Source of the DNA: Thioalkalivibrio versutus
GTDB lineage: Bacteria > Pseudomonadota > Gammaproteobacteria > Ectothiorhodospirales > Ectothiorhodospiraceae
Direction: 5' to 3'
Length of the DNA: 64,000 bases
NCBI RefSeq assembly: GCF_001999325.1
Contig: NZ_MVAR01000007.1
Location: forward strand, 77,591 to 141,590
Position 1 is the first letter of the stretch, and every line of letters starts with the position of its first letter. The translations under genes were made by a program, and so were the position numbers. Below, piece by piece: positions 1 through 64,000 of the stretch. Under the pieces are notes generated by a model, which was not told the DNA's origin, did no database searches, and saw only the letters and a program-made list of their open reading frames with translations.

Positions 1-549
1 CTCGCCATTGATGACCAGGGTGGGCACGCCGCTCACGGCGTAGTCCTGCACCGCCTCGGTGGCCTCGACGATCCGCTGGCGAATCGCGTCGGAGCGCATG
101 GTTTCGCGGAATTCGTCGGCGTCGAGTCCGCGCTGGTTGATGAAGCGCAGGATGGCGCTTTCCGAGCGCAGCTGGCGGCCCTGATCGTGGATCGCGTCGT
201 AGAACGCCTGATGCACCTCGTCGAGCACGCCCAGCTTTTCTGCGGTGTAGTACACCCGGGCATGCAGCGCCCAGACATCGTTCATCGGTGCTGGCAGGTA
301 TTCGAACTGTACGTCGTCGGCCAGGCCGGGCTTCCACGCCTGGACCTTGGGCTCGAATTCGTAGCAGTGCGGGCAGCCATACCAGAAGATCTCGACGACC
401 TGGATCTTGCCGTCCTCCAGGCCGGTGTCGAGCGGCGGCTGGATGGCCCGGTAGTGCTGGCCTTCGCGGTATTCGGCCGCGAGGCTGGTACCGGTGGCGA
501 GCAGCAGGCCGGCGCCGCCCAGGGCGCCCATGAATTCACGACGCTTCAT
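1..549 (-). CDS. dsbA: Thiol:disulfide interchange protein DsbA, C-terminus outside window
   Basis: This is a periplasmic thiol oxidase of the DsbA family that introduces disulfides into exported proteins. The 183 visible codons start with a leader carrying a twin-arginine-like RREFMG motif and a hydrophobic stretch ending near LAAEY. The active site FWYGCPHCY (CPHC, the DsbA-type CXXC) follows at about residues 56-64. The visible part ends in VPTLVING, the cis-proline region. The ATG directly abuts the stop codon of the upstream ccsA (TAA then ATG, no gap), so the two genes are probably translationally coupled. Position in a cytochrome c maturation operon suggests a role in handling apocytochrome or other periplasmic cysteines, which is an inference. 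The 3' end lies outside the window. Confidence 0.93.
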   Translation of the reverse strand, partial: MKRREFMGALGGAGLLLATGTSLAAEYREGQHYRAIQPPLDTGLEDGKIQVVEIFWYGCPHCYEFEPKVQAWKPGLADDVQFEYLPAPMNDVWALHARVYYTAEKLGVLDEVHQAFYDAIHDQGRQLRSESAILRFINQRGLDADEFRETMRSDAIRQRIVEATEAVQDYAVSGVPTLVINGE

Positions 550-1722
550 TTACAGTTCTCCGTAGGAATGCAGGCCGGACAGGAACATGTTCACGCCCAG
601 GAACGCGAAGGTGGTGATGAACAGGCCCACAATCGCCCACCAGGCCATGGTCGGGCCACGCCAGCCCTTGGTAAAGCGCATGTGCAGCCAGGCCGCGTAG
701 TTCAGCCAGACGATCAGCGCCCAGGTCTCCTTCGGGTCCCAGGACCAGTAGCCGCCCCAGGCCTCGGCCGCCCACATCGCGCCGAGCACGGTCGCGAGGG
801 TGAAGAAGGCGAAGCCGATCGCGATGGACTTATACATCACGCTGTCCAGCGTCTCCTTGGTCGGCATGCGCTGGGTGATCGCGGCGTCCGGCCGCGTGCG
901 TTCCAGGCGATCGCGGATCAGGAAGGCGACGCCGAGCATGGCGGCGATGGCAAAGCCGCCGTAGCCCACGAAATTGGTGGGTACGTGGATCTTCATCCAC
1001 CAGCTGTTCAGCGCCGGCACCAGCGGCTCGACGATGTGCGCGTCGCGGGTGAACATGTACCACAGCAGGAAGGTGACCGAGGCCGCGATGATGAGCATCA
1101 CGAAGGCACCCATGTTGCGCGAGCCGGTGCGCTGCTCGTAGTAGAGGTACATCAGCGCGGTCAGGGCCGCAAACAGGATGAACACCTCGTAGAGGTTCGC
1201 CACCGGGATGTAGCCCCAGGTCGGGTCGGTCAGGTAGATCTCGCGCCAGCGCACCAGCAGCGCCATGGCCCCCGCACCAGCACCGACCCAGGCGAAGGCG
1301 GCACCCACGCGGGCGGGGAAATCGGAATTGGAGAACAGGCCCATCAGATAGGCGACGGTGGAGAGATAGAGGAACACGCTCATCCACATGACGCCGGCCT
1401 GACCGGAACCGATGTAGTTCAGCCAGAAATTGGTCTCGTTGGCGGCCAGGCTGTCGCCGTAAAGCCAGATGCCGAACAGCGCCAGCACCCCGACGATGAT
1501 CGAGAAGGCCTGCCATGGGCGCCAGAACCAGCCCATCCAGGCGCTGGTGCCGACCGCAAGGATCAGGCCGCCGATGTCGTAGCGGTCCATGTTCTCGCCG
1601 TAGAACGTCAGCGAGATCACCGCTACGGCGGCCATCAGTGCAAAGTAGGCCCAGTCGCGCAACTGCAGTTGGCGGAAGAAACCGGGCCGTTCGAAATCCA
1701 GGGCCTCGTGGGGTACAGACAT
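550..1722 (-). CDS. ccsA: Cytochrome c biogenesis protein CcsA (ResC), System II haem handling
   Basis: A 390-residue polytopic membrane protein of the CcsA/ResC family. With ResB it forms the System II cytochrome c synthase that exports haem and ligates it to CXXCH motifs on the periplasmic side. The tryptophan-rich haem-binding WWD motif WGGYWSWDPKETW is at residues 322-334, flanked by histidines of the family at about 246, 347 and 385. There are about eight hydrophobic segments. A strong ribosome site (GGAGGAG) precedes the ATG. It lies 26 bp after resB and abuts dsbA, so the group is one operon. Assignment is firm. Confidence 0.95.
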   Translation of the reverse strand: MSVPHEALDFERPGFFRQLQLRDWAYFALMAAVAVISLTFYGENMDRYDIGGLILAVGTSAWMGWFWRPWQAFSIIVGVLALFGIWLYGDSLAANETNFWLNYIGSGQAGVMWMSVFLYLSTVAYLMGLFSNSDFPARVGAAFAWVGAGAGAMALLVRWREIYLTDPTWGYIPVANLYEVFILFAALTALMYLYYEQRTGSRNMGAFVMLIIAASVTFLLWYMFTRDAHIVEPLVPALNSWWMKIHVPTNFVGYGGFAIAAMLGVAFLIRDRLERTRPDAAITQRMPTKETLDSVMYKSIAIGFAFFTLATVLGAMWAAEAWGGYWSWDPKETWALIVWLNYAAWLHMRFTKGWRGPTMAWWAIVGLFITTFAFLGVNMFLSGLHSYGEL

Positions 1723-1748
1723 GGTGTGCTCCTCCGGCTACGCGCGGG

Positions 1749-3818
1749 TCAGGCGTTCTTGTTGTGACTGTCGTCGCCAGCCGAGTCCGAACGGACCGGC
1801 TTTTGCTCGATGATCCAGCGCTTAAGATGCGCGAAACGTTCCTCGAATTCCACTTGATGGCGGTTACTGGTGCCGGCCATCACCACGTGGGTGCCTTCGC
1901 CGTCCTCGCGCCGCCGCGCCATGATCCACAGGCGCTGATAGGACACGTAGAACAGCAGGAAGATCCCGACAATCAGCATGGTGCTGCCGACGTACACCGT
2001 GCTCTGGCCCGGGGCGCGGGCGATCTGCAGGCCCGAGGCCTCGCGGTGCTCGAAGTCCTTCAGGTGGAAGAAGAACGGCGACTGATACAGGCTGATCGCG
2101 TTGATCGCCGAGATCGTGTCCTCCAGGAAGCGCTGTTCTTCTTCCTGGATCGAGACCACACCCTCGTCCTGCAGGACCTCCATGTAAAGCCCCTGAAGAC
2201 CGGCGTGAAGGATGCGGACCATCAGGTCACGTACTTCCTCGATGCGTTCTGCCGGGACGCGGCGTTCGATCTCGTTGTGCACGGCCATGTAGCCGCCCTG
2301 GGCGAACAGGCCCATCAGTTCGGCCGCGGTTTGCGCAATCGCCTGGTTCTGCGACCCCTCGACGGTGTCGTCGTCACGGGCGACCTGGCGGGCGATCTCG
2401 TTGCGCACCTCCGGGTTGTGCAGCATGGCCAGATAGGTGCGGAAACGTTCCAGCGAGTTGTCGGCATCGGCCGGCAGGAACAGGTAATGGAACTCGTCGG
2501 CCGGGCTCTCGCGCACGCCGCTCAGGAAATACATCGCCCCTTCCTGCAGGGCCGGGCGCTGGTAGTTGCGGTAGTACAGGCCATGGCCGGTGCGATCCAT
2601 CAGGCGGAAGTCGAAGCTCGGGCCCATGTGCCGGTTTTCGCGCACGCCTTCTTCATTCAGGAGCGGGACTACGTTCTCCAGCTGGAAATTGATGAATTCG
2701 ATGGTACGGGTATCGCCATCCGGGGTCGGGATGTCCATCTCCTGGAACACGCGGCCGGGGACTTCGAGCGCTTGCAGCGCCTCGGCACCCAGCGGGATGG
2801 CGTCGATGTCCAGGCGGGTGCCGCCGTCGGCAAAACTGGCCTGGAAGATGGCGTAGCCGTTGTAGATCAGCGGATAGTTGACCGAGATCGTATGCCGCAG
2901 CGGCTCGTCGCGGTTCGGATCGTGGATGATCAGGTCCGATTCGTAGGAGCTCTCGGCGCCGGTGGAAAAGCGCTCAATGCGGAACTCCTCCAATTCGATG
3001 CGGAACGGCAGTTCCTGGACGAAATAGCCCTCCCGCATCGGCAGGAAGACCACGTTGGCCGAGGCGCCCTCGGGGATCTCCACCGAACCGCGGAAGGACG
3101 GGTTCCAGTCCGGGATCCAGGCCGAGCGCGGGACCTCGGAGATCGGCACGCTGCGGGTCTCGATCTCCAGGTTCCCCAGCCATTCGTTGATCTTGAGCAG
3201 GGTCGTGCCATCGGCCAGGGCGCCGACACAGATGACGACAATGCCGACATGGGTCAGCAGGTAGCCCAGGCGGTTCCAGCGCCCGCGCATCGCGGCAATG
3301 ACGGTCTGGCCATCGCTGTTCTTCTCGCGGGCCTTGAAGCCCTGGGCCTTCAGCACCCGATGGGCGTGCTGGACGAATTCGTCCTGCGGCTGGTCGAGGT
3401 CGCCGGTGGCGCTCGAGTGAAACGAGCGCAGGGACTTTTCCTTGACCTGCAGGTTATAGCGGCGAAGGTCCTTCAGCAGTCCGGGCGACTGGCGATAGAC
3501 GCAGAAGGAGGTGGAGATGACCAGGAAGGCCACCACCAGCAGGAACCATGTGGCGGAGTACACCTGATACAGGCCCATCCCGGCGAAGATCTCATGCCAG
3601 AACGGCCCGAAATCCATCAGGTACTCCGTATAGGGCTCGTTCTGCACCAGTACGGTGCCGATCACGGAGGCGATGGACAGCGCCACCAGCAGGGTGATCG
3701 CCAGGGTCATCGAGCCCATGAAATCCACAAGGATGCGGCTACGCCGCGGCTTGCGGGCGGCTTTCTGGCGAGATGCGGAGGACGGGCCGGCGTCTGCGGC
3801 CTGATCGATATTCGACAT
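1749..3818 (-). CDS. resB: Cytochrome c biogenesis protein ResB (Ccs1), System II
   Basis: A 689-residue ResB/Ccs1 family protein, the partner of CcsA in the System II cytochrome c synthase. Two N-terminal membrane segments (around FMGSMTLAITLLVALS and ATWFLLVVAFLVIS) and a third (around LGYLLTHVGIVVICVG) precede a large hydrophilic periplasmic domain. A last helix (around STMLIVGIFLLFYVSYQ) is near the C-terminus. The chosen ATG begins MSNIDQ; the reading frame runs 30 codons further upstream, but that stretch overlaps promoter-like sequence and is unlike ResB N-termini. It is followed by ccsA and dsbA and preceded by the cytochrome c4 gene. Confidence 0.93.
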   Translation of the reverse strand: MSNIDQAADAGPSSASRQKAARKPRRSRILVDFMGSMTLAITLLVALSIASVIGTVLVQNEPYTEYLMDFGPFWHEIFAGMGLYQVYSATWFLLVVAFLVISTSFCVYRQSPGLLKDLRRYNLQVKEKSLRSFHSSATGDLDQPQDEFVQHAHRVLKAQGFKAREKNSDGQTVIAAMRGRWNRLGYLLTHVGIVVICVGALADGTTLLKINEWLGNLEIETRSVPISEVPRSAWIPDWNPSFRGSVEIPEGASANVVFLPMREGYFVQELPFRIELEEFRIERFSTGAESSYESDLIIHDPNRDEPLRHTISVNYPLIYNGYAIFQASFADGGTRLDIDAIPLGAEALQALEVPGRVFQEMDIPTPDGDTRTIEFINFQLENVVPLLNEEGVRENRHMGPSFDFRLMDRTGHGLYYRNYQRPALQEGAMYFLSGVRESPADEFHYLFLPADADNSLERFRTYLAMLHNPEVRNEIARQVARDDDTVEGSQNQAIAQTAAELMGLFAQGGYMAVHNEIERRVPAERIEEVRDLMVRILHAGLQGLYMEVLQDEGVVSIQEEEQRFLEDTISAINAISLYQSPFFFHLKDFEHREASGLQIARAPGQSTVYVGSTMLIVGIFLLFYVSYQRLWIMARRREDGEGTHVVMAGTSNRHQVEFEERFAHLKRWIIEQKPVRSDSAGDDSHNKNA

Positions 3819-4084
3819 TCTGAAACCTGCTTTAACCCTGGCGACTATGCGAAGCAACCCGAGGGGGTTCAATTTCCAAGACAAACTGCACGGGCGTTCC
3901 GCGAGCACTGGGTGGACCGATGGCGTGCCGAGGAGTTCGGTCGTGCCCCACCATGACGCAAATGGCTACGAGGGCATTCCCGCAAAACGTGTATTTCTTG
4001 CGCCCAACAAAAAGGGGCGGCCGAGGCCGCCCCTTTCCTGGGTCGCTTCGCCGCCCATCCTGCGCGGCACAACTGCGGACCGGA
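3819..4084. other. Gap between cytochrome c4 and resB with a hairpin
   Basis: No convincing gene was found. Around 4010-4036 an inverted repeat (aaaaaggggcggcc / ggccgccccttt) reads on the minus strand as a GC stem followed by a run of T, fitting an intrinsic terminator or attenuator after the cytochrome c4 gene. resB would then have its own promoter in the remaining sequence, which is an inference. Confidence 0.55.
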
Positions 4085-4708
4085 TCAGTTACCGGTCTGC
4101 AGGCCGGCCATGTACTGGGACACGGCCTCGATGTCGGAATCCGACATGTTGCGCGCGACATTGCGCATCATGCGACCGTTATCGTTGGCGCGCTCGCCGC
4201 TGCGGAAGTAGCGCAGCTGGTCGGCGCTGTACTGCGCGTGCTGGCCGGCGACGGCCGGGAACATGGCTTCCGGGTTGCCGTTGCCGTTGGGGCCGTGGCA
4301 GGCGATGCAGGCGGCGACATTCTGCGACGGGATGCCGCCGCGGTAGATCTGTTCGCCGCGCTCGACGACTTCTTCGTCGGCGGTGCCGCTGCTGGTGCTC
4401 TGCTCGGCGAAGTAGGCGGACAGGTCACGCATGTCCTGCTCGTCCAGGTTGGCAACCTGGCCGGCCATCAGCGAGTTTTCACGGCGGCCGGACTTGTAGT
4501 CTTCCAGCTGCTTGGTGGTGTACTTCGGGTGCTGGCCGGCGAGCTTGGGCCATTCCGGATTGACGCTGTTGCCGTCAGCCTGGTGGCAAGCCGCGCAGGA
4601 CTGGGAGAGTTCCTGGCCGCGCTGAGGATCGCCCGCCTGGGCCGCCGACAGCGGGAGCAGCAGGGATACGGACAGGGCAGCAAAGAGAGCGGAAAGCTTG
4701 TGGTTCAT
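4085..4708 (-). CDS. Cytochrome c4, periplasmic dihaem electron carrier
   Basis: A 207-residue protein with a Sec signal peptide (MNHKLSALFA... ending SAAQA) and two cytochrome c domains of about 90 residues each. Haem motifs are CAACH at residues 38-42 and CIACH at 134-138, and each domain has a downstream Met-containing segment (MAGQ, MMRN). This is the standard cytochrome c4 architecture; the family carries electrons to terminal oxidases, often cbb3. The ATG at MNHKL is preceded by GGAG, and a good sigma-70 promoter lies about 90 bp upstream. The longer frame upstream would run into that promoter. It heads the resB-ccsA-dsbA group, but a 266 bp gap separates it from resB. Confidence 0.93.
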   Translation of the reverse strand: MNHKLSALFAALSVSLLLPLSAAQAGDPQRGQELSQSCAACHQADGNSVNPEWPKLAGQHPKYTTKQLEDYKSGRRENSLMAGQVANLDEQDMRDLSAYFAEQSTSSGTADEEVVERGEQIYRGGIPSQNVAACIACHGPNGNGNPEAMFPAVAGQHAQYSADQLRYFRSGERANDNGRMMRNVARNMSDSDIEAVSQYMAGLQTGN

Positions 4709-4796
4709 GATGGAGAATCTCCTGCTTGTAAATGCGTGCCGGGTCTCGACCCGTTCCTTGTGCCCCATGGCAGGGCGATCAACATAAGGGGCGCAG

Positions 4797-4825
4797 TTTA
4801 TAGCACAATGCTAATTTGTACTCAA
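4797..4825 (-). promoter_or_regulatory. Sigma-70-like promoter for cytochrome c4
   Basis: On the minus strand the sequence reads TTGAGT, a 17-base spacer, then TATAAA, a close match to the -35/-10 consensus with ideal spacing. The predicted start lies about 80 bases before the cytochrome c4 ATG. The region is AT-rich compared with its surroundings. Confidence 0.6.
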
Positions 4826-4868
4826 AAATAAACCGAGCCCCGCACTCGGCCAAGGACAGTATCCCCCC

Positions 4869-5483
4869 ATGCAACCCCGATTCCGCGAGACCGCCTTCAT
4901 GCGCGGGGTGGCTCAGCTATCCCAGCTCCCCGAGGATGCCGGCGTCGAGATCGCCTTCGCCGGGCGTTCCAATGCCGGTAAGTCGAGTGCCCTGAATGCC
5001 CTGTGCGGGCGCAAGGCGCTGGCGCGGGTCGGGCGCACACCGGGACGCACCCAGGAGATCAACCTGTTCAGTCTGCCGCCGGCAGAGCACTGGCGGCTGG
5101 TGGACCTGCCGGGTTACGGCTTTGCCAAGGTCTCGGCCGGCAAGCGGGCCGAGTGGGACCAGTTGCTGGGGGCATATCTGCGGACGCGCCAAAACCTGAT
5201 CGGGCTGGTGCTGATCATGGATATCCGCCGCCCGCTGACGGACCTGGATCGCCAGCTGCTGGAGTGGGTCCCGCTGGAGCGCTGCCGCCTGCACTGTGTG
5301 TTGACCAAGGCGGACAAGCTCTCGCGCCAGGAGGCCGATCGGCAGCTGCGCAAGGCCCATGGCGAGCTCGAGGTCATGGGCGTGGAGGCGACGCTGCAGA
5401 CCTTTTCTTCCCTGAAAAACCAGGGCGTGGACGATTTGCGCGGCCTGCTCGGCGACTGGCTGGTTGACCACGAGTCCGATTGA
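4869..5483 (+). CDS. engB: Ribosome biogenesis GTPase EngB (YihA/YsxC)
   Basis: A 204-residue GTPase of the EngB/YihA family, which acts in 50S ribosomal subunit assembly. All GTPase boxes are visible: G1 GRSNAGKSS (about residues 32-40), the G2 threonine in GRTQEIN, G3 DLPGYGFAKV and G4 TKADKL. Length matches the family. It diverges from the cytochrome c4 gene, an arrangement common for engB in gammaproteobacteria. Confidence 0.95.
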   Translation: MQPRFRETAFMRGVAQLSQLPEDAGVEIAFAGRSNAGKSSALNALCGRKALARVGRTPGRTQEINLFSLPPAEHWRLVDLPGYGFAKVSAGKRAEWDQLLGAYLRTRQNLIGLVLIMDIRRPLTDLDRQLLEWVPLERCRLHCVLTKADKLSRQEADRQLRKAHGELEVMGVEATLQTFSSLKNQGVDDLRGLLGDWLVDHESD

Positions 5484-5539
5484 CCCACGGGCATAGGGCC
5501 GGGTGTCAGGCGTTGGGTCAGGAGGCTTGGACAAAAAGA

Positions 5540-5568
5540 AGCCCCGGCCTTGGGGTGGGACCGGGGCT
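5540..5568 (-). terminator. Hairpin terminator downstream of SCO gene
   Basis: Arms AGCCCCGG and CCGGGGCT form an 8-bp stem; on the minus strand it is followed by TTCTTTTTGT, so it fits termination of the leftward SCO transcript and may also stop engB. The remaining engB-SCO gap (5484-5765) holds a second small inverted repeat (GCCCGCT/AGCGGGC, 5604-5627) and no gene. Confidence 0.6.
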
Positions 5569-5765
5569 AATTTCGGCCTCTACAGGGGGTGGAGAGGCCT
5601 ATTGCCCGCTCAGGGAGAGAAGCGGGCCGCGCTGGGCTAGAGCGCTTATGAGGTGAGAAAGCGTCGTCCGGGCAAAGTTCCGGCCGGATCCGTCTCGATT
5701 GCGAATTTGTTCACAGAATCGATTGCCCCAGGCTCACACAAGCGTCCGGCGCGGAAGAGGCGAAC

Positions 5766-6413
5766 TTATTCGCGGCCCTCACGGCCCTCGATTCGCGCCT
5801 GCAGGGTGGCCATCAGCTCGCTTGCCGATGTGCCGTGCGGGTGGATCTCCAGTAGTTCGCCTTCGGGCCCGATCAGGTAGGTGGACGAGCTGTGATCCAC
5901 CACATACCCCATGGCCGAGTCGATCTCGGTGCGCTCGTAGAACACCCCGTAGCGTTCGGTGATCGGTCGTAGCTCCTCGTGGGGACCCGTGGCGGCCTGG
6001 ATGGCCGGGTGGAAGTGGCCGACGTAGGTTTCCAGGCGCTGGGCGTCGTCGCGTTCCGGGTCGACGCTCACCAGTACCGCGGCCACCTTGTCCTCCAGTT
6101 CCGGGGGCAGGCGATCCAGCGCGGCGCTGATCCAGCCCAGGCTGGTGGGGCAGGCATCCGGGCAGGCGGTGTAGCCGAAGTACACCCAGACGTATTGCCC
6201 TTCCAGGTCCGCGAGCCGGAACCGGTTGCCCTCGGTGGATACCGGCAGTTCGATCGGCCCGCCGGATACCGCATCCGCCACCGGCAGGCGTTCGTGGTCG
6301 GCCCCCTGGGGCACGGGCGGCGGTGCCGGGCGGAGCATCACGAAGACGAGCAGGGCACCGGCCGCCAGCACGGCCAGCGCCCATAACAGGCTGCTCAGCG
6401 GAATGCGCTGCAT
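5766..6413 (-). CDS. SCO1/SenC family copper chaperone for cytochrome oxidase
   Basis: A 215-residue membrane-anchored thioredoxin-fold protein of the SCO1/SenC/PrrC family. An N-terminal helix (around SLLWALAVLAAGALLVFVML) is followed by the copper-binding CXXXC motif CPDAC within GYTACPDACPTSL, and the third ligand histidine is in VDHSSSTYL. SCO proteins deliver copper to, or reduce thiols of, haem-copper oxidases. A cbb3 oxidase is encoded 35 kb away in this window, and this protein may serve that or another oxidase. It lies 11 bp after a small membrane-anchored protein, probably in one transcript. Confidence 0.93.
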   Translation of the reverse strand: MQRIPLSSLLWALAVLAAGALLVFVMLRPAPPPVPQGADHERLPVADAVSGGPIELPVSTEGNRFRLADLEGQYVWVYFGYTACPDACPTSLGWISAALDRLPPELEDKVAAVLVSVDPERDDAQRLETYVGHFHPAIQAATGPHEELRPITERYGVFYERTEIDSAMGYVVDHSSSTYLIGPEGELLEIHPHGTSASELMATLQARIEGREGRE

Positions 6414-6424
6414 GTCGATCTCCC

Positions 6425-6943
6425 TCAGGGTGTGTCGCTGTGGCTGCGGCGGGTGACGAAGCGGAACTGGACCCGGGCCGCATCGGGGTCGCCCGCGGGC
6501 ATTACGGTGGCGGCCCAGGTCATGGCCTCGGTGGTGCAGATGGGCAGGGTGGTCTCGCCGGTGTAGCGCCCGTCACCGGTATGTTCCAGTCGCGGGCGCT
6601 GGAAGCCCATGTACATCTCCACCCCGGCCAGGTCCAGTTCCAGGGCCTCCGGGTCGCCCAAGTGGGTCCGCGCGGTCGCATCCAGATCCAGGGTCAGGGC
6701 CAGGGGTTGCAGCATCGGCACCGGGCGCGGCGCGATCTCGAGGGTGAGCGTGCCGCCTGCCGGATGGGTGGCGGTGCAGGGGGCGACGTTCAGATCGCAC
6801 TCGCCTGGCTGGAGAATCGTGACGTCGCCCGAACCGCCGGTGTCCAGATAGCGATCAGCCAGCACCCATGCCGTAGCCAGCAACAGGATCGCGACCAGCC
6901 AGGGGGCGACCCGATCGAAGCGCATGGCGGGCGCGTCCGTCAT
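6425..6943 (-). CDS. Conserved-looking membrane-anchored protein upstream of SCO, function unknown
   Basis: A 172-residue protein that I do not recognise as a named family. One N-terminal membrane helix (around APWLVAILLLATAWVLA) precedes a periplasmic beta-rich domain. It contains two cysteines (CDLNVAPC) near the helix and a third in LPICTTEA, plus the segment GVEMYMGFQRP. The ending, a G-x-Y followed by alternating hydrophobic strands, recalls small Ig-like domains such as FixH or YtkA. Its place immediately before the SCO gene suggests a role in copper or oxidase assembly, which is inference only. Its ATG abuts the polA stop codon exactly. Confidence 0.75.
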   Translation of the reverse strand: MTDAPAMRFDRVAPWLVAILLLATAWVLADRYLDTGGSGDVTILQPGECDLNVAPCTATHPAGGTLTLEIAPRPVPMLQPLALTLDLDATARTHLGDPEALELDLAGVEMYMGFQRPRLEHTGDGRYTGETTLPICTTEAMTWAATVMPAGDPDAARVQFRFVTRRSHSDTP

Positions 6944-9646
6944 TTAGTGCGCATCGTCCCAGTTGGCGCCGACGCCGACATCCACCACCAGCTCCACGTC
7001 GAGATCGGCGGCGCCGCTCATGGCCTGGCGCACGAGGTCGGTCAATGCATCCAGTGCGTCGTTGGCGACTTCGAATACGAGTTCATCGTGTACCTGCATG
7101 ATCATGCAGGCCTCGATTGCTGACTCGGCCAGGTCGTTCGCGACCCGTACCATCGCGCGCTTGATGATGTCGGCGGCCGTGCCCTGCATCGGGGCGTTGA
7201 TTGCGACGCGCTCGGACTGCTGGCGCCGGGCACCGTTGCGGCTGTTGATCTCCGGCAGGTACAGGCGGCGGCCGAAGAGCGTCTCGACATAGCCGTTCTC
7301 GCGCCCGCTGGCGCGGGCCTTCTCCATATAGTCGTGCACGCCGGGATAGCGATTGAAGTAGCGGTCGATGTATTCGCGCGCCTCGCCCTGCTCGATGCCG
7401 AGGTTGCGCGCCAGCCCCCAGGCGGACATGCCGTAGATCAAGCCGAAGTTGATCGCCTTGGCCGCCCGGCGCTGGTCGTTCGAGACCTGGTCCGGCTCTG
7501 TGCCAAAGACCTCGGCGGCGGTCGCGCGGTGGATGTCCTGCCCCTCGGCGAAGGCGCGCAGCAGGCCCGCGTCCTGCGACAGGTGGGCCATGATGCGCAG
7601 CTCGATCTGCGAGTAGTCGGCCGCCAGCAGCTGGTGGCCCGGTTCGGCGATGAAGGCCTGGCGGATGCGCCGCCCGGCCTCGGTGCGCACCGGGATGTTC
7701 TGCAGGTTCGGTTCCGACGACGACAGGCGTCCGGTGGCCGCGCCCGACTGGTGATAGGACGTATGCACCCGCCCGGTCTTGGGGTGGATGCGCCGGGGCA
7801 GGGTCTCGGTGTAGGTGCTGCGCAGCTTGGACAGCCCGCGGTGTTCCAGGATCAGGCGTGGCAGGGCGTAGTCACCCGCCATCTGTTCCAGCACGTCCTC
7901 GGCGGTCGAGGGCTGGCCCTTGGGCGTGCGCCGCAGCACCGGCAGCCCCAGGCGTTCGAACAGGATCTCCTGGATCTGCTTGGGCGAGCCGAGGTTGAAC
8001 TCGCCACCGGCCTCCTCGAAGGCCTCGCGCTCGATACGCTCCATCTCGGTCAGCAGCGCCTGGCTCTGCGCGCCGAGCTGGTCCGGGTCGACCTTCACGC
8101 CTGCACGCTCGATATCCGCCAGTACCGGGACCAGCGGCATCTCGATCTCGCGATAGACGAACGCCGGCCCTTCCGCTTCCTTCAGGCGCGGCTGGAACAC
8201 CGCGTCCAGTTGCAGGCAGATGTCGGCGTCCTCGCCCGCGTAGTCGGTCGCGATCCCGATATCCACCTCGGCGAACGGAATCTGCTTCGCGCCCTTGCCC
8301 GCCACGTCCTCGTAGTGCGTGGTCTTGTAGTCCAGGTGGCGCTCGGCCAGGGAGTCCAGGTCGTGGCGGTTGGCGCCGGCGTCCAGGCAGAAGGACTCCA
8401 GCAGCGTGTCATCGACGATGCCCCGCAGGGTGATGCCGTGATTCCCCAGTACGTTGCGGTCGTACTTCAGGTGATGTCCGAGCTTGCCGTGGTCCGTGGA
8501 CTCCAGCCACGGCTTCAGGCGCTCCAGCGTCGCGTCGAACGGTAGCTGCGGGTCCGCATCCGGCCCGGTATGGGCGAGCGGCAGGTAGTACGCGGTACCC
8601 GGATCGAACGCGAACGACATGCCTACCAGTTCGGCCCGCATCGCATCCAGGCTGGTGGTCTCGGTGTCGAAGGCCACGCGCTCGGCCTTGTCCAGACGCT
8701 CCAGTAGCCCAGCGAAATCGGCCTCTTCGCGAACGGTCTGGTAGGTCCCCTGTGCCTTCGCTGGCCCGGGGTTGTCGCCTGCGGCCTCGCCGTTGCCGCC
8801 CTCCAGTTCCGCACGCCAGCGGGTGAAGCCGTAGCGGCGCACCATCTCCAGCAGGCGTTCATGGTCCGGTTCCTGGATGGCGAGGTCATCGGGGCCGATG
8901 TCCAGCTCGACATCGCGCTTGACCGTAATCAGCTCGCGCGAGGTCGGCAGCCGGTCGGCGGCCGCGCGTAGGTTCTCGCCAATCTTGCCGCCGATGTCGT
9001 CGGCCTGCTCGAGGATGGTATCGAGGTCACCGTACTTCGCGATCCACTTGGCCGCCGTCTTCGGGCCGACCTTGTCGACGCCCGGGATGTTGTCGACGCT
9101 GTCGCCCATGAGCGCGAGATAGTCGACGATCTGCTCCGGGGCGACGCCGAACTTCTCCTGCACGCCGTCCGGGTCCAGGGTGACGCCGCTCATGGTGTTC
9201 ACCAGCGTGATGCGGTCATCCACCAGTTGGGCGAGGTCCTTGTCGCCGGTGGAGATCACCACCGCGTGGCCGGCGCGCGCCGCCTGGTCGGCCAGGGTCG
9301 CGATCACGTCGTCGGCCTCGACACCCCCGACGCACAGCAGCGGCAGGCCCATCGCCCGGACCAGCTCGTGCAGAGGCTCGATCTGGGCCGCCAGCTCATC
9401 CGGCATCGGGGGGCGGGTGGCCTTGTATTCGGGGTAGATGTCATCGCGGAAGGTCTTGCCCTTGGCGTCGAACACCACCGCCATGTGCTCCGGCCCGTAG
9501 TCCGCGCGCAGCTTGCGCAGCATGTTGGCCACACCGATCATCGCGCCGGTCGGGGCGCCATCCGGCGCGGTCAGTGGCGGCAGGGCGTGGAACGCGCGGA
9601 ACAGGTAGGACGAGCCGTCGACCAGGACGAGGGGCGGTTGCGACAT
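6944..9646 (-). CDS. polA: DNA polymerase I
   Basis: A 900-residue family A DNA polymerase that fills gaps and removes RNA primers. The N-terminal 5'-3' nuclease domain starts LVDGSSYLFRAFHALPP. A 3'-5' exonuclease domain has the proofreading motif FDTETTSLDA, so proofreading residues look retained. The polymerase domain has motif A DYSQIELRI, motif B RRAAKAINFGLIYG and motif C QVHDELVFEV. The start MSQPPLVL matches family N-termini, whereas the frame extends 108 codons further upstream without resemblance to PolA. Length and domain order are those of the E. coli enzyme. Confidence 0.97.
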   Translation of the reverse strand: MSQPPLVLVDGSSYLFRAFHALPPLTAPDGAPTGAMIGVANMLRKLRADYGPEHMAVVFDAKGKTFRDDIYPEYKATRPPMPDELAAQIEPLHELVRAMGLPLLCVGGVEADDVIATLADQAARAGHAVVISTGDKDLAQLVDDRITLVNTMSGVTLDPDGVQEKFGVAPEQIVDYLALMGDSVDNIPGVDKVGPKTAAKWIAKYGDLDTILEQADDIGGKIGENLRAAADRLPTSRELITVKRDVELDIGPDDLAIQEPDHERLLEMVRRYGFTRWRAELEGGNGEAAGDNPGPAKAQGTYQTVREEADFAGLLERLDKAERVAFDTETTSLDAMRAELVGMSFAFDPGTAYYLPLAHTGPDADPQLPFDATLERLKPWLESTDHGKLGHHLKYDRNVLGNHGITLRGIVDDTLLESFCLDAGANRHDLDSLAERHLDYKTTHYEDVAGKGAKQIPFAEVDIGIATDYAGEDADICLQLDAVFQPRLKEAEGPAFVYREIEMPLVPVLADIERAGVKVDPDQLGAQSQALLTEMERIEREAFEEAGGEFNLGSPKQIQEILFERLGLPVLRRTPKGQPSTAEDVLEQMAGDYALPRLILEHRGLSKLRSTYTETLPRRIHPKTGRVHTSYHQSGAATGRLSSSEPNLQNIPVRTEAGRRIRQAFIAEPGHQLLAADYSQIELRIMAHLSQDAGLLRAFAEGQDIHRATAAEVFGTEPDQVSNDQRRAAKAINFGLIYGMSAWGLARNLGIEQGEAREYIDRYFNRYPGVHDYMEKARASGRENGYVETLFGRRLYLPEINSRNGARRQQSERVAINAPMQGTAADIIKRAMVRVANDLAESAIEACMIMQVHDELVFEVANDALDALTDLVRQAMSGAADLDVELVVDVGVGANWDDAH

Positions 9647-9719
9647 GCAGGCGGAATCCGGACAGGGAACGCGCGCCATTCTACAGGGCTGGCCGTGAGG
9701 CGCCCATTCGTGCGGGCCA

Positions 9720-9747
9720 TTTGTATGGATACGTTTGTATGGACGCG
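9720..9747. repeat. Two-copy 14-bp tandem repeat in polA/LOG divergent region
   Basis: TTTGTATGGATACG is followed directly by TTTGTATGGACGCG, differing at one base. It lies in the 144-bp gap between divergent polA and the LOG-family gene, where promoters for both must be. It could be a direct-repeat operator or chance. Confidence 0.5.
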
Positions 9748-9790
9748 GGGCGCCCGTTACGCTTGAGTCTCCATCCGAGGAACCCGCCGC

Positions 9791-10516
9791 ATGAACAACC
9801 GTGAACGTGCCGAACACCCGGGCCTGCGTCCGATTGATGACTCTGCCCTGACCCGCGAAAGCTGGAAGATCTTCCAGATCATGGCGGAGTTCGTGGAGGG
9901 CTTCGAGCGCCTGGCGCACATCAAGCCCTCGGTCAGCATCTTTGGTTCTGCCCGCTTCCCCCCGGAGCATCGCTATTACCAGCTGGGCGAGACGACCGCG
10001 CGCCAGCTGTCGGATGCCGGCTTTGCGGTGGTCAGCGGCGGCGGTCCGGGCATCATGGAGGCGGCCAACAAGGGGGCCTTCGGCGGGCGCTCGCCCAGCA
10101 TCGGCCTGAACATCCAGCTACCCCACGAGCAGAGTGCGAATGATTACCAAGACGTGGGACTGGGCTTTCGCCACTTCTTTTCGCGCAAGGTGATGTTCGT
10201 GAAGTATGCATCCGCCTACGTGGTCCTGCCGGGCGGCTTTGGCACGCTGGACGAGCTGGCGGAGATCCTGACGCTGGTGCAGACCGGCAAGACTCGGCGT
10301 ATTCCCGTGGTCCTCGTGGGCAGCGAGTTCTGGAAGGGGCTGCTCGACTGGTTCCAGGACACCCTGGTGGAACAGGGCACCATCGACCAGGAGGACCTGC
10401 AGCTATACTCGTTGGTAGATTCGCCGGAGGATGTGGTGAGCGCGATCTTCGAGCACTACGAGACGCGCAGCTTCGAGCCGTCCGCGGAAGAAAAGAAACG
10501 ACTGATGGAGCTGTGA
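9791..10516 (+). CDS. LOG-family protein (TIGR00730 type), Rossmann-fold nucleotide hydrolase
   Basis: A 241-residue member of the LOG (Lonely guy) family. The signature motifs GGGPGIMEAANKGA (about residues 78-91) and PGGFGTLDE are intact; these bind the nucleotide phosphate and carry the catalytic glutamate. Characterised relatives hydrolyse nucleoside 5'-monophosphates (cytokinin-type or AMP) to free base and ribose phosphate. The bacterial substrate here is not deducible. The stop codon overlaps the start of the DUF2782 gene, implying coupling. Confidence 0.88.
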   Translation: MNNRERAEHPGLRPIDDSALTRESWKIFQIMAEFVEGFERLAHIKPSVSIFGSARFPPEHRYYQLGETTARQLSDAGFAVVSGGGPGIMEAANKGAFGGRSPSIGLNIQLPHEQSANDYQDVGLGFRHFFSRKVMFVKYASAYVVLPGGFGTLDELAEILTLVQTGKTRRIPVVLVGSEFWKGLLDWFQDTLVEQGTIDQEDLQLYSLVDSPEDVVSAIFEHYETRSFEPSAEEKKRLMEL

Positions 10517-10911
10517 TGATGACCCCGACCCGCCTGAGCCTGCCCCTGTCGCTGCTGGCGGCCCTGCTGCTGGTGCCCGGTTCGGCGCTGGCGCAGGAAG
10601 ACCGCGAGTGGGGGGATGCCCCGCCGCCGCCGGAACTGGACGAGGCTGCCGATCCGCCGCCCCCGGTGCTGGACGAGCGCGCCCGCGAGCAGCGCTCCCT
10701 GGAAGAGGCCGACATCATCATTATCGAGCGCGATGGCGAGACGCGGCGCGAATACCGCATGGGCGGCCAGCTGGTGATGGTCGAGGTTACGCCTGCGGTC
10801 GGCCCGACCTACTACCTCATCGATACCACCGGCGATGGCACGCTGGATGGTCGCCGCAATGAGCTGGATCCCGACTTTGTACCCCCGTCCTGGGTGATTT
10901 TCCGATGGTAA
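10516..10911 (+). CDS. DUF2782 family secreted protein
   Basis: A 131-residue protein with a signal peptide (MTPTRLSLPLSLLAALLLVPGSALAQ), an acidic proline-rich stretch (PPPPELDEAADPPPP) and a C-terminal conserved part (RDGETRREYRMGGQLVMVEV and GPTYYLIDT). This matches DUF2782, a family of unknown function often found between polA and thrB in gammaproteobacteria. The start overlaps the previous stop codon; the exact ATG is uncertain among tandem GTG-ATG-ATG codons at 10513, 10516 and 10519. The end overlaps the next gene by 7 bp. Confidence 0.82.
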   Translation: MMTPTRLSLPLSLLAALLLVPGSALAQEDREWGDAPPPPELDEAADPPPPVLDERAREQRSLEEADIIIIERDGETRREYRMGGQLVMVEVTPAVGPTYYLIDTTGDGTLDGRRNELDPDFVPPSWVIFRW

Positions 10912-11765
10912 TGAATGAATCCGAAATTCAGGGCTGCGGCGAGCTTGCCGGCCTGGCACTGACGGCCGGTCCCGAGGGGCCGGAACTCGACGGCCGGCCG
11001 GTGCAGTGCCTGCGCCTGCCGGCCGCCGCGGCGCCGGCCCTGGAGCAGGCCCTCGCCGAGGTCCCTGCTGGCTGTGGCCGCGTGATCGGCCGGGGTGCGG
11101 ATGATGCGGCCGGGCAGGTGGTGCTGGTGCTCGAGCGTGGCCAGGCCATTCAGGGCACGGTCGCGGCCGAAGGGCCTGGCAGCCTGGAGGCCCTGGGCGA
11201 GCGCGCGGCCGACTGGCAGGGCCGCCACACGGCCGGTGCCCTGCCTGCTGGAGACGGCTACCGACGCGGCGTGCTGCAGCAGAGGATGCGCGAGCGTGCG
11301 GACACAATCACGTCTTCGCTGGATGCCGAATCGCGGGCGATCCTGGATGCCGAGCTGCACCATCAGGGGCTTTACCGTTTCGAGGACCTGCCGCTGGCGG
11401 GAAGTGTCTGGCAGACGGTCCGCATCTATCCGGAGGGCGCCGGCCTGGCCGATCTGGTCCTCCCGCCCGCGCCGGTGCCGGCCTTCTGGCAGGTCGCACG
11501 GCTCGCCCTGGCGGTCGCCGTGGATGACGCGGGGCGGCCGGATGCCGAGGGCTACCGGGCGTTGCTGTCCGGATATAACGGACGGCGACCGTTGACCGCC
11601 ATCGAGCGAGGGGCGGCGCCGACCCTGCTGCGCCTGGCTGCGCTGGACGACTGGCTCGCCGCACTGGAGGCCGGGGCCGATGGGCGCACCGAGCGCGAAC
11701 GGCTGGCAGCCCTTCAGGCAGAAGCGGCTCGCTTGCAGGGTATCTGGGTTCGCGCCGCGGCTTGA
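10905..11765 (+). CDS. Decayed homoserine kinase (ThrB type II)-like protein, probably not a kinase
   Basis: A 286-residue protein with no obvious intact domain. The C-terminal part (YRALLSGYNGRRPLTAIERG, then LLRLAALDDWLAAL) resembles the end of type II homoserine kinases, which read like Y-ARRPLT-ER and LR-AALRFWLSRL. The position after polA and DUF2782 is exactly where thrB sits in Pseudomonas and relatives. The kinase catalytic loop H-x-D-L-x-R-D-N is missing; the aligned region reads HHQGLYRFEDLPL. Kinase activity is therefore unlikely. The homology is inferred by eye from the C-terminus and synteny. It overlaps DUF2782 by 7 bp. Confidence 0.6.
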   Translation: MVMNESEIQGCGELAGLALTAGPEGPELDGRPVQCLRLPAAAAPALEQALAEVPAGCGRVIGRGADDAAGQVVLVLERGQAIQGTVAAEGPGSLEALGERAADWQGRHTAGALPAGDGYRRGVLQQRMRERADTITSSLDAESRAILDAELHHQGLYRFEDLPLAGSVWQTVRIYPEGAGLADLVLPPAPVPAFWQVARLALAVAVDDAGRPDAEGYRALLSGYNGRRPLTAIERGAAPTLLRLAALDDWLAALEAGADGRTERERLAALQAEAARLQGIWVRAAA

Positions 11766-11867
11766 TGGCCCAGCCGGCCCGCACGGACGTGTGGGGCGCC
11801 TGGGCCAGTCGTTCGCAAACACAACGAGGCGGGGTCGTGGATCCGTGCCTTCCAAGGAGGAAAGCCC

Positions 11868-12515
11868 ATGTTCCGAATCGCTGTCTGGCTGGCGCTGCCC
11901 CTGGCCGCCCTTCTCGCCCCTGCGCTCCTGAGTGCCGACGTCTATCGCTGGACCGACGATCAGGGCAATGTCCACTTCGGCGACCGGCCCCCCGAGGGGA
12001 GCCGTAGCGAGTCGGTCGATGTGCGTGAGCCGATGCGGGGCGTGCCGCTGGAGGGCGCGCGCGAGATCCTCGAACGTCCGGTGCGCCCCCGCGGCCAGCC
12101 GGAGGTGGAGGGTGCCTACCAGCGGGTCGCCATCGCGCGGCCGGAGGATGGCGAGGGCGTGCGGGCGAACGACGGCAACGTGACCGCCGAGCTCGAGCTT
12201 GAACCGGCGCTTGATGCCGACGCCGGCCACCGCGTGGTCTGGCTGCTGGACGGGGAGGCCGCCGGCGAGGGGGCTTCGACGAGCGCGACCTTCCAGGGCC
12301 TGAACCGCGGTGCCTATACCCTGCAGGCGCGGGTCGTGGACGAGTCGGGTCAGGAACTGGGCGCCAGCGATACCATCGAGTTCAACGTGCTGCGCATGGC
12401 CATCCCGCGCAGCCAGCAACAGCAGCAACGGCCCCAGCAGTTTCCGTCGGGCGGTGCACCGCAGGCACCGCAGGCTCCCCGGGCGCCGCAGCCGGTGACG
12501 CCTGGCCCGAATTGA
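11868..12515 (+). CDS. DUF4124 domain-containing periplasmic protein
   Basis: A 215-residue exported protein. A signal peptide (ending LLSADVYR) leads into the DUF4124 motif VYRWTDDQGNVHFGDRPPEG, a short domain of unknown function found in many proteobacterial envelope proteins. A beta-rich middle section follows (TAELELEP... RVVWLLDGEAAG... ARVVDESGQELG), ending in a Q-rich and P/A-rich tail (RSQQQQQRPQQF). A strong ribosome site (AAGGAGGAAA) sets the start. It lies upstream of ntrB, an arrangement common in related genomes, but a hairpin separates the two. Confidence 0.85.
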   Translation: MFRIAVWLALPLAALLAPALLSADVYRWTDDQGNVHFGDRPPEGSRSESVDVREPMRGVPLEGAREILERPVRPRGQPEVEGAYQRVAIARPEDGEGVRANDGNVTAELELEPALDADAGHRVVWLLDGEAAGEGASTSATFQGLNRGAYTLQARVVDESGQELGASDTIEFNVLRMAIPRSQQQQQRPQQFPSGGAPQAPQAPRAPQPVTPGPN

Positions 12516-12532
12516 CGCCGGCACTCGCATAG

Positions 12533-12549
12533 CGCACCGAAGTGGTGCG
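12533..12549. promoter_or_regulatory. NtrC-type palindrome upstream of ntrB
   Basis: The 17-bp palindrome CGCACC-GAAGT-GGTGCG matches the enterobacterial NtrC site core GCACC-N5-GGTGC at every core position. It lies about 155 bp before ntrB and suggests autoregulation of ntrBC. No experimental support is available here, and the site is closer to the promoter-like element than typical enhancers. Confidence 0.5.
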
Positions 12550-12553
12550 GTTG

Positions 12554-12594
12554 ACGCCCCAGATTGGTGCTATTATTGCACCACTCTGGGGCGT
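12554..12594 (+). terminator. 17-bp hairpin, terminator of the DUF4124 gene; overlaps a sigma-54-like motif
   Basis: Arms 12554-12570 and 12578-12594 pair at 16 of 17 positions around the loop TATTATT, followed by TTCGGTTTC. That is a good but T-poor intrinsic terminator. The same bases contain TTGGTGC-TATTA-TTGCA (12564-12580), with GG and GC spaced by exactly 10 bases as in sigma-54 -24/-12 promoters. Both readings are possible; the hairpin is the stronger one. Confidence 0.6.
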
Positions 12595-12703
12595 TTCGGT
12601 TTCAAGGGTGTCGGCGGCCAGGCTTCTGGTGTGACGCAGCCCTCGGCTTCAGCGTCCCGCCCGGCGATTTTCGCTTGGCGCGATTCCTGCTTGAGGCCTT
12701 TCG

Positions 12704-13800
12704 ATGACTACGCCCCTTGCCAATCCCGGTATGACCACCCCGCCCTGGTGGGACGACCTCTCCACGGCGGTGCTGGTGACCGATGCGGACCTGCGCCTGC
12801 TGAGCCTGAACAGTGCGGCTGAGGTCCTGCTCGGGCTGAGCCGCGAACGCATCGTCGGTTACGGACTGGGGCAATGGCTCAAGCTGGACCGGAATCTGGC
12901 CAACCGCTTGCGTTCGGCGCTGACCCTGGATCAGCCGATCACGCTGCGTGCCCGTCAGATGGAGCCCCTGCGAGCCGACAGCTTCCTGGCCGACGTGATC
13001 ATCACGCCACTGCACCCGGCCGGCGAGCGGCCAGGCCAGTTGCTGTTCGAACTGAACGCCATCGACCGCCACGAGCGCATCAGCCGCGAGGAACAGTTGC
13101 AGAAGCAGCAGGCGATCACCCGTGCAGTGACGCGCGGGCTGGCCCACGAGATCAAGAACCCGCTGGGCGGGCTGCGCGGCGCGGCGCAGTTGCTCGCCAG
13201 CGAGCTGGACGACTCGGGCCTCAAGGAATACACCCAGATCATCATCCGCGAGGCGGACCGCCTGCGCAGCCTGGTCGACCGCATGCTGGGGCCGAACAAC
13301 ATGCCGCGGCGCGAGGCCGTCAATCTGCACGAGGTCCTGGAGCACGTGCGGGGCCTGGTCAGCGTGCAACTGCCGCTGGGGCTGAAGATCCGCGGCGACT
13401 ACGACCCCAGTATTCCCGACGTGCAGGCGGATCGCGACATGCTGGTGCAGGCCATCCTCAACCTGGTGCAGAACGCGGTGCATGCACTGGAAGACGGGGG
13501 GCAGATCACCCTGAGCTCGCGGATCCTGCGCCAGTACACGATCTCCGGAAAGCGCCACCGGCTGGTGGCCAAACTGAGTGTGCGCGACAACGGCCCCGGC
13601 ATCCCGGAGGAGATCCGCGAACGCATCTTTTTCCCGATGGTCACCGGGCGCGCCGAGGGCACCGGGCTGGGGCTGCCGATTGCCCAGAGCCTGATCCAGC
13701 TGCATGACGGCTTGATCGAATGCCATTCGCGCCCGGGGGCGACCTCATTCGACATCCTGCTTCCTATTGATTCCCCCCAGGGCCGGGAGGAGACGCACTG

Positions 13801-13801
<1 letters not shown>
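12704..13801 (+). CDS. ntrB: Nitrogen regulation sensor histidine kinase NtrB (GlnL)
   Basis: A 365-residue cytoplasmic two-component sensor. An N-terminal PAS domain (residues about 15-125) precedes the dimerisation/phosphorylation helix with H148 in GLAHEIKNPLGGLRG, then a HATPase domain with N-box ILNLVQNAVHAL and the DNGPGIP and GTGLGLPIA ATP-lid motifs. In the known pathway NtrB, under PII control, phosphorylates or dephosphorylates NtrC according to nitrogen status. No membrane segment is present, as expected. The stop and the ntrC start share one base (TGATG). Confidence 0.95.
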
Positions 13802-15237
<1,436 letters not shown>

Positions 15238-15242
15238 GTCTT

Positions 15243-15506
15243 TTCACCGCGAAGGCACGAAGAAGGGCAAGGGCGATTTAACCCCAGAGATCACGGAGGA
15301 CACGGAGAAAACCAGGGATCGTTTTGTTACGGGTAGGATGCCGATGAGCGTAGCGAATCGCATCGGCCACACGGGGTGGGTTGGCCCCGATGCGTTTCGC
15401 ATGGCTCAACGCTCCTACCCCTCTGAAAAATTGGCGCCGTTCTCCGTGTCCTATGTGCACTCTGTGGTTAAATCGCCCTTGCCCTTCTTCGCGCCTTCGC
15501 GGTGAA
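15243..15506. mobile_element. Palindromic MITE-like element with nested inverted repeats
   Basis: Terminal arms 15243-15308 and 15441-15506 are inverted repeats matching at about 60 of 66 positions, starting TTCACCGCGAAGGC and ending GCCTTCGCGGTGAA. Inside, 15331-15366 and about 15383-15420 form a second imperfect inverted repeat (GGGTAGGA... and ...TCCTACCC, with GCGAA-CGCATCGG cores). No open reading frame fits, and no target duplication is obvious. It fills the gap between convergent ntrC and pyrD almost completely. As RNA it would fold into one long stem, so it may also terminate both genes. Confidence 0.75.
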
Positions 15507-15514
15507 CAGGCCCT

Positions 15515-16507
15515 TCAGGTCGTGGGGTCCTGCGGAGCGGGCGGGGCGCAGGCGGAAACGGCACCGTTCAGTTGCAGGGTGCCGGTCAGGTCGCGCACGT
15601 GGGTGTAGCCGTGGCGGTCCATGTAGTCGCTGATGCCGTGCAGGATCTTCGGCAGGCACAGTGCGTCGTAGAACAGGCCCGTGCCCACGCCCACGGTGCT
15701 GGCGCCGGCGATCAGGAATTCCAGCGCGTCGGTGGCATTCATCACGCCGCCCTGGCCGATGATCGGCACGTTGTGCGGCGCGGCCACCTGATAGACCTGC
15801 TGCACCTTCAGCAGCGCGATCGGCTTGATCGCCGGGCCGGACAGGCCGCCCTGGTTGTTGCCGATGACCGCGCGGCGGTTTTCCACGTCCACTGCCATCC
15901 CCATCAGGGTGTTGATGACCGCAAAGGCGTCGGTGCCGGCCTCGATGCAGCGCCGGGCATTCTCGGCGATGTCGGTCTGGTTGGGCGAGAGCTTGGTGAT
16001 CAGCGGCTTGGAGGTGACCTTGCGGCAGGCCTCGACCACCCGGGCGGACATGTCCGGGTCATTGCCGAAGGCGACGCCGCCTTCCTTCACGTTGGGGCAG
16101 GAGATGTTGATCTCGATGGCGTCGATCGGCGAGTCGTCGAAGCGTCGGGTGACCTCGATGTACTCCTCGAGGGTGGAGCCCGAGACGTTGGCGAAGAAGC
16201 GCGTCTCGTCGAAATCGAGCTGTGGCAGGGTGTGGTCCACCACGTGATCGACCCCGGGGTTCTGCAGGCCGATTGCGTTCAGCATGCCGTCCGGGGTCTC
16301 GTAGACGCGGTGCGGGGCGTTGCCCAGCCGCGCCTGGCCGGTCGTGCCCTTCAGGCAGATCGCGCCCGCATCGCGGTTGGAAAAGCCGGCCACGCGGGTG
16401 TACTCCTCGCCGAAGCCGACACAGCCGGACAGCAGCACCAGCGGCGTGTTCAAATGCAGGCCGCAGAATTCCAGGGCCAGCCGCGGATCGGTGCGCGAAT
16501 CACTCAT
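15515..16507 (-). CDS. pyrD: Dihydroorotate dehydrogenase, type 1B catalytic subunit
   Basis: A 330-residue TIM-barrel FMN enzyme that oxidises dihydroorotate to orotate in pyrimidine synthesis. Type 1B features are clear: GFGEEY, ICLKGTT, ETPDGMLNAIGLQNPG, and the active-site segment NISCPNVKEGG with C137 as the catalytic base. C-terminal phosphate-binding motifs are GGV and GTGLFYD. There is no membrane-binding N-terminus as in the type 2 enzymes usual in gammaproteobacteria. Type 1B enzymes normally pair with the iron-sulfur flavoprotein PyrK, and no pyrK is in this window. AGAGGA precedes the ATG, which overlaps the divergent trmL start. Confidence 0.9.
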   Translation of the reverse strand: MSDSRTDPRLALEFCGLHLNTPLVLLSGCVGFGEEYTRVAGFSNRDAGAICLKGTTGQARLGNAPHRVYETPDGMLNAIGLQNPGVDHVVDHTLPQLDFDETRFFANVSGSTLEEYIEVTRRFDDSPIDAIEINISCPNVKEGGVAFGNDPDMSARVVEACRKVTSKPLITKLSPNQTDIAENARRCIEAGTDAFAVINTLMGMAVDVENRRAVIGNNQGGLSGPAIKPIALLKVQQVYQVAAPHNVPIIGQGGVMNATDALEFLIAGASTVGVGTGLFYDALCLPKILHGISDYMDRHGYTHVRDLTGTLQLNGAVSACAPPAPQDPTT

Positions 16508-16970
16508 GCTTCACATCGTCCTCTATGAACCGGAGATCCCGCCGAACACGGGCAATATCATTCGTCTGGCGGCCAATACCGGGGCGGCGCTGCACCTGAT
16601 CCATCCGCTAGGCTTCGAGCTGGACAGTGCGCGGGCGCGCCGCGCCGGGCTCGACTATCACGAGCTGGCCCGGGTGCAAGAGTATGACAGCCTCGACCAT
16701 TGGCGGGAATCGGTGCAGCCTGGCCGGGTCTTCCCCATGACCACGCGCGGGCAGGTTCGCTACGACGCCCCGACCTTCCGCGATGGCGATGCCTTGTTGT
16801 TCGGTCCCGAGACGCGAGGCCTGCCGGAGTCCGTCCTGGATACCCTGCCGTCGGAGCATCGCCTGCGCCTCCCGATGCGCGAGGGCAGCCGCAGCCTCAA
16901 CCTTTCCAATGCCGTGGCGGTGGTGGTCTACGAGGCCTGGCGCCAGCTGGGGTTTCCCGACGGCGCATGA
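16506..16970 (+). CDS. trmL: tRNA (cytidine/uridine-2'-O-)-methyltransferase TrmL
   Basis: A 154-residue SPOUT methyltransferase that methylates the wobble ribose of tRNA-Leu isoacceptors. Diagnostic segments are the N-terminus LHIVLYEPEIPPNTGNIIR, the SAM-knot motifs FGPETRGLP and LRLPMREGSRSLNLSNAVAV. The start is fixed by the near-universal family N-terminus. Its ATG at 16506 overlaps the pyrD start codon on the other strand within the tetranucleotide CATG, so the ribosome site and promoter must lie inside pyrD coding sequence. Confidence 0.95.
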   Translation: MLHIVLYEPEIPPNTGNIIRLAANTGAALHLIHPLGFELDSARARRAGLDYHELARVQEYDSLDHWRESVQPGRVFPMTTRGQVRYDAPTFRDGDALLFGPETRGLPESVLDTLPSEHRLRLPMREGSRSLNLSNAVAVVVYEAWRQLGFPDGA

Positions 16971-17083
16971 CGCCGAGTCAGCAGGTACGGCGTGCGGGAT
17001 TGCACTACCCTCGGAAGAAAGCACCCGCGCCGTCCGTCTTTCGAGGGCGATCGCGCCCGTACGTCCACCACGAGAGGTTTCCG

Positions 17084-17956
17084 ATGTTTCCAGTGCTGCG
17101 TTCTTTCTGTCTGCTGGCCGCCACGGCCCTGATCTCGGCCCCGCTGGCGGCCGATGAACCCACCGGTTCCGACAACTGGTGGTGGGACGACGACTGGTGG
17201 GAGGACGGGGTCATGTACGCCGATCTCGAAAACCACAAGGTGGCGATCGAACGCATCGAATACGAGCGCGATGGCATCGGCATTCCGGCGATGGTCGCCC
17301 GTCCGGCGGACGGTGAGGACTATCCCGCAATCCTCTGGACCCATGGCCGGCGCGGCCTGGACGATCTGGCCGAACTGCACGTGAAGCGCCTGGCCGCGCG
17401 CGGCTTCGTCGTGCTGGCGCCGGACCTGTACACCGGCCGCTTTATGGAGAGTCATCCGCTGGACCATGACTACGAGCTGGAAGGTGACCTGAACCAGGGC
17501 CTGGACGTGCTGCTGGAGCGCGAGGACATCATTGGCAATCGCGCCTGCCTGCTCTCCATCACCCGTGGCGGCTACAAGGCGCTCAAGGTCGCCGTCACCT
17601 TCGAGCGCCAGGTCGAGGATGTCGCCTGCTGGGCTGGCTACTACCCGCACCTGCAGGACCCGAACCTGGGCGAGCCGCACCAGGTATATCGCTACGCCAA
17701 CGAGGTCAACGAGCTCGAGATCCCGATGATGATCCTGATCGGGGACGAGGAGCAGTACCAGCGCCACCGCACCGCGCGCATGGCCGCCGATGGTCTCGCA
17801 AGCCGCGGGGGCGAAGTGCACTGGATCGAATACCCCGGCGTGGGCCGCGGCTTCGACTTCCGCAACGGCAACAACCGCACCTTCGCCGACGACCTCGCAT
17901 CGCGCGACGCCATGATCCGCGTCACCCGCTTCGTCAATCAGCACCTGCGCGACTGA
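17084..17956 (+). CDS. Exported dienelactone-hydrolase-like protein lacking the catalytic triad
   Basis: A 290-residue protein with a signal peptide (residues 1-23), a tryptophan/aspartate-rich segment (DNWWWDDDWWEDG, 30-42) and an alpha/beta-hydrolase fold of the dienelactone hydrolase type. The nucleophile elbow, normally G-x-C-x-G-G, reads S158-I-T160-R-G-G. The catalytic histidine motif H-G-F reads R255-G-F257. Only the acid (D221 in LIGDEEQ) looks retained. Hydrolase activity by the usual mechanism is therefore doubtful. GAGAGG precedes the ATG; the frame extends upstream into trmL but that part is not coding. Confidence 0.8.
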   Translation: MFPVLRSFCLLAATALISAPLAADEPTGSDNWWWDDDWWEDGVMYADLENHKVAIERIEYERDGIGIPAMVARPADGEDYPAILWTHGRRGLDDLAELHVKRLAARGFVVLAPDLYTGRFMESHPLDHDYELEGDLNQGLDVLLEREDIIGNRACLLSITRGGYKALKVAVTFERQVEDVACWAGYYPHLQDPNLGEPHQVYRYANEVNELEIPMMILIGDEEQYQRHRTARMAADGLASRGGEVHWIEYPGVGRGFDFRNGNNRTFADDLASRDAMIRVTRFVNQHLRD

Positions 17957-17987
17957 CCTCGCTGCCGTCCGCGAGCTGGGCACCAAC

Positions 17988-18024
17988 GAAAAAGGCCCCG
18001 CCGGGGCGTAATCCGGCAGGGCCT
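17988..18024 (-). terminator. Intrinsic terminator of the porin gene
   Basis: Arms AGGCCCCGCCGG (17993-18004) and CCGGCAGGGCCT (18013-18024) pair at 11 of 12 positions; on the minus strand the stem is followed by TTTTTCG. It lies 54 bp past the porin stop codon. Confidence 0.75.
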
Positions 18025-18077
18025 GGGATGGTAGACGCCCCGGCGGTCCTGGCCGTCGGGGTGTCCGTGCTACGGCC

Positions 18078-19103
18078 TTAGAAGTCGTAGCGCATGCCGA
18101 TCGACAGTGCCGTGGCCGTCTGGGCGAGGGGGTTGGCATCGTCGGGGTTGGCACTGCGGGCCGCACTCCAGGGGCTCAAGGCGGAGTTCGCGTCGTTGTC
18201 GACCATTGCGACGTTGCCGTAGAAACGCAGGTCACTGTCGACACGGTATTCGAGGCCAAGCGCATACATGGTGGCGTCGGCATCGTCCAGATCGGAATCC
18301 AGCTGGAAGGCGTGGCCGTTCAGGTACATGTTCGATGTCAGGCGGAACTGCCCGCCCAGGCCGTACACATCTGCTTCGTCGCCATTGGTAGTTTCCGAGT
18401 TCTGGTAGAAGGCACCCATGCGGAAGGCCGGCGTGATGCGGTAGCCAACGGCCAGGCGCCAGGCATCCGGATCCATCGCGCCGTCTTCCTGTTTTTCGTA
18501 GGCCAGGGCACCGGTCAGGTCGCCCATGTTGAGATTCAGCGAGGTGGAGTAGGCCTTGTTGGTCGCACCGTCCACGGTGGAGGCATCGCCGGTCTCGTTG
18601 GCGTACTGGATGTTCCAGGTCAGGCCGCCGAAGCTGGGGGTCTGGTAGTGGATGCTGTTGTTGAAGCGCTCGTCGAAACGTCCGGTCTGGGCGCGTGAGC
18701 GAGTCAGGTTGCGCATATCGCCGACCTGATCGCCGAAGAAGTTGGCCGGGCCACGGGCGCGCTTGAACGGGGTGTCGAACTTGCCGATGCGCAGCATGCC
18801 CCACTCGGAACCCTTCAGGCCCACAAAGGTGTCGCGGGTCGCGAAGTTTGTGCCGTTGGTGTCGAAATCGATCTGCTGCTCGATCTGGAACATGCCGACC
18901 AGCTGTTCGCGGAATTCGCGCTCGCCCTTGAAGCCCAGGCGGCTGGAATTGCTCGAGACGTTGAATTCGTTGTATTCGGCGCCGTCATCCAGGATGTCGG
19001 CGGACAGGTGGGCCCGCCCGTACAGCGTCCAGTCGGCGGTGGCCAGGGCCGGGACGACCAGGCCGGCGGCGATCAGGCTGGTCAGCAGGTGCTTGCGGTT
19101 CAT
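18078..19103 (-). CDS. Gram-negative outer-membrane porin
   Basis: A 341-residue general porin (Porin_4 type). A signal peptide (MNRKHLLTSLIAAGLVVPALATA) is followed by DWTLYGRAHLSADI, typical of the first strand, and by alternating beta-strand pattern throughout. The typical internal segments FGDQVGDMRNL and RFNNSIHYQTPSFGGL are present, and the last strand ends in a terminal phenylalanine (SIGMRYDF), the BAM recognition signal. Trimeric passive diffusion of small solutes is expected; selectivity cannot be read. GGGGAGAAA precedes the chosen ATG, and the 21 upstream in-frame codons are not part of a signal peptide. Confidence 0.9.
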   Translation of the reverse strand: MNRKHLLTSLIAAGLVVPALATADWTLYGRAHLSADILDDGAEYNEFNVSSNSSRLGFKGEREFREQLVGMFQIEQQIDFDTNGTNFATRDTFVGLKGSEWGMLRIGKFDTPFKRARGPANFFGDQVGDMRNLTRSRAQTGRFDERFNNSIHYQTPSFGGLTWNIQYANETGDASTVDGATNKAYSTSLNLNMGDLTGALAYEKQEDGAMDPDAWRLAVGYRITPAFRMGAFYQNSETTNGDEADVYGLGGQFRLTSNMYLNGHAFQLDSDLDDADATMYALGLEYRVDSDLRFYGNVAMVDNDANSALSPWSAARSANPDDANPLAQTATALSIGMRYDF

Positions 19104-19346
19104 GGATTTCTCCCCTATTTGCGTTTGAACGTTGGCGAGACGCGAGTGCCTCTCGACAGGGCGCAAGCATGGGGAGGCCGGGTGACGCCCTGGTTAAGCG
19201 CTCATGAAGATCCCGTTAAAAGGCCACACCGTTGCGGAAATGACACGGCTTCGAACGGAACCCGCCGCAAGGCGATGGGTCCTTCCGATGAGGAGCCGGT
19301 TTCCGGTCTACTGGAGGTCTCGGGGCGAGCGAGAGGAGGTGCGGCA

Positions 19347-21467
19347 TTGGAAGCATCGGAGTCGACGATCCCCCGCCTGAGTGGCTGGATGCTGTGGCCC
19401 CTTCTGGTTGTATCCCCGGCAAGCGGCGCGGAGGATGAGGCGCCGCCGGTGCTCGATCCGGTCGAGATCACGGTGACGGCGCCGCGCCTGGCGACCCCGT
19501 TGGCGGATCTGCCGGCGGCGGTCAGCCGGGTCGACGACCGCCAGGCCACCGAGGGGCGGCAGGGTCTGCAGCTGGACGAGGCGCTCAACCGTGTGCCGGG
19601 GCTGTTCGGCCAGAACCGCTACAACTTTGCCCAGGATGCGCGAATCTCGATCCGCGGTTTCGGTTCGCGCGCCCCGTTCGGGGTGCGTGGACTGCGCATC
19701 CTCCAGGACGGGGTCCCCGAGACCACGCCGGACGGCCAGTCGCAGGTGGATGCCATCGATCTGCTGAACCTGCGCGACATCGAGGTGCTGCGCGGGCCCA
19801 GCGCGGCGTTGTACGGCAATGCCTCCGGCGGTGTGATCGCTGCGCGCACCCGCGATGGGCGGGATCCGCGCGGCTTCGGCGGCGGGGTGCTGCTGGGCAG
19901 CTACGGCTATCGTCGCGCCGAGGCGGTGGCGGAGCAGGACCACGGCACCCACCGCTATTCCCTGACCGCACATGATTTCGCCATCGACGGCTACCGCGAA
20001 CAGTCCACCGCCGAGAAGCGCTATCTGCGCCTGCATACCGCCTCGGAACTGGATGCCGGCACGCTCAACGTTCACCTGCGCTACCTGGATGCGCCACGCA
20101 CCGACGATCCCGGCGGCCTGACCCGCGAGGAGATGCGCGAGGACCGGCGTGCCGCGGCCCCGCTGGCCACGGCGCTGGACAGTACCCAGTCCGCCGAACA
20201 GCTGACCACCGGCCTGCAATGGGAGCAGCCGCTGGCCGGGGGCGAGCTGCGCCTGGGCGGATTCTGGACCCAGCGCGACTATGCGCAGCAGTTGCCGTTC
20301 CCCGGTGATTCCCGCGTCGCCTACGAGCGCGATTTCTTTGGAGTCAATGCCCAGTACGAGCGCGACGTTGGGGCGACCCGTGTGCTCACCGGCATCGACC
20401 TGGAAGAACAGCGCGATGACCGCACACGGCGCTGTTCTGCTGGCCGGCTTTTCGATCGCGACGGCGGCGAGTGTTCCGCGGACCCGGTTGATCCCATGAG
20501 CGACCTGGCGCTCGACCAGCGGGAGCGTGCCCGCTCGCGCGGGGTGTTCGTGCAGACCGATACCGCACTCGGGTCGGACTGGAACCTGGTGGCCGGCGCC
20601 CGTCACGACCGTATTCGCATGTCCATCGACGATCACTTCGTCGAGCGGTTTGACGACGGTGATGACGTCACGGACCGATCGGGCCGACGGACCTTTGACG
20701 AGACCAGCGGCATGGCCGGGCTGATCTGGCACTTCCGGCCCGAGTATCGCGCCTACGTGAATGTGGCGACCAACTTCGAGACCCCGACCTTCACCGAGTT
20801 TGCCAATCCGGAGGGCGGAGGCGGCTTCAACCCCGAGGTGGACCCACAACGGGCGCGCAGTATCGAGGTCGGTATCCGGCGCGAGAATCCGCAGCTCTCC
20901 TGGGAGGCCTCGGTCTACGCTACCCGGGTGCGCGACGAGCTGTCGCCGTACCAGCTTGAAGGTCAGGGCGACCGGACGTTCTATACCAACGCCGGGCGCA
21001 CGGCCCGCGATGGCGTTGAGCTAAGCGCAGACTGGCGGTTGAACCCACAGTGGACCCTGAGCGCCGCTGCAAGCCTCAATCGTTTCCGTTTTCGCGAGTT
21101 CGAGGATGCCGAGGGTGTTCGCCATGACGGCAACCGGATGCCGGGGCTGCCGCGCGAGCAGTTGTTCGTCGAGGCCGACTGGCGCGACGGCCCCTGGTTC
21201 GTGACCGTGGACGCGCTGCATGTGGGGTCGCGTTATGTGGACAACGCGAACACGGAGAAGGTGGGGCCGCAGACGACGCTGAACCTGCGCGCCGGCCGGT
21301 TCTGGCAGCAGGGCGATACCCGTGCCGAGGCCTTCGTCGCCGCCAACAACCTGCTGGATGCTGACAATGTCGACAACATCCGGATCAATGCGGCGGGCGG
21401 CCGCTACTACGAGCCAGCGCCGGGTCTGACCTTGATGGCGGGGGTGCGGATGTATTTCGGACAGTGA
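19347..21467 (+). CDS. TonB-dependent outer-membrane receptor
   Basis: A 706-residue receptor that would import a bound ligand using TonB energy. A TonB-box-like segment (PVEITVTAP) follows the leader, then the plug domain (ARISIRGFGSRAPFGVRGLRI, then EVLRGPSAALYGNASGGVI) and a 22-strand barrel with typical C-terminal blocks. The start is taken as TTG because AGGAGGT lies 6 bases before it and it yields a plausible leader (hydrophobic MLWPLLVVSPASGA). The in-frame ATG at 19275 lacks such a site. The ligand is unknown; no Fur box or cobalamin riboswitch was recognised upstream. A disulfide-like pair is in CSAGRLFDRDGGEC. Confidence 0.9.
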   Translation: MEASESTIPRLSGWMLWPLLVVSPASGAEDEAPPVLDPVEITVTAPRLATPLADLPAAVSRVDDRQATEGRQGLQLDEALNRVPGLFGQNRYNFAQDARISIRGFGSRAPFGVRGLRILQDGVPETTPDGQSQVDAIDLLNLRDIEVLRGPSAALYGNASGGVIAARTRDGRDPRGFGGGVLLGSYGYRRAEAVAEQDHGTHRYSLTAHDFAIDGYREQSTAEKRYLRLHTASELDAGTLNVHLRYLDAPRTDDPGGLTREEMREDRRAAAPLATALDSTQSAEQLTTGLQWEQPLAGGELRLGGFWTQRDYAQQLPFPGDSRVAYERDFFGVNAQYERDVGATRVLTGIDLEEQRDDRTRRCSAGRLFDRDGGECSADPVDPMSDLALDQRERARSRGVFVQTDTALGSDWNLVAGARHDRIRMSIDDHFVERFDDGDDVTDRSGRRTFDETSGMAGLIWHFRPEYRAYVNVATNFETPTFTEFANPEGGGGFNPEVDPQRARSIEVGIRRENPQLSWEASVYATRVRDELSPYQLEGQGDRTFYTNAGRTARDGVELSADWRLNPQWTLSAAASLNRFRFREFEDAEGVRHDGNRMPGLPREQLFVEADWRDGPWFVTVDALHVGSRYVDNANTEKVGPQTTLNLRAGRFWQQGDTRAEAFVAANNLLDADNVDNIRINAAGGRYYEPAPGLTLMAGVRMYFGQ

Positions 21468-21481
21468 GAGGGGTGGGGTCG

Positions 21482-21572
21482 GTGTGGTTCGCTGCGCTCA
21501 CGGCACCCTGTGATCTGCGGGGCCGGAAGCATCATCGCAGGATGCGCTGAGCGCAGCGAACCGCATCCACAC
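21482..21572. repeat. REP-like palindrome after TonB receptor
   Basis: GTGTGGTTCGCTGCGCTCA (21482-21500) is complementary to TGAGCGCAGCGAACC plus CCACAC (21548-21562 and 21567-21572). The right part, GGATGCGCTGAGCGCAGCGAACCGCATCC without its last bases, resembles the inner repeat of the element at 15.3 kb (GGATGCCGATGAGCGTAGCG). It lies between convergent genes and could act as a terminator. Confidence 0.65.
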
Positions 21573-21582
21573 ACGGGTCCGA

Positions 21583-22311
21583 CTAATCACGACGCCACGG
21601 CTCGTCCGACGACTTCCCGGGCTCGATCTCGTCCAGGCGCCCCTGCTCGATCTTGCGCAGGGTCTCCGGGTCGGTCTCGTCGTCGTCCTCCCAGGAGGAT
21701 CGGCGCGCCGGGGGTAACGGGTCACGCCGGTACAGCAACCCGCCGCAGGCCGCGCCCACCACCGCGCCGAACAGGTGTGCCTCGAACGACACCTTGGGCC
21801 CGCTGGGGAACACGCCCCACAGCATGCTGCCGTAAAGAAACAGGATGATGATGGCGAGCGCGATGGACAGCGCATCGCGGCGGCGAATCCCGATCACGAC
21901 CGCGAAGAACATCAGACCGTGGGTAAGGCCGGACGCCCCGATGTGCAGCCCCTCGCGGGCAAACAGCCACACGCCCAGTCCACCCATCAGCCAGATCAGC
22001 GGCACCGCCGTGCGCGTGGCCTGGGGAAAGCCGTAGAGGGTCAGCATGCCTAGCACCCAGAGGGTCGGGACATTGGCCAGCAGGTGGCCCCAGGAGCCGT
22101 GGATCAGCGGCGAGGTGATGATGCCCAGCACCCCGACCGCGTCGCGCGGGAGGATGCCCAGGCGTGACCAGTCGCCGCCGGTCAGCTCCTGCAGCGCATG
22201 GATCGCGATCAGGATGCCGGCCCCGAGCATGGGCCACATCAGGGCGCGCCGAATGCGCTCGCGTTCGGCCCTGGGATCGGTCGGGGGTGCCGGCCGGCGC
22301 AGATTCATCAT
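21583..22311 (-). CDS. Rhomboid family intramembrane serine protease
   Basis: A 242-residue membrane protein with six hydrophobic segments. The catalytic serine is S127 in GASGLTHG and the catalytic histidine is H179 in FEAHLFGA. The H-x-x-x-N segment HLLAN (76-80) for the oxyanion region is present. This is a complete rhomboid core that cleaves membrane helices. The acidic C-terminal tail (WEDDDETDPETLRKIEQ) is cytoplasmic by topology. The substrate is unknown. Two adjacent ATG codons could start it. Confidence 0.93.
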   Translation of the reverse strand: MMNLRRPAPPTDPRAERERIRRALMWPMLGAGILIAIHALQELTGGDWSRLGILPRDAVGVLGIITSPLIHGSWGHLLANVPTLWVLGMLTLYGFPQATRTAVPLIWLMGGLGVWLFAREGLHIGASGLTHGLMFFAVVIGIRRRDALSIALAIIILFLYGSMLWGVFPSGPKVSFEAHLFGAVVGAACGGLLYRRDPLPPARRSSWEDDDETDPETLRKIEQGRLDEIEPGKSSDEPWRRD

Positions 22312-22373
22312 GCGCCTAGCCTGCCACGCTCGGGCACGAGGTCCAATCTCTCTGGCTCCCGGGCGCCGCCCCT

Positions 22374-22560
22374 GGCACCGTCATTGCGAGGCCCCGCAGG
22401 GGCCGTGGCAACCTCCCAAAGCTGGCACCGAGTCGGGAGCCGGTGGTTCCGGATGGCGGTTACTCGCTCCGCACGCCCTTCGGGCCGGCGTGCGGCCGTT
22501 CAACCCAGCTCCGCTGCTTTTTGTGCCGCGTCGCCTTCGGCTCCTCGCAATGACGGTGCC
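22374..22560. repeat. 187-bp palindromic repeat element with TCATTGCGAGG ends
   Basis: Perfect 18-bp inverted arms GGCACCGTCATTGCGAGG (22374-22391) and its complement (22543-22560) bound a non-coding stretch with internal palindromes (GCCCCGCAGGGGC; GCACGCCC...GGCGTGC). It fills most of the 266-bp gap between the rhomboid and SulP genes. The end sequence resembles dispersed repeats known from many proteobacterial genomes. Confidence 0.7.
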
Positions 22561-22577
22561 GAAGGCGAACGGCGGGA

Positions 22578-24083
22578 TTAGTGCCCGCCCGGCCCCAGGT
22601 CGGCGCCCTTGTCGTGCAGGGCAAGCTTGTCGTGGAGTTCGCCGCTTTCGCCGCGCGGGGCCTTCACTTCGACCTCCATGCCGTTACGGCGGAACTTGCC
22701 GACCACCTTGTCGATCGCGGCCACGGCCGAGCTGTCCCACAGCGAGGCGCGGGTCAGGTCGATCTCGACGTTATGGATGCCTTCGCGGTAGTCGAAGCTG
22801 TCGATGAACTTGTCCACGGCGACGAAGAAGAGCTGGCCGCGAACGGTGTAGATACGGGTCTTGCCGTCCTCCGACAGGTCACTCTTCACTTCCACCGCCT
22901 TGACCATCTTGCGTGCGAAGAAGATCGCGGAGAGCAGCACGCCGGCGAACACGCCCATCGACAGGTCGTGGGTGATCACGGTGACCGCGACGGTCACGAT
23001 CAGCACCACGGCATCGGTGCGCGGCAACTTGTGCAGCGTGGTCAGCGAGCCCCAGTCGAAGGTGGCGATGGAGACCATGATCATCACCGCGACCAGTGCG
23101 GCCATCGGGATGATCGAGACCAGATCGCCCAGCACCAGGATGAAGAACAGCAGGAACAGGCCGGCCGACAGGGTCGACAGCCGACCGAGACCGCCGGACT
23201 TGATGTTGATGACCGACTGGCCAATCATCGCGCAGCCGGCCATGCCGCCGAAGAAGCCGGTGACGATGTTGGCGATGCCCTGGCCCTGGGCCTCACGGTT
23301 CTTGCCGGAGGGGGTGTCGGTCAGGTCATCGAGGATCGAGGCCGTCAGCAGCGACTCCAGCAGACCAACGATCGCCAGCGCGAACGCGGTCGGGAAGATG
23401 ATCTGCAGGGTCTCCAGGTTCCACGGGATGTCCGGGAACAGGAACACCGGCAGGCCGGAGGGCAGGTCGCCCATGTCGCCGACTTCCAGCGTGGGCATGC
23501 CCATGTAGTAGACGACGGCGGTTAGCGCGATGATCGCGACCAGCGGTGGCGGCAGGAGCTTCGGGTAGCCGGGGATCATCGGCAGGCCGTAGAGGATGAT
23601 CAGACCGGCCGCGACCAGCGCCCACATGGTGGTGTCGCCATCGACCAGGTAGGGCACCTGGGAGAGAAAGATCAGGATCGCCAGCGCGTTGACGAAGCCG
23701 ACCAGCACGGTGCGCGGGATGAACATCATGTAGCGCGCGAGCTTGGCCCACGAGAACAGGAGCTGGATGAGCCCGGTCAGGATGGTGGCCGCCAGCAGGT
23801 ACTGCAGCCCGTGCTCGGCCACCAGCGTGACCGTGAGCAGGGCCATCGCCCCGGTTGCCGCCGAGATCATTCCGGGCCGCCCGCCGGCGAAGGCGATCAC
23901 CACCGCCATGGTGAACGAGGCGTACAGGCCCACGCTCGGGTCCACGCCGGCGATGATGGAGAAGGCGATCGCCTCGGGGATCAGGGCCAGTGCGACCACG
24001 ATCCCGGCGATCAGGTCGCCGCGGACATTGAAGAACCAGACCTTGCGCTGGCGGGACAGGAAGTCTTGTATGGTCTGCTGCAC
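22578..24083 (-). CDS. SulP family inorganic anion transporter with STAS domain
   Basis: A 501-residue SulP (SLC26-like) secondary transporter. The first helices carry the family signature [25 protein letters not shown] and [15 protein letters not shown]. About eleven or more membrane segments are followed by a C-terminal STAS domain (about residues 400-490, with [17 protein letters not shown]). SulP members move sulfate, bicarbonate or other anions. In a sulfur oxidiser either sulfate or bicarbonate is plausible, and the sequence does not decide. It is not close by eye to cyanobacterial BicA. The start codon is GTG with GGGGAA upstream. It diverges from a universal stress protein gene. Confidence 0.9.
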
Positions 24084-24393
24084 GTTGCGTTCCCCAATAC
24101 CGGTGCGCGCCGAAGCCGACCAGGGTCGGGATCAACGGGTGAACGAACAGGTACCAGAGACTTTGGGAGGCGCGGATCCACGCGAAGGGTTGGATCGGCG
24201 CTTCCCCGGGAAGTAGCCGGGCCCGGTTGCCACCAGTGGATGGCGCGGTTGCAAGCGGTTCGGTGCCAGTACAGACTGAGAACCGCTCAGGAAAGGCGCG
24301 AAATTGTACCACTCTATGTAGTCGGTTCTGAAGTTTTCATGACCCCGGGCGCGTACGCCGGGTCGGTTTCATGCGATCACAAAGGGGATCCCC
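24084..24393. other. 310-bp divergent intergenic region, SulP and usp promoters expected
   Basis: No gene or RNA was recognised. The stretch is GC-rich next to SulP and becomes AT-richer around 24300-24345 (ATTGTACCACTCTATG... TTCTGAAGTTTTCATG). Promoters for both flanking genes must lie here, but I cannot fix hexamers with confidence. Confidence 0.4.
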
Positions 24394-24882
24394 ATGCTGC
24401 AGCGCGTCATCATCGCCATCGACTTTTCGCCCGCTTCGGCCTCGGCCCTGGCGATTGCCCGCCAGCACTGCCCGGGGGCGAAGAAGCGGTTGCTCTATGT
24501 GATGAAGCCGTCGGACGTGGCCGGTCCCAGCTCTGCCGGTGCGTTCAGTGGTGCGGGCTCGTCGCCGCTGAACGCGAAGGACATGCGCAATGCTGCGGAG
24601 GAGAAGGTGCGTGCCCAGATGCAGGAGTGGGCCGAGGCAGACGACGACGTCGCCATCGCCGTGGGCAGCGCCCCCGAGGAAATTTCCCGCCACGCCGAAG
24701 AGTGGGGTGCGGACATGATCGTGATGGGGACCCGTGGGCGCAGCCAGATCTCCAACATGCTCTCCGGCTCTGCCACCGAGTGGCTGGTGCGCAATGCGCG
24801 CCTGCCGGTCCTGGTGGTGCACGACGTGCCGCTGTCCGACTCGATGAAGGAAAAGCTGCCGCCGGAAGGCGCCGTCGACTGA
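24394..24882 (+). CDS. Universal stress protein (UspA family), ATP-binding type
   Basis: A 162-residue single-domain Usp. It starts with MLQRVIIAIDFSPAS and has the ATP-binding pattern G-x2-G-x9-G-S in GTRGRSQISNMLSGSATEW, followed by LPVLVVHD. The ATP-type motif is intact, which in this family suggests nucleotide binding. Pairing of a Usp with a membrane transporter (here divergent SulP) is common and may be regulatory. A clear ribosome site (AAAGGGGAT) and a downstream hairpin terminator frame it. Confidence 0.92.
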   Translation: MLQRVIIAIDFSPASASALAIARQHCPGAKKRLLYVMKPSDVAGPSSAGAFSGAGSSPLNAKDMRNAAEEKVRAQMQEWAEADDDVAIAVGSAPEEISRHAEEWGADMIVMGTRGRSQISNMLSGSATEWLVRNARLPVLVVHDVPLSDSMKEKLPPEGAVD

Positions 24883-24910
24883 AGCGGCTCGCAGCCCTCC
24901 CGGCATGCAG

Positions 24911-24933
24911 AAGGCCCGCTTTCAGCGGGCCTT
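24911..24933 (+). terminator. Intrinsic terminator after usp
   Basis: AAGGCCCGC / GCGGGCCTT stem of 9 bp with a short loop and a TCTCGTT tail. It lies between convergent usp and moaA and may serve both. Confidence 0.7.
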
Positions 24934-24978
24934 TCTCGTTCCTGCGGCATGCTCATCGCGGTGCCGGCTGGCCGGGCC

Positions 24979-25989
24979 TCAGCCCCCGGTCATGGACATG
25001 AAGCGCAGGACTTTCTCCGGGCGCTCGGAGAATTCGTGGCGTTCCGGCTTCAGGTTGATGGCCTGAACCACCAGGTCCTCCAGTTCCGAATCGGTACAGC
25101 CCTCGCGCAGGTAGGGGCGCAGGTTCAGGCTGTGGTCGTTGCCGAGGCAGGTGTAGATGGTGCCGTCCACCGACAGGCGCACGCGGTTGCAGGTATCGCA
25201 GAAGTGCTGCGAGATCGGGGTGATGAAGCCGATGCGCACATCGGTATCCGGGATCTGCATGTAGCGCGCCGGGCCGCCCCCGGGCATCACGCCGGGCACC
25301 AGGTTGTAGCGCGGCTCCAGGCGGGCACGCACATCCTGCAGGTTCACGTAATGGCCCTCTTTCGCCTGGCGGCCCGTGTCGCCCATCGGCATGGTCTCGA
25401 TGAAGCGCAGGGTGAAGCCGTGCTCGATGCAGAAGTCGACCATGTCCTCGACCTCCGGCTCGTTGATCCCGCCCATCACGACCATGTTGATCTTGATTGG
25501 GGCGAGGCCCGCGGCCTTGGAGGCCATCAGCCCGTCCAGCACCTTCTCCAGCTTGCCGCCGGTGATCTCCTTGAAGACCTCGGGCTTGAGCGAATCGAGG
25601 CTGACGTTGATCCGGTCGACGCCAGCATCCTTCAGCTCCTGCGCATGGCGCGCCATGCGCGTGGCGTTGGTGGACAGCGAGATATCGTCGATGCCGGGCA
25701 GGGCATTCAGGCGCGCGGCCAGATCCGGGAGGTTCTTGCGCACCAGGGGCTCGCCGCCGGTCAGGCGCACACGGCGGGTGCCGAGGCGACCGAAGGCGCC
25801 CATCACGCGCTCGATCTCCTCGAAGCTGAGCCAGTGTTCCGGCTCCTCGAAGTCGCGAAAGCCCTTGGGCATGCAGTAGAAACAGCGCAGATCGCAGCGA
25901 TCGGTGACCGAGAGGCGCACGTATTCGATGCGGCGACCGAAGGCGTCGATCAGGGCGTTTCCTTCCGTGGGGGTGTCGGCGTGTTCCAT
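24979..25989 (-). CDS. moaA: GTP 3',8-cyclase MoaA, molybdenum cofactor biosynthesis
   Basis: A radical SAM enzyme that, with MoaC, converts GTP to the pterin precursor of molybdopterin. The N-terminal cluster motif CDLRCFYC and the second [4Fe-4S] site in HFCDTCNRVRLSVDGTIYTCLG are intact, and the protein ends in the GG tail (SMTGG) important in MoaA. The start MEHADTP gives 336 residues, close to the family length; an in-frame ATG at 26037 would add 16 residues. It diverges from soeA, whose product needs the cofactor. No other moa/mob gene is in the window. Confidence 0.94.
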   Translation of the reverse strand: MEHADTPTEGNALIDAFGRRIEYVRLSVTDRCDLRCFYCMPKGFRDFEEPEHWLSFEEIERVMGAFGRLGTRRVRLTGGEPLVRKNLPDLAARLNALPGIDDISLSTNATRMARHAQELKDAGVDRINVSLDSLKPEVFKEITGGKLEKVLDGLMASKAAGLAPIKINMVVMGGINEPEVEDMVDFCIEHGFTLRFIETMPMGDTGRQAKEGHYVNLQDVRARLEPRYNLVPGVMPGGGPARYMQIPDTDVRIGFITPISQHFCDTCNRVRLSVDGTIYTCLGNDHSLNLRPYLREGCTDSELEDLVVQAINLKPERHEFSERPEKVLRFMSMTGG

Positions 25990-26154
25990 TGGCGGGCCTG
26001 TGACGTCGAGTGGGGCGATATGTTCCGTGGTACACATCGTAGATCATTTTGCGGTCTTTGCCACATGAACGTGCAAATCATCTGTGGATTCGGGTCACAA
26101 TAAAAAAAATCTTCACCCGATAATTCTGGTTTATCCGCAAATAGAAAAGACTCG

Positions 26155-26184
26155 TTGGCAGAATGTGTCCGCTCCGTCCACAAT
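26155..26184 (+). promoter_or_regulatory. Possible sigma-70 promoter of soeABC
   Basis: TTGGCA (26155-26160), 18-base spacer, CACAAT (26179-26184), about 40 bp before the soeA ATG. The whole moaA-soeA gap (about 26040-26155) is strikingly AT-rich for this genome, with a run of eight A at 26102-26109. No FNR or ModE-like palindrome was recognised with confidence. Confidence 0.4.
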
Positions 26185-26224
26185 GCGCGATGCATAACTG
26201 AACCGAGATCACGAGGTCGCCCCC

Positions 26225-29134
26225 ATGAGCGCGTTGCCCGAATTCGAAAAGCACGGCGAGCAGGAGATCAAGTACACCACCTGCTACATGTGCGCCTGTC
26301 GTTGCGGTATCAAGGTTACCGTCCAGGACAACAAGGTCCGCTACATCCAGGGGAATCGGCACCACCCGATCAACAAGGGTGTGCTCTGCGCCAAGGGCAA
26401 CGCGGGGATCATGAAGCAGCAGTCCCCGGCGCGCCTGCACCAGCCGATGCGCCGCAAGCCGGGCACCGAGCGCGGTGCTGGCGAGTTTGAGCCGATCTCC
26501 TGGGACGAGGCGCTGGACACCCTGTCCGCGCGCCTGCAGAAGATCCGCGAGACCGACCCGCGCAAGCTGGCGTTCTTCACCGGCCGTGACCAGATGCAGG
26601 CCCTGACCGGCCTGTGGGCAACCCAGTTCGGTACCTACAACTGGGCGGCCCACGGTGGCTTCTGCTCGGTGAACATGGCCGCCGGCGGCCTGTACACCAC
26701 TGGCTTCGCCTTCTGGGAATTCGGCGACCCCGACTGGGATCGCACCAAGTACCACATGCTCTGGGGTGTGGCGGAAGACCATGCCTCCAACCCGATCAAG
26801 ATCGGGCTGGAAAAGCTCAAGCGCAGCGGCGGCAAGTTCGTCGCGATCAACCCGGTGCGCACCGGCTACCAGGCGATCGCCGACGAGTGGGTGGGCATCA
26901 AGCCCGGCACCGACGGCCTGTTCGCGCTGTCGATGCTGCACGTGCTGCTGAAGAACGACCAGTTCGACTGGGACTTCCTGGTGCGCTACACCAACGCCAC
27001 CCAGCTGGTCGTACAGACCCCGGGCCAGAAGGGCGACGGCCTGATCCTGCGTGACGAGGCCGGCAACCCGCAGGTCTGGGAACTGGAGAAGGAGGCCTTC
27101 GTCGACGGCAGCCAGGTCGACATCAAGCCGGCCCTGTTCGGCGAGTACACCGCCCCGGACGGCCGCCCGGTCAAGACCGTGATGACCCTGCTGGCCGAAC
27201 GTTACCTGGCGGACGAGTATTCCCCGGAGAATACCGCCGCGGTGACCGGCATCCCGGCCGAGCAGACCGAGCGCCTGGCGCTGGAGATGGCCCACGTCGC
27301 GTTCAAGGAGACCATCGAGCTCGACATCGAGTGGACCGACTCCTGGGGCCGCAAGCACGACAAGGTGTTCGGGCGTCCGGTGTCCATGCACGCGATGCGC
27401 GGCATCTCCGCGCACTCCAATGGATTCCAGACCTGCCGCGCGATTCACCTGTTGCAGATCATGCTCGGCTCGGTGGACTGCCCCGGCGGTCACCTGGCCA
27501 AGCCGCCGTATCCGAAGCACATCCCGCCGGGCATCAAGCCGGCCAAGGAATGCGCCCCGAACACCCCGCTGAAGAGCCCGCCGCTCGGTTTCCCGACCGC
27601 GCCGGAGGATCTGGTCATCGATGACGACGGCAACCCGCTGCGCATCGACAAGGCCTTCTCCTGGGATGCGCCGGTGTCCAACCACGGCATGATGCACATG
27701 GTGGTGACCAACGCGGTCAACGCCGACCCGTACCCGATCGACACCCTGATCTTCTTCATGGCGAACATGTCGTGGAACTCCACGATGAACACCGCCGAAG
27801 TGATGGACATGCTGCGGTCCAAGGACGAGAACGGCGAGTACAAGATCCCGTTCCTGGTGGTCTCGGATGCGTTCAATTCCGAGATGGTCAGCTTCGCCGA
27901 CCTGGTGCTGCCGGATACCACCTATCTGGAGCGCTACGACACCATCTCCATGCTCGACCGCCCGATCTCCGAGCCGGCCGCGGCGGCGGACTCCATCCGC
28001 CACCCGATCCTCGAGCCCGATCGCAACGTGCGGCCGTGGCAGGAGGTCATGGTCGAGCTGGCCGGGCGCCTGAAGTTCCCGGCGTTCACCAAGGACGATG
28101 GCAGCCGCAAGTTCTCGGATTACAAGGACTTCATCGTCAACTTCGAGAAGGAGCCGGGCATCGGCTTCCTGTCCGGCTATCGCGGCAAGGACGGCCAGAG
28201 CCACTTGCGCGGCGAGCCGAACCCGAAGCAGTGGGAGGCGTACATCGAGAACCAGGGGTTCTTCCTGTACCACCTGGCGCCGAATCAGCAGTTCTACCGC
28301 TACGCCAACAAGGACTACCTGGAGCTGGCCAAGCACGCCGGCTGGGTAGGCAAGACCGATCCGATCACGATCGAGATCTACTCCGAGACCCAGCAGCGCT
28401 TCAAGCTGGCCGGCCAGGGCCTGTACGACGGCCCGCAACCGACCAAGCAGGAGCACAAGGACCGGCTGACCCAGTACTTCGATCCGCTGCCCATCTGGCA
28501 CAAGCCGCTGGAGCAGACCCGGATCGACGAGGACGAGTACCCGTTCTACGCGGTCAACCAGCGTCCGATGTTCATGTACCACTCCTGGGATTCGCAGAAC
28601 GCCTGGCTGCGCCAGATCTGCGCCCAGAACTACCTGTACATGAACCGTCAGAAGGCGGAGTCCATGGGCATCGAGGATCTGTCCTGGGTGTGGCTGGAGT
28701 CGCACAACGGCAAGATTCGCGTGCAGGTCAAGCTGATCGAGGGCTGCGAGCCCAGCACCGTCTGGACCTGGAACGCCATCGGCAAGCAGAAGGGCGCCTG
28801 GGGCCTGAAGCCGGAGGCGAACGAGTCGCAGAAGGGCTTCCTGATGAATCACCTGATCAGCGAGCTGCTCCCGAAGAAGGGCGACCCGATCGACAACATC
28901 ACCAACTCCGACCCGGTCACCGGGCAGGCCGCGTGGTACGACCTCAAGGTCAAGATCACCCCGGCCGGTCCCGACGAGCAGAGCGCCTGGCCGCAGTTCG
29001 ACGAGGTGAAGGCCACGCCGGGCATGTCCGAATCGCCGGACCAGCTGCGCTACCACGCGCACAAGCCCGTGCACCTGAACCGCGACATCCGCGACGTGCT
29101 CACGCGCGGTTCGCTGGACGACGAGAAAAACTGA
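26225..29134 (+). CDS. soeA: Sulfite dehydrogenase (quinone) molybdopterin subunit SoeA
   Basis: A 969-residue protein of the DMSO reductase molybdoenzyme family. The N-terminal [4Fe-4S] motif is C20-x2-C23-x3-C27 with C55 downstream (TTCYMCACRCG, VLCAKGNAG). The probable Mo ligand region is HGGFCSVN with C147. There is no twin-arginine signal, so the enzyme is cytoplasmic. With SoeB and a DmsC-type SoeC the set matches SoeABC of purple sulfur bacteria, which oxidises sulfite to sulfate and passes electrons to quinone. Other cytoplasmic DMSO-reductase-family oxidoreductases with the same subunit layout remain possible, but length, absent signal and gene order favour SoeA. CACGAGG precedes the ATG. 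Confidence 0.85.
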   Translation: MSALPEFEKHGEQEIKYTTCYMCACRCGIKVTVQDNKVRYIQGNRHHPINKGVLCAKGNAGIMKQQSPARLHQPMRRKPGTERGAGEFEPISWDEALDTLSARLQKIRETDPRKLAFFTGRDQMQALTGLWATQFGTYNWAAHGGFCSVNMAAGGLYTTGFAFWEFGDPDWDRTKYHMLWGVAEDHASNPIKIGLEKLKRSGGKFVAINPVRTGYQAIADEWVGIKPGTDGLFALSMLHVLLKNDQFDWDFLVRYTNATQLVVQTPGQKGDGLILRDEAGNPQVWELEKEAFVDGSQVDIKPALFGEYTAPDGRPVKTVMTLLAERYLADEYSPENTAAVTGIPAEQTERLALEMAHVAFKETIELDIEWTDSWGRKHDKVFGRPVSMHAMRGISAHSNGFQTCRAIHLLQIMLGSVDCPGGHLAKPPYPKHIPPGIKPAKECAPNTPLKSPPLGFPTAPEDLVIDDDGNPLRIDKAFSWDAPVSNHGMMHMVVTNAVNADPYPIDTLIFFMANMSWNSTMNTAEVMDMLRSKDENGEYKIPFLVVSDAFNSEMVSFADLVLPDTTYLERYDTISMLDRPISEPAAAADSIRHPILEPDRNVRPWQEVMVELAGRLKFPAFTKDDGSRKFSDYKDFIVNFEKEPGIGFLSGYRGKDGQSHLRGEPNPKQWEAYIENQGFFLYHLAPNQQFYRYANKDYLELAKHAGWVGKTDPITIEIYSETQQRFKLAGQGLYDGPQPTKQEHKDRLTQYFDPLPIWHKPLEQTRIDEDEYPFYAVNQRPMFMYHSWDSQNAWLRQICAQNYLYMNRQKAESMGIEDLSWVWLESHNGKIRVQVKLIEGCEPSTVWTWNAIGKQKGAWGLKPEANESQKGFLMNHLISELLPKKGDPIDNITNSDPVTGQAAWYDLKVKITPAGPDEQSAWPQFDEVKATPGMSESPDQLRYHAHKPVHLNRDIRDVLTRGSLDDEKN

Positions 29135-29146
29135 TCCGGCCCGGTT

Positions 29147-29172
29147 CCGCGACGGCCTCAAGGCCATCGCGG
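29147..29172 (+). other. Intercistronic hairpin between soeA and soeB
   Basis: CCGCGACGGCC and GGCCATCGCGG pair at 10 of 11 positions around a 4-base loop. No T run follows. It may stabilise the soeA mRNA or attenuate, setting the ratio of soeA to soeBC expression. Confidence 0.45.
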
Positions 29173-29209
29173 GGCTTGCCCGCACGAACGATTTGAGGGA
29201 GTACCAACC

Positions 29210-29905
29210 ATGCGACTTGGACTCGTAATCGACATGGACACCTGCGTGGGCTGCCATGCCTGCGCGGTGGCCTGCAAGCAGTGGAACACCAGCGGCACCA
29301 CGGGTCCGCTGACCGACTATCGCCCCTACGGCGAGGACCCGAGCGGCGTGTGGTTCAACCGCATCCGCCACTACGAGGTCGGGGACTACCCCAACAACAA
29401 GACCGTCAACATCCCGATGTCCTGCATGCACTGCGAGCATGCCGACTGCGTGAACGTCTGCCCCACCGGTGCCTCCTACAAGCGCCCGGAAGACGGCATC
29501 GTGCTGGTCGACCAGGACAAGTGCATGGGCTGCAACTACTGCGCCTGGGCCTGCCCGTACGGCGCCCGCGAGCTGGACCGCGAAGACGGCGTGATGAAGA
29601 AGTGCACGCTGTGCGTGGACCGCATCTACGACGAGCAGCTGCCGCCGGAAGAGCGTCAGCCCGCCTGCGTCATCACCTGCCCGGCGCACGCGCGCTTCTT
29701 CGGCGACTTTGATGACGACGCCTCCGAGGTGAGCCGCCTGGTCCGCGAACGTGGCGGTGTGAAGCAGATGCCCGAGCTTGGCTACAAGCCGGTCAACACC
29801 TATCTGCCGCCGCGGATCACCCGTTCCATCCCCACCGACGACGTGCGTGCCAACACGCTGATCACCTCGGTGAAGGACTGGGTCAACAAGATGGTGGCGC
29901 GCTAA
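29210..29905 (+). CDS. soeB: Sulfite dehydrogenase iron-sulfur subunit SoeB
   Basis: A 231-residue ferredoxin-like electron transfer subunit of the DmsB/NrfC type. Four cysteine groups for four [4Fe-4S] clusters are visible: CVGCHACAVAC (12-22), CMHCEHADCVNVCP, CMGCNYCAWACP and CTLC...CVITCP. It would relay electrons from SoeA to SoeC. There is no signal peptide, consistent with a cytoplasmic SoeAB. TTGAGGGAG precedes the ATG, and it lies 75 bp after soeA and 26 bp before soeC. Confidence 0.9.
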   Translation: MRLGLVIDMDTCVGCHACAVACKQWNTSGTTGPLTDYRPYGEDPSGVWFNRIRHYEVGDYPNNKTVNIPMSCMHCEHADCVNVCPTGASYKRPEDGIVLVDQDKCMGCNYCAWACPYGARELDREDGVMKKCTLCVDRIYDEQLPPEERQPACVITCPAHARFFGDFDDDASEVSRLVRERGGVKQMPELGYKPVNTYLPPRITRSIPTDDVRANTLITSVKDWVNKMVAR

Positions 29906-29931
29906 GCGCGCCCGATCGGGGAGAGAAAACC

Positions 29932-30870
29932 ATGCATCCGGCGTTTTCCGTCATTCTGTTTACTGTCATCTCCGGTGCGGGCTACGGCCTGTTCCTGTTG
30001 CTGGTGGCCTTCCATCTCGCGGGCATCGGTCCGGTCATGAGCCATGGCGAGCTGATCGCGCACGGGGTTGCGGCCCTGGGCATGATCACCGTCGGGCTCA
30101 TGCTGTCCACCGGCCACCTGGCGAACAAGAAGAACGCCTGGCGTTCCTTCATGCGCTTCAAGACCTCCTGGCTCTCGCGCGAGGCGGTATTTGCCGTGCT
30201 GTTCTACCCGTTCGCCGCGATCTATGGCCTCGGCGTGCTGCTGCAGGGCCACGAAGTCGGTCCGTTGGCCGCAGTGGCTGGCGCCATCGCCGCCGTGCTG
30301 GCGGTGGTCACGCTGTTCTCCACCGGGATGATCTACGGCTGCCTGAAGACCATCCGCCAGTGGAACACCGCGCTGACCCCGGCCAACTACATCCTTCTGG
30401 GTGTGGCCACCGGTGCCGTCGCCTTCGCCGCCATTGCCAGTGTGTTCGGCAACGCCACCGCGATGCATGCGGGCGTGGCCATCGTGCTGCTGCTGATCGC
30501 TGGCGTCCTCAAGGGGATCTACTACTTCTGGATCTCCCGCGTGACCGGCCCGACCATCAACACCGCCACCACCTTCAACCGCGCGACCGTGCGGTTGCTG
30601 GATACCGGGCATACCGCCGGTACCTTCCTGACCGACGAGTTTGGCTACGATGCAGGCAAGAACACCACCGACACCCTGAAGATGGGCGTGTTCCTGCTCG
30701 CGTTCGGTACCCCGATCCTGGTGTTCGCCGCGATCCTGTCCGGCGTGCCGGCCATCGTGGCCTGGCTCGGCCTGGTCGCGGCCCTGGCGGGTGTGATCAT
30801 GGAGCGCTGGCTGTTCTTCGCCGAGGCCCGGCACGTCGTGCGCTTGTACCACGGGGACCAGCACACCTGA
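29932..30870 (+). CDS. soeC: Sulfite dehydrogenase membrane anchor SoeC (DmsC type)
   Basis: A 312-residue integral membrane protein with about eight helices, of the DmsC family that binds quinone and anchors the soluble subunits. The family segment STGHLANKKNAWRSFMRFK followed by SWLSREA is present. With SoeAB it completes a sulfite:quinone oxidoreductase. GGGGAGAGAAA precedes the ATG, and a terminator follows 28 bp after the stop, closing the operon. Confidence 0.88.
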   Translation: MHPAFSVILFTVISGAGYGLFLLLVAFHLAGIGPVMSHGELIAHGVAALGMITVGLMLSTGHLANKKNAWRSFMRFKTSWLSREAVFAVLFYPFAAIYGLGVLLQGHEVGPLAAVAGAIAAVLAVVTLFSTGMIYGCLKTIRQWNTALTPANYILLGVATGAVAFAAIASVFGNATAMHAGVAIVLLLIAGVLKGIYYFWISRVTGPTINTATTFNRATVRLLDTGHTAGTFLTDEFGYDAGKNTTDTLKMGVFLLAFGTPILVFAAILSGVPAIVAWLGLVAALAGVIMERWLFFAEARHVVRLYHGDQHT

Positions 30871-30897
30871 GCCCCGCTGGCTGAAGTGGCACATCGA

Positions 30898-30918
30898 ACG
30901 CCCGCCTTGCGCGGGCGT
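30898..30918 (+). terminator. Terminator of the soeABC operon
   Basis: ACGCCCGC / GCGGGCGT, 8-bp stem, 5-base loop, followed by TTTCAT. Confidence 0.7.
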
Positions 30919-30964
30919 TTTCATGGGCGCCCGTCGTGGCCGCTGGCCGTCGGGCGCGGATGTC

Positions 30965-31099
30965 TTACTCGCGCTGCTCGTCCTGGCGCATGCCGTGGAT
31001 GATGTAATAGCCCACGTAGCCAAAGAAGGCCACGATCCCCAGCAGGGTGATGATGGTCAGAATGCCGATGGGCGACTGGAACATGATTTCGGTCAGCAT
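30965..31099 (-). CDS. DUF3149 family membrane mini-protein
   Basis: A 44-residue protein, MLTEIMFQSPIGILTIITLL at the N-terminus, one membrane helix (about residues 10-33) and a charged end (GMRQDEQRE). It fits the DUF3149 family of very small proteobacterial membrane proteins of unknown function. CAGGAGAA precedes the ATG at the right distance, and an FNR-type promoter lies just upstream, so the gene looks real and low-oxygen controlled. The longer frame (80 residues) would run through that promoter and is rejected. Confidence 0.8.
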   Translation of the reverse strand: MLTEIMFQSPIGILTIITLLGIVAFFGYVGYYIIHGMRQDEQRE

Positions 31100-31131
31100 G
31101 AGGGTTCTCCTGAGGTGTTGTTGCACCTCTG

Positions 31132-31173
31132 AAGCTAGCGCTGCCCCGGGCTGCCGAATTTGATCCAGATCAA
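31132..31173 (-). promoter_or_regulatory. FNR/ANR-type class II promoter for the DUF3149 gene
   Basis: A perfect FNR-family box, TTGAT-N4-ATCAA (31160-31173), is followed on the minus strand after exactly 22 bases by TAGCTT (31132-31137). That puts the box at about -41.5, the class II activator geometry. The DUF3149 ATG lies 33 bp beyond. Confidence 0.65.
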
Positions 31174-31318
31174 GGCAGTAGCCGATCGCCCCGGCAACCC
31201 TGTGCATCCAGTTTCGTGATGCAACTACGCACGTTCGCTGCCAGTCGGCCTATCATTAGAGTGAGCTGATGCTATGGCTGGTGCGCAATTGCCGGCGCAC
31301 TGCTGCGAAGAGGTCCCC

Positions 31319-31825
31319 TTGAAACACTGGTACACCATCCAATGCAAACCCCGGGAAGAAGCCCGCGCCGAGGCGAATCTCGACCGCCAGGGCTATCGCA
31401 CGTTCCGGCCGCTGATCCGCCGGCCCATTCGCCGCAGGGGGCGTCGCACCGCCGTCACCGAGTCCCTGTTTCCGCGCTACCTTTTCGCACAGCTTTGCGA
31501 CGTCGCAGAAAACTGGGCCCCAATTCGCTCCACGCGCGGCGTGCTTGGGTTGGTGCGCTTTGGCTCCAGCCCGGTGCCGGTTCCCGAGCCGGTTATCGAG
31601 GGGATCCGCCTGCGCTTGGACCCCGAGAGCGGCTGTCTCGACCTTACCCGTGACAGTGACTTTGCCCCGCAGCAGCCGGTCACCATCACGGATGGGCCGT
31701 TCCAGGGGCGCGAGGCCTTGTTTCTCGCCCGTACCGGAGAAGAGCGCGTGATCGTTCTCATGCAGATCATGAGCCAGTGTCAGCAGGTCGAGCTGCCGGC
31801 TGCGGCCGTAGGGCCTGTTGTCTGA
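31319..31825 (+). CDS. RfaH/NusG-paralogue transcription antiterminator
   Basis: A 168-residue NusG-family protein. The N-terminal NGN domain begins [19 protein letters not shown] with the RfaH-like W-Y-x-x-x-CK start, followed by [13 protein letters not shown] and [15 protein letters not shown]-like end has [20 protein letters not shown]. Length is close to RfaH (162). RfaH-type factors increase transcription of long envelope or polysaccharide operons. The start is taken as TTG with GAAGAGG 5 bases upstream, because RfaH begins at this point; an in-frame ATG at 31274 would add 15 residues. No target operon is nearby. Confidence 0.82.
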
Positions 31826-31962
31826 TCGGGCAGTGCGAGGGCAAGGCGGTCGTCTGCGATGTGCAGAGACTGGGGATTGTCATGGTGGGGCGGATCGGTT
31901 GTCCCGTTCAGCGGGCCTCGGCTGGAGAAGGGGGCGTCCGGCTCCGGGATCCATCCGCATAA

Positions 31963-31995
31963 CGAAGAAGAGCCCATACAATGGGCCCTTCTTCG
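31963..31995 (-). terminator. Hairpin terminator of tRNA-Arg
   Basis: CGAAGAAGAGCCCA and TGGGCCCTTCTTCG pair at 13 of 14 positions just past the tRNA 3' end on the minus strand, with a weak T tail (TTATG). Confidence 0.6.
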
Positions 31996-32004
31996 TCGTC
32001 ATGA

Positions 32005-32081
32005 TGGCGCGCCCGGCAGGATTCGAACCTGCGACCCCTGCCTTCGGAGGGCAGTACTCTATCCAGCTGAGCTACGGGCGC
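32005..32081 (-). tRNA. tRNA-Arg, anticodon CCG
   Basis: A 77-nucleotide cloverleaf on the minus strand. The acceptor stem is GCGCCCG/CGGGCGC, the D arm contains AGCTCAGCTGGATAGAGT, and the anticodon stem CTGCC/GGCAG encloses loop CTCCGAA with anticodon CCG (reads CGG, Arg). The T arm contains GGTTCGAATCC, and the 3' CCA is encoded. TGGACG-N18-TATCAT upstream is a possible promoter. Confidence 0.96.
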
Positions 32082-32264
32082 AAGATCTGCAATGATACGG
32101 GCGCGAGCTTTGACGCGTCCAGCCATATTTGACCGCCACACTCGGTTTGTGGTCGTGGTTTGCATGATGCCCTATACTCTGCGCCCGATTTGCGCTTGAT
32201 GCGCGAGGGCTTTCGAATAGCACACCACATGGCCGCTCAAGGCCGGGATCTCGGAGGGAGAGAA

Positions 32265-33143
32265 GTGGGAAATCAACCGATCAAGATGGACACCGGGAAC
32301 AAGGTGTTGCTGTTTATTGCGTCCCTGGCCTTGCTGGGTACGGTCCTTTTCCTGGTGTCGCACCTGGCCGGCTGGCTTGGCGGCATGCAGGTGTCCCAGC
32401 CCGACACCGTGAGTGACGAACGCGTCGCCCAGCGCATCGCGCCGATCGGTCAGGTGGTGTCCGGCCAGGTGGATAGCGCCGAAGAAGCCGCGGACCTGAG
32501 CCCGGGCGACCTCTACTCGAACGTCTGCGCGGCCTGCCATGACGCTGGTGTGTCCGGTGCCCCAATCAAGGACGACACCGACGAGTGGAGCAACCGCCTG
32601 AACGACAAGGGCCTGGATACCCTGTTCGCCAACTCGATCAACGGCATCGGCGCCATGCCGGCGCGCGGTGGCGATTCCAGCCTGAGCGACGAGCAGATGC
32701 GCGACGTGGTCGCCTACATGCTGGATGAGGCCGGGGTCGATCACGACTACGAAGGCAGCGATAACGGCAATGGCAATGGCGATACCGCCGCCGAAGATGC
32801 TGCCGGGGGCGAAGAGCCGGTCGCCACTACCGAGACTGGCGAAGCGGCGGCCGAAGAAGAGGCCGCAGCGGTTGCCGCCATCGCGGTTGAAGATGGTGAT
32901 GCGGAGCGCGGTCAGTCGCGTTACAACACCTGTGTTGCCTGCCACGGTGCCCAGGGTCAGGGTACCCCGGTGTTCCCGAAGCTGGCCGGTCGTGATGCCG
33001 AGTACATTGCCGACAAGCTGGTGCGCTACCGCGCCGGCGAGACCGTTGGCGACCAGACCGCGCTGATGGCGCCGAATGCCGCCAACCTGTCGGACGAGGA
33101 CATCGCCGACCTGGCCGTCTACGTGGCGACGTTCGAAGACTAA
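32265..33143 (+). CDS. Membrane-anchored dihaem cytochrome c with acidic linker
   Basis: A 292-residue protein. An N-terminal helix (about residues 15-35) is an uncleaved anchor. A first cytochrome c domain carries VCAACH with later Met in GAMPARGG. A roughly 55-residue Gly/Asn/Glu/Ala-rich linker (starting GSDNGNGNGDTAAED) follows, then a second domain with TCVACH and MAPNAANL. It resembles a cytochrome c5-type domain fused to a cytochrome c4/c553-type one, presumably carrying electrons between a quinol oxidase complex and terminal oxidase. The GTG start has GGAGGGAG at good distance; an ATG 21 bp later is an alternative. TATACT at 32173-32178 is a likely -10. Confidence 0.87.
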   Translation: MGNQPIKMDTGNKVLLFIASLALLGTVLFLVSHLAGWLGGMQVSQPDTVSDERVAQRIAPIGQVVSGQVDSAEEAADLSPGDLYSNVCAACHDAGVSGAPIKDDTDEWSNRLNDKGLDTLFANSINGIGAMPARGGDSSLSDEQMRDVVAYMLDEAGVDHDYEGSDNGNGNGDTAAEDAAGGEEPVATTETGEAAAEEEAAAVAAIAVEDGDAERGQSRYNTCVACHGAQGQGTPVFPKLAGRDAEYIADKLVRYRAGETVGDQTALMAPNAANLSDEDIADLAVYVATFED

Positions 33144-33168
33144 TCGTCCCCGTAGGAACGGCACTACA

Positions 33169-33201
33169 AAACCCCGCCCAGGCATCGCCTGGGCGGGGTT
33201 T
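33169..33201. terminator. Bidirectional terminator between cytochrome and comM
   Basis: AAACCCCGCCCAGG and CCTGGGCGGGGTTT form a perfect 14-bp stem with a 5-base loop, flanked by A on the left and TTTC on the right, so it can stop both convergent genes. Confidence 0.9.
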
Positions 33202-33215
33202 TTCTTTGGTCGTCG

Positions 33216-34721
33216 CTATTGCGTGCGCCAGTGGTCCAGGGCGCGATAGCTCAGCGCCTCGGTCAGGTGCTGGGTCGCGATCGCCTCGGCGTCGTTGAGA
33301 TCGGCAATGGAGCGCGCCACCCGCAGGATGCGATGGTAGGCCCGCGCGGAGAGCCGGAAGCGTTCCGCAGCCTTGTCCAGCAGCTCCCGGTCAGCCGTGC
33401 CGAGGACGGCGTACCGGTCCAGGGCTGAGCCATCGAGTGCGCTGTTCAGTCCGTTCTGGCGCTCGCGCTGCACCTTGCGGGCCCGCGCGACGCGTTTCGC
33501 CACGGAGGCCGAGTCTTCGGATGCGTCGGCCGATCCGGCCAGGTCCCCGGGTGGGATGCGCGGGACCTCGATGGCCAGGTCAATCCGGTCGAGTAGCGGT
33601 GCCGACAGGCGCTTGCGGTGGCGGGCCCGCTGCTCCGGGGTGCATTCGCAGCGTTCGGCGAGGTCGCAATCGAAGCCCTGTGGGCAGGGGTTCATCGCAC
33701 CGACCAGCTGGAAGCGGGCCGGAAACTCGGCCTGGCGGGCCGCGCGCGAGATGTGGATGACGCCACTCTCCAGCGGTTCGCGCAGTACGTCGAGCACCGA
33801 GCGGCTGAATTCGGTGAGTTCGTCGAGGAACAATACGCCCTGGTGCGCGAGCGAGATCTCGCCGGGGCGTGGCGTACTGCCGCCACCGACCAGCGCGACG
33901 CCCGAGGCGGTGTGGTGCGGGGACCGGAACGGACGCGCCCGCCAGTCCTGGCGCAGGTGCGAACTGCCGCGCAGGCTGTGGATGGCCGCGGTCTCCAGGG
34001 CTTCGGCCTCGTCCATTGGCGGCAGGATGCCGGGGATGCGCGCGGCCAGCATGGATTTTCCGCTCCCGGGTGGGCCGACCATCAGCAGGTGATGCCCGCC
34101 GGCGGCCGCGATCTCCAGGGCCCGGCGCGCCTGGTGCTGGCCGCGCACGTCGGCGAGGTCGGGGTGCGCGGGTGCGGACGGCTCGGGCGGTTGTGCCGGC
34201 ACTAGGGCCTCGCGCCCCGCCAGCGCGGCGCAGACGGCGCTCAGGTGCGAGCCGGTGAGAACCCGGGCGCGGCTGGCGAGGGCCGCCTCCGCCCCATCCT
34301 CCGGGTTTACCACCAGCGCCCGCTCGGCGTCGGCTGCCGCAAGTCCGGCAGCCAGGGTGCCACCCACCGGGCGCAAGGTGCCGTCCAGCCCCAGCTCGCC
34401 GAGGAACTCGTGCCGGGCCAGCGCTGCGGCCGGGATCTGCTGGCTGGCGGCCAGGATGCCCAGCGCAATGCCGAGATCGAAGCGGCCGCCGTCCTTGGGC
34501 AGGTCGGCAGGGGCCAGGTTGACGGTGATGCGGCGCCGGGGGAATTCGAAGCCGCTGGTCTGGATCGCCGCGCGCACGCGGTCACGGCTCTCGCGCACCG
34601 CCGCCTCGGGCAGGCCGACGATCTGGAAGGCGGGTAGCCCGTTGGCCAGGTGGGTCTCGATGGTGACCAGCGGGGCGTGAATGCCGTCGATGGCGCGGGC
34701 GTAGGCGATGGTGACGGGCAT
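33216..34721 (-). CDS. comM: ComM (YifB), Mg-chelatase-like AAA+ helicase
   Basis: A 501-residue protein of the YifB/ComM family. The N-terminal LonC-like part (VGLPEAAVRESRDRVRAAI, VNLAPADLPKDGGRFDL) leads to an AAA+ chelatase domain with Walker A GPPGSGKSM and Walker B GVLFLDEL. Characterised ComM is a hexameric helicase promoting branch migration during natural transformation, and it is also present in non-competent bacteria. A cysteine set CPQGFDCDLAERCEC fits the family's zinc-like insertion. It probably sits in one unit with ubiK. Confidence 0.95.
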   Translation of the reverse strand: MPVTIAYARAIDGIHAPLVTIETHLANGLPAFQIVGLPEAAVRESRDRVRAAIQTSGFEFPRRRITVNLAPADLPKDGGRFDLGIALGILAASQQIPAAALARHEFLGELGLDGTLRPVGGTLAAGLAAADAERALVVNPEDGAEAALASRARVLTGSHLSAVCAALAGREALVPAQPPEPSAPAHPDLADVRGQHQARRALEIAAAGGHHLLMVGPPGSGKSMLAARIPGILPPMDEAEALETAAIHSLRGSSHLRQDWRARPFRSPHHTASGVALVGGGSTPRPGEISLAHQGVLFLDELTEFSRSVLDVLREPLESGVIHISRAARQAEFPARFQLVGAMNPCPQGFDCDLAERCECTPEQRARHRKRLSAPLLDRIDLAIEVPRIPPGDLAGSADASEDSASVAKRVARARKVQRERQNGLNSALDGSALDRYAVLGTADRELLDKAAERFRLSARAYHRILRVARSIADLNDAEAIATQHLTEALSYRALDHWRTQ

Positions 34722-34780
34722 CCGTGCCCCTCCGTTCTGCCGCCCGGCATCCGTGCCCGGCGGGTGGATTCAGGTGGTGG

Positions 34781-35041
34781 TTACTGCCCGGTCTCGTCGC
34801 TTGGGCGGGCTTCCAGCGCGGCGACCCGCGCCTCCAGCTCCGCCAGGCGTTCGCGGGTGCGTTCCAGCAGGGCCACCTGGATGTCGAAGTCCTCGCGCGT
34901 CACCAGGTCCATGCGTTCGAAGCCGCTTTGCAGCGACGAGCGGACCTGGCGCTGCACGTCCTCCTGCATGTGGCGTACCGACTCCGGCAGGCTTTCGGTG
35001 ATGCGGCGGGCGAGGTCGTCGAAGCGTTTGGAATCGATCAT
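34781..35041 (-). CDS. ubiK: Ubiquinone biosynthesis accessory factor UbiK
   Basis: An 86-residue protein (BMFP/YqiC family). An N-terminal amphipathic part (FDDLARRITESLPESVRHMQ) is followed by FDIQVALLERTRERLAELEARVAALEA, the C-terminal coiled coil. UbiK interacts with UbiJ to support aerobic ubiquinone synthesis. CAGGAGACTGCAGC precedes the ATG. It lies between the pteridine reductase and comM on the same strand. Confidence 0.93.
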   Translation of the reverse strand: MIDSKRFDDLARRITESLPESVRHMQEDVQRQVRSSLQSGFERMDLVTREDFDIQVALLERTRERLAELEARVAALEARPSDETGQ

Positions 35042-35105
35042 GCTGCAGTCTCCTGGCGCAAATGCTCGGTTGGGACCAGTGTAGCGCGGCGGGACGGGGG
35101 CGCGG

Positions 35106-35855
35106 CTACTGCGATGCCGACCGGCCGCCGTCCACCGGGATCACCTGGCCGGTGATGTAGGGCGCGTCCAGCAGCAGGAAGCGCACGGTACGCGCGATGT
35201 CCTCCGGGGTGCCCTCGCGCTTGAGTGCGGTGCGTTCAATCATTGCCTCGTGGGTGCCCGTGTTTTCGGCCTCCTCGGGGGCGAGGATCGCGCCGGGGGC
35301 AACGCCGTTGACCCGCACGTCCGGCCCCAGCTCGCGGGCGTAGGCCTGGGTCAGGGTCCACAGCCCGGCCTTGGCCGCCGAGTACACCGGGTAGCCCTTT
35401 AGCGGGCGCAGCGCATGGATGTCGACGATATTGACGACCGCGCCCTGCTGACGCTGCAACGCCGGATTGCAGGCCTGGGTGAGGAAAGTCGGGGCCTTCA
35501 GGTTGGACCCGATCAGGTCGTCCCAGCTCTGTTGGCTGATCTCGCCCACGGCGGTGGCGTAGAAGGTCGAGGCGTTGTTGACCAGGAAATCCAGGCGGCC
35601 CCAGGCCGCCTCGGCCTCGCGCGCCAGGCGTTCGATGGCCTCCAGATCGAGGAGGTCGGCCTGCAGGGCGTGGGCGCTGTCCGGGCGCTCCGCGTTCAGT
35701 TCGGCGACGAGGTCTTCGGCATCCGTGCGCGAGCCGCGGTAGTGGATCAGTACCCGCAACCCGGCGGCGTGCAACCCGCGCACGATGGTTGCGCCGACCC
35801 GCCGCGCGGCCCCGGTGACCAGCACCACCCGTGCCTCCCCGGAAGTCGTGTCCAT
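35106..35855 (-). CDS. Pteridine reductase / FolM-like short-chain dehydrogenase
   Basis: A 249-residue SDR protein. The NAD(P)-binding motif is TGAARRVGATI, NNAS is present in LVNNASTFY, and the catalytic Tyr-x3-Lys is YSAAK. TGAARR-G with an arginine just after the glycine motif and HYRGS are features of the pteridine reductase branch, which reduces dihydropterins or dihydrofolate with NADPH. The start is taken at MDTTSG; 26 in-frame upstream codons overlap the divergent midA start region. Other SDR substrates cannot be ruled out. Confidence 0.82.
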   Translation of the reverse strand: MDTTSGEARVVLVTGAARRVGATIVRGLHAAGLRVLIHYRGSRTDAEDLVAELNAERPDSAHALQADLLDLEAIERLAREAEAAWGRLDFLVNNASTFYATAVGEISQQSWDDLIGSNLKAPTFLTQACNPALQRQQGAVVNIVDIHALRPLKGYPVYSAAKAGLWTLTQAYARELGPDVRVNGVAPGAILAPEEAENTGTHEAMIERTALKREGTPEDIARTVRFLLLDAPYITGQVIPVDGGRSASQ

Positions 35856-35910
35856 GCTGTCGGATTGTACCTGCGCCACGCCTGCCCCCGGGTTGGTACC
35901 ATTCGTCGTC

Positions 35911-37110
35911 ATGATGCCGCCGAAACCTAGCACAAACGCCCCGGTCGATCCGGTGGCCGCCGATATCGCCCGGCGTCTGCACGCCTCCCTGCAACAGAGT
36001 GTCGTCGCCGGCGACGGGTTCCTTCCATTCGTCGATTACATGCAGGCCGCGCTGTATGCGCCGGGGCTTGGCTATTACGTGAACGGGGCGCACAAGCTGG
36101 GCGAGGGGGGCGATTTCGTCACCGCGCCGGAGCTGTCGCCCCTGTTCGGCGAGACCCTGGCGACCTGGCTGGCCCCGGTGTTGCGGGACGATCTGAACGG
36201 CACCGGCACACTGCTCGAATTCGGCGCCGGCAGCGGCCGGCTCGCGGGGGATGTGATCACCACGCTGCGCGAACTCGGGGTGGCGTGGGAGCGCTACTGG
36301 ATCGTCGAGGTCAGTCCGGACCTGCGGGCGCGGCAGCAGGCCCACCTCGAGGCTGCGCTTGAACCCGCGGAGTACGCCCGGGTGGCGTGGCTGGATGCCC
36401 TGCCCGAGACCCCGTTGCGCGGTGTGGTGCTGGCCAACGAGGTGCTGGATGCCCTGCCGGTGGAGCTCTTCCGCTGGCGTGAAGGCCGGGTCTGGCAGGT
36501 CGGGATCACGACCGATGCCGCCGGCACCCTGAGCCTGGCCGAGCGCCCGGCCCCGCCCGGCCTCGCCGAGCCGGTGGCGCGGCTCCAGGCCGAGCATGGC
36601 CCGTGGCCCGAGGGCTACCTCTCCGAATGGCGCCCGGCCCAGGCCGCGTGGGTGACCGCGCTGGCCGACTTCCTGGAGCAGGGCGTCGCCGTGATCGTGG
36701 ACTATGGCTTTCCGCGCAGCGCCTACTACGCCCCGGAGCGTCACCAGGGTACGCTGGTGGGGTATTACCGCCAGCAGATGATCCAGGACCCGCTGGCTTA
36801 TCCGGGCCTGATGGATCTGACCGCGAGCGTGGATTTCACCGGGGTTGCAGAGGCGGCGGACGCCGCGGGTCTCGACGTGCTGGCCTATGCCGCGCAGGGC
36901 GAATTCCTGCTGGGGGTGGGGCTGCCAGGGCGTTTCGAGGCCCGCGTCGGCAGCGGCGAGGATGCCCGTGTGACCATGCAGGCCGCCCAGGCCGTGCGCA
37001 TGCTGACGCTGCCCGGGGAGATGGGCGAGCGTTTTCAGGTGATGGCCCTGGGCCGCGATTGTGCACATCTGCCGCTGGACGGGATCCCGGATCGCCGGGG
37101 GCGACTGTGA
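35911..37110 (+). CDS. MidA/NDUFAF7-type SAM-dependent methyltransferase
   Basis: A 399-residue protein of the DUF185/MidA family. It has [20 protein letters not shown], the [14 protein letters not shown] block and the SAM-binding [13 protein letters not shown]. The mitochondrial homologue NDUFAF7 dimethylates an arginine of complex I; the bacterial role is less certain. It diverges from the pteridine reductase. No good ribosome site precedes the tandem ATG-ATG, so the start is uncertain by one codon. Confidence 0.88.
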
Positions 37111-37186
37111 GCGCTTGCCCCAACGCAATGGCGCGGACGCACAGGGGCTGCTTGGTGCGGCCTGTGAAACCCGGCATGCTTGCGCA

Positions 37187-38209
37187 ATGATCGTACTGGG
37201 CATCGAGACTTCCTGCGACGAGACGGGTGTGGCGCTGATCGACGCGGACCGGGGCCTGCTTGCGCACCGGCTGTACAGCCAGACTGACCTGCACGCCGTC
37301 TACGGCGGCGTGGTGCCGGAGCTGGCCTCGCGCGATCATATCCAGCGGTTGCTGCCGTTGGTGCGCGCGGTGCTGGACGAGGCGGGCGTGGACGGCCACG
37401 ACCTGGATGCGGTGGTCTACACCGGTGGGCCGGGGTTGCTGGGGGCGCTCCTGACCGGGGCCTCGGTGGCGCGCTCCCTGGCCTGGGGCTGGGGCATCCC
37501 GGCGCTGGCCGTGCATCACCTGGAGGGCCACCTGCTGGCGCCGTTTCTGGAGGATACCGGGCTCGATTTCCCGTTCCTGGTGCTGCAGGTCTCCGGCGGG
37601 CATACCCAGCTGATTCACGCGCGTGCCCTGGGCGACTACGACCTGATCGGCGAGAGCATCGACGATGCCGCGGGCGAGGCCTTCGACAAGACCGCCAAGC
37701 TGCTGGGGCTGGGCTATCCGGGTGGGCCGGCGCTCGCGCGTCTGGCCGAGCAGGGGCGCTCGGACGCCCTGCGCCTGCCGCGCCCGATGCTCGACCGCCC
37801 GGGGCTGGACATGAGCTTCTCCGGTCTGAAGACCGCGGTGCTGACCGCATTGAAGAAACAGGTCTACCGGCCGGAGGATGTCGCCCGCGCCTTCGAGGAA
37901 GCGGTGACCGACACCCTGGTGGAGAAGACCCGGCGCGGCCTGGAGCAAACCGGGGCCCCGGCGCTGGTGGTCGCCGGTGGCGTGGCGGCCAACACGACAT
38001 TGCGCGCCGGGCTCAAGGCCATGGCGCAGCGTCAGGGGGTGCCAGTGTATTTCCCGCGGCCCGAATTCTGCACCGACAATGGGGCAATGATCGCGCTGGC
38101 CGGCCTGCGGCGACTGCAGGCTGGCCAGGTGGCGGAAACCGGGGCGCCGGTGGTGGCGGCGCGGGCGCGCTGGCCGCTGGCGGAGCTGGCGCCGCCCGCG
38201 GCGGCATGA
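37187..38209 (+). CDS. tsaD: tRNA threonylcarbamoyladenosine transferase TsaD
   Basis: A 340-residue ASKHA-fold enzyme that with TsaB and TsaE makes t6A37 on ANN-decoding tRNAs. The N-terminus [17 protein letters not shown], the iron-binding H-x3-H (HHLEGH), [20 protein letters not shown], and [10 protein letters not shown] with the metal ligand D in CTDNGAMIA are all present. The start is fixed by the conserved N-terminus. It is convergent with plsY; no tsaB or tsaE is in the window. Confidence 0.97.
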
Positions 38210-38215
38210 AGGGGG

Positions 38216-38245
38216 CTGCGGATGGGGCTGTAAACCCGTCCGCAG
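38216..38245. terminator. Hairpin between convergent tsaD and plsY
   Basis: CTGCGGATGGG and CCCGTCCGCAG pair along 11 positions (one G-U) around an 8-base loop. There is no T run, so it is a weak or Rho-aided terminator. Confidence 0.5.
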
Positions 38246-38254
38246 GCCGAAGGG

Positions 38255-38872
38255 TTACTCCTTCGGCGCCGCCGGGGCCTTGTCCTTCTGGCCGATCCGC
38301 GATTCCTCCCCGCGCATCAGGCGGCGGATGTTGCTGTCGTGACGGATGAACAGGATCACGCTCATCAGGGCCACGGCGGCACTGATCCAGTGGTCCATGC
38401 CCAGCAGGACCATGTACACCGGGGCCATGCCGGCGGCGACCAGGGCAGCCAGCGACGAATAGCGCCAGATGGCGGCAACGACCAGCCAGGTGAGCAGGAC
38501 CAGGCCGCCGACCAGCGGGCTGATGGCGAGCATCACGCCCAGTGCGGTGGCCACGCCCTTGCCGCCCTGAAAGCGGTAGAACACCGGGAACACGTGCCCG
38601 AGGAAGGCGGCCAGGCCGATCAGGCCGATCGCCCAGCCGGGGAACAGGTCCAGTTGCAGGGCGACGAACACCGGCAGCCAGCCCTTGCCGACATCCCCGA
38701 TGAGCGTGATGATGGCCGCCGTCTTGCCGCCCGAGCGCAGTACATTGGTGGCGCCGGGGTTCTTCGAGCCGGTGGTGCGCGGGTCCGGCAGGCGCAGCAG
38801 CTTGCTGACCAGAATGGCCGTGGAAAGCGATCCCAGTAGATACGCGATGATGATGCCGATTGTGATGCCCAT
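38255..38872 (-). CDS. plsY: Glycerol-3-phosphate acyltransferase PlsY
   Basis: A 205-residue inner-membrane enzyme that transfers acyl groups from acyl phosphate to glycerol-3-phosphate, the first step of phospholipid synthesis. The three PlsY motifs are clear: GSKNPGATNVLR, GHVFPVFYRFQGGKGVAT, and the late RHDSNIRRL. Five hydrophobic helices are visible. It diverges from bioH with a 47-bp gap. Confidence 0.96.
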   Translation of the reverse strand: MGITIGIIIAYLLGSLSTAILVSKLLRLPDPRTTGSKNPGATNVLRSGGKTAAIITLIGDVGKGWLPVFVALQLDLFPGWAIGLIGLAAFLGHVFPVFYRFQGGKGVATALGVMLAISPLVGGLVLLTWLVVAAIWRYSSLAALVAAGMAPVYMVLLGMDHWISAAVALMSVILFIRHDSNIRRLMRGEESRIGQKDKAPAAPKE

Positions 38873-38919
38873 GAGCGGTCAGCCTGCCTGCGCGGATTGG
38901 CGAGAGGATTCGACCGCAC

Positions 38920-39744
38920 ATGATACGCAAGCCGGTGGCCGCCGTTCAGGGCGCTGACGTGCCTGCCGCGCAATCGCAGGGCGGTGCTCCGACGCTGGTG
39001 CTCCTGCATGGCTGGGGCTTCTCTGGCGCGGTGTGGGCGCCGCTGCGGGCCGCGCTCCCGGGTGTGACACGGGTGCTGGCGCCGGACCTGCCCGGGCACG
39101 GGGCCGCCGGCGATGGCGAGACGCTGGCGGATGCCGAGCGCACCGCGGCGGCGTTGATCGCTTCGCTGCCAGCGGATGTCGAGTGTCCGGTGTGGGCGGG
39201 CTGGTCCCTGGGCGGCCTGGTCGCGCTGGCCGCCGCGCGCCAGTGGTCGGGGCCCCAGGGGCTGCTGCTGATCGGGGCCTCGCCGCGCTTTGCGAAGGCC
39301 GACGACTGGCCGGCGGCCCTGCCCCCGGCCGAGCTGGAAGATTTTCGTGCAGCCCTCGGGGGTGGTCGCCGGCGGCTGGAGCGCCGCCTGGCGATGCTCT
39401 GTGCACGTGGCAGCCAGGATGCCGCTTCGCTCGCCCGCCGGCTGGTGTTGCAGTTACAGGCCGCTCCAGCCTCGCCCGAGGGCCTGGAGGCCGGCCTCGC
39501 GCTACTGGAGGCGGCGGATCTTCGGTCCGTCTGGGCGGGCCTGGAGGTGCCGGCGGCGGCCTGGCTGGAGGCCGGCGATGCGCTGGTGCCGGCCGCCGTG
39601 GCGGACGACCTGCACAGGCTGCGACCCGCCAGTCGGGTCGTCCGCGGCGTGGGCGGCCACGCGGAGTGGTTCGCGCGCCCGCAATCCTTGGCCGGTTTGG
39701 TCGTCGAGTTCTTGAATCAGTGCAGCGCAGGGAAATCCGCATGA
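38920..39744 (+). CDS. bioH: Pimeloyl-ACP methyl ester carboxylesterase BioH
   Basis: A 274-residue alpha/beta hydrolase. The nucleophile elbow is G-W-S-L-G-G, the oxyanion segment LLHGWGFSG, and the histidine is in GGHAEWF. Overlap by 4 bp (ATGA) with bioC supports BioH rather than a generic esterase: BioC methylates malonyl-ACP to start pimelate synthesis and BioH removes the methyl ester at the end. GAGAGG precedes the ATG. Confidence 0.9.
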   Translation: MIRKPVAAVQGADVPAAQSQGGAPTLVLLHGWGFSGAVWAPLRAALPGVTRVLAPDLPGHGAAGDGETLADAERTAAALIASLPADVECPVWAGWSLGGLVALAAARQWSGPQGLLLIGASPRFAKADDWPAALPPAELEDFRAALGGGRRRLERRLAMLCARGSQDAASLARRLVLQLQAAPASPEGLEAGLALLEAADLRSVWAGLEVPAAAWLEAGDALVPAAVADDLHRLRPASRVVRGVGGHAEWFARPQSLAGLVVEFLNQCSAGKSA

Positions 39745-40613
39745 GCCGACCCGACAGTTTCGATCTCGACAAGGCGCGGGTCCGCGAGGCCTTCGCGCGG
39801 GCGGCCTCCACCTACGAGGAGCACGCAGTCCTGCAGCGCGAGGTGCAGGAGCGAATGCTGGGGCGGCTGGACTGGGTTCGCATGCAGCCGGAACAGGTTG
39901 TGGATCTCGGCTGCGGCATCGGCGAGGCCCTGGACCACTTGAGCCGCCGCTACCGCAAAGCCCGCCTGGCCGGGGTCGATTTCGCCCCGGAGATGGTCGC
40001 GCGGGCGCGCCGCCGCGGGCGCTGGCTGCGCCGGCCGCAGGTGGTCTGCGGCGATCTCGAGGCGCTGCCGCTGGCGGAGCAATCCTTCGACCTGGCGGTT
40101 TCCAGTTCCGCCCTGCAGTGGTGCGCCAGCCTGGATCAGGCCTTCATGGAGGTGCGGCGTATCCTGCGCCCGGGCGGGCTGTGGATGTTCACCACCTTCG
40201 GTCCTGACACCCTGCGTGAGCTGCGGGCCGCCTTCGCGACGGTGGACGGTGGGGCGGGGACGCATGTGAACGCCTTCATGGATATGCACGACATTGGCGA
40301 TGCCCTGGTGCGCGCCGGGTTTGCCGATCCGGTGATGGACCAGGAGGCCCTGACCCTGACCTACCCGGATCTGACCGGGTTGATTCGTGACCTGCGCGGG
40401 GTTGGGGTGCGCAATGCCCTGTCGGGCCGGTCGCCCGGACTGTTCGGTCCGCGCCGCCTGGTTGCGGTGGCCGAGGCCTACGCGCGCGACTTCGGCGTGG
40501 AGGGTCGCCTTCCGGCAACCTGGGAGGTGGTCTATGGCCATGCCTGGGTGCCGGATGCCCCGCCGCCATCGCGCCCGGCGGGGCGGGTGATCCCGGTCCA
40601 GCCGATTCGTTGA
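39741..40613 (+). CDS. bioC: Malonyl-ACP O-methyltransferase BioC
   Basis: A 290-residue SAM-dependent methyltransferase. It starts DLDKARVREAFARAASTYEEHAVLQREV, typical of BioC, and carries the SAM motif VVDLGCGIGEALDHL and the later LRPGGLWMFTTFGPDTL block. It methylates the free carboxyl of malonyl-ACP to enter biotin synthesis. It overlaps bioH by 4 bp. Its TGA stop lies inside the palindrome that contains an FNR-like box. Confidence 0.93.
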   Translation: MSRPDSFDLDKARVREAFARAASTYEEHAVLQREVQERMLGRLDWVRMQPEQVVDLGCGIGEALDHLSRRYRKARLAGVDFAPEMVARARRRGRWLRRPQVVCGDLEALPLAEQSFDLAVSSSALQWCASLDQAFMEVRRILRPGGLWMFTTFGPDTLRELRAAFATVDGGAGTHVNAFMDMHDIGDALVRAGFADPVMDQEALTLTYPDLTGLIRDLRGVGVRNALSGRSPGLFGPRRLVAVAEAYARDFGVEGRLPATWEVVYGHAWVPDAPPPSRPAGRVIPVQPIR

Positions 40614-40632
40614 TCCAGATCAACGAATCGGC
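40601..40632. promoter_or_regulatory. 14-bp-arm palindrome with FNR-type box before ccoN
   Basis: GCCGATTCGTTGAT-CCAG-ATCAACGAATCGGC: perfect 14-bp arms with a 4-base loop, containing TTGAT-N4-ATCAA (40610-40623), identical base for base to the box at 31160-31173. It may be both the bioC terminator and an FNR/ANR site for ccoNOQP, 195 bp upstream of ccoN. No class II -10 is seen at the required spacing, so direct activation is uncertain. Confidence 0.55.
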
Positions 40633-40817
40633 CCGGCGCCCTCTCGCCTGGAGGTGTATGACCGATGTATTATCGAAGCGGTCAAAAGTTCCGCCAATCG
40701 CACTCAATATCCGAGTGACACAGGCGGTATTGGTTTTTTGTGGGCCCGGAATGGGGTAGAGTTCACGCCCCCGAACCATCGGGACATCCGTGTTCCCCGC
40801 AGCAAGGTGGAAAAGTC

Positions 40818-42302
40818 ATGTCACAAGCAGCCACTACGGCGGGTGCCGCACCCGCAGCGTCAGTCGCGACTTCCGAGCAGTACAACTACGCGATTATCAA
40901 GCGGTTTGCCATTGCCGCCGTCCTCTGGGGCGTGTTCGGGATGGCCGCCGGCGTCTGGATCGCCTCGCAACTGGCGTTCCCGTTCCTGAATTTCGATATC
41001 GCGCAGATCACCTTCGGGCGTTTCCGTCCGGTCCATACCACGGCCGTGATCTTCGGGTTCGGGGGTAACGCGCTGTTCGCCACCTCGTATTACGTGGTTC
41101 AGCGGACCTGTCAGACCCGCCTGTGGAGTGATTCCATGGCGAGCTTCACCTTCTACGGGTGGAACCTGGCACTGATCCTTGGCGTGATCACCTACATGAT
41201 GGGGATCACCCAGGGCCGCGAGTACGCCGAATTCAACTGGCAGATCGACATCATCATCCTGGTTGTCTGGGTGGCTTACTTCATGGTCTTCCTGATGACC
41301 CTGCTGCGCCGGAACCAGCCGCACATCTATGTGGCGAACTGGTTCTTCATGGCCTTCATCCTGGCGACCGCGCTGCTGCACGTCTTCAACAACATCCAGG
41401 TGCCGGTGGGTCTGTTCCACCCGCATTCCTACTCCATCTTCTCTGGGGTGCAGGATGCGATGACTCAGTGGTGGTACGGCCATAATGCGGTGGGCTTCTT
41501 CCTGACCGCGGCCTTCCTCGGGATGATGTACTACTTCGTGCCGAAGCAGGCCGGGCGTCCGATCTACTCGTACAAGCTGTCCATCATCCATTTCTGGGCG
41601 CTGGTCTTTCTGTACATGTGGGTGGGCGCGCACCACCTGCACTGGACCGCCCTGCCGGACTGGGTCTCCACCCTGGCGGCGACCTTCTCCATCCTGCTGC
41701 TGCTGCCTTCCTGGGGTGGCATGATCAACGGCATCATGACCCTGTCGGGCGCCTGGGATAAGCTGCGCACCGACCCGATCATGCTGTTCCTGATCACCGC
41801 GCTGGCGTTCTATGGCATGTCGACCTTCGAAGGTCCGATGATGTCGCTGAAGAGCGTGAACGCGTTGTCGCACTACACCGACTGGACCGTGGGCCACGTG
41901 CATTCCGGTGCGCTGGGCTGGGTGGCGATGATCACCTTCGGCTCCCTGTACCACCTGATGCCGCGCCTGTGGAACGTGAACCTGTACAGCCTGAAGCTGG
42001 TGTACGTGCACTTCTTCCTGGCGACCATCGGGATCGTCTTGTACATCACCGCGATGTGGGTGGCCGGTATCGGTCAGGGTCTGATGCTGCGTGCCTTCGA
42101 TCAGTACGGGAACCTTGCCTACACCTTCACCGAGTCGGTGGTGTTCCTGCACAAGCCGTACGTGGTGCGCGCCATTGGTGGCGGGTTCTTCCTCGCCGGC
42201 ATGCTGATCATGGCGTTCAACATCGCGATGACCGTTCGCTCGGGCATCAAGGCCGAGGCCCGCGAGGCCCAGGCTGCGTCCACCGAAGCCCGCACGGCCT
42301 GA
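40818..42302 (+). CDS. ccoN: cbb3-type cytochrome c oxidase subunit I, CcoN
   Basis: A 494-residue catalytic haem-copper subunit with about 12 helices. Histidine motifs for haem b, haem b3 and CuB are visible: [28 protein letters not shown], and [12 protein letters not shown], with [17 protein letters not shown] near the end. cbb3 enzymes reduce O2 with high affinity under low oxygen. The start MSQAATT has AAGGTGG upstream; the 26 upstream in-frame codons are not family-like. It heads ccoNOQP. Confidence 0.97.
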
Positions 42303-42321
42303 TTAGGGAGAGAATAGATCC

Positions 42322-43056
42322 ATGAAGCATGAAAGCGTTGAAACCAATGCCGGCCTGCTGATCATCCTCACCCTTGCGGTGATCAGCGTCGGCGGCCTGG
42401 TCGAGATCGTGCCGTTGTTCTACATCGACGACACGATCGAGGAAGTGGACGGCGTGCGTCCCTACACCCCGCTGGAACAGCGTGGTCGCGACATCTTCGT
42501 TCGCGAGGGCTGCTACACCTGCCACTCGCAGATGGTGCGTCCGTTCCGTGACGAGATGCTGCGCTACGGCCACTACTCGCTGGCGGCCGAGTCGCAGTAC
42601 GACCATCCGTTCCAGTGGGGCTCCAAGCGCACCGGTCCGGACCTCGCCCGAGTTGGCGGCAAGTACTCCAACGAATGGCAGGTTCAGCACCTGATCGATC
42701 CGCAGTCGCTGGTGCCGGAGTCGATCATGCCGGGCTACCCCTGGCTGGCAGAAACCCCGCTTGACTACTCCGATATCGACCGCCGGATGGTCGCGCTGAA
42801 GCGGGTCGGTGTGCCGTACTCGCTCACCGAAGAGGAATACGAGGCCAACGTCGAGCGGTTCGGCGAAGAGCACGCCCGGATGTTCGACATCCGTGACGCC
42901 GAGGACAACCTGGTTCGCCAGGCCCAGGCGGGGAACTTCGACGGCAACCCCGGGACGGTCACCGAGATGGACGCAATGGTCGCCTATCTCCAAGTGCTCG
43001 GGACCATGGTCGACTTCAGCGAATACGACGACGGACACTTTGCCGAGTTCCGGTAA
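42322..43056 (+). CDS. ccoO: cbb3 oxidase monohaem subunit CcoO
   Basis: A 244-residue membrane-anchored cytochrome c. An N-terminal helix (about residues 8-32) precedes the haem motif CYTCH in [14 protein letters not shown], the family signature. A Met in SIMPGYPWL is the likely axial ligand. It passes electrons from CcoP to CcoN. It lies 19 bp after ccoN. Confidence 0.97.
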
Positions 43057-43074
43057 GGAGGAGCGGGCGCGAAC

Positions 43075-43293
43075 ATGATGGGACTGTGGGAATGGATCAC
43101 GGACATGGGCAACAGCAAGATGGTCGCCCTGTTGCTCTTCATGGGTACCTTTATCGGGGTCGTGATCTTCCTGTTTGCCAACCGTCAGCGGGCCCGGAAG
43201 TTCGAGACGTATCGCTATATTCCTCTGGATGACGATGATTCACATCGGGAGCCCGTGGCCCGGCGTGACAAAACCAAGAGTGACGAGCAATGA
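43075..43293 (+). CDS. ccoQ: cbb3 oxidase small subunit CcoQ
   Basis: A 72-residue single-helix protein (helix around MVALLLFMGTFIGVVIFLFA) followed by a basic stretch (NRQRARKFE) and acidic end (PLDDDDSHRE). CcoQ stabilises the complex. AAGGAGGAG precedes the start region. The stop overlaps the ccoP start (ATGA). Confidence 0.93.
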   Translation: MMGLWEWITDMGNSKMVALLLFMGTFIGVVIFLFANRQRARKFETYRYIPLDDDDSHREPVARRDKTKSDEQ

Positions 43294-44219
43294 GCACACA
43301 GGACAACCGCGAAAAGGACCCGAACCAGGTCGAGACCACTGGGCACGTCTGGGACGGGAACCTCCAGGAATACAACAACCCGCTCCCGCGCTGGTGGCTG
43401 TGGGGTTTCTACGCCACGATCGTGTTTGCCGTGGTGTACTGGCTGATCTACCCGGCCTGGCCGATCGGTGACAGCTTTACCAAGGGCTTCAACACCATCA
43501 CCTTCGAGCAGGGTGGCGAAGAGCGGACGATGCACTGGAACACCCGTGCGCTGCTGGCCAAGGACATGCAGACCGGCACCTACGCGGTGCGTCAGCGCGA
43601 GATGCTTGACCAAGTCGCGGCCCAGGATTACGAAACCATCCTGCAGGACGCCGAGAGCATGAGCTTCGTCAACGCCTACGCCCAGGGTTCCTTCGGCACC
43701 TGGTGTGCCGCCTGCCATCAGGTTGGCGGTGCCGGCGTGGTCGGGCAGTACCCGAACCTGCGCAACGACCACTGGAAGTGGGGTGGCACCGTGGAGCAGA
43801 TCGAGGAAACCCTGCACCAGGGTCGCCTGGGCTACATGCCGGGCTACCGCGACACCCTCGACGGCGACCAGCTGAATCAGGTCGCAGCGTACGTGCTGTC
43901 GCTCAACGACTACAGCGTCGACCAAGAAGAAGCGGACGCCGGCGAACGCATTTTCACCGGTACGGACGGCGGCTGCTTCCAGTGCCACGCCATGGATGCC
44001 CAGGGCCTGGCCTCCCAGGGCGCGCCCAACCTGACCAATGATCTCTGGGGTCTGGTGGACGTGCGCGGTGCGGAAAGCGACAGCGAGCGTCAGCGTCTGG
44101 TGGCGAACTTCATTCGCAACGGCGCCCAGCGCGAGATGCCTGCGTTCGGGGATCGTCTGTCCGATGCGGAGATCAAGATGCTGACGGCCTACGTGCATTC
44201 GTTGGGTGGCGGGCAGTAA
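43290..44219 (+). CDS. ccoP: cbb3 oxidase dihaem subunit CcoP
   Basis: A 309-residue subunit with one N-terminal helix (WWLWGFYATIVFAVVYWLIY) after the family motif WDGNLQEYNNPLPRWW. Two haem c motifs follow, CAACH in WCAACHQVGG and CFQCH in GCFQCHAMD. It takes electrons from soluble cytochromes such as c4 and passes them to CcoO. It overlaps ccoQ by 4 bp. Confidence 0.97.
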   Translation: MSTQDNREKDPNQVETTGHVWDGNLQEYNNPLPRWWLWGFYATIVFAVVYWLIYPAWPIGDSFTKGFNTITFEQGGEERTMHWNTRALLAKDMQTGTYAVRQREMLDQVAAQDYETILQDAESMSFVNAYAQGSFGTWCAACHQVGGAGVVGQYPNLRNDHWKWGGTVEQIEETLHQGRLGYMPGYRDTLDGDQLNQVAAYVLSLNDYSVDQEEADAGERIFTGTDGGCFQCHAMDAQGLASQGAPNLTNDLWGLVDVRGAESDSERQRLVANFIRNGAQREMPAFGDRLSDAEIKMLTAYVHSLGGGQ

Positions 44220-44278
44220 GCGCGAAACTGTTGACCGTATGGTGAGCCCCGGGGCCGGGCGCTCGCCGCGATAACTAC

Positions 44279-44328
44279 AGGGGTGCCCGCCGGGTTGTTT
44301 GACGCCCGAGGGCGCCCCTGCTTTTTTG
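44279..44328 (+). terminator. Terminator between ccoP and ccoG
   Basis: AGGGGTGCCC (44279-44288) and GGGCGCCCCT (44310-44319) pair (one G-U) and are followed by GCTTTTTTGG. It separates the structural ccoNOQP operon from the assembly genes, allowing attenuated read-through. Confidence 0.75.
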
Positions 44329-44398
44329 GAAGGAACCCGATCCCGGGGCGCGCCTTGCGGCCGCCCCACTCTGCCGGATTGAACTCCGGGAGGTTTTG

Positions 44399-45799
44399 AT
44401 GTCCCAGGCCCAGCCGTTGTACGAGGCACGCATCCCGATCCATCCGCGGTCGGTCAAGGGGCGTTTCCGCAATCTGAAGACCGGCATCCTGTTGCTCGCC
44501 TACGGTGTGTTCTTCGGCCTGCCCTGGGTCCGCTGGGAGCGCGAATACGGCCCCAATCAGGCGGTCTTGTTCGACATCCCGGGCCGGCAGTTTCACATCT
44601 TCGATCTGGTCGTCTACCCGCAGGACATCTTCTGGTTGGCCGGCTTCCTGCTCGTGGCCGCCTTGCTGCTGTTTTTCGTCACGGGCGTCGCCGGACGGGT
44701 GTTCTGTGGCTATTTCTGCTTCCAGACCCTGTGGACCGACGTCTTCATGTGGCTGGAGCGCAAGATCCAGGGTGAACGGCCCGCCCGCCTGCGCCTGGCC
44801 AAGCAGCCCTGGACTGGCGAAAAGCTGTTCAAGTACGGGTTGACCCACCTGTCCTGGCTGCTCGTGGCCTTTGCCACCGGCCTCGGTTTCATCCTGTACT
44901 GGGGGAATGCCCCCTCGATCGTGAGCGACTTCTTTACGGGTCAGGCGGTCTACGCGGCCTACCTGACTGCGGGCATCCTGACGGCGACGACCTACACCTT
45001 TGCCGGATTGGCGCGCGAACAGGTCTGCACCTTCATGTGCCCCTACGCCCGATTCCAGAGCGTGATGTTCGACCGCGACACCATGATCGTGTCGTATGAA
45101 GAGGCGCGCGGGGAAGGTACCGCCGGGCGCTCCAAGGTCAAGGCCGGTCTGAAGACCCGCGAGGAACGCCAGGCCGCCGGGGTGGGTGACTGCATCGACT
45201 GCGGCTATTGCGTTCAGGTGTGCCCGACGGGCATCGATATCCGCGACGGGCTGCAGTTCCAGTGCATCCACTGCGCACTTTGTATTGATGCCTGCGACAC
45301 CATTATGGACAAGCAGGGCTGGCCCCGCGGCCTGATCGCCTATACCTCCGAGCGCGAGCAGGAGGGCGGGAAGACCCATGTCCTGCGCGGCAAGACCCTT
45401 GGCTACGGGGCCGCCGTGCTGATCGTGATCGTGGCGCTGGTCGGCAGTATTCTCGGGCGCCCGCCGGTGGACGCCAACGTCAACCAGGTGCGCCAGCCGC
45501 TCTACGTCCAGATGTCCGATGGTCGCACCCAGAACGGCTACGAGATCCGCCTGAACAACACCGCCGATCGGGAGCTGGACTTCGAGATCGGCCTGGCGGG
45601 GCTGGAGGGCGCCGAACTGGATCTGGGCCAGGTGGAACGCATCCGTCTGGAGCCCGGTGAGCGGCTGACCGTCGTGGCGCGTGTGCGCCACGACGTGCCC
45701 GCCGGTACTCCCTCGCCGCAGCCTTTCCGCTTCGTGATCACCGACCGCGACGGCCATATCGAACCGCTCGAGGTGACCTCGCAGTTCAGTCACCGCTAG
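44399..45799 (+). CDS. ccoG: cbb3 oxidase assembly ferredoxin CcoG (FixG/RdxA)
   Basis: A 466-residue membrane protein. Several N-terminal helices are interspersed with GVAGRVFCGYFCFQTLWTD. A dicluster ferredoxin segment follows (CIDCGYCVQVCPTG and CIHCALCIDACD), then a C-terminal helix and an Ig-like domain typical of FixG. CcoG is proposed to reduce Cu(II) to Cu(I) during cbb3 assembly. GGGAGG precedes the ATG. It is followed by the FixH-like gene and ccoI. Confidence 0.95.
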   Translation: MSQAQPLYEARIPIHPRSVKGRFRNLKTGILLLAYGVFFGLPWVRWEREYGPNQAVLFDIPGRQFHIFDLVVYPQDIFWLAGFLLVAALLLFFVTGVAGRVFCGYFCFQTLWTDVFMWLERKIQGERPARLRLAKQPWTGEKLFKYGLTHLSWLLVAFATGLGFILYWGNAPSIVSDFFTGQAVYAAYLTAGILTATTYTFAGLAREQVCTFMCPYARFQSVMFDRDTMIVSYEEARGEGTAGRSKVKAGLKTREERQAAGVGDCIDCGYCVQVCPTGIDIRDGLQFQCIHCALCIDACDTIMDKQGWPRGLIAYTSEREQEGGKTHVLRGKTLGYGAAVLIVIVALVGSILGRPPVDANVNQVRQPLYVQMSDGRTQNGYEIRLNNTADRELDFEIGLAGLEGAELDLGQVERIRLEPGERLTVVARVRHDVPAGTPSPQPFRFVITDRDGHIEPLEVTSQFSHR

Positions 45800-45909
45800 C
45801 AAGCGTTGCCGCCAGCCACCGGCGAAGAAACAGTAACCGAGCTGCCGGAACTCGCGCGGCACACCGCAAGCGCCTAGCTTGCGTTCACGCAGGAAACGAA
45901 GAAAAGCAT

Positions 45910-46743
45910 ATGAGCAATCTCGTCATTACCCTCGGCATCGGCAGTGCGGCACTGGCCATCCTGTTCGCCCTGATCTACCGCTTCACGCGGTTCAAGGCCT
46001 ACAGCACCTCGGCCGTGGTCGTCGCGCTCATGCTGTTCGTGTTTATCCCCTATTCGATCCTGACCTGGCAGGGGGCCGACGTCTTCGCCATTCATCTGGC
46101 GCTCTACATCATCGTGCCTTACGGCCTGGGGATCGTGTTCACCCAGAAGGAGGCCGAGGTCGAAAGTGGTGGCAAGGCCAAGATTGGGCGTCTGCACTGG
46201 GCCCCGTTGGTATTGGTGGGGTTCTTCACCATGGTCGCCTCGGTGCAGGCAGTCCTGATCACACTCGCCCATAACGGGATGCCGCAGCAGTTCATCGGCT
46301 CGATCCTGCCGGAGCCGGAGAACCGGGCCGAGCGGGTGACCTCCGCCTTCCCAGGCACGGTGGCCGGCATGGAGAGCCGCAAGCAGGCGCTCGCCGTGCA
46401 CCGCGTCTCGGAGCTGCAGGAACAGCGACAGAAGGGCTGGCAGGTGCGACAGGGCTGGGTTGACCGACCCACCGAGGGCGAGACCGCCACCCTGCAGGTC
46501 GAGGTGCGGGATGCGGACGGCGAGCCGATCGACGATGCCAGCATCCGCGGCCTTTTCATGTGGCTGGCCGACGAACGTCGCGACCAGGGCTTCGAGATGC
46601 AGGCGATGGGCGAGGGCATGTATCAGGTCGAAGTGGCGCTGCCGGCACCGGGGCGCTGGGATCTGCGCTTCCAGGTCCAGCACGATGGGCAGCTTCTGGA
46701 GCAACAGGCACGCACCCGCGTGCGTAGCGCCCAGCCCGGTTAG
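45910..46743 (+). CDS. Enlarged FixH/CcoH-like assembly protein with extra N-terminal helices
   Basis: A 277-residue protein in the ccoH position between ccoG and ccoI. The C-terminal half has one helix (around WAPLVLVGFFTMVASVQAVLITL) followed by a periplasmic FixH-like Ig domain (LQVEVRDADGEPIDDASI, then GMYQVEVALPAPGRWDLRF). The N-terminal half adds about three helices (residues 1-75) absent from standard FixH of about 160 residues. CcoH is needed for stable cbb3 assembly. Assignment rests on synteny and the C-terminal pattern; the N-terminal part is unassigned. Confidence 0.75.
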   Translation: MSNLVITLGIGSAALAILFALIYRFTRFKAYSTSAVVVALMLFVFIPYSILTWQGADVFAIHLALYIIVPYGLGIVFTQKEAEVESGGKAKIGRLHWAPLVLVGFFTMVASVQAVLITLAHNGMPQQFIGSILPEPENRAERVTSAFPGTVAGMESRKQALAVHRVSELQEQRQKGWQVRQGWVDRPTEGETATLQVEVRDADGEPIDDASIRGLFMWLADERRDQGFEMQAMGEGMYQVEVALPAPGRWDLRFQVQHDGQLLEQQARTRVRSAQPG

Positions 46744-46760
46744 CCCACCGCGCTCCCGCC

Positions 46761-49319
46761 GTGGCGCTCGCGTCCGACTCGCAGGGCCCGGCAACGCCCG
46801 AGGCCGAGGCCCGTTGTTTCCACTGCGGCCTGGAGGTGCCGGTAGGCGCCTGCTACCCGGTGACGTTCGAGGGCCGCGTGGAACCTACCTGCTGCCCCGG
46901 CTGCCAGGCCGTGGCCGGCGCGATCATCGAGCGTGGCCTGGGGGCCTATTACCATCACCGTGATGCCCCCCCGGCGGACACCGGCAGCCCCCTGATCCCC
47001 GACGAGCTCCGCGAGCTCGAACTGTTCGATCACCCCGGCGTCCAGCAACAGTTCGTCGCGCCCGCCGGCGCAGAGGGCGACCGCCGTGAGGCCGCCCTGA
47101 TGCTCGAGGGCATCACCTGTGCGGCCTGCGTATGGCTGAACGAGCGTCATGTCCAGGCCCTTCCGGGCGTGGAGAGCTTTCGCGTGAATTACTCCACCCA
47201 TCGCGCGCAGGTCGTCTGGGACCCCGCGCGCATTGCCCTGTCGGATATCCTCAAGGCGATCCGCGACATCGGGTACCACGCCCATCCCTACGACCCCGGA
47301 ACCCGCGAGCAGGCGATCGCCCGCGAACGGGGCCTCGCCTTGCGCCGGATCGCCGTTGCCTCCCTGGGGATGATGCAGGTGATGATGCTGGCCGTGGCGC
47401 TCTGGCTGGGCGCCGAGGACACCGAGCACGAAGACCTGCTCCAGTTCATGCGCTGGGTGGCGGCGGCGCTGACCACACCGGTCGTCCTGTATTCCGCGAT
47501 CCCGTTCTATCAAAGCGCCTGGCGCGACCTGCGTCATCGCCAGCTGGGGATGGACGTGCCCGTGAGTCTGGCGATCATCGTGACCTACCTGGCCAGCCTG
47601 TACGCGGTCATTCTCGGGACCGGCGAGCACGTCTATTTCGAGTCGGTCGTGATGTTCGTCTTCTTCCTGCTCACCAGCCGCTATGTGGAGCTGATCGCGC
47701 GCCAGCACGCCAGCCATGCCATTGACCGCCTGGATCGCCTGGTTCCCGCCATCGCCAACCGTCTGGATGCAGCGGGGCGCGTCGAGGCGGTCCCGGTCGG
47801 CGAGCTGGTGCCGGGGGATCGGGTACGTGTGCGCCCGGGCGAGACCATCCCCACGGACGGCGTGGTGTGCGAGGGTGAGTCGACAGTCAATCGTGCCCTG
47901 TTGACCGGCGAGCCCGAGCCGCACGCGGTGCGCGTCGGGGATCCCGTGACCGGCGGGACCGTGAACGTCGATGGCCCACTCGCCATCGAGGTCCAGCGCG
48001 TCGGCGCCGAGACGACCCTGGCGGCGATCCAGCGCCTGCTCGATCGCGCCCAGACCGGGAAGCCGCGGATGGCCCGGATCGCCGAGGCCGGTACCGGCTG
48101 GTTTGTGGGTGCCGTCCTGGTCCTGACGGCGCTGGCGGGTCTGGTCTGGTATGCGTGGATCGATCCGACGCGGGCCCTCTGGGTCATGGTCGCCATGCTG
48201 GTCGCCACCTGCCCCTGTGCCCTGGCGCTCGCGACGCCGGTCGCGCTGACAGCCACCACCGGCGCGTTGTCGCGCCTCGGTCTGCTGGTTACGCGCGGCA
48301 GTGCCCTGGAGACCTTGCCGCGCGTCGATATGGTCTGTCTCGACAAGACCGGAACCCTGACCGTCGGCATGCCGCGTCTGGTAGCACAATCCGAGCTGCA
48401 GCCCACGCCCGAGGGGGCTGACTGGCTGGACTGGGCCGCCGCGCTCGAGGCCCATTCCGAGCACCCCCTGGCACGCGCCCTGGTCGCTCCGGCCACGTCC
48501 TCATCGGTGGTCGCCAGCGAGGTTCGCAACCTCCCCGGGCGCGGCCTCGTTGGCCACATAGAGGGCCACCGTGTGGCCATTGGTGGATCGTCGATGTTGC
48601 CGCAGCGCGATACGCCCAGCCCGGAGGCACCCCTGGGCTATCCCCTGGCCACCCCGGTCTGGCTGGTGGTCGACGACCAACCGGTCGCGCTGTTCTGGCT
48701 GGCCGACACTCCGCGTCCCGGGGCGCGGAACGTGATCGCCGATCTGCAGGGGCGCGGCTTGCGGGTGGTCTTGCTGACCGGGGACCGCCCGCAGGCCGCG
48801 CAGGCCTTCGCGGCGGAAATGGGCATCGCCGAAGCCGAGGGTGGCCTGACCCCGGAGGGGAAGCTCGCCTATGTGGACGCTCGCCAGGCAGAGGGCCGGG
48901 TGGTCCTGATGGCCGGCGAGGGCATCAACGATGCCCCGGTGCTGGCCGGGGCCGATGTATCGCTGGCGATGGGCGGCGGCACCCAGCTGGCGCAGAATCA
49001 GGCCGACCTGGTCCTGCTCTCGGATCGCCTGGAACACCTGCCGCAGGCGCTGGACCAGGCGCGCCACACGCGGCGGGTGATCCGGCAGAACATCGCCTGG
49101 GCAATCGGCTACAACCTGGTGGCCCTCCCGGTAGCCGCGGCGGGGCTGCTGACTCCCTGGCTGGCGGCGCTGGGCATGTCGCTCAGCTCGTTGCTGGTGG
49201 TTGGCAATGCGCTGCGCCTGCGTCCGGGGCGCGACGTGATGGACACAGGCGCCGAGTCGTCGGTGCCTTCCGGAGAGGGGTCCGTGCGCGATCCGGCGTC
49301 ACGGCCACCCCCGGTTTAA
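46761..49319 (+). CDS. ccoI: Copper-exporting P1B-type ATPase CcoI (FixI)
   Basis: An 852-residue heavy-metal P-type ATPase. The N-terminal cysteine cluster (CFHCGLEVP... CCPGCQAV) is typical of CcoI, followed by an HMA domain with ITCAACV. Then come the actuator TGEP, the membrane metal site CPCALALATP, the phosphorylation site DKTGTLT, the SEHPLARA histidine motif and GEGINDAPVLAGAD. This type supplies copper to cbb3 oxidase. The start codon is GTG without a clear ribosome site, 17 bp after the FixH-like gene; no other start keeps the cysteine cluster. Confidence 0.94.
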   Translation: MALASDSQGPATPEAEARCFHCGLEVPVGACYPVTFEGRVEPTCCPGCQAVAGAIIERGLGAYYHHRDAPPADTGSPLIPDELRELELFDHPGVQQQFVAPAGAEGDRREAALMLEGITCAACVWLNERHVQALPGVESFRVNYSTHRAQVVWDPARIALSDILKAIRDIGYHAHPYDPGTREQAIARERGLALRRIAVASLGMMQVMMLAVALWLGAEDTEHEDLLQFMRWVAAALTTPVVLYSAIPFYQSAWRDLRHRQLGMDVPVSLAIIVTYLASLYAVILGTGEHVYFESVVMFVFFLLTSRYVELIARQHASHAIDRLDRLVPAIANRLDAAGRVEAVPVGELVPGDRVRVRPGETIPTDGVVCEGESTVNRALLTGEPEPHAVRVGDPVTGGTVNVDGPLAIEVQRVGAETTLAAIQRLLDRAQTGKPRMARIAEAGTGWFVGAVLVLTALAGLVWYAWIDPTRALWVMVAMLVATCPCALALATPVALTATTGALSRLGLLVTRGSALETLPRVDMVCLDKTGTLTVGMPRLVAQSELQPTPEGADWLDWAAALEAHSEHPLARALVAPATSSSVVASEVRNLPGRGLVGHIEGHRVAIGGSSMLPQRDTPSPEAPLGYPLATPVWLVVDDQPVALFWLADTPRPGARNVIADLQGRGLRVVLLTGDRPQAAQAFAAEMGIAEAEGGLTPEGKLAYVDARQAEGRVVLMAGEGINDAPVLAGADVSLAMGGGTQLAQNQADLVLLSDRLEHLPQALDQARHTRRVIRQNIAWAIGYNLVALPVAAAGLLTPWLAALGMSLSSLLVVGNALRLRPGRDVMDTGAESSVPSGEGSVRDPASRPPPV

Positions 49320-49349
49320 GCCGTTCGCGCGCCTGGGTACACTGGAAAC

Positions 49350-49568
49350 ATGTCAATCCTCTACCTGCTGATCCCGCTGGCCATGCTGTTCGCCCTGGTG
49401 GTGGGCGTGGTGCTGTTCTGGGCCATCCGCTCGGGGCAGTACGACGATCTTCAGGGCCCGGCGCATCGCATCCTGATGGACGATGATGACCCGCGTATCC
49501 CGACCGGATCCGGCGAGGAGGCCCCTCCCGACGCGACCGGTGGGGGTCGGCAAAAGTCCCAGCGCTGA
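49350..49568 (+). CDS. ccoS: cbb3 oxidase maturation protein CcoS
   Basis: A 72-residue protein. One helix (ILYLLIPLAMLFALVVGVVLFW) is followed by the family segment AIRSGQYDDLQGPAHRILMDDD. CcoS is needed for insertion of haem and copper into CcoN. It lies 30 bp after ccoI. Confidence 0.95.
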   Translation: MSILYLLIPLAMLFALVVGVVLFWAIRSGQYDDLQGPAHRILMDDDDPRIPTGSGEEAPPDATGGGRQKSQR

Positions 49569-49646
49569 CCTCGGTCGAACTTGCGCCGCGCTCCGGACCC
49601 GCTTACCCTTTGCTTATTCTGGTTGAAATTTCCCGAGGGCTTCGAG

Positions 49647-49748
49647 ATGCGCGAGTGGTTTACTTTCCCCAACTTTCCGCTGACGTTCACGGTCGGCCTG
49701 ATTATCTGGTCCTGGATTAGCTTCTTCTCGGTGATCCTGTTCGGCTGA
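49647..49748 (+). CDS. 33-residue single-helix membrane mini-protein behind ccoS
   Basis: A short open frame, starting MREWFTFPNFPLTFTVG and ending SVILFG, with one strongly hydrophobic aromatic helix (about residues 11-32) and charge only at the N-terminus (R2, E3). GAGGG lies 7 bases before the ATG, and a strong terminator lies 53 bp after the stop, so it is the last gene of the cco assembly operon by position. I recognise no family; it is not obviously CcoM or CydX. A small cbb3 subunit or assembly factor is a reasonable guess. It is short enough that chance is not excluded. Confidence 0.6.
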   Translation: MREWFTFPNFPLTFTVGLIIWSWISFFSVILFG

Positions 49749-49801
49749 TCGGGCATGGAACCGTGCCGGGTGCCGGGCTTGGTCCCGCTGCACCCGGCAA
49801 C

Positions 49802-49834
49802 AAAAAGGCCCCGGCTTGATGCCGGGGCCTTTTT
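49802..49834. terminator. Bidirectional terminator between cco genes and rpoH
   Basis: AAAAAGGCCCCGGC and GCCGGGGCCTTTTT form a perfect 14-bp stem with loop TTGAT. T runs occur on both strands. Confidence 0.95.
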
Positions 49835-49870
49835 CGTTCGGGGCCCTTGGTTCGCGAGGGTGCGAAAGCG

Positions 49871-50737
49871 TCAGTCGTCGAAGGCGGCCCGGATGCGCTT
49901 GATCGCGCTGTTCTCGATCTGGCGGATGCGCTCGGCCGAAACGCCGTACTCCGCGGCCAGCTCGTGCAGTGTCGCCTTCTGATCGGCCATGTAGCGGCGC
50001 ATCAGGATGGTGCGCGAACGCTCGTCCAGTTCGCCCAGGGTCTCGCTAAGGCGTTCCTGATAGTGACGGTCCCAGTCCTCGTCCTCGGTCACATTGGCGG
50101 GGTCGTCGCTCAGGTCCTCCAGGCTCAGGCGTTCCGACGGGGCCTGGTAGCCGTATTCATCGTCGGCTTCGGGGCCCGGGTCGAAACTCGCATCCTGGCT
50201 CGAGAGGCGGCGTTCCATCTCCCAGACGTCCTTTTCGGAGACGCCCAGATCCTGCGCCACGGCGGAGACCTCGGCATTGGACAGCCAGCCGAGACGCTGC
50301 TTGGCACTGCGCAGGTTGAAGAACAGCTTGCGCTGGGCCTTGGTGGTCGCGACCTTCACGATGCGCCAGTTGCGCAGGATGAACTCGTGGATCTCGGCGC
50401 GAATCCAGTGCACGGCAAAGGACACCAGGCGCACGCCCTGATTCGGGTCGAAACGGCGGACGGCCTTCATCAGGCCCACGTTGCCTTCCTGGATCAGATC
50501 CCCCAGGGGCAGGCCATACCCCTTGTAGCCGCGCGCAACGTGGATCACGAAACGCAGGTTGTGCAGGATCAGCTGGCGTGCCGCATCCAGGTCCTGGCGC
50601 TCGTGCAGCGCCACGGCCAGTTCACGCTCGTGCTCGGCGTCCAGCACCTCGATGCGGCCAACGGCCTGCATGTAGTGATCAAGGTTGCCCACCGGTACGG
50701 GCATGTCGATGCGTGGAGTGGTCAGGGCCTGGTTCAT
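49871..50737 (-). CDS. rpoH: RNA polymerase heat-shock sigma factor RpoH (sigma-32)
   Basis: A 288-residue sigma-70 family protein. Region 2 has GDLIQEGNVGLMKAVRRFDPNQGVRLVSFAVHWIRAEI without its last residues, the RpoH-specific box reads QRKLFFNLRSAKQRL, and region 4 is LHELAAEYGVSAERIRQIE. The start MNQALTT has GGGAGGAAA upstream; an ATG 24 bp earlier is close to the operator and lacks a ribosome site. It is downstream of ftsX, the classic order, but has its own regulated promoter region with a CIRCE-like operator. Confidence 0.96.
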   Translation of the reverse strand: MNQALTTPRIDMPVPVGNLDHYMQAVGRIEVLDAEHERELAVALHERQDLDAARQLILHNLRFVIHVARGYKGYGLPLGDLIQEGNVGLMKAVRRFDPNQGVRLVSFAVHWIRAEIHEFILRNWRIVKVATTKAQRKLFFNLRSAKQRLGWLSNAEVSAVAQDLGVSEKDVWEMERRLSSQDASFDPGPEADDEYGYQAPSERLSLEDLSDDPANVTEDEDWDRHYQERLSETLGELDERSRTILMRRYMADQKATLHELAAEYGVSAERIRQIENSAIKRIRAAFDD

Positions 50738-50770
50738 GCGTGGTGTTTCCTCCCGAGTCATGACTCTACA

Positions 50771-50797
50771 TTAGCAGTCTGTGAATTGGAGTGCTAA
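50771..50797. promoter_or_regulatory. CIRCE-like operator (HrcA site) upstream of rpoH
   Basis: TTAGCAGTC-N9-GAGTGCTAA matches the CIRCE consensus TTAGCACTC-N9-GAGTGCTAA at 17 of 18 arm positions with the exact 9-base spacer. It lies 34-60 bp before the rpoH ATG. CIRCE is the binding site of the heat-sensitive repressor HrcA, normally on groESL or dnaKJ. Confidence 0.8.
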
Positions 50798-50839
50798 ACC
50801 CTGCAAAGGTTCCGGACGTTTCGTCCGGGGCGCGTGCCC

Positions 50840-51769
50840 CTAGGGGGCATCCCGCAGGGCATGGCCGCTGCCCAGCCGGGCGCCCAGCCAGCCGAGGAGG
50901 AGTCCGGCCAGGAGCAGGGCCAGGAGATGGGTGGCCCCGGGCAGGGACAGCCCCAACTCGAGATCGAACGCGGCCGCGGCCTGTTCCAGTGGCGCCCGGC
51001 TCAGGCCGATCCCGATGAGCAGCAGGATGCCGGCGAAAATGCCGCCGCCCAGGCCGGTCATCACGCCGCCGTAGAGGGAGGGTCGACGCAGGAACCGGTG
51101 GGTAGCCCCGCTGATCCGCGAGATGGCGATCTCTTCCCGGCGTTCGCGCAGCTCCGAGGCAGTCGCCAGGGCCAGGATCAGCAACGCCCCCAGCCCCAGC
51201 AGGGCGCCCACCACCGACAGGATGCGCAGCCCCAGCTGGTGCAGGCTGTTCAACTGCCGCACCCAGTCGTCGTCGCTGACCACCGTCGCACCCGGCACGG
51301 TGGCCGCAAGCGCCTCGCGCAGCGCCGCAACCGTCTCGGGATCCGCGGTCGCGGGGACCACATCCACCACGTCCGGCAGCGGGTTTTCGTCCAGCCAGTC
51401 CAGCAGGCCCGGGTCGGCCAGGCCCTCGCGATAGCGGGCCAGGGCCTCGTCGGCATCGATCCAGATCCAGCGTTCTACCCGGGCATCGGTCTCCAGGTGG
51501 CGTTCCAGATCCGCGACCGTGGCCGCCTCCACGCCGTCGAGGTAGAGGGCGATGCGTGGGTCGTGGTCCACGTGGGCGGACAGGGCGCGGGCGTTGTCCA
51601 GCAGGACCCAGAGGTAGGCCGGCAGGGCGAGGATGAAGCCCAGCACGGCAATGCTGATCAGGCTCAGAACCGGGGCCTGCAGGCGGCGCTGCAGGCTGCG
51701 CCGGGCGGCATCCCGATGGGCCTCCAGCCAGGCCGGCACGGTGTCCTGCAGGCGACGGCCCGGCTTCAT
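50840..51769 (-). CDS. ftsX: Cell division protein FtsX
   Basis: A 309-residue membrane protein with one helix near residue 40 (LSLISIAVLGFILALPAYLWVLL), a periplasmic domain (about 60-170) and three C-terminal helices, the FtsX layout. With FtsE it forms an ABC-like complex that activates peptidoglycan hydrolases at the septum. It overlaps ftsE by 4 bp. ftsX ends 42 bp before the CIRCE-like site. Confidence 0.94.
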   Translation of the reverse strand: MKPGRRLQDTVPAWLEAHRDAARRSLQRRLQAPVLSLISIAVLGFILALPAYLWVLLDNARALSAHVDHDPRIALYLDGVEAATVADLERHLETDARVERWIWIDADEALARYREGLADPGLLDWLDENPLPDVVDVVPATADPETVAALREALAATVPGATVVSDDDWVRQLNSLHQLGLRILSVVGALLGLGALLILALATASELRERREEIAISRISGATHRFLRRPSLYGGVMTGLGGGIFAGILLLIGIGLSRAPLEQAAAAFDLELGLSLPGATHLLALLLAGLLLGWLGARLGSGHALRDAP

Positions 51770-52443
51770 GCCGGGGCCCCCGCAGCCGCGCGCGCCTCGA
51801 TGCGTCCGTCTTCCAGGTGCAGGACCGGCTTGCCCATGCGTTCGACCAGGCCGAGGTCATGGCTGGCGATCAGGGCGGTCATGCCGACCCGGTTGAAGTC
51901 GTCGAACAGTTGCAGGATCTCGCGCGACAACGCCGGATCGAGGTTGCCGGTGGGCTCGTCTGCCAGCAGCAGGACCGGCCGGTGGACGATGGCCCGGGCA
52001 ATGCCGACACGTTGTTGTTCGCCCGCCGACAGGGTGCGCGGGTTGACCCCCTCCTTGTGCAGCAGCCCGACCTTGTCGAGTGCTGCGCGCACGCGTTTGC
52101 GCATCTCCGGGCGGCGGTAGGCGAGGATCTCCAGCGGCAGGGCGACGTTGTCGAACACCGGGCGGTCGAACAGCAGGCGATGATCCTGGAACACCAGTCC
52201 GATACTGCGGCGAAACCCGGGAATCGCGCGGTTGGAGAGGCGGTCGAGGTCGTGGCCGTTGACCCGGATGCGCCCGCGGGTCGGGCGCTCGAGCCCGGCG
52301 ATCAGGCGCAGCAGGGTGCTCTTGCCGGCGCCGGAGGGCCCGGTGATGAAGGCCATCGCACCCGGGTCCACGCGCAGGCTGACGTTACTGAGCGCCTCGG
52401 ACGCGCTGCCGAATCGCTTGGTGACGCGTTGCAGACGAATCAT
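51766..52443 (-). CDS. ftsE: Cell division ATP-binding protein FtsE
   Basis: A 225-residue ABC ATPase: Walker A GPSGAGKST, Q-loop VFQDH, signature LSAGEQQRVGIARAI (variant of LSGGQ), Walker B VLLLADEP and H-loop ASHD. Context between ftsY and ftsX fixes the identity. It couples ATP hydrolysis to FtsX movement. Confidence 0.96.
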   Translation of the reverse strand: MIRLQRVTKRFGSASEALSNVSLRVDPGAMAFITGPSGAGKSTLLRLIAGLERPTRGRIRVNGHDLDRLSNRAIPGFRRSIGLVFQDHRLLFDRPVFDNVALPLEILAYRRPEMRKRVRAALDKVGLLHKEGVNPRTLSAGEQQRVGIARAIVHRPVLLLADEPTGNLDPALSREILQLFDDFNRVGMTALIASHDLGLVERMGKPVLHLEDGRIEARAAAGAPA

Positions 52444-52455
52444 CCGGTGTGCTCG

Positions 52456-53463
52456 TCAGTCGCTATCGCGGCCGAGCAGGGCGCGCACAAAGGCGCGGGC
52501 ATCGAAGACCTGTAGATCCTCGGCCTTTTCCCCGACCCCGATGAAGCGCACCGGAATGCCCAGCTGTTCGGCCAGCGCGAACAGCACGCCGCCCTTGGCC
52601 GTGCCGTCCAGCTTGGTCACGACGATTCCGGTCAGGCCCAGGGCCTCGTGAAACTGACGGGCCTGGTTCAGGGCGTTCTGGCCGGTGCCGCCGTCGACCA
52701 CCAGCAGGACCTCGTCCGGGGCGTGTTCGTCCAGCCGGCCCATTACGCGCTTCACCTTGCGGACCTCGTCCATCAGGTTGGTCTGGGTGTGCAGGCGCCC
52801 GGCGGTGTCGGCAATCATCACGTCGATGCCGCGCGCCTGCGCGGCCTGCAGGCCGTCGTAGACCACCGAGGCGGAATCCGCCCCGGTGCCCTGGGCGATC
52901 ACCGGAGCGCCATTGCGCTCGCCCCAGGTCTGCAGTTGTTCCACCGCCGCGGCGCGGAAGGTGTCGCCGGCCGCCAGCAGCACGGAGCGATCGTCCGCCT
53001 GCAGGTGGTGGGCCAGCTTGCCGATGGTGGTGGTCTTGCCGGCGCCGTTGATGCCGACGACGAGGATGGAGAAGGGGCGTTCGGCCTCCGGGATCTCCAG
53101 GGGGCGCGAGACCGGCTCGAGGATCTCGATCATGGCCGCCTCCAGGGCGTCCATCAGGGCCTCGGCATCATCCAGTTGTCCGCGTTTCACCTCGCGGGTG
53201 ATACGATCCATGATCCGCTGGGTCGCATCCAGGCCCACGTCCGCGAGGAGCAGGCGTTCTTCCAGCTCCTCGAACAGTTCGTCGTCGATCTTGCGCCGGA
53301 GCAGCGACCCCAGGTCGCCGCCCAGGACCTGCCCGGTCTTGGCCAGGCCCTTGCGCAGGCGCTGGAACCAGCCGCCGCGGGCGGGCTTCTCCGGCTCGCT
53401 GCCAGGTGCCTCCGCGTCGGGGGTGGCCGGGTCTTCGGACTTCTTTTTGCGGAAACCGAACAT
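52456..53463 (-). CDS. ftsY: Signal recognition particle receptor FtsY
   Basis: A 335-residue SRP GTPase that docks ribosome-SRP complexes at the membrane. A short acidic/proline A domain (FRKKKSEDPATPDAEAPG, 3-20) precedes the NG domain with G1 GINGAGKTTT, DTAGR, TKLDGTAKGG and the C-terminal GVGEKAEDLQVF. The start is taken as ATG (MFGFRKKK); an in-frame TTG 15 bp upstream is possible. The gene heads ftsY-ftsE-ftsX and diverges from the M16 peptidase pair. Confidence 0.96.
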   Translation of the reverse strand: MFGFRKKKSEDPATPDAEAPGSEPEKPARGGWFQRLRKGLAKTGQVLGGDLGSLLRRKIDDELFEELEERLLLADVGLDATQRIMDRITREVKRGQLDDAEALMDALEAAMIEILEPVSRPLEIPEAERPFSILVVGINGAGKTTTIGKLAHHLQADDRSVLLAAGDTFRAAAVEQLQTWGERNGAPVIAQGTGADSASVVYDGLQAAQARGIDVMIADTAGRLHTQTNLMDEVRKVKRVMGRLDEHAPDEVLLVVDGGTGQNALNQARQFHEALGLTGIVVTKLDGTAKGGVLFALAEQLGIPVRFIGVGEKAEDLQVFDARAFVRALLGRDSD

Positions 53464-53518
53464 GCTCGATGTGGTCAAGTAGAGAGTTCGCCAATGCTAG
53501 CACGAGGATTCATGAATC

Positions 53519-54931
53519 ATGCGCGGTAAAAACCTGGTCACAGTGCTCGTTACGGCGTTTGTCTTTGCCTGGCCCGTCGGGGTCCTGGCCGCGACGCCCG
53601 AGATCGAATCGAAGGTGGTCGAAACTACGCTGGACAACGGCCTGACGGTCCTGGTGCTGGAGGACCGGCGTGCCCCGGTGGTGGCCAACATGGTCTGGTA
53701 CCGGGTCGGGTCGGCCGACGAGCACAGCGGCGTGACCGGCATCTCGCACATGCTGGAGCACATGATGTTTCGCGGGACCGAGCAGTATGAGCCCGGCGAG
53801 TTTTCGCGCATCGTTTCGCGTCTGGGCGGGCGCGAGAATGCCTTTACCGGCCGTGACTACACGGGTTATTTCCAGATCATCGGGCGTGATCACTGGGAGA
53901 CCATGATGGCGATGGAGGCGGAGCGCATGCAGCACCTGAAGCTGCAGGAAGACGAGTTCCGTCCGGAATTGAACGTTGTAAAGGAAGAGCGCCGTCTGCG
54001 CGTGGAGGACCAGCCCAACTCTCTGGTGCGCGAGCAGTTGATGGCCACCGCTTTCCTCAATCATCCGTATGGCAATCCGGTGATCGGCTGGATGAGCGAT
54101 ATCGAGGCCTACACCCTGGAAGACAATCAGGCGTGGTATGACCGCTATTACCACCCGAACAACGCGGTGGTCGTGGTGGTCGGCGATGTCGATGCCGAGC
54201 GGGTCATCGAGGCGGCCCGGGAGCATTTTGGGGACATCCCGGCGGGTGATCTCCCGGAGACGAAGCCGCGCGCCGAGACGCCGCAAAAGGGCGAACGCCG
54301 CATCATCGTCGAGGCCCCCGCAGAGCTACCCTACCTGCTGATGGGCTGGAAGGCGCCGGTTCTGAATACCGTGGACGACCCGGTGGATGTCTACGCACTG
54401 ATGGTGGCGGCCGGGATCCTGGATTCCGGTGAGGCCTCGCGCTTTGCCCGCGAGATCGTACGGGGCGAAGAACTGGCCGGCGCGACCTCGGCCCGCTACA
54501 GCCCGTTCAGCCGGCTGGATGACCTGTTCATGATTGCGGCGGTGCCCACGGCTGCCACGGATGTGGAGACGCTGGAGGCGGCCCTGCTGGAGCAGGTGGA
54601 GCGGCTGAAGGACGAGCCGGTCAGCGACAGCGAACTGGAACGGGTGCAGGCGCGGGTGATCGCCTCCGAGGTGTATCAGCGTGACTCGGTGCGCTCCCAG
54701 GCCTTCCAGCTGGGCATGCTGCAGATCATCGGCGTCGGCTGGCAGGAAGGCGATCGCTTCGTCGAGCGCGTGCGTGCGGTGACTGCCGAGGATGTGCAGC
54801 GCGTGGTGCGCGAGTACCTGGTGCCGGAACGACGCACGGTCGGCATTCTCGATCCGCAGCCCCTGGATGGTGACGACCCGCCCGATCCGGGTGCGGTAGA
54901 GCCCTATGGCGATACCGCGGGGGGCATGTAA
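53519..54931 (+). CDS. M16 family zinc peptidase, catalytic partner
   Basis: A 470-residue exported protease with a signal peptide (ending GVLAATPE). The inverted zinc motif H-x-x-E-H is HMLEH, with the third ligand glutamate in NVVKEERRL about 75 residues later. Two M16 domains are present. Such proteins form a chamber with a second, motif-free subunit, which follows directly here. The substrate is unknown, probably periplasmic peptides. The stop and the next ATG overlap (TAATG). Confidence 0.92.
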   Translation: MRGKNLVTVLVTAFVFAWPVGVLAATPEIESKVVETTLDNGLTVLVLEDRRAPVVANMVWYRVGSADEHSGVTGISHMLEHMMFRGTEQYEPGEFSRIVSRLGGRENAFTGRDYTGYFQIIGRDHWETMMAMEAERMQHLKLQEDEFRPELNVVKEERRLRVEDQPNSLVREQLMATAFLNHPYGNPVIGWMSDIEAYTLEDNQAWYDRYYHPNNAVVVVVGDVDAERVIEAAREHFGDIPAGDLPETKPRAETPQKGERRIIVEAPAELPYLLMGWKAPVLNTVDDPVDVYALMVAAGILDSGEASRFAREIVRGEELAGATSARYSPFSRLDDLFMIAAVPTAATDVETLEAALLEQVERLKDEPVSDSELERVQARVIASEVYQRDSVRSQAFQLGMLQIIGVGWQEGDRFVERVRAVTAEDVQRVVREYLVPERRTVGILDPQPLDGDDPPDPGAVEPYGDTAGGM

Positions 54932-54945
54932 TGACGGGAGGCAAC

Positions 54946-56250
54946 ATGATGCGAACGGGATTCCTGGTAGCCCTGGTCGGGCTGCTGGCGCTGGCGCTGC
55001 CGGTCCAGGCAGTGGAGATCGAGGAGTGGGAGACCGACGAGGGGCTGCGCGTGCTGTATGTGGCGGCGCCGGATTTGCCGATGGTCGACCTGCGCCTTAC
55101 CTTCGACGGCGGGGCCTCGCGCGACGGCGACCAGAATGGCCTGGCCTCGTTGACCAGCAGCGCCCTGCAGCATGGCACGGCGGAGATGGATGCGGACGCG
55201 CTGGCCGAGGGTTTCGAGTCGGTGGGCGCGCAGTTCAGCACCACGGCACTGCGCGACATGGCCATCGTCAGCCTGCGTAGCCTGACCGAGCCGGACTGGA
55301 TGGACGCGGCGCTGGAGACTATGTCCGCAGTCCTGGCCGAGCCCGCCTTCCCGGAGGCCGATTTCGATCGAGCCCGGCGCCAGGCCCTGCAGGGGCTGCA
55401 GCGCGAGCGCCAGGATCCCGGGAGCGTTGCCACCCGGCGTTTCTACGAGCTGATGTATGGCGATCACCCCTACGCCAACTGGCCGGGCGGCGAGCGCGAG
55501 ACCCTGGAGGCGTTGCAGCCCGCGGATGCCCGCGCGTTCTACGAGCGCCACTACACCACGGCCAACGGCGCCCTGGCGATCACGGGCGGGCTGAGCCGCA
55601 GTGAGGCCGAGGCTGCGGCGGCACGCATCTCCGCCGCCCTGCCGCAGGGGCCTGCGGTGGAACCGCTGCCCGCGGTGGAGCCGCGCGAGGACCCGGTCGA
55701 GGAACGTATCGACTTCCCTTCCGAGCAGGCCCATATCCACATGGGGGCCCCGACCCTGCGCCGCGGCGAGGATGACCACTATGCCCTGACCCTGGCCAAC
55801 CATGCCTTCGGCGGGGGCGGCTTTATCTCGCGCCTGTTCCTGGAGATTCGCAGCGCGCGCGGACTGGCCTATTCGATCAGCAGCCGCTTTCAGCCCATGG
55901 CGGTCGAGGGTCCCTTCCGTATCGGGATGCAGACCGGGGTCGATCAGGCGGACGAGGCGGTGACCGCGCTGCGCGAGGAACTCGAGCGCTGGCATGCCGA
56001 GGGTATCGATGCCGACGAGCTGGAGGCCTCGCGCGAGAACGTGGTCAACAGCTTCCCGCTGTCGTTGGCCTCGAACAGCGACATCGTCGGTCTGCTCGGT
56101 ATGATCGCCTTCTATGATCTGCCGCTGGATTATCTGGAGCGCTACATCGAACGCATGGAGGCGGTCGAGCTGGATCACCTGAACGCGCGGTTGCGCGAGC
56201 GCATCAACCCGGAAGCGATGGTCACGGTGATCGTGGGTGGCCAGGAGTAG
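54946..56250 (+). CDS. M16 family peptidase-like protein, non-catalytic partner
   Basis: A 434-residue exported protein with a signal peptide (FLVALVGLLALALPVQA). It has the M16 fold but no H-x-x-E-H; the aligned segment reads LTSSALQHGT. The late R/Y motif RSARGLAYSIS that contacts substrate in heterodimeric M16 enzymes is retained. This fits the non-catalytic subunit of a heterodimer with the upstream gene. GGGAGG lies just before tandem ATG codons at 54946 and 54949. Confidence 0.9.
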   Translation: MMRTGFLVALVGLLALALPVQAVEIEEWETDEGLRVLYVAAPDLPMVDLRLTFDGGASRDGDQNGLASLTSSALQHGTAEMDADALAEGFESVGAQFSTTALRDMAIVSLRSLTEPDWMDAALETMSAVLAEPAFPEADFDRARRQALQGLQRERQDPGSVATRRFYELMYGDHPYANWPGGERETLEALQPADARAFYERHYTTANGALAITGGLSRSEAEAAAARISAALPQGPAVEPLPAVEPREDPVEERIDFPSEQAHIHMGAPTLRRGEDDHYALTLANHAFGGGGFISRLFLEIRSARGLAYSISSRFQPMAVEGPFRIGMQTGVDQADEAVTALREELERWHAEGIDADELEASRENVVNSFPLSLASNSDIVGLLGMIAFYDLPLDYLERYIERMEAVELDHLNARLRERINPEAMVTVIVGGQE

Positions 56251-56848
56251 GCGCGCCCCCGCCGGACGCCCCGCGCGCATCCGCATCATCGGCGGGGCCT
56301 GGCGGCGCCGCTGGTTGCCGGTGCTCGGGGTCGGCGGGTTGCGCCCGACCGCGGACGCCCTGCGCGAGACCCTGTTCAACTGGCTGCAGCCGCGACTCCC
56401 GGGCGCGCGCGTGCTCGACCTGTTCGCCGGCACCGGGGCGTTGGGGCTGGAGGCGGCCTCGCGCGGGGCGGACTCGGTACTGCTGGTCGAGCGCGATGCC
56501 CGTGCCGCGGCCCAGCTTCAGGCCAACTGCGAGACCCTGGGGGCCGAGCAGGTGAGCGTGCGCCGGGATGACGCCCTGCGCCTGCTGGCCGGGGAACCGC
56601 CCGACGGGTTGCCCTTCGATCTGGTGCTGGTGGATCCGCCATTCGGCCAGGGCCGGGTGGCGCCGGTGCTGGAGGCCCTTCGCGCGCACGACTGGCTGCA
56701 CGCGGACAGCCGGATCTACGTGGAAATCGAGTCCGAGGCGGACCTCGAGTTCCTCGCTGCGGGTGGCTGGGAGATCGAGCGCGAGCGTCAGGGCGGGCAG
56801 GCCCGCGCCCTGTTGCTGGCCCGTGCTCCAGTCGCCGAGGCGGCGTAA
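56237..56848 (+). CDS. rsmD: 16S rRNA (guanine966-N2)-methyltransferase RsmD
   Basis: A 203-residue methyltransferase. The N-terminus RIIGGAWRRRWLPV, the block LRPTADALRETLFNWL, SAM motif LDLFAGTGALGLEA and catalytic LVDPPF identify RsmD. It modifies G966 during 30S assembly. The GTG start overlaps the M16 gene by 14 bp. The M16-M16-rsmD order next to divergent ftsY is conserved in related bacteria. Confidence 0.94.
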   Translation: MARSRRAPAGRPARIRIIGGAWRRRWLPVLGVGGLRPTADALRETLFNWLQPRLPGARVLDLFAGTGALGLEAASRGADSVLLVERDARAAAQLQANCETLGAEQVSVRRDDALRLLAGEPPDGLPFDLVLVDPPFGQGRVAPVLEALRAHDWLHADSRIYVEIESEADLEFLAAGGWEIERERQGGQARALLLARAPVAEAA

Positions 56849-56903
56849 TATGGCCCCGGATATGGCGCAGGATATGACGCCGGGTGCGAAGCCCTTCACG
56901 TTT

Positions 56904-56932
56904 TTGCAGTCGGAGTAGTCTTTCGCTACGGT
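56904..56932 (+). promoter_or_regulatory. Possible promoter of the BCCT transporter gene
   Basis: TTGCAG, 17-base spacer, TACGGT, about 120 bp before the BCCT ATG. The -10 is a weak match. No gene is visible in the 204-bp gap apart from an implausible 22-codon frame right after rsmD. Confidence 0.35.
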
Positions 56933-57052
56933 GGCTTTGTCCCACCTACTGCGGCAACGCCCAACGGGCGTGATCCTGTGCGGCTCCCGGAGCACGTTCG
57001 GAGCAAGCCCGCGCCGGCCCGCGTTCGCCACAAGAATACAAGGGGAAACCGA

Positions 57053-58675
57053 ATGGATGAGCAGTCCACCCCCGGTCTGACGCAAACCCGCCTCGGCGGC
57101 TTTGGCGTGATCTGCAGCCCGGTCTTCTACACCGCCAGCATCGTGATCGCACTGTTCGTGCTGTTCGGGGCGATCTTCCCGGACACCGCCGAAGCGGTCT
57201 TTGCCCAGCTGCAAAGCGGCATCGGGGAGTATCTCGGCTGGTACTACATGCTGGTCGTCACCGTGTTCCTGGTCTTCTCCCTGTACCTGATGTTCAGCCG
57301 TTACGGTGGGGTGCGCCTGGGTGATCAGTTCGAGGCCCCGCGCTTTAGCTACACCGCGTGGTTCGCGATGCTGTTCTCCGCGGGTATGGGGATCGGGCTG
57401 CTGTTCTGGAGCATCGCCGAGCCGATGTACCACTACCTCAGCCCACCGCACGTCGAGGGCGAGACCGGCGCGGCGGCTGTCGAGGCGATGCGCTATACCT
57501 TCTTCCACTGGGGGCTGCATGCCTGGGCGATCTATATTGTCGTCGGCCTGTCGCTGGCGTATTACGCCTACCGCCACAATCTCCCGCTGCTGATCCGTTC
57601 CTCGCTGTACCCCTTCATCGGTGACCGGATCTATGGCCCCTGGGGGCATCTGGTGGACGTGGTGGCGCTGTTCGGCACCATGTTTGGCGTGGCGACCTCG
57701 CTGGGCCTGGGCGTCATGCAGATCAACTCGGGCCTGAACTTCGTGTTCGGGATCGAGGAATCCACCTCCATGCAGATCGTGCTGGTCGCGATCATTACCC
57801 TGATCGCCGTCGGGTCGGTCGCGCTGGGCGTCGACAAGGGCATCAAGCGCCTGTCGAACTTCAATATCGGTCTGGCGGTGATCCTGATCGCGCTGCTGCT
57901 GGTCATGGGCCCGACCCTGTTCATCCTGCGCCTCCTGGTGGAGAGCACCGGCGTCTACGTTCAGTTCCTGCCCGAGATGAGCCTGTGGTCCGACACGATC
58001 GAGGATTCCGGCTGGGCGACCTCCTGGACCATCTTCTACTGGGGCTGGTGGATCTCCTGGGCCCCGTATGTCGGTATGTTCATTGCGCGGGTCTCGCGTG
58101 GCCGCACCATTCGCGAGTTCGTCGCCGGCGTGCTGCTGGCCCCGACCGCCGCGGCCTTCGTCTGGCTGGCCGTGTTCGGCGGCACTGCGATGAGCTACGA
58201 GCTCGAGGGTGTGGTCGACCTGACTGGCGCCGTGTCGGAGAACATGTCCACCGCGCTGTTCGTGACCCTCCAGGCCATGCCGCTGTGGGATTGGCTGTCC
58301 GTGGCCGTGATGGCGGCGGCGACGGTGCTGATCGTCACCTTCTTCGTGACCTCCTCGGACTCCGGCTCGCTGGTGATCGACACCCTGGCCTCCGGTGACG
58401 TGCGCAACCCGACCGTCACCCAGCGCGTGTACTGGGCCATCCTCGAGGGGGTGGTCGCGTCCATCCTGCTGTTGGCGGGCGGTCTGGCCGCGTTGCAGGC
58501 GGCCGCGATCAGTGTCGGGCTGCCGTTCTCGGTCATCATGCTGATCATGGTGTTCGGCCTGTGGAAGAGCCTGCATCAGACCGAAGCGGTTACCCCGAGC
58601 AAGTACCAGAAGGAGGCCCCGCCGCCGCATACCCTGCTGGGGTATACGGAAGATCTGGACGACAAGATCAAGTAG
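57053..58675 (+). CDS. BCCT family transporter (glycine betaine/choline/carnitine type)
   Basis: A 540-residue secondary transporter with 12 helices. Family signatures GMGIGLLFWSIAEP and the helix 8 block FYWGWWISWAPYVGMFIARVSRGRTIREF without its last residues are present, with the substrate-box tryptophans. BCCT proteins import betaine-type osmolytes with Na+ or H+, fitting a salt-adapted host. The C-terminal tail is short, unlike strongly osmosensing BetP. AAGGGGAAA precedes the ATG. Confidence 0.93.
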   Translation: MDEQSTPGLTQTRLGGFGVICSPVFYTASIVIALFVLFGAIFPDTAEAVFAQLQSGIGEYLGWYYMLVVTVFLVFSLYLMFSRYGGVRLGDQFEAPRFSYTAWFAMLFSAGMGIGLLFWSIAEPMYHYLSPPHVEGETGAAAVEAMRYTFFHWGLHAWAIYIVVGLSLAYYAYRHNLPLLIRSSLYPFIGDRIYGPWGHLVDVVALFGTMFGVATSLGLGVMQINSGLNFVFGIEESTSMQIVLVAIITLIAVGSVALGVDKGIKRLSNFNIGLAVILIALLLVMGPTLFILRLLVESTGVYVQFLPEMSLWSDTIEDSGWATSWTIFYWGWWISWAPYVGMFIARVSRGRTIREFVAGVLLAPTAAAFVWLAVFGGTAMSYELEGVVDLTGAVSENMSTALFVTLQAMPLWDWLSVAVMAAATVLIVTFFVTSSDSGSLVIDTLASGDVRNPTVTQRVYWAILEGVVASILLLAGGLAALQAAAISVGLPFSVIMLIMVFGLWKSLHQTEAVTPSKYQKEAPPPHTLLGYTEDLDDKIK

Positions 58676-58684
58676 GGGGTAACG

Positions 58685-59563
58685 ATGGCTGCGTCCCGAG
58701 TGGCGCTGCTGGGATGCGGGCTCATGGGGCAACCCATGGGCCTGCGTCTTTTGCAGGCCGGATTTCCCGTGGTGGCCTACAACCGCACGGTCGCGCGCGC
58801 AAGCGATCTGGCGGCCGAGGGGGTCTCCGTTCACAGTTCACCCGCCGCGGCCGTCGCGGAGGCGGACGTGCTGGTGCTGATGCTGAGTGATGCCGCGGCC
58901 ATCCATGCCGTGCTGGATGCCTTGCCGGCCGGCGCGCTGGATGGTCGCTGCGTGATCCAGATGGCGACCATCCTGCCGGCCGAGAGCCGGGCCCTGGCGG
59001 AACGGGTGCGGGGCGCCGGCGCCTGCTACCTGGAGGCGCCGGTGCTGGGTTCCATCCCCGAGGCCCGGGATGGCCGTCTGCTGATCATGGCGGGCGCCGA
59101 CCGCGAGGCCGACTTTGCCCGGGCCCAGCCGGTACTGGCGGCTCTGGGCGAGACACCCCGGCATGTCGGTTCGGTCGGGCAGGGGGCGGCGCTGAAGCTG
59201 GCCTTCAACCAGCTGATCGCGAGTCTCACGGCGGCGTTTTCCCTCAGCCTGGGACTGGTGCGGCGCGAGGGGGTGGAGGTGGATACCTTCATGGAGATCC
59301 TGCGCGACAGTGCCCTGTATGCCCCGACCTTCGACAAGAAGCTGGACAAAATGCTGTCCGGCGACTTCGGTACCGCCAACTTTCCGGTCAAGCACCTGCT
59401 GAAGGATGTGCGCCTGACCGAGCGCGCGGTGGAGGATGCCCATTTGGTGGGGCCGTGGCTGCCGCTGCTGGCGGATCTGCTGGATCAGGCGCGTGAACAG
59501 GGCCTGGCCGATGCGGATTATTCGGCCATCTACACCGCGATTGCCCCGAAAGTCAGGGGCTAA
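58685..59563 (+). CDS. NAD(P)-dependent beta-hydroxyacid dehydrogenase family protein
   Basis: A 292-residue protein of the 3-hydroxyisobutyrate dehydrogenase / glyoxylate reductase superfamily. The Rossmann motif is LLGCGLMGQPM, the substrate-binding segment LEAPVLGS, and the catalytic lysine region GQGAALKLAFNQL. The second half is the all-helical domain. NAD or NADP preference and substrate are not decided by eye; the GLYR-type (glyoxylate or succinic semialdehyde) is plausible. It lies 9 bp after the BCCT stop, perhaps cotranscribed. Confidence 0.85.
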   Translation: MAASRVALLGCGLMGQPMGLRLLQAGFPVVAYNRTVARASDLAAEGVSVHSSPAAAVAEADVLVLMLSDAAAIHAVLDALPAGALDGRCVIQMATILPAESRALAERVRGAGACYLEAPVLGSIPEARDGRLLIMAGADREADFARAQPVLAALGETPRHVGSVGQGAALKLAFNQLIASLTAAFSLSLGLVRREGVEVDTFMEILRDSALYAPTFDKKLDKMLSGDFGTANFPVKHLLKDVRLTERAVEDAHLVGPWLPLLADLLDQAREQGLADADYSAIYTAIAPKVRG

Positions 59564-59936
59564 CGATGGACATACGGCGGCCCTTATGCACAGAGCACGC
59601 CGATACCCCGCGGGAAGCGATGGCCCCGGGTCTGGCTGAATGGCCGTCGACTGGGGGGTGGAATTAATGCGGAATAATCAGTGTATTGCGGTTCTGTTTT
59701 GCCGAGGCCGGGCATTTCCCACTTGACGTTTTTGGTGGATTCCGTTCCGGGTGCGACAATTCGTCCACAAAGTTATCCACAGGTTGTCCGCGCGGGTAAA
59801 ACCACCCGGCCATTCAGGCAGTTGTCACCCAGAGTTGAAACGCGCTCTGCAAATGCCGTCGCAACCCGGTCTTGCGCTCGGGCGGGTAGCACCGCTATGC
59901 TATCGGACTTTTCGCCAGAACCTGCGTGAGCCGACC
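59564..59936. other. 373-bp intergenic region before rpmE, with a DnaA-box match
   Basis: No convincing gene. It holds a perfect DnaA box TTATCCACA at 59773-59781 next to GTCCACAA (59763-59770), an AT-rich patch at 59660-59700, and the rpmE promoter near the end. One box can occur by chance in 64 kb. Confidence 0.45.
59872..59901 (+). promoter_or_regulatory. Sigma-70-like promoter of rpmE
   Basis: TTGCGC, 18-base spacer, TATGCT, ending 35 bp before the rpmE ATG. Confidence 0.5.
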
Positions 59937-60140
59937 ATGAAAGCCGACATCCATCCGAACTACCACAACGTCAAGGTTATCTGCAGCTGCGGTACGCAGT
60001 TCGAGACCCGCTCCACGCTCTCCGGCGAGGAGATGCACCTGGACGTGTGCTCGCAATGCCATCCGTTCTACACCGGCAAGCAGAAGATCGTTGATACCGC
60101 CGGCCAGGTCGACAAGTTCAACCGCCGCTTCGCATTCTGA
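59937..60140 (+). CDS. rpmE: 50S ribosomal protein L31, zinc-binding form
   Basis: A 67-residue protein starting [19 protein letters not shown]. Four cysteines (CSC at 16/18 and CSQC at 38/41) make it the zinc-containing (C+) form, which can act as a cellular zinc store. The fixed N-terminus rules out the much longer upstream frame. It is the first gene before the SNase-like protein. Confidence 0.97.
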
Positions 60141-60156
60141 GGCTGCGGCGCGCCGG

Positions 60157-61020
60157 ATGGCGCGCAATGCGAACGGACACGTGACTGCTGCGGCGGACGT
60201 TGTCCGACCCGACGAGGGCGTCCTGCGGGGCGCCCTCGTCTGCGTTGTGGGCTTGGCCCTGGTGCTGCTGGCCACTGCGGCCCGGGCCGAGTGCCGGCTG
60301 GCGGATCAGGATCCGCGCGGGCTTCAGGAGGTCGAGGTGGAGCGCGTCCAGGGCTTCGATAGTCTGCGGTTGACCGATGGGCGGACCGTTCAGGTGATTG
60401 GTCTGGCCCCGGCCGCGCCGCTGCCGGAGAGGGCCGGCCCGATGCGACCCCTGCATCTTCACGAGGGGCTGCGCGAGGCACTGGCCGCCCGGCTGGACGC
60501 GGTCGATCAGCGGCTGATCCTGCGCCCGGGCCGTCCCGCCCGGGACGCCGAAGGGCGCCTGCGCATGCATGCCTGGCTGCCCGGCGGGCCGTTGCTGGCG
60601 GCCGAATTGATTGCCGCCGGCGAAGCGATGCCGCGCCCCGGGCCGCAGCCGACCGCCCTGGATACCTGCTTCTACGTGGCCGAGGCCGAAGCACGGGCAG
60701 GGCAGCGGGGTCTGTGGTTGGAGCGCCCGGCGGCCCTGCCGGTCCGGATGCTGGACCCGCGTTCCGGTGCCCTGCGCCAGGGCCGGCTGCGGGTGCGAGG
60801 CGAGGTGGTGGCGGTGCGCGAGACGTCGCGGCACTGGGTGCTGGAGCTGGACGGGCCGCTGGACGTCCTGATTCGCGGGCGTGACCGCGATCACTGGCCC
60901 GATCTCCAGCCCGATACCTTGAACGGCGAGGCGGTGATTGTGCGCGGTCAGGTGTATCCTTGGAGAGACCGACTCCGGATGCGCATACGCCATCCGCTCG
61001 ATCTAGAGGTACCGGAATAA
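60157..61020 (+). CDS. Exported SNase-like protein with degenerate active site
   Basis: A 287-residue protein. An N-terminal hydrophobic segment (GALVCVVGLALVLLATAARA) is a probable signal peptide or anchor. A staphylococcal-nuclease-like OB domain follows (VERVQGFDSLRLTDGRTVQVIGLAP and RAGQRGLWLERPA), then a second OB-like domain (GRLRVRGEVVAVRE to RIRHPLDLEV). The nuclease D-G-D and calcium-binding residues are not evident at the expected place, so nuclease activity is doubtful. The stop overlaps the next start (TAATG). The family call is tentative. Confidence 0.65.
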   Translation: MARNANGHVTAAADVVRPDEGVLRGALVCVVGLALVLLATAARAECRLADQDPRGLQEVEVERVQGFDSLRLTDGRTVQVIGLAPAAPLPERAGPMRPLHLHEGLREALAARLDAVDQRLILRPGRPARDAEGRLRMHAWLPGGPLLAAELIAAGEAMPRPGPQPTALDTCFYVAEAEARAGQRGLWLERPAALPVRMLDPRSGALRQGRLRVRGEVVAVRETSRHWVLELDGPLDVLIRGRDRDHWPDLQPDTLNGEAVIVRGQVYPWRDRLRMRIRHPLDLEVPE

Positions 61021-61886
61021 TGCGTGCTCTTTCCAAGTCCTGGCGGACCGCTCGCGGTCGTCTGGCCTCTCTGTTCCTGACGGTTCTGGTCGCCGCCGGC
61101 CTGGCCGTGGCGATCCCCGGTTGTACCACCAATCCGGTGACCGGACGCTCGCAGCTGATGCTGGTTTCCGAGAATCAGGCGATCGACGCCTCGCGCAGCG
61201 CCTACGTCGAGATGCTGGCTCCGGCGCGCGAGGAGGGTCGCATCAATGCCGATCCTGCGATGACCGCGCGGGTGCAGGGCATCACCGAAAAGGTGGTTGC
61301 GCAGGCGGTCAAGTACCGTCCCGAGACCGCGGACTGGGACTGGGAGATCGCGGTGATCGAGGCCCCGGATACCGTCAACGCCTTCGCCATGGCGGGCGGC
61401 AAGATGGCGATCTACTCGGGCATCATCGAACAGCTGGAGCTGACCGATGACGAGCTCGCGCAGATCATCGGGCATGAGATTGCCCACGCGCTGTCGGCGC
61501 ATACGGCGGAAAAGATGTCGGTCGCGCTGGCCAGCAATCTGGCCCTGACGGGGTACGCCCTCTCCGGCGACCGTTCGGATCTGGCCCTGACCGGAGCGGC
61601 GCTGGGGGCTGTGCTCGCCGTGCAGCTCCCGCATAGCCGGGGTATGGAATCCGAGGCCGACCGCATCGGTATCGAGCTGGCGGCGCGGGCCGGTTACAAC
61701 CCGGATGCCGCGGCCACTCTCTGGCGCAAGATGGCTGCCCAGGCCAATGGCGGTCAGCCGGAATTCCTGAGCACTCACCCGGCACCGGCTTCGCGCCAGC
61801 GCGAACTCACCCGTCTGGCCGATCAGTACCGCCCGGTGTATGACGAGGCCCGGCGCGGGTCCGTCCCCACCCACCCGGTCAACTGA
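61020..61886 (+). CDS. M48 family metallopeptidase lipoprotein
   Basis: A 288-residue lipoprotein protease. A lipobox (AIPG then C) ends the signal peptide; the sequence after the cysteine is TTNPVTGRSQLMLVSE, typical of LoiP/YcaL-type M48 proteins. The zinc motif is HEIAH and the third ligand glutamate is in ESEADRIG. It is a periplasmic-side peptidase linked in relatives to outer-membrane protein quality control. Its start overlaps the previous stop. Confidence 0.93.
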   Translation: MRALSKSWRTARGRLASLFLTVLVAAGLAVAIPGCTTNPVTGRSQLMLVSENQAIDASRSAYVEMLAPAREEGRINADPAMTARVQGITEKVVAQAVKYRPETADWDWEIAVIEAPDTVNAFAMAGGKMAIYSGIIEQLELTDDELAQIIGHEIAHALSAHTAEKMSVALASNLALTGYALSGDRSDLALTGAALGAVLAVQLPHSRGMESEADRIGIELAARAGYNPDAAATLWRKMAAQANGGQPEFLSTHPAPASRQRELTRLADQYRPVYDEARRGSVPTHPVN

Positions 61887-61895
61887 TTTCGTTTC

Positions 61896-61918
61896 CGGTG
61901 CGGGCCTACCGCACCGGG
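61896..61918 (+). terminator. Hairpin after M48 gene
   Basis: CCGGTGCGG / CCGCACCGG, perfect 9-bp stem with a 5-base loop 10 bp after the stop. The tail GCCTGTACCTGTTT is only weakly T-rich. Confidence 0.5.
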
Positions 61919-61967
61919 CCTGTACCTGTTTCTGAAGCAACCGTCCGACAAAAGGCCTCGCTACACC

Positions 61968-63188
61968 ATGTCCAAGGATTTCAACCAGCGCGCGCTGGAG
62001 TACCACGAGCAGCAGCCGGCCGGGAAGCTGGCGATCCACATCACCAAGCCCACCGCCACCCAGGATGATCTGTCGCTGGCCTACTCGCCGGGCGTCGCTG
62101 CACCGGTGCGGGCAATCGCCAAGGACCCGGAGCTGGCCTATCGCTATACCGGCAAGGGCAACCTGGTCGCAGTGATTACCGATGGCACCGCGGTGCTGGG
62201 GCTGGGCAACGTGGGTGCGCTCGCGTCCAAACCGGTGATGGAGGGCAAGGGCGTACTGTTCAAGGCCTTCGCCAATATCGACGTCTTCGATATCGAGGTG
62301 GACGCCGCGCAGCCGGAGGACTTCATCAACACGGTCGCGCGCATTGCCGGCGGCTTTGGTGGCATCAATCTGGAAGATATTGCCGCGCCGCACTGCTTCG
62401 AGATCGAGCGCCGCCTGTCCGAACGCCTGGATATCCCGGTCTTTCATGACGATCAGCACGGCACCGCGATCATCACCGCGGCCGGCCTGGTCAACGCGCT
62501 GGAGATCCAGGGCAAGAAACTGAGCGAGGCAAAGATCGTCTGTGTCGGCGCCGGGGCTGCGGGGATCGCGTCCATGCAGCTGCTGGTCCGCCTGGGCGCG
62601 GCGAAGAAGAACCTGTTCATGGTGGATCGCAAGGGTGTGATCCACAGCCAGCGCGATGACCTGAACGAATACAAGCAGATCTTCGCGGTGGACACCGACG
62701 CGCGCAGCCTGGCCGATGCCTGTGCCGGTGCCGACGTGTTCATTGGGCTGTCCGGCCCGGACCTGCTGACTGCGGAGATGCTGCAGTCCATGGCGCCGAA
62801 GCCGATTGTCTTCGCCCTGTCCAACCCGGACCCGGAGATCCGTCCGGAGCTGGCGCACGCAACCCGCGACGACCTGATCATGGCCACCGGGCGCTCGGAC
62901 TACCCGAACCAGGTGAACAACGTGCTCGGCTTCCCGTTCATCTTCCGCGGCGCGCTGGATGTGCGCGCCCGGACGATCAATGACGAGATGCTGGTGGCCG
63001 CGGTACACGCCCTGGCCGGACTGGCTCGCGAGCCCGTCCCGCAGGTGGTGCTGGATGCCTACGGGCTGGAGACGCTCGAATTCGGCCCGAACTACATCCT
63101 GCCGACCCCGTTCGATCCGCGTCTGATCGACACGGTGCCGCAGGCGATCAGTCAGGCCGCCCGCGACAGCGGGGTCGCCCGCCTGTAA
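61968..63188 (+). CDS. Malic enzyme (oxaloacetate-decarboxylating), short form
   Basis: A 406-residue enzyme that converts malate to pyruvate and CO2 with NAD(P). The segment LAYSPGVAAPV, the tyrosine/lysine and metal regions YTGKGNLVAVITDGTAVLG and HDDQHGTAIITAAG, and the Rossmann motif VGAGAAGIAS are present. It lacks the C-terminal phosphotransacetylase-like domain of MaeB and matches the short bacterial form. With mdh 26 bp downstream it forms a malate node: malate to pyruvate or oxaloacetate. Cofactor preference is not read. Confidence 0.94.
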   Translation: MSKDFNQRALEYHEQQPAGKLAIHITKPTATQDDLSLAYSPGVAAPVRAIAKDPELAYRYTGKGNLVAVITDGTAVLGLGNVGALASKPVMEGKGVLFKAFANIDVFDIEVDAAQPEDFINTVARIAGGFGGINLEDIAAPHCFEIERRLSERLDIPVFHDDQHGTAIITAAGLVNALEIQGKKLSEAKIVCVGAGAAGIASMQLLVRLGAAKKNLFMVDRKGVIHSQRDDLNEYKQIFAVDTDARSLADACAGADVFIGLSGPDLLTAEMLQSMAPKPIVFALSNPDPEIRPELAHATRDDLIMATGRSDYPNQVNNVLGFPFIFRGALDVRARTINDEMLVAAVHALAGLAREPVPQVVLDAYGLETLEFGPNYILPTPFDPRLIDTVPQAISQAARDSGVARL

Positions 63189-63214
63189 CGCAGTCCTGTA
63201 GGAGGAGCAGCGCA

Positions 63215-64000
63215 TGCAGAAGATCGCCATTATCGGCGCCGGACGCGTCGGCGAATCCACCGCCCAGTTTCTGGCCCGCCGCGACATCGCCCGCGACATC
63301 GCGCTGCTGGATGTGCGCGAGGGCGCGGCGGCCGGCGCCGCCCTGGATATCCAGGAGACTGCGCCACTGCTGCGTTTCGATACCCGGCTGACCGGCAGCC
63401 ACGAGGCGTCGGTGATCGCCGGTGCGGAGCTGGTGATCATCACCGCCGGGTTGCCGCGCAAGCCCGGCATGTCGCGCTCCGACGTGCTGGACAAGAACGT
63501 CGAAATCCTCGATGTGATCCTGCAGGACATCCTGGTTCATGCCCCGCAGAGCCGGATCCTGGTGGTCTCCAACCCGGTGGATGTGCTGACCTACCGCGCC
63601 TGGCAGAAGACCGGCTGGAGCCGCGACCGTATCTTCGGCCAGGCCGGGGTGCTGGATACCTCGCGCATGGCCGCCTTCATCGCGCTGGAGACCGGCCTTT
63701 CCACCCATGACATTCAGGCGCTGGTGCTGGGCGGCCACGGCGATGCCATGGTTCCGATGCTGCGCTATTCGTCCATCAACGGTGTGCCGCTGGATCACTT
63801 CATGGATCAGGCCACGCTGGACAACATCGTCGAGCGAACCCGGCACGGCGGTGCCGAGATCCTGGCCCTGAAGCAGACCTCCAGCGCCTACGGCGCCCCG
63901 GCGGCGGCCATCGCCGAGATGGTCGAGGCGATCGCCTTGGATCGGCGGCGGGTGCTGCCCACGGTGGCCCTGCTGGACGGCGAATACGGCGAGCGCGACG
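63215..64000 (+). CDS. mdh: Malate dehydrogenase, LDH-like type, C-terminus outside window
   Basis: The 262 visible codons encode a lactate/malate dehydrogenase family protein. The Rossmann motif is IIGAGRVGEST, an aspartate (LLDV) at the end of strand 2 suggests NAD use, and the mobile loop GLPRKPGMSRSDVL has the substrate arginines. VVSNPVDVLTY and the catalytic histidine in GGHGDAMVP follow. Arginine in the loop position favours malate over lactate. AGGAGGAG precedes the ATG. The gene is cut by the window end. Confidence 0.95.

Follow-up and report, generated by a model that had tools for sequence, protein, structure and literature searches.

The heat-shock sigma factor gene rpoH (sigma-32) of the salt-loving sulfur bacterium Thioalkalivibrio versutus is preceded by an inverted repeat of the CIRCE type that is very probably a genuine HrcA operator, predicted to repress rpoH transcription and laid over the promoters of the gene. 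The repeat overlaps a sigma-E-type promoter, and the link between rpoH and CIRCE is widespread in the Gammaproteobacteria. Both points go beyond the preliminary description of the locus, which had proposed that the HrcA repressor pathway feeds directly into the sigma factor gene. The arrangement suggests that three stress circuits, those of HrcA, sigma-32 and sigma-E, meet at the rpoH promoter.

The locus lies in a stretch of 64,000 nucleotides (contig NZ_MVAR01000007.1, positions 77,591 to 141,590), hereafter the window, and its features are listed in the table below. The forward strand at 50771-50797 reads TTAGCAGTC-TGTGAATTG-GAGTGCTAA. It is identical to CIRCE, defined here as the inverted repeat TTAGCACTC-N9-GAGTGCTAA, at 17 of 18 arm positions and has the exact 9-nt spacer, which confirms the palindrome as originally described, one mismatch off the consensus. 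No match with up to three mismatches was found in 100 dinucleotide shuffles of the window. On the minus strand, the sequence ahead of rpoH reads CCGGAACCTTTGCAGGGTTTAGCACTCCAATTCACAGACTGCTAATGTAGAGTC, followed slightly downstream by GGGAGG and an ATG. With this ATG, at 50737, as the likely start, the gap between operator and rpoH is 33 bp (50738-50770); the 34 bp given earlier was thus right to one base. An alternative in-frame ATG at 50761 would lengthen rpoH, but the related locus L008 has ATA at that place, and the ribosome-binding-like GGGAGG stands ahead of 50737. The upstream neighbor, probably ftsX, is encoded on the same strand and ends 102 bp ahead of the likely rpoH start. The gene order ftsE-ftsX-rpoH is the same in E. 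coli.

Table. Features of the rpoH locus in window coordinates
Feature	Position	Strand	Remark
rpoH	49871..50737	-	sigma-32; 288 aa counted from the ATG at 50737
Ribosome-binding-like GGGAGG	50749..50754	-	ahead of the likely rpoH start codon; read off the sequence
Extended -10-like TGCTAATGT	50768..50776	-	candidate sigma-70 promoter, weak here; built in part from the proximal CIRCE arm
CIRCE operator of rpoH	50771..50797	-	predicted HrcA site; minus strand reads TTAGCACTC-CAATTCACA-GACTGCTAA
Sigma-E-type -10 element TCCAA	50786..50790	-	distal CIRCE arm ends in this TC
Sigma-E-type -35 element GGAACCT	50807..50813	-	from comparison with class and genus loci
Probable ftsX	50840..51769	-	upstream neighbor of rpoH; name rests on position and gene order

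The genome encodes the repressor. Its hrcA gene specifies a 352-aa protein that contains the two Pfam domains of HrcA (DNA-binding and C-terminal), so the objection that the genome might lack HrcA falls away. By sight, the open reading frames after hrcA read as grpE and then dnaK. In the whole genome of 2.83 Mb, three CIRCE-like sites with up to three mismatches were found, compared to none for the reversed pattern. Besides the rpoH site (one mismatch), these are located before groES (one mismatch, 62 bp ahead of the open reading frame) and before hrcA (three mismatches, 6 bp ahead of the start), so the search for further copies that had been suggested finds them on chaperone operons. The groESL and hrcA operon sites share operator, repressor and genome with the rpoH site. 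The target of the groESL site is a chaperone, whereas that of the rpoH site is a regulator.

Within the genus, CIRCE is found directly before rpoH in all 29 loci examined, the locus described here included, and the expectation that the palindrome would be conserved upstream of rpoH in relatives is borne out. The operators carry no mismatch in nine loci, one in 16 and two in four; the arms are kept and the spacers are variable. A thirtieth genome of the genus, 58% complete, yielded only a distant sigma factor match, without CIRCE. For the four Thioalkalivibrio strains compared, RpoH identity to the protein encoded here ranges from 86 to 96%. In all 28 genus genomes that have both the rpoH site and a second strong site, the rpoH site has no more mismatches than the second, which was taken as the groES site from its likeness to the groES site of T. 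versutus. In other genera of the family, CIRCE precedes rpoH in seven of seven loci (L034, L064-L069), with at most one mismatch.

The same association extends across the class. The sample comprised 168 genomes of at least 90% completeness, 158 of them with RpoH at E ≤ 1e-45. Upstream regions were compared for 151 rpoH genes from 149 genomes, which leaves nine RpoH-bearing genomes outside the count and spans at least 141 genera (RpoH occurs in 150, of which at most nine drop out). hrcA was found in 122 of the 168 genomes. CIRCE with up to three mismatches is located before rpoH in 103 of 111 genomes with hrcA but in only five of 38 without it (by rows of the comparison, 103/113 and 5/38). The Fisher p value for this co-occurrence, 2.6e-20, is nominal since the genomes are related. 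At the same threshold, none of 755 mononucleotide-shuffled regions matched. The site, its conserved position and its co-occurrence with hrcA are direct observations, and together they support the proposal that the repressor pathway would act on the sigma factor gene.

Among the five genomes scored as lacking hrcA that nevertheless have the rpoH site, one carries a fragment of hrcA at the edge of a contig, another gives insignificant matches only and three have no match. In the latter three (G148, G155 and G052; loci L129, L219 and L208), no hrcA match was obtained even at E ≤ 1, which may reflect recent loss, an assembly gap or another binding protein. Conversely, eight of the 111 genomes with hrcA are without an rpoH CIRCE. 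One of these, L122 (G134), seems on inspection by eye to have a CIRCE with a shortened spacer: 8 nt, with a changed distal arm, behind GAACTT. Outside the class, one rpoH gene was taken from each of 40 of the 87 RpoH-bearing genomes of the same phylum, and CIRCE was found in a single case, L418 (G261). This site has two mismatches and lies behind a sigma-70-like TTGAC element. In a scan of named genomes, CIRCE precedes rpoH in 49 of the 80 loci kept, among the matches listed; GAAC stands at -16 to -14 in 42 of the 49, and an Alcanivorax sp. and a Chromatocurvus strain are examples of cultured relatives that carry the composite. Among the same listed matches, the Pseudomonas (0/9 loci), Halomonas, Cobetia, Kushneria and Marinobacter entries are without an rpoH CIRCE.

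The consensus of the sigma-E -35 element is GGAACTT. Before rpoH, the promoter pattern GGAACTT-N16-TCNNA is present with one mismatch, as GGAACCT-N16-TCCAA. GAAC is found at -15 from CIRCE in 28 of the 29 genus loci, and a GAAC at this position places GGAACTT 16 nt before the TC that ends the distal CIRCE arm. For the class, the 108 CIRCE rows were divided by RpoE. GAAC starts 14-16 nt before CIRCE in 72 of 94 RpoE-positive rows (exactly at -15 in 60) compared to none of 14 RpoE-negative rows, where positive means a match over the NCBIfam cut-off and weaker RpoE-like matches were scored negative. In eight more RpoE-positive rows, GAAC and TCNAA are shifted together to a position just upstream of CIRCE, with the promoter spacing kept. 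Both layouts pooled account for 80/94 RpoE-positive and 0/14 RpoE-negative rows, and neither is found in the remaining 14 RpoE-positive rows. The A of TCNNA falls on the third spacer base, and 93% of the composite rows have A there, compared to 43% of the RpoE-negative rows. As with the operator, the spacing of the sigma-E type and its association with RpoE are seen directly in the aligned regions.

The genome of T. versutus has the corresponding regulators, with rpoE, rseA and rseB encoded adjacent to each other. A looser pattern, GAACTT-N16-TCC, is located before rpoE in all 20 full rpoE loci of the genus; a strict sigma-E pattern was found before rpoE in two of 29 loci, neither of them from the genus. 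In a control set of 18 groES CIRCEs (17 drawn from the best of the perfect class matches listed, and the groES site of T. versutus itself), inspection by eye showed no GAAC at the offset seen before rpoH; the rpoH layout is thus not a general property of CIRCE. A scan of the whole genome for the sigma-E pattern with up to one mismatch gave 21 matches compared to 27 for the reversed control, hence no enrichment over chance; at one mismatch the pattern is so loose that it has little power in a single genome. The argument for sigma-E therefore rests on the comparison between genomes. There, a stricter form of the pattern is found before rpoH in 50 of 97 rows with both hrcA and RpoE but in only one of 14 rows with RpoE and without hrcA. 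The element is thus associated with both hrcA and RpoE, and because of the latter count no claim is made that genomes which lost hrcA generally retain the sigma-E promoter. Taken together, the GGAACTT-N16-TCNNA element is likely an RpoE promoter of rpoH of the P3 type.

A second candidate promoter is situated at the other end of the operator. A T three bases past the proximal arm is conserved in 89% of the composite rows and 93% of the RpoE-negative rows, and yields TGCTAANNT, an extended -10-like element made up in part of the operator arm. A scan of 50700-50900 for canonical sigma-70 promoters and terminators found none. By eye, most of the 18 groES CIRCEs have GAC about 25 nt, and TATTA- or TATCA-like bases just, ahead of the operator, which is suggestive of a sigma-70 promoter at groES.

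In other bacteria, HrcA is kept active by GroEL. If the same holds here, HrcA bound to CIRCE would cover the -10 element of the RpoE promoter as well as the housekeeping extended -10 element and hold rpoH expression low. Heat or misfolded protein would occupy GroEL, upon which HrcA would release the operator. With HrcA off and sigma-E freed by envelope stress, rpoH would be transcribed, sigma-32 would rise and chaperones would be made. Free GroEL would then re-activate HrcA and close the loop, so that rpoH transcription would follow the level of free GroEL, and at the composite site envelope stress could activate rpoH only after HrcA has been released. HrcA binding, repression, derepression by heat and the use of either promoter are what we infer from the arrangement. 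A wider proposition, for which belief and doubt are about evenly balanced, is that the HrcA operator, fused to a sigma-E promoter through the shared TC and combined with an extended -10 element, forms an ancient heat-shock node that is general among Gammaproteobacteria with hrcA. In such a node, HrcA would sense how much GroEL is available and thereby gate the input to sigma-32 from envelope stress as well as the basal one. The arrangement of E. coli, in which rpoH is controlled by translation and protein stability and P3 is without CIRCE, would then be derived, having arisen after the loss of hrcA. A report that bears on repression concerns Xylella, in which, according to passages of a review (PMC11764788), nitrogen starvation raises hrcA more than 4-fold and rpoH 2-fold. 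The joint rise speaks against simple repression of rpoH by HrcA, provided that Xylella carries the site.

The palindrome might be a real operator that is placed on a sigma-70 promoter only, GGAAC then being either part of a longer HrcA operator or a conserved feature with no relation to it. The T after the proximal arm, which is kept with or without RpoE at the frequencies given above, fits this explanation, as do the unenriched sigma-E pattern in the T. versutus genome and the single strict match before rpoH among the 14 RpoE-positive rows without hrcA. It does not account for the absence of GAAC at the offset from all 14 RpoE-negative CIRCE rows and all 18 groES CIRCEs, for the eight rows in which GAAC and TCNAA move upstream jointly with intact promoter spacing, or for the same spacing before rpoE in 20/20 full genus loci, and is considered unlikely. 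Far less probable is that the repeat works at the RNA level, as a hairpin, a thermometer or an attenuator within the rpoH leader or within transcripts reading through from ftsX. Although the arms are complementary and ftsX, on the same strand, ends 102 bp before the likely start of rpoH, the fold energy does not improve on that of shuffled sequences (z 0.13) and no Rfam match was found in 50500-51100. Furthermore, the 72 altered arm pairs from sites with one to three mismatches comprise 28 broken pairs, 40 G-T pairs and only four Watson-Crick pairs, and the candidate promoters lie inside the repeat, so that their own transcripts would carry just part of it. A hairpin or thermometer was rejected for its lack of excess stability, the missing Rfam match and arm changes that mostly go without Watson-Crick compensation.

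That the palindrome arose by chance or is a functionless relic is the least credible explanation. The three genomes with CIRCE but no hrcA match, and the fourth with insignificant matches only, speak in its favor. It is opposed by the empty shuffle controls (0/100 for the window, 0/755 for the regions), by the presence of the site in every genus locus examined and by its rarity in genomes without hrcA. A genuine HrcA operator laid over the rpoH promoters thus remains the preferred reading.

Parts of this arrangement have precedents. For Geobacter sulfurreducens, a CIRCE ahead of rpoH was already predicted in 2004, with the same operator and target gene and at -51 from the start (PMC545781, Table 8), and the link between HrcA and rpoH itself is therefore not new. 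That computed prediction concerned one delta-proteobacterial genome, and the available text of the paper mentions no overlap with sigma-E. In E. coli and Pseudomonas aeruginosa, the rpoH promoter P3 is described as a sigma-E/AlgU promoter in available portions of two papers (PMC8103513, PMC13104619), in both of which the word HrcA is absent. The likeness to the present site is that an RpoE-type promoter precedes rpoH, and the E. coli DNA has GAACTT-N16-TC; the difference is that here the -10 element sits inside a predicted HrcA operator. HrcA was not found in E. coli, one of 14 control genomes. The idea that E. coli retains a remnant of CIRCE, looked for by eye, was dropped. In the open-access literature searched, including the available text of PMC10696704 and PMC1978210, no account of HrcA acting on rpoH in Gammaproteobacteria was found. 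Nor was the sigma-E/CIRCE composite or its spread through the class found reported in that literature.

If most hrcA-bearing Gammaproteobacteria place rpoH under HrcA, chaperone feedback on sigma-32 would operate at the level of transcription as well as of the protein, and the repressor and sigma factor systems would form one circuit instead of two in parallel. The textbook account of how sigma-32 is controlled in heat shock derives from E. coli, in which HrcA was not found. The overlap with a sigma-E promoter offers a directly testable three-way junction, for which genomes that have or lack RpoE or HrcA form a natural series.

Two further features of individual operators were recorded. Locus L178 has a tandem pair of CIRCE-like palindromes before rpoH, of which the outer carries a single arm change; the genome of this locus (G046) has no RpoE over the cut-off. 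In the T. versutus site, the arm nearest to rpoH has GACTGC in place of GAGTGC (window position 50777). This change recurs in 11 of the 108 CIRCE rows of the class and in many members of the genus, and may set a weaker operator at rpoH.
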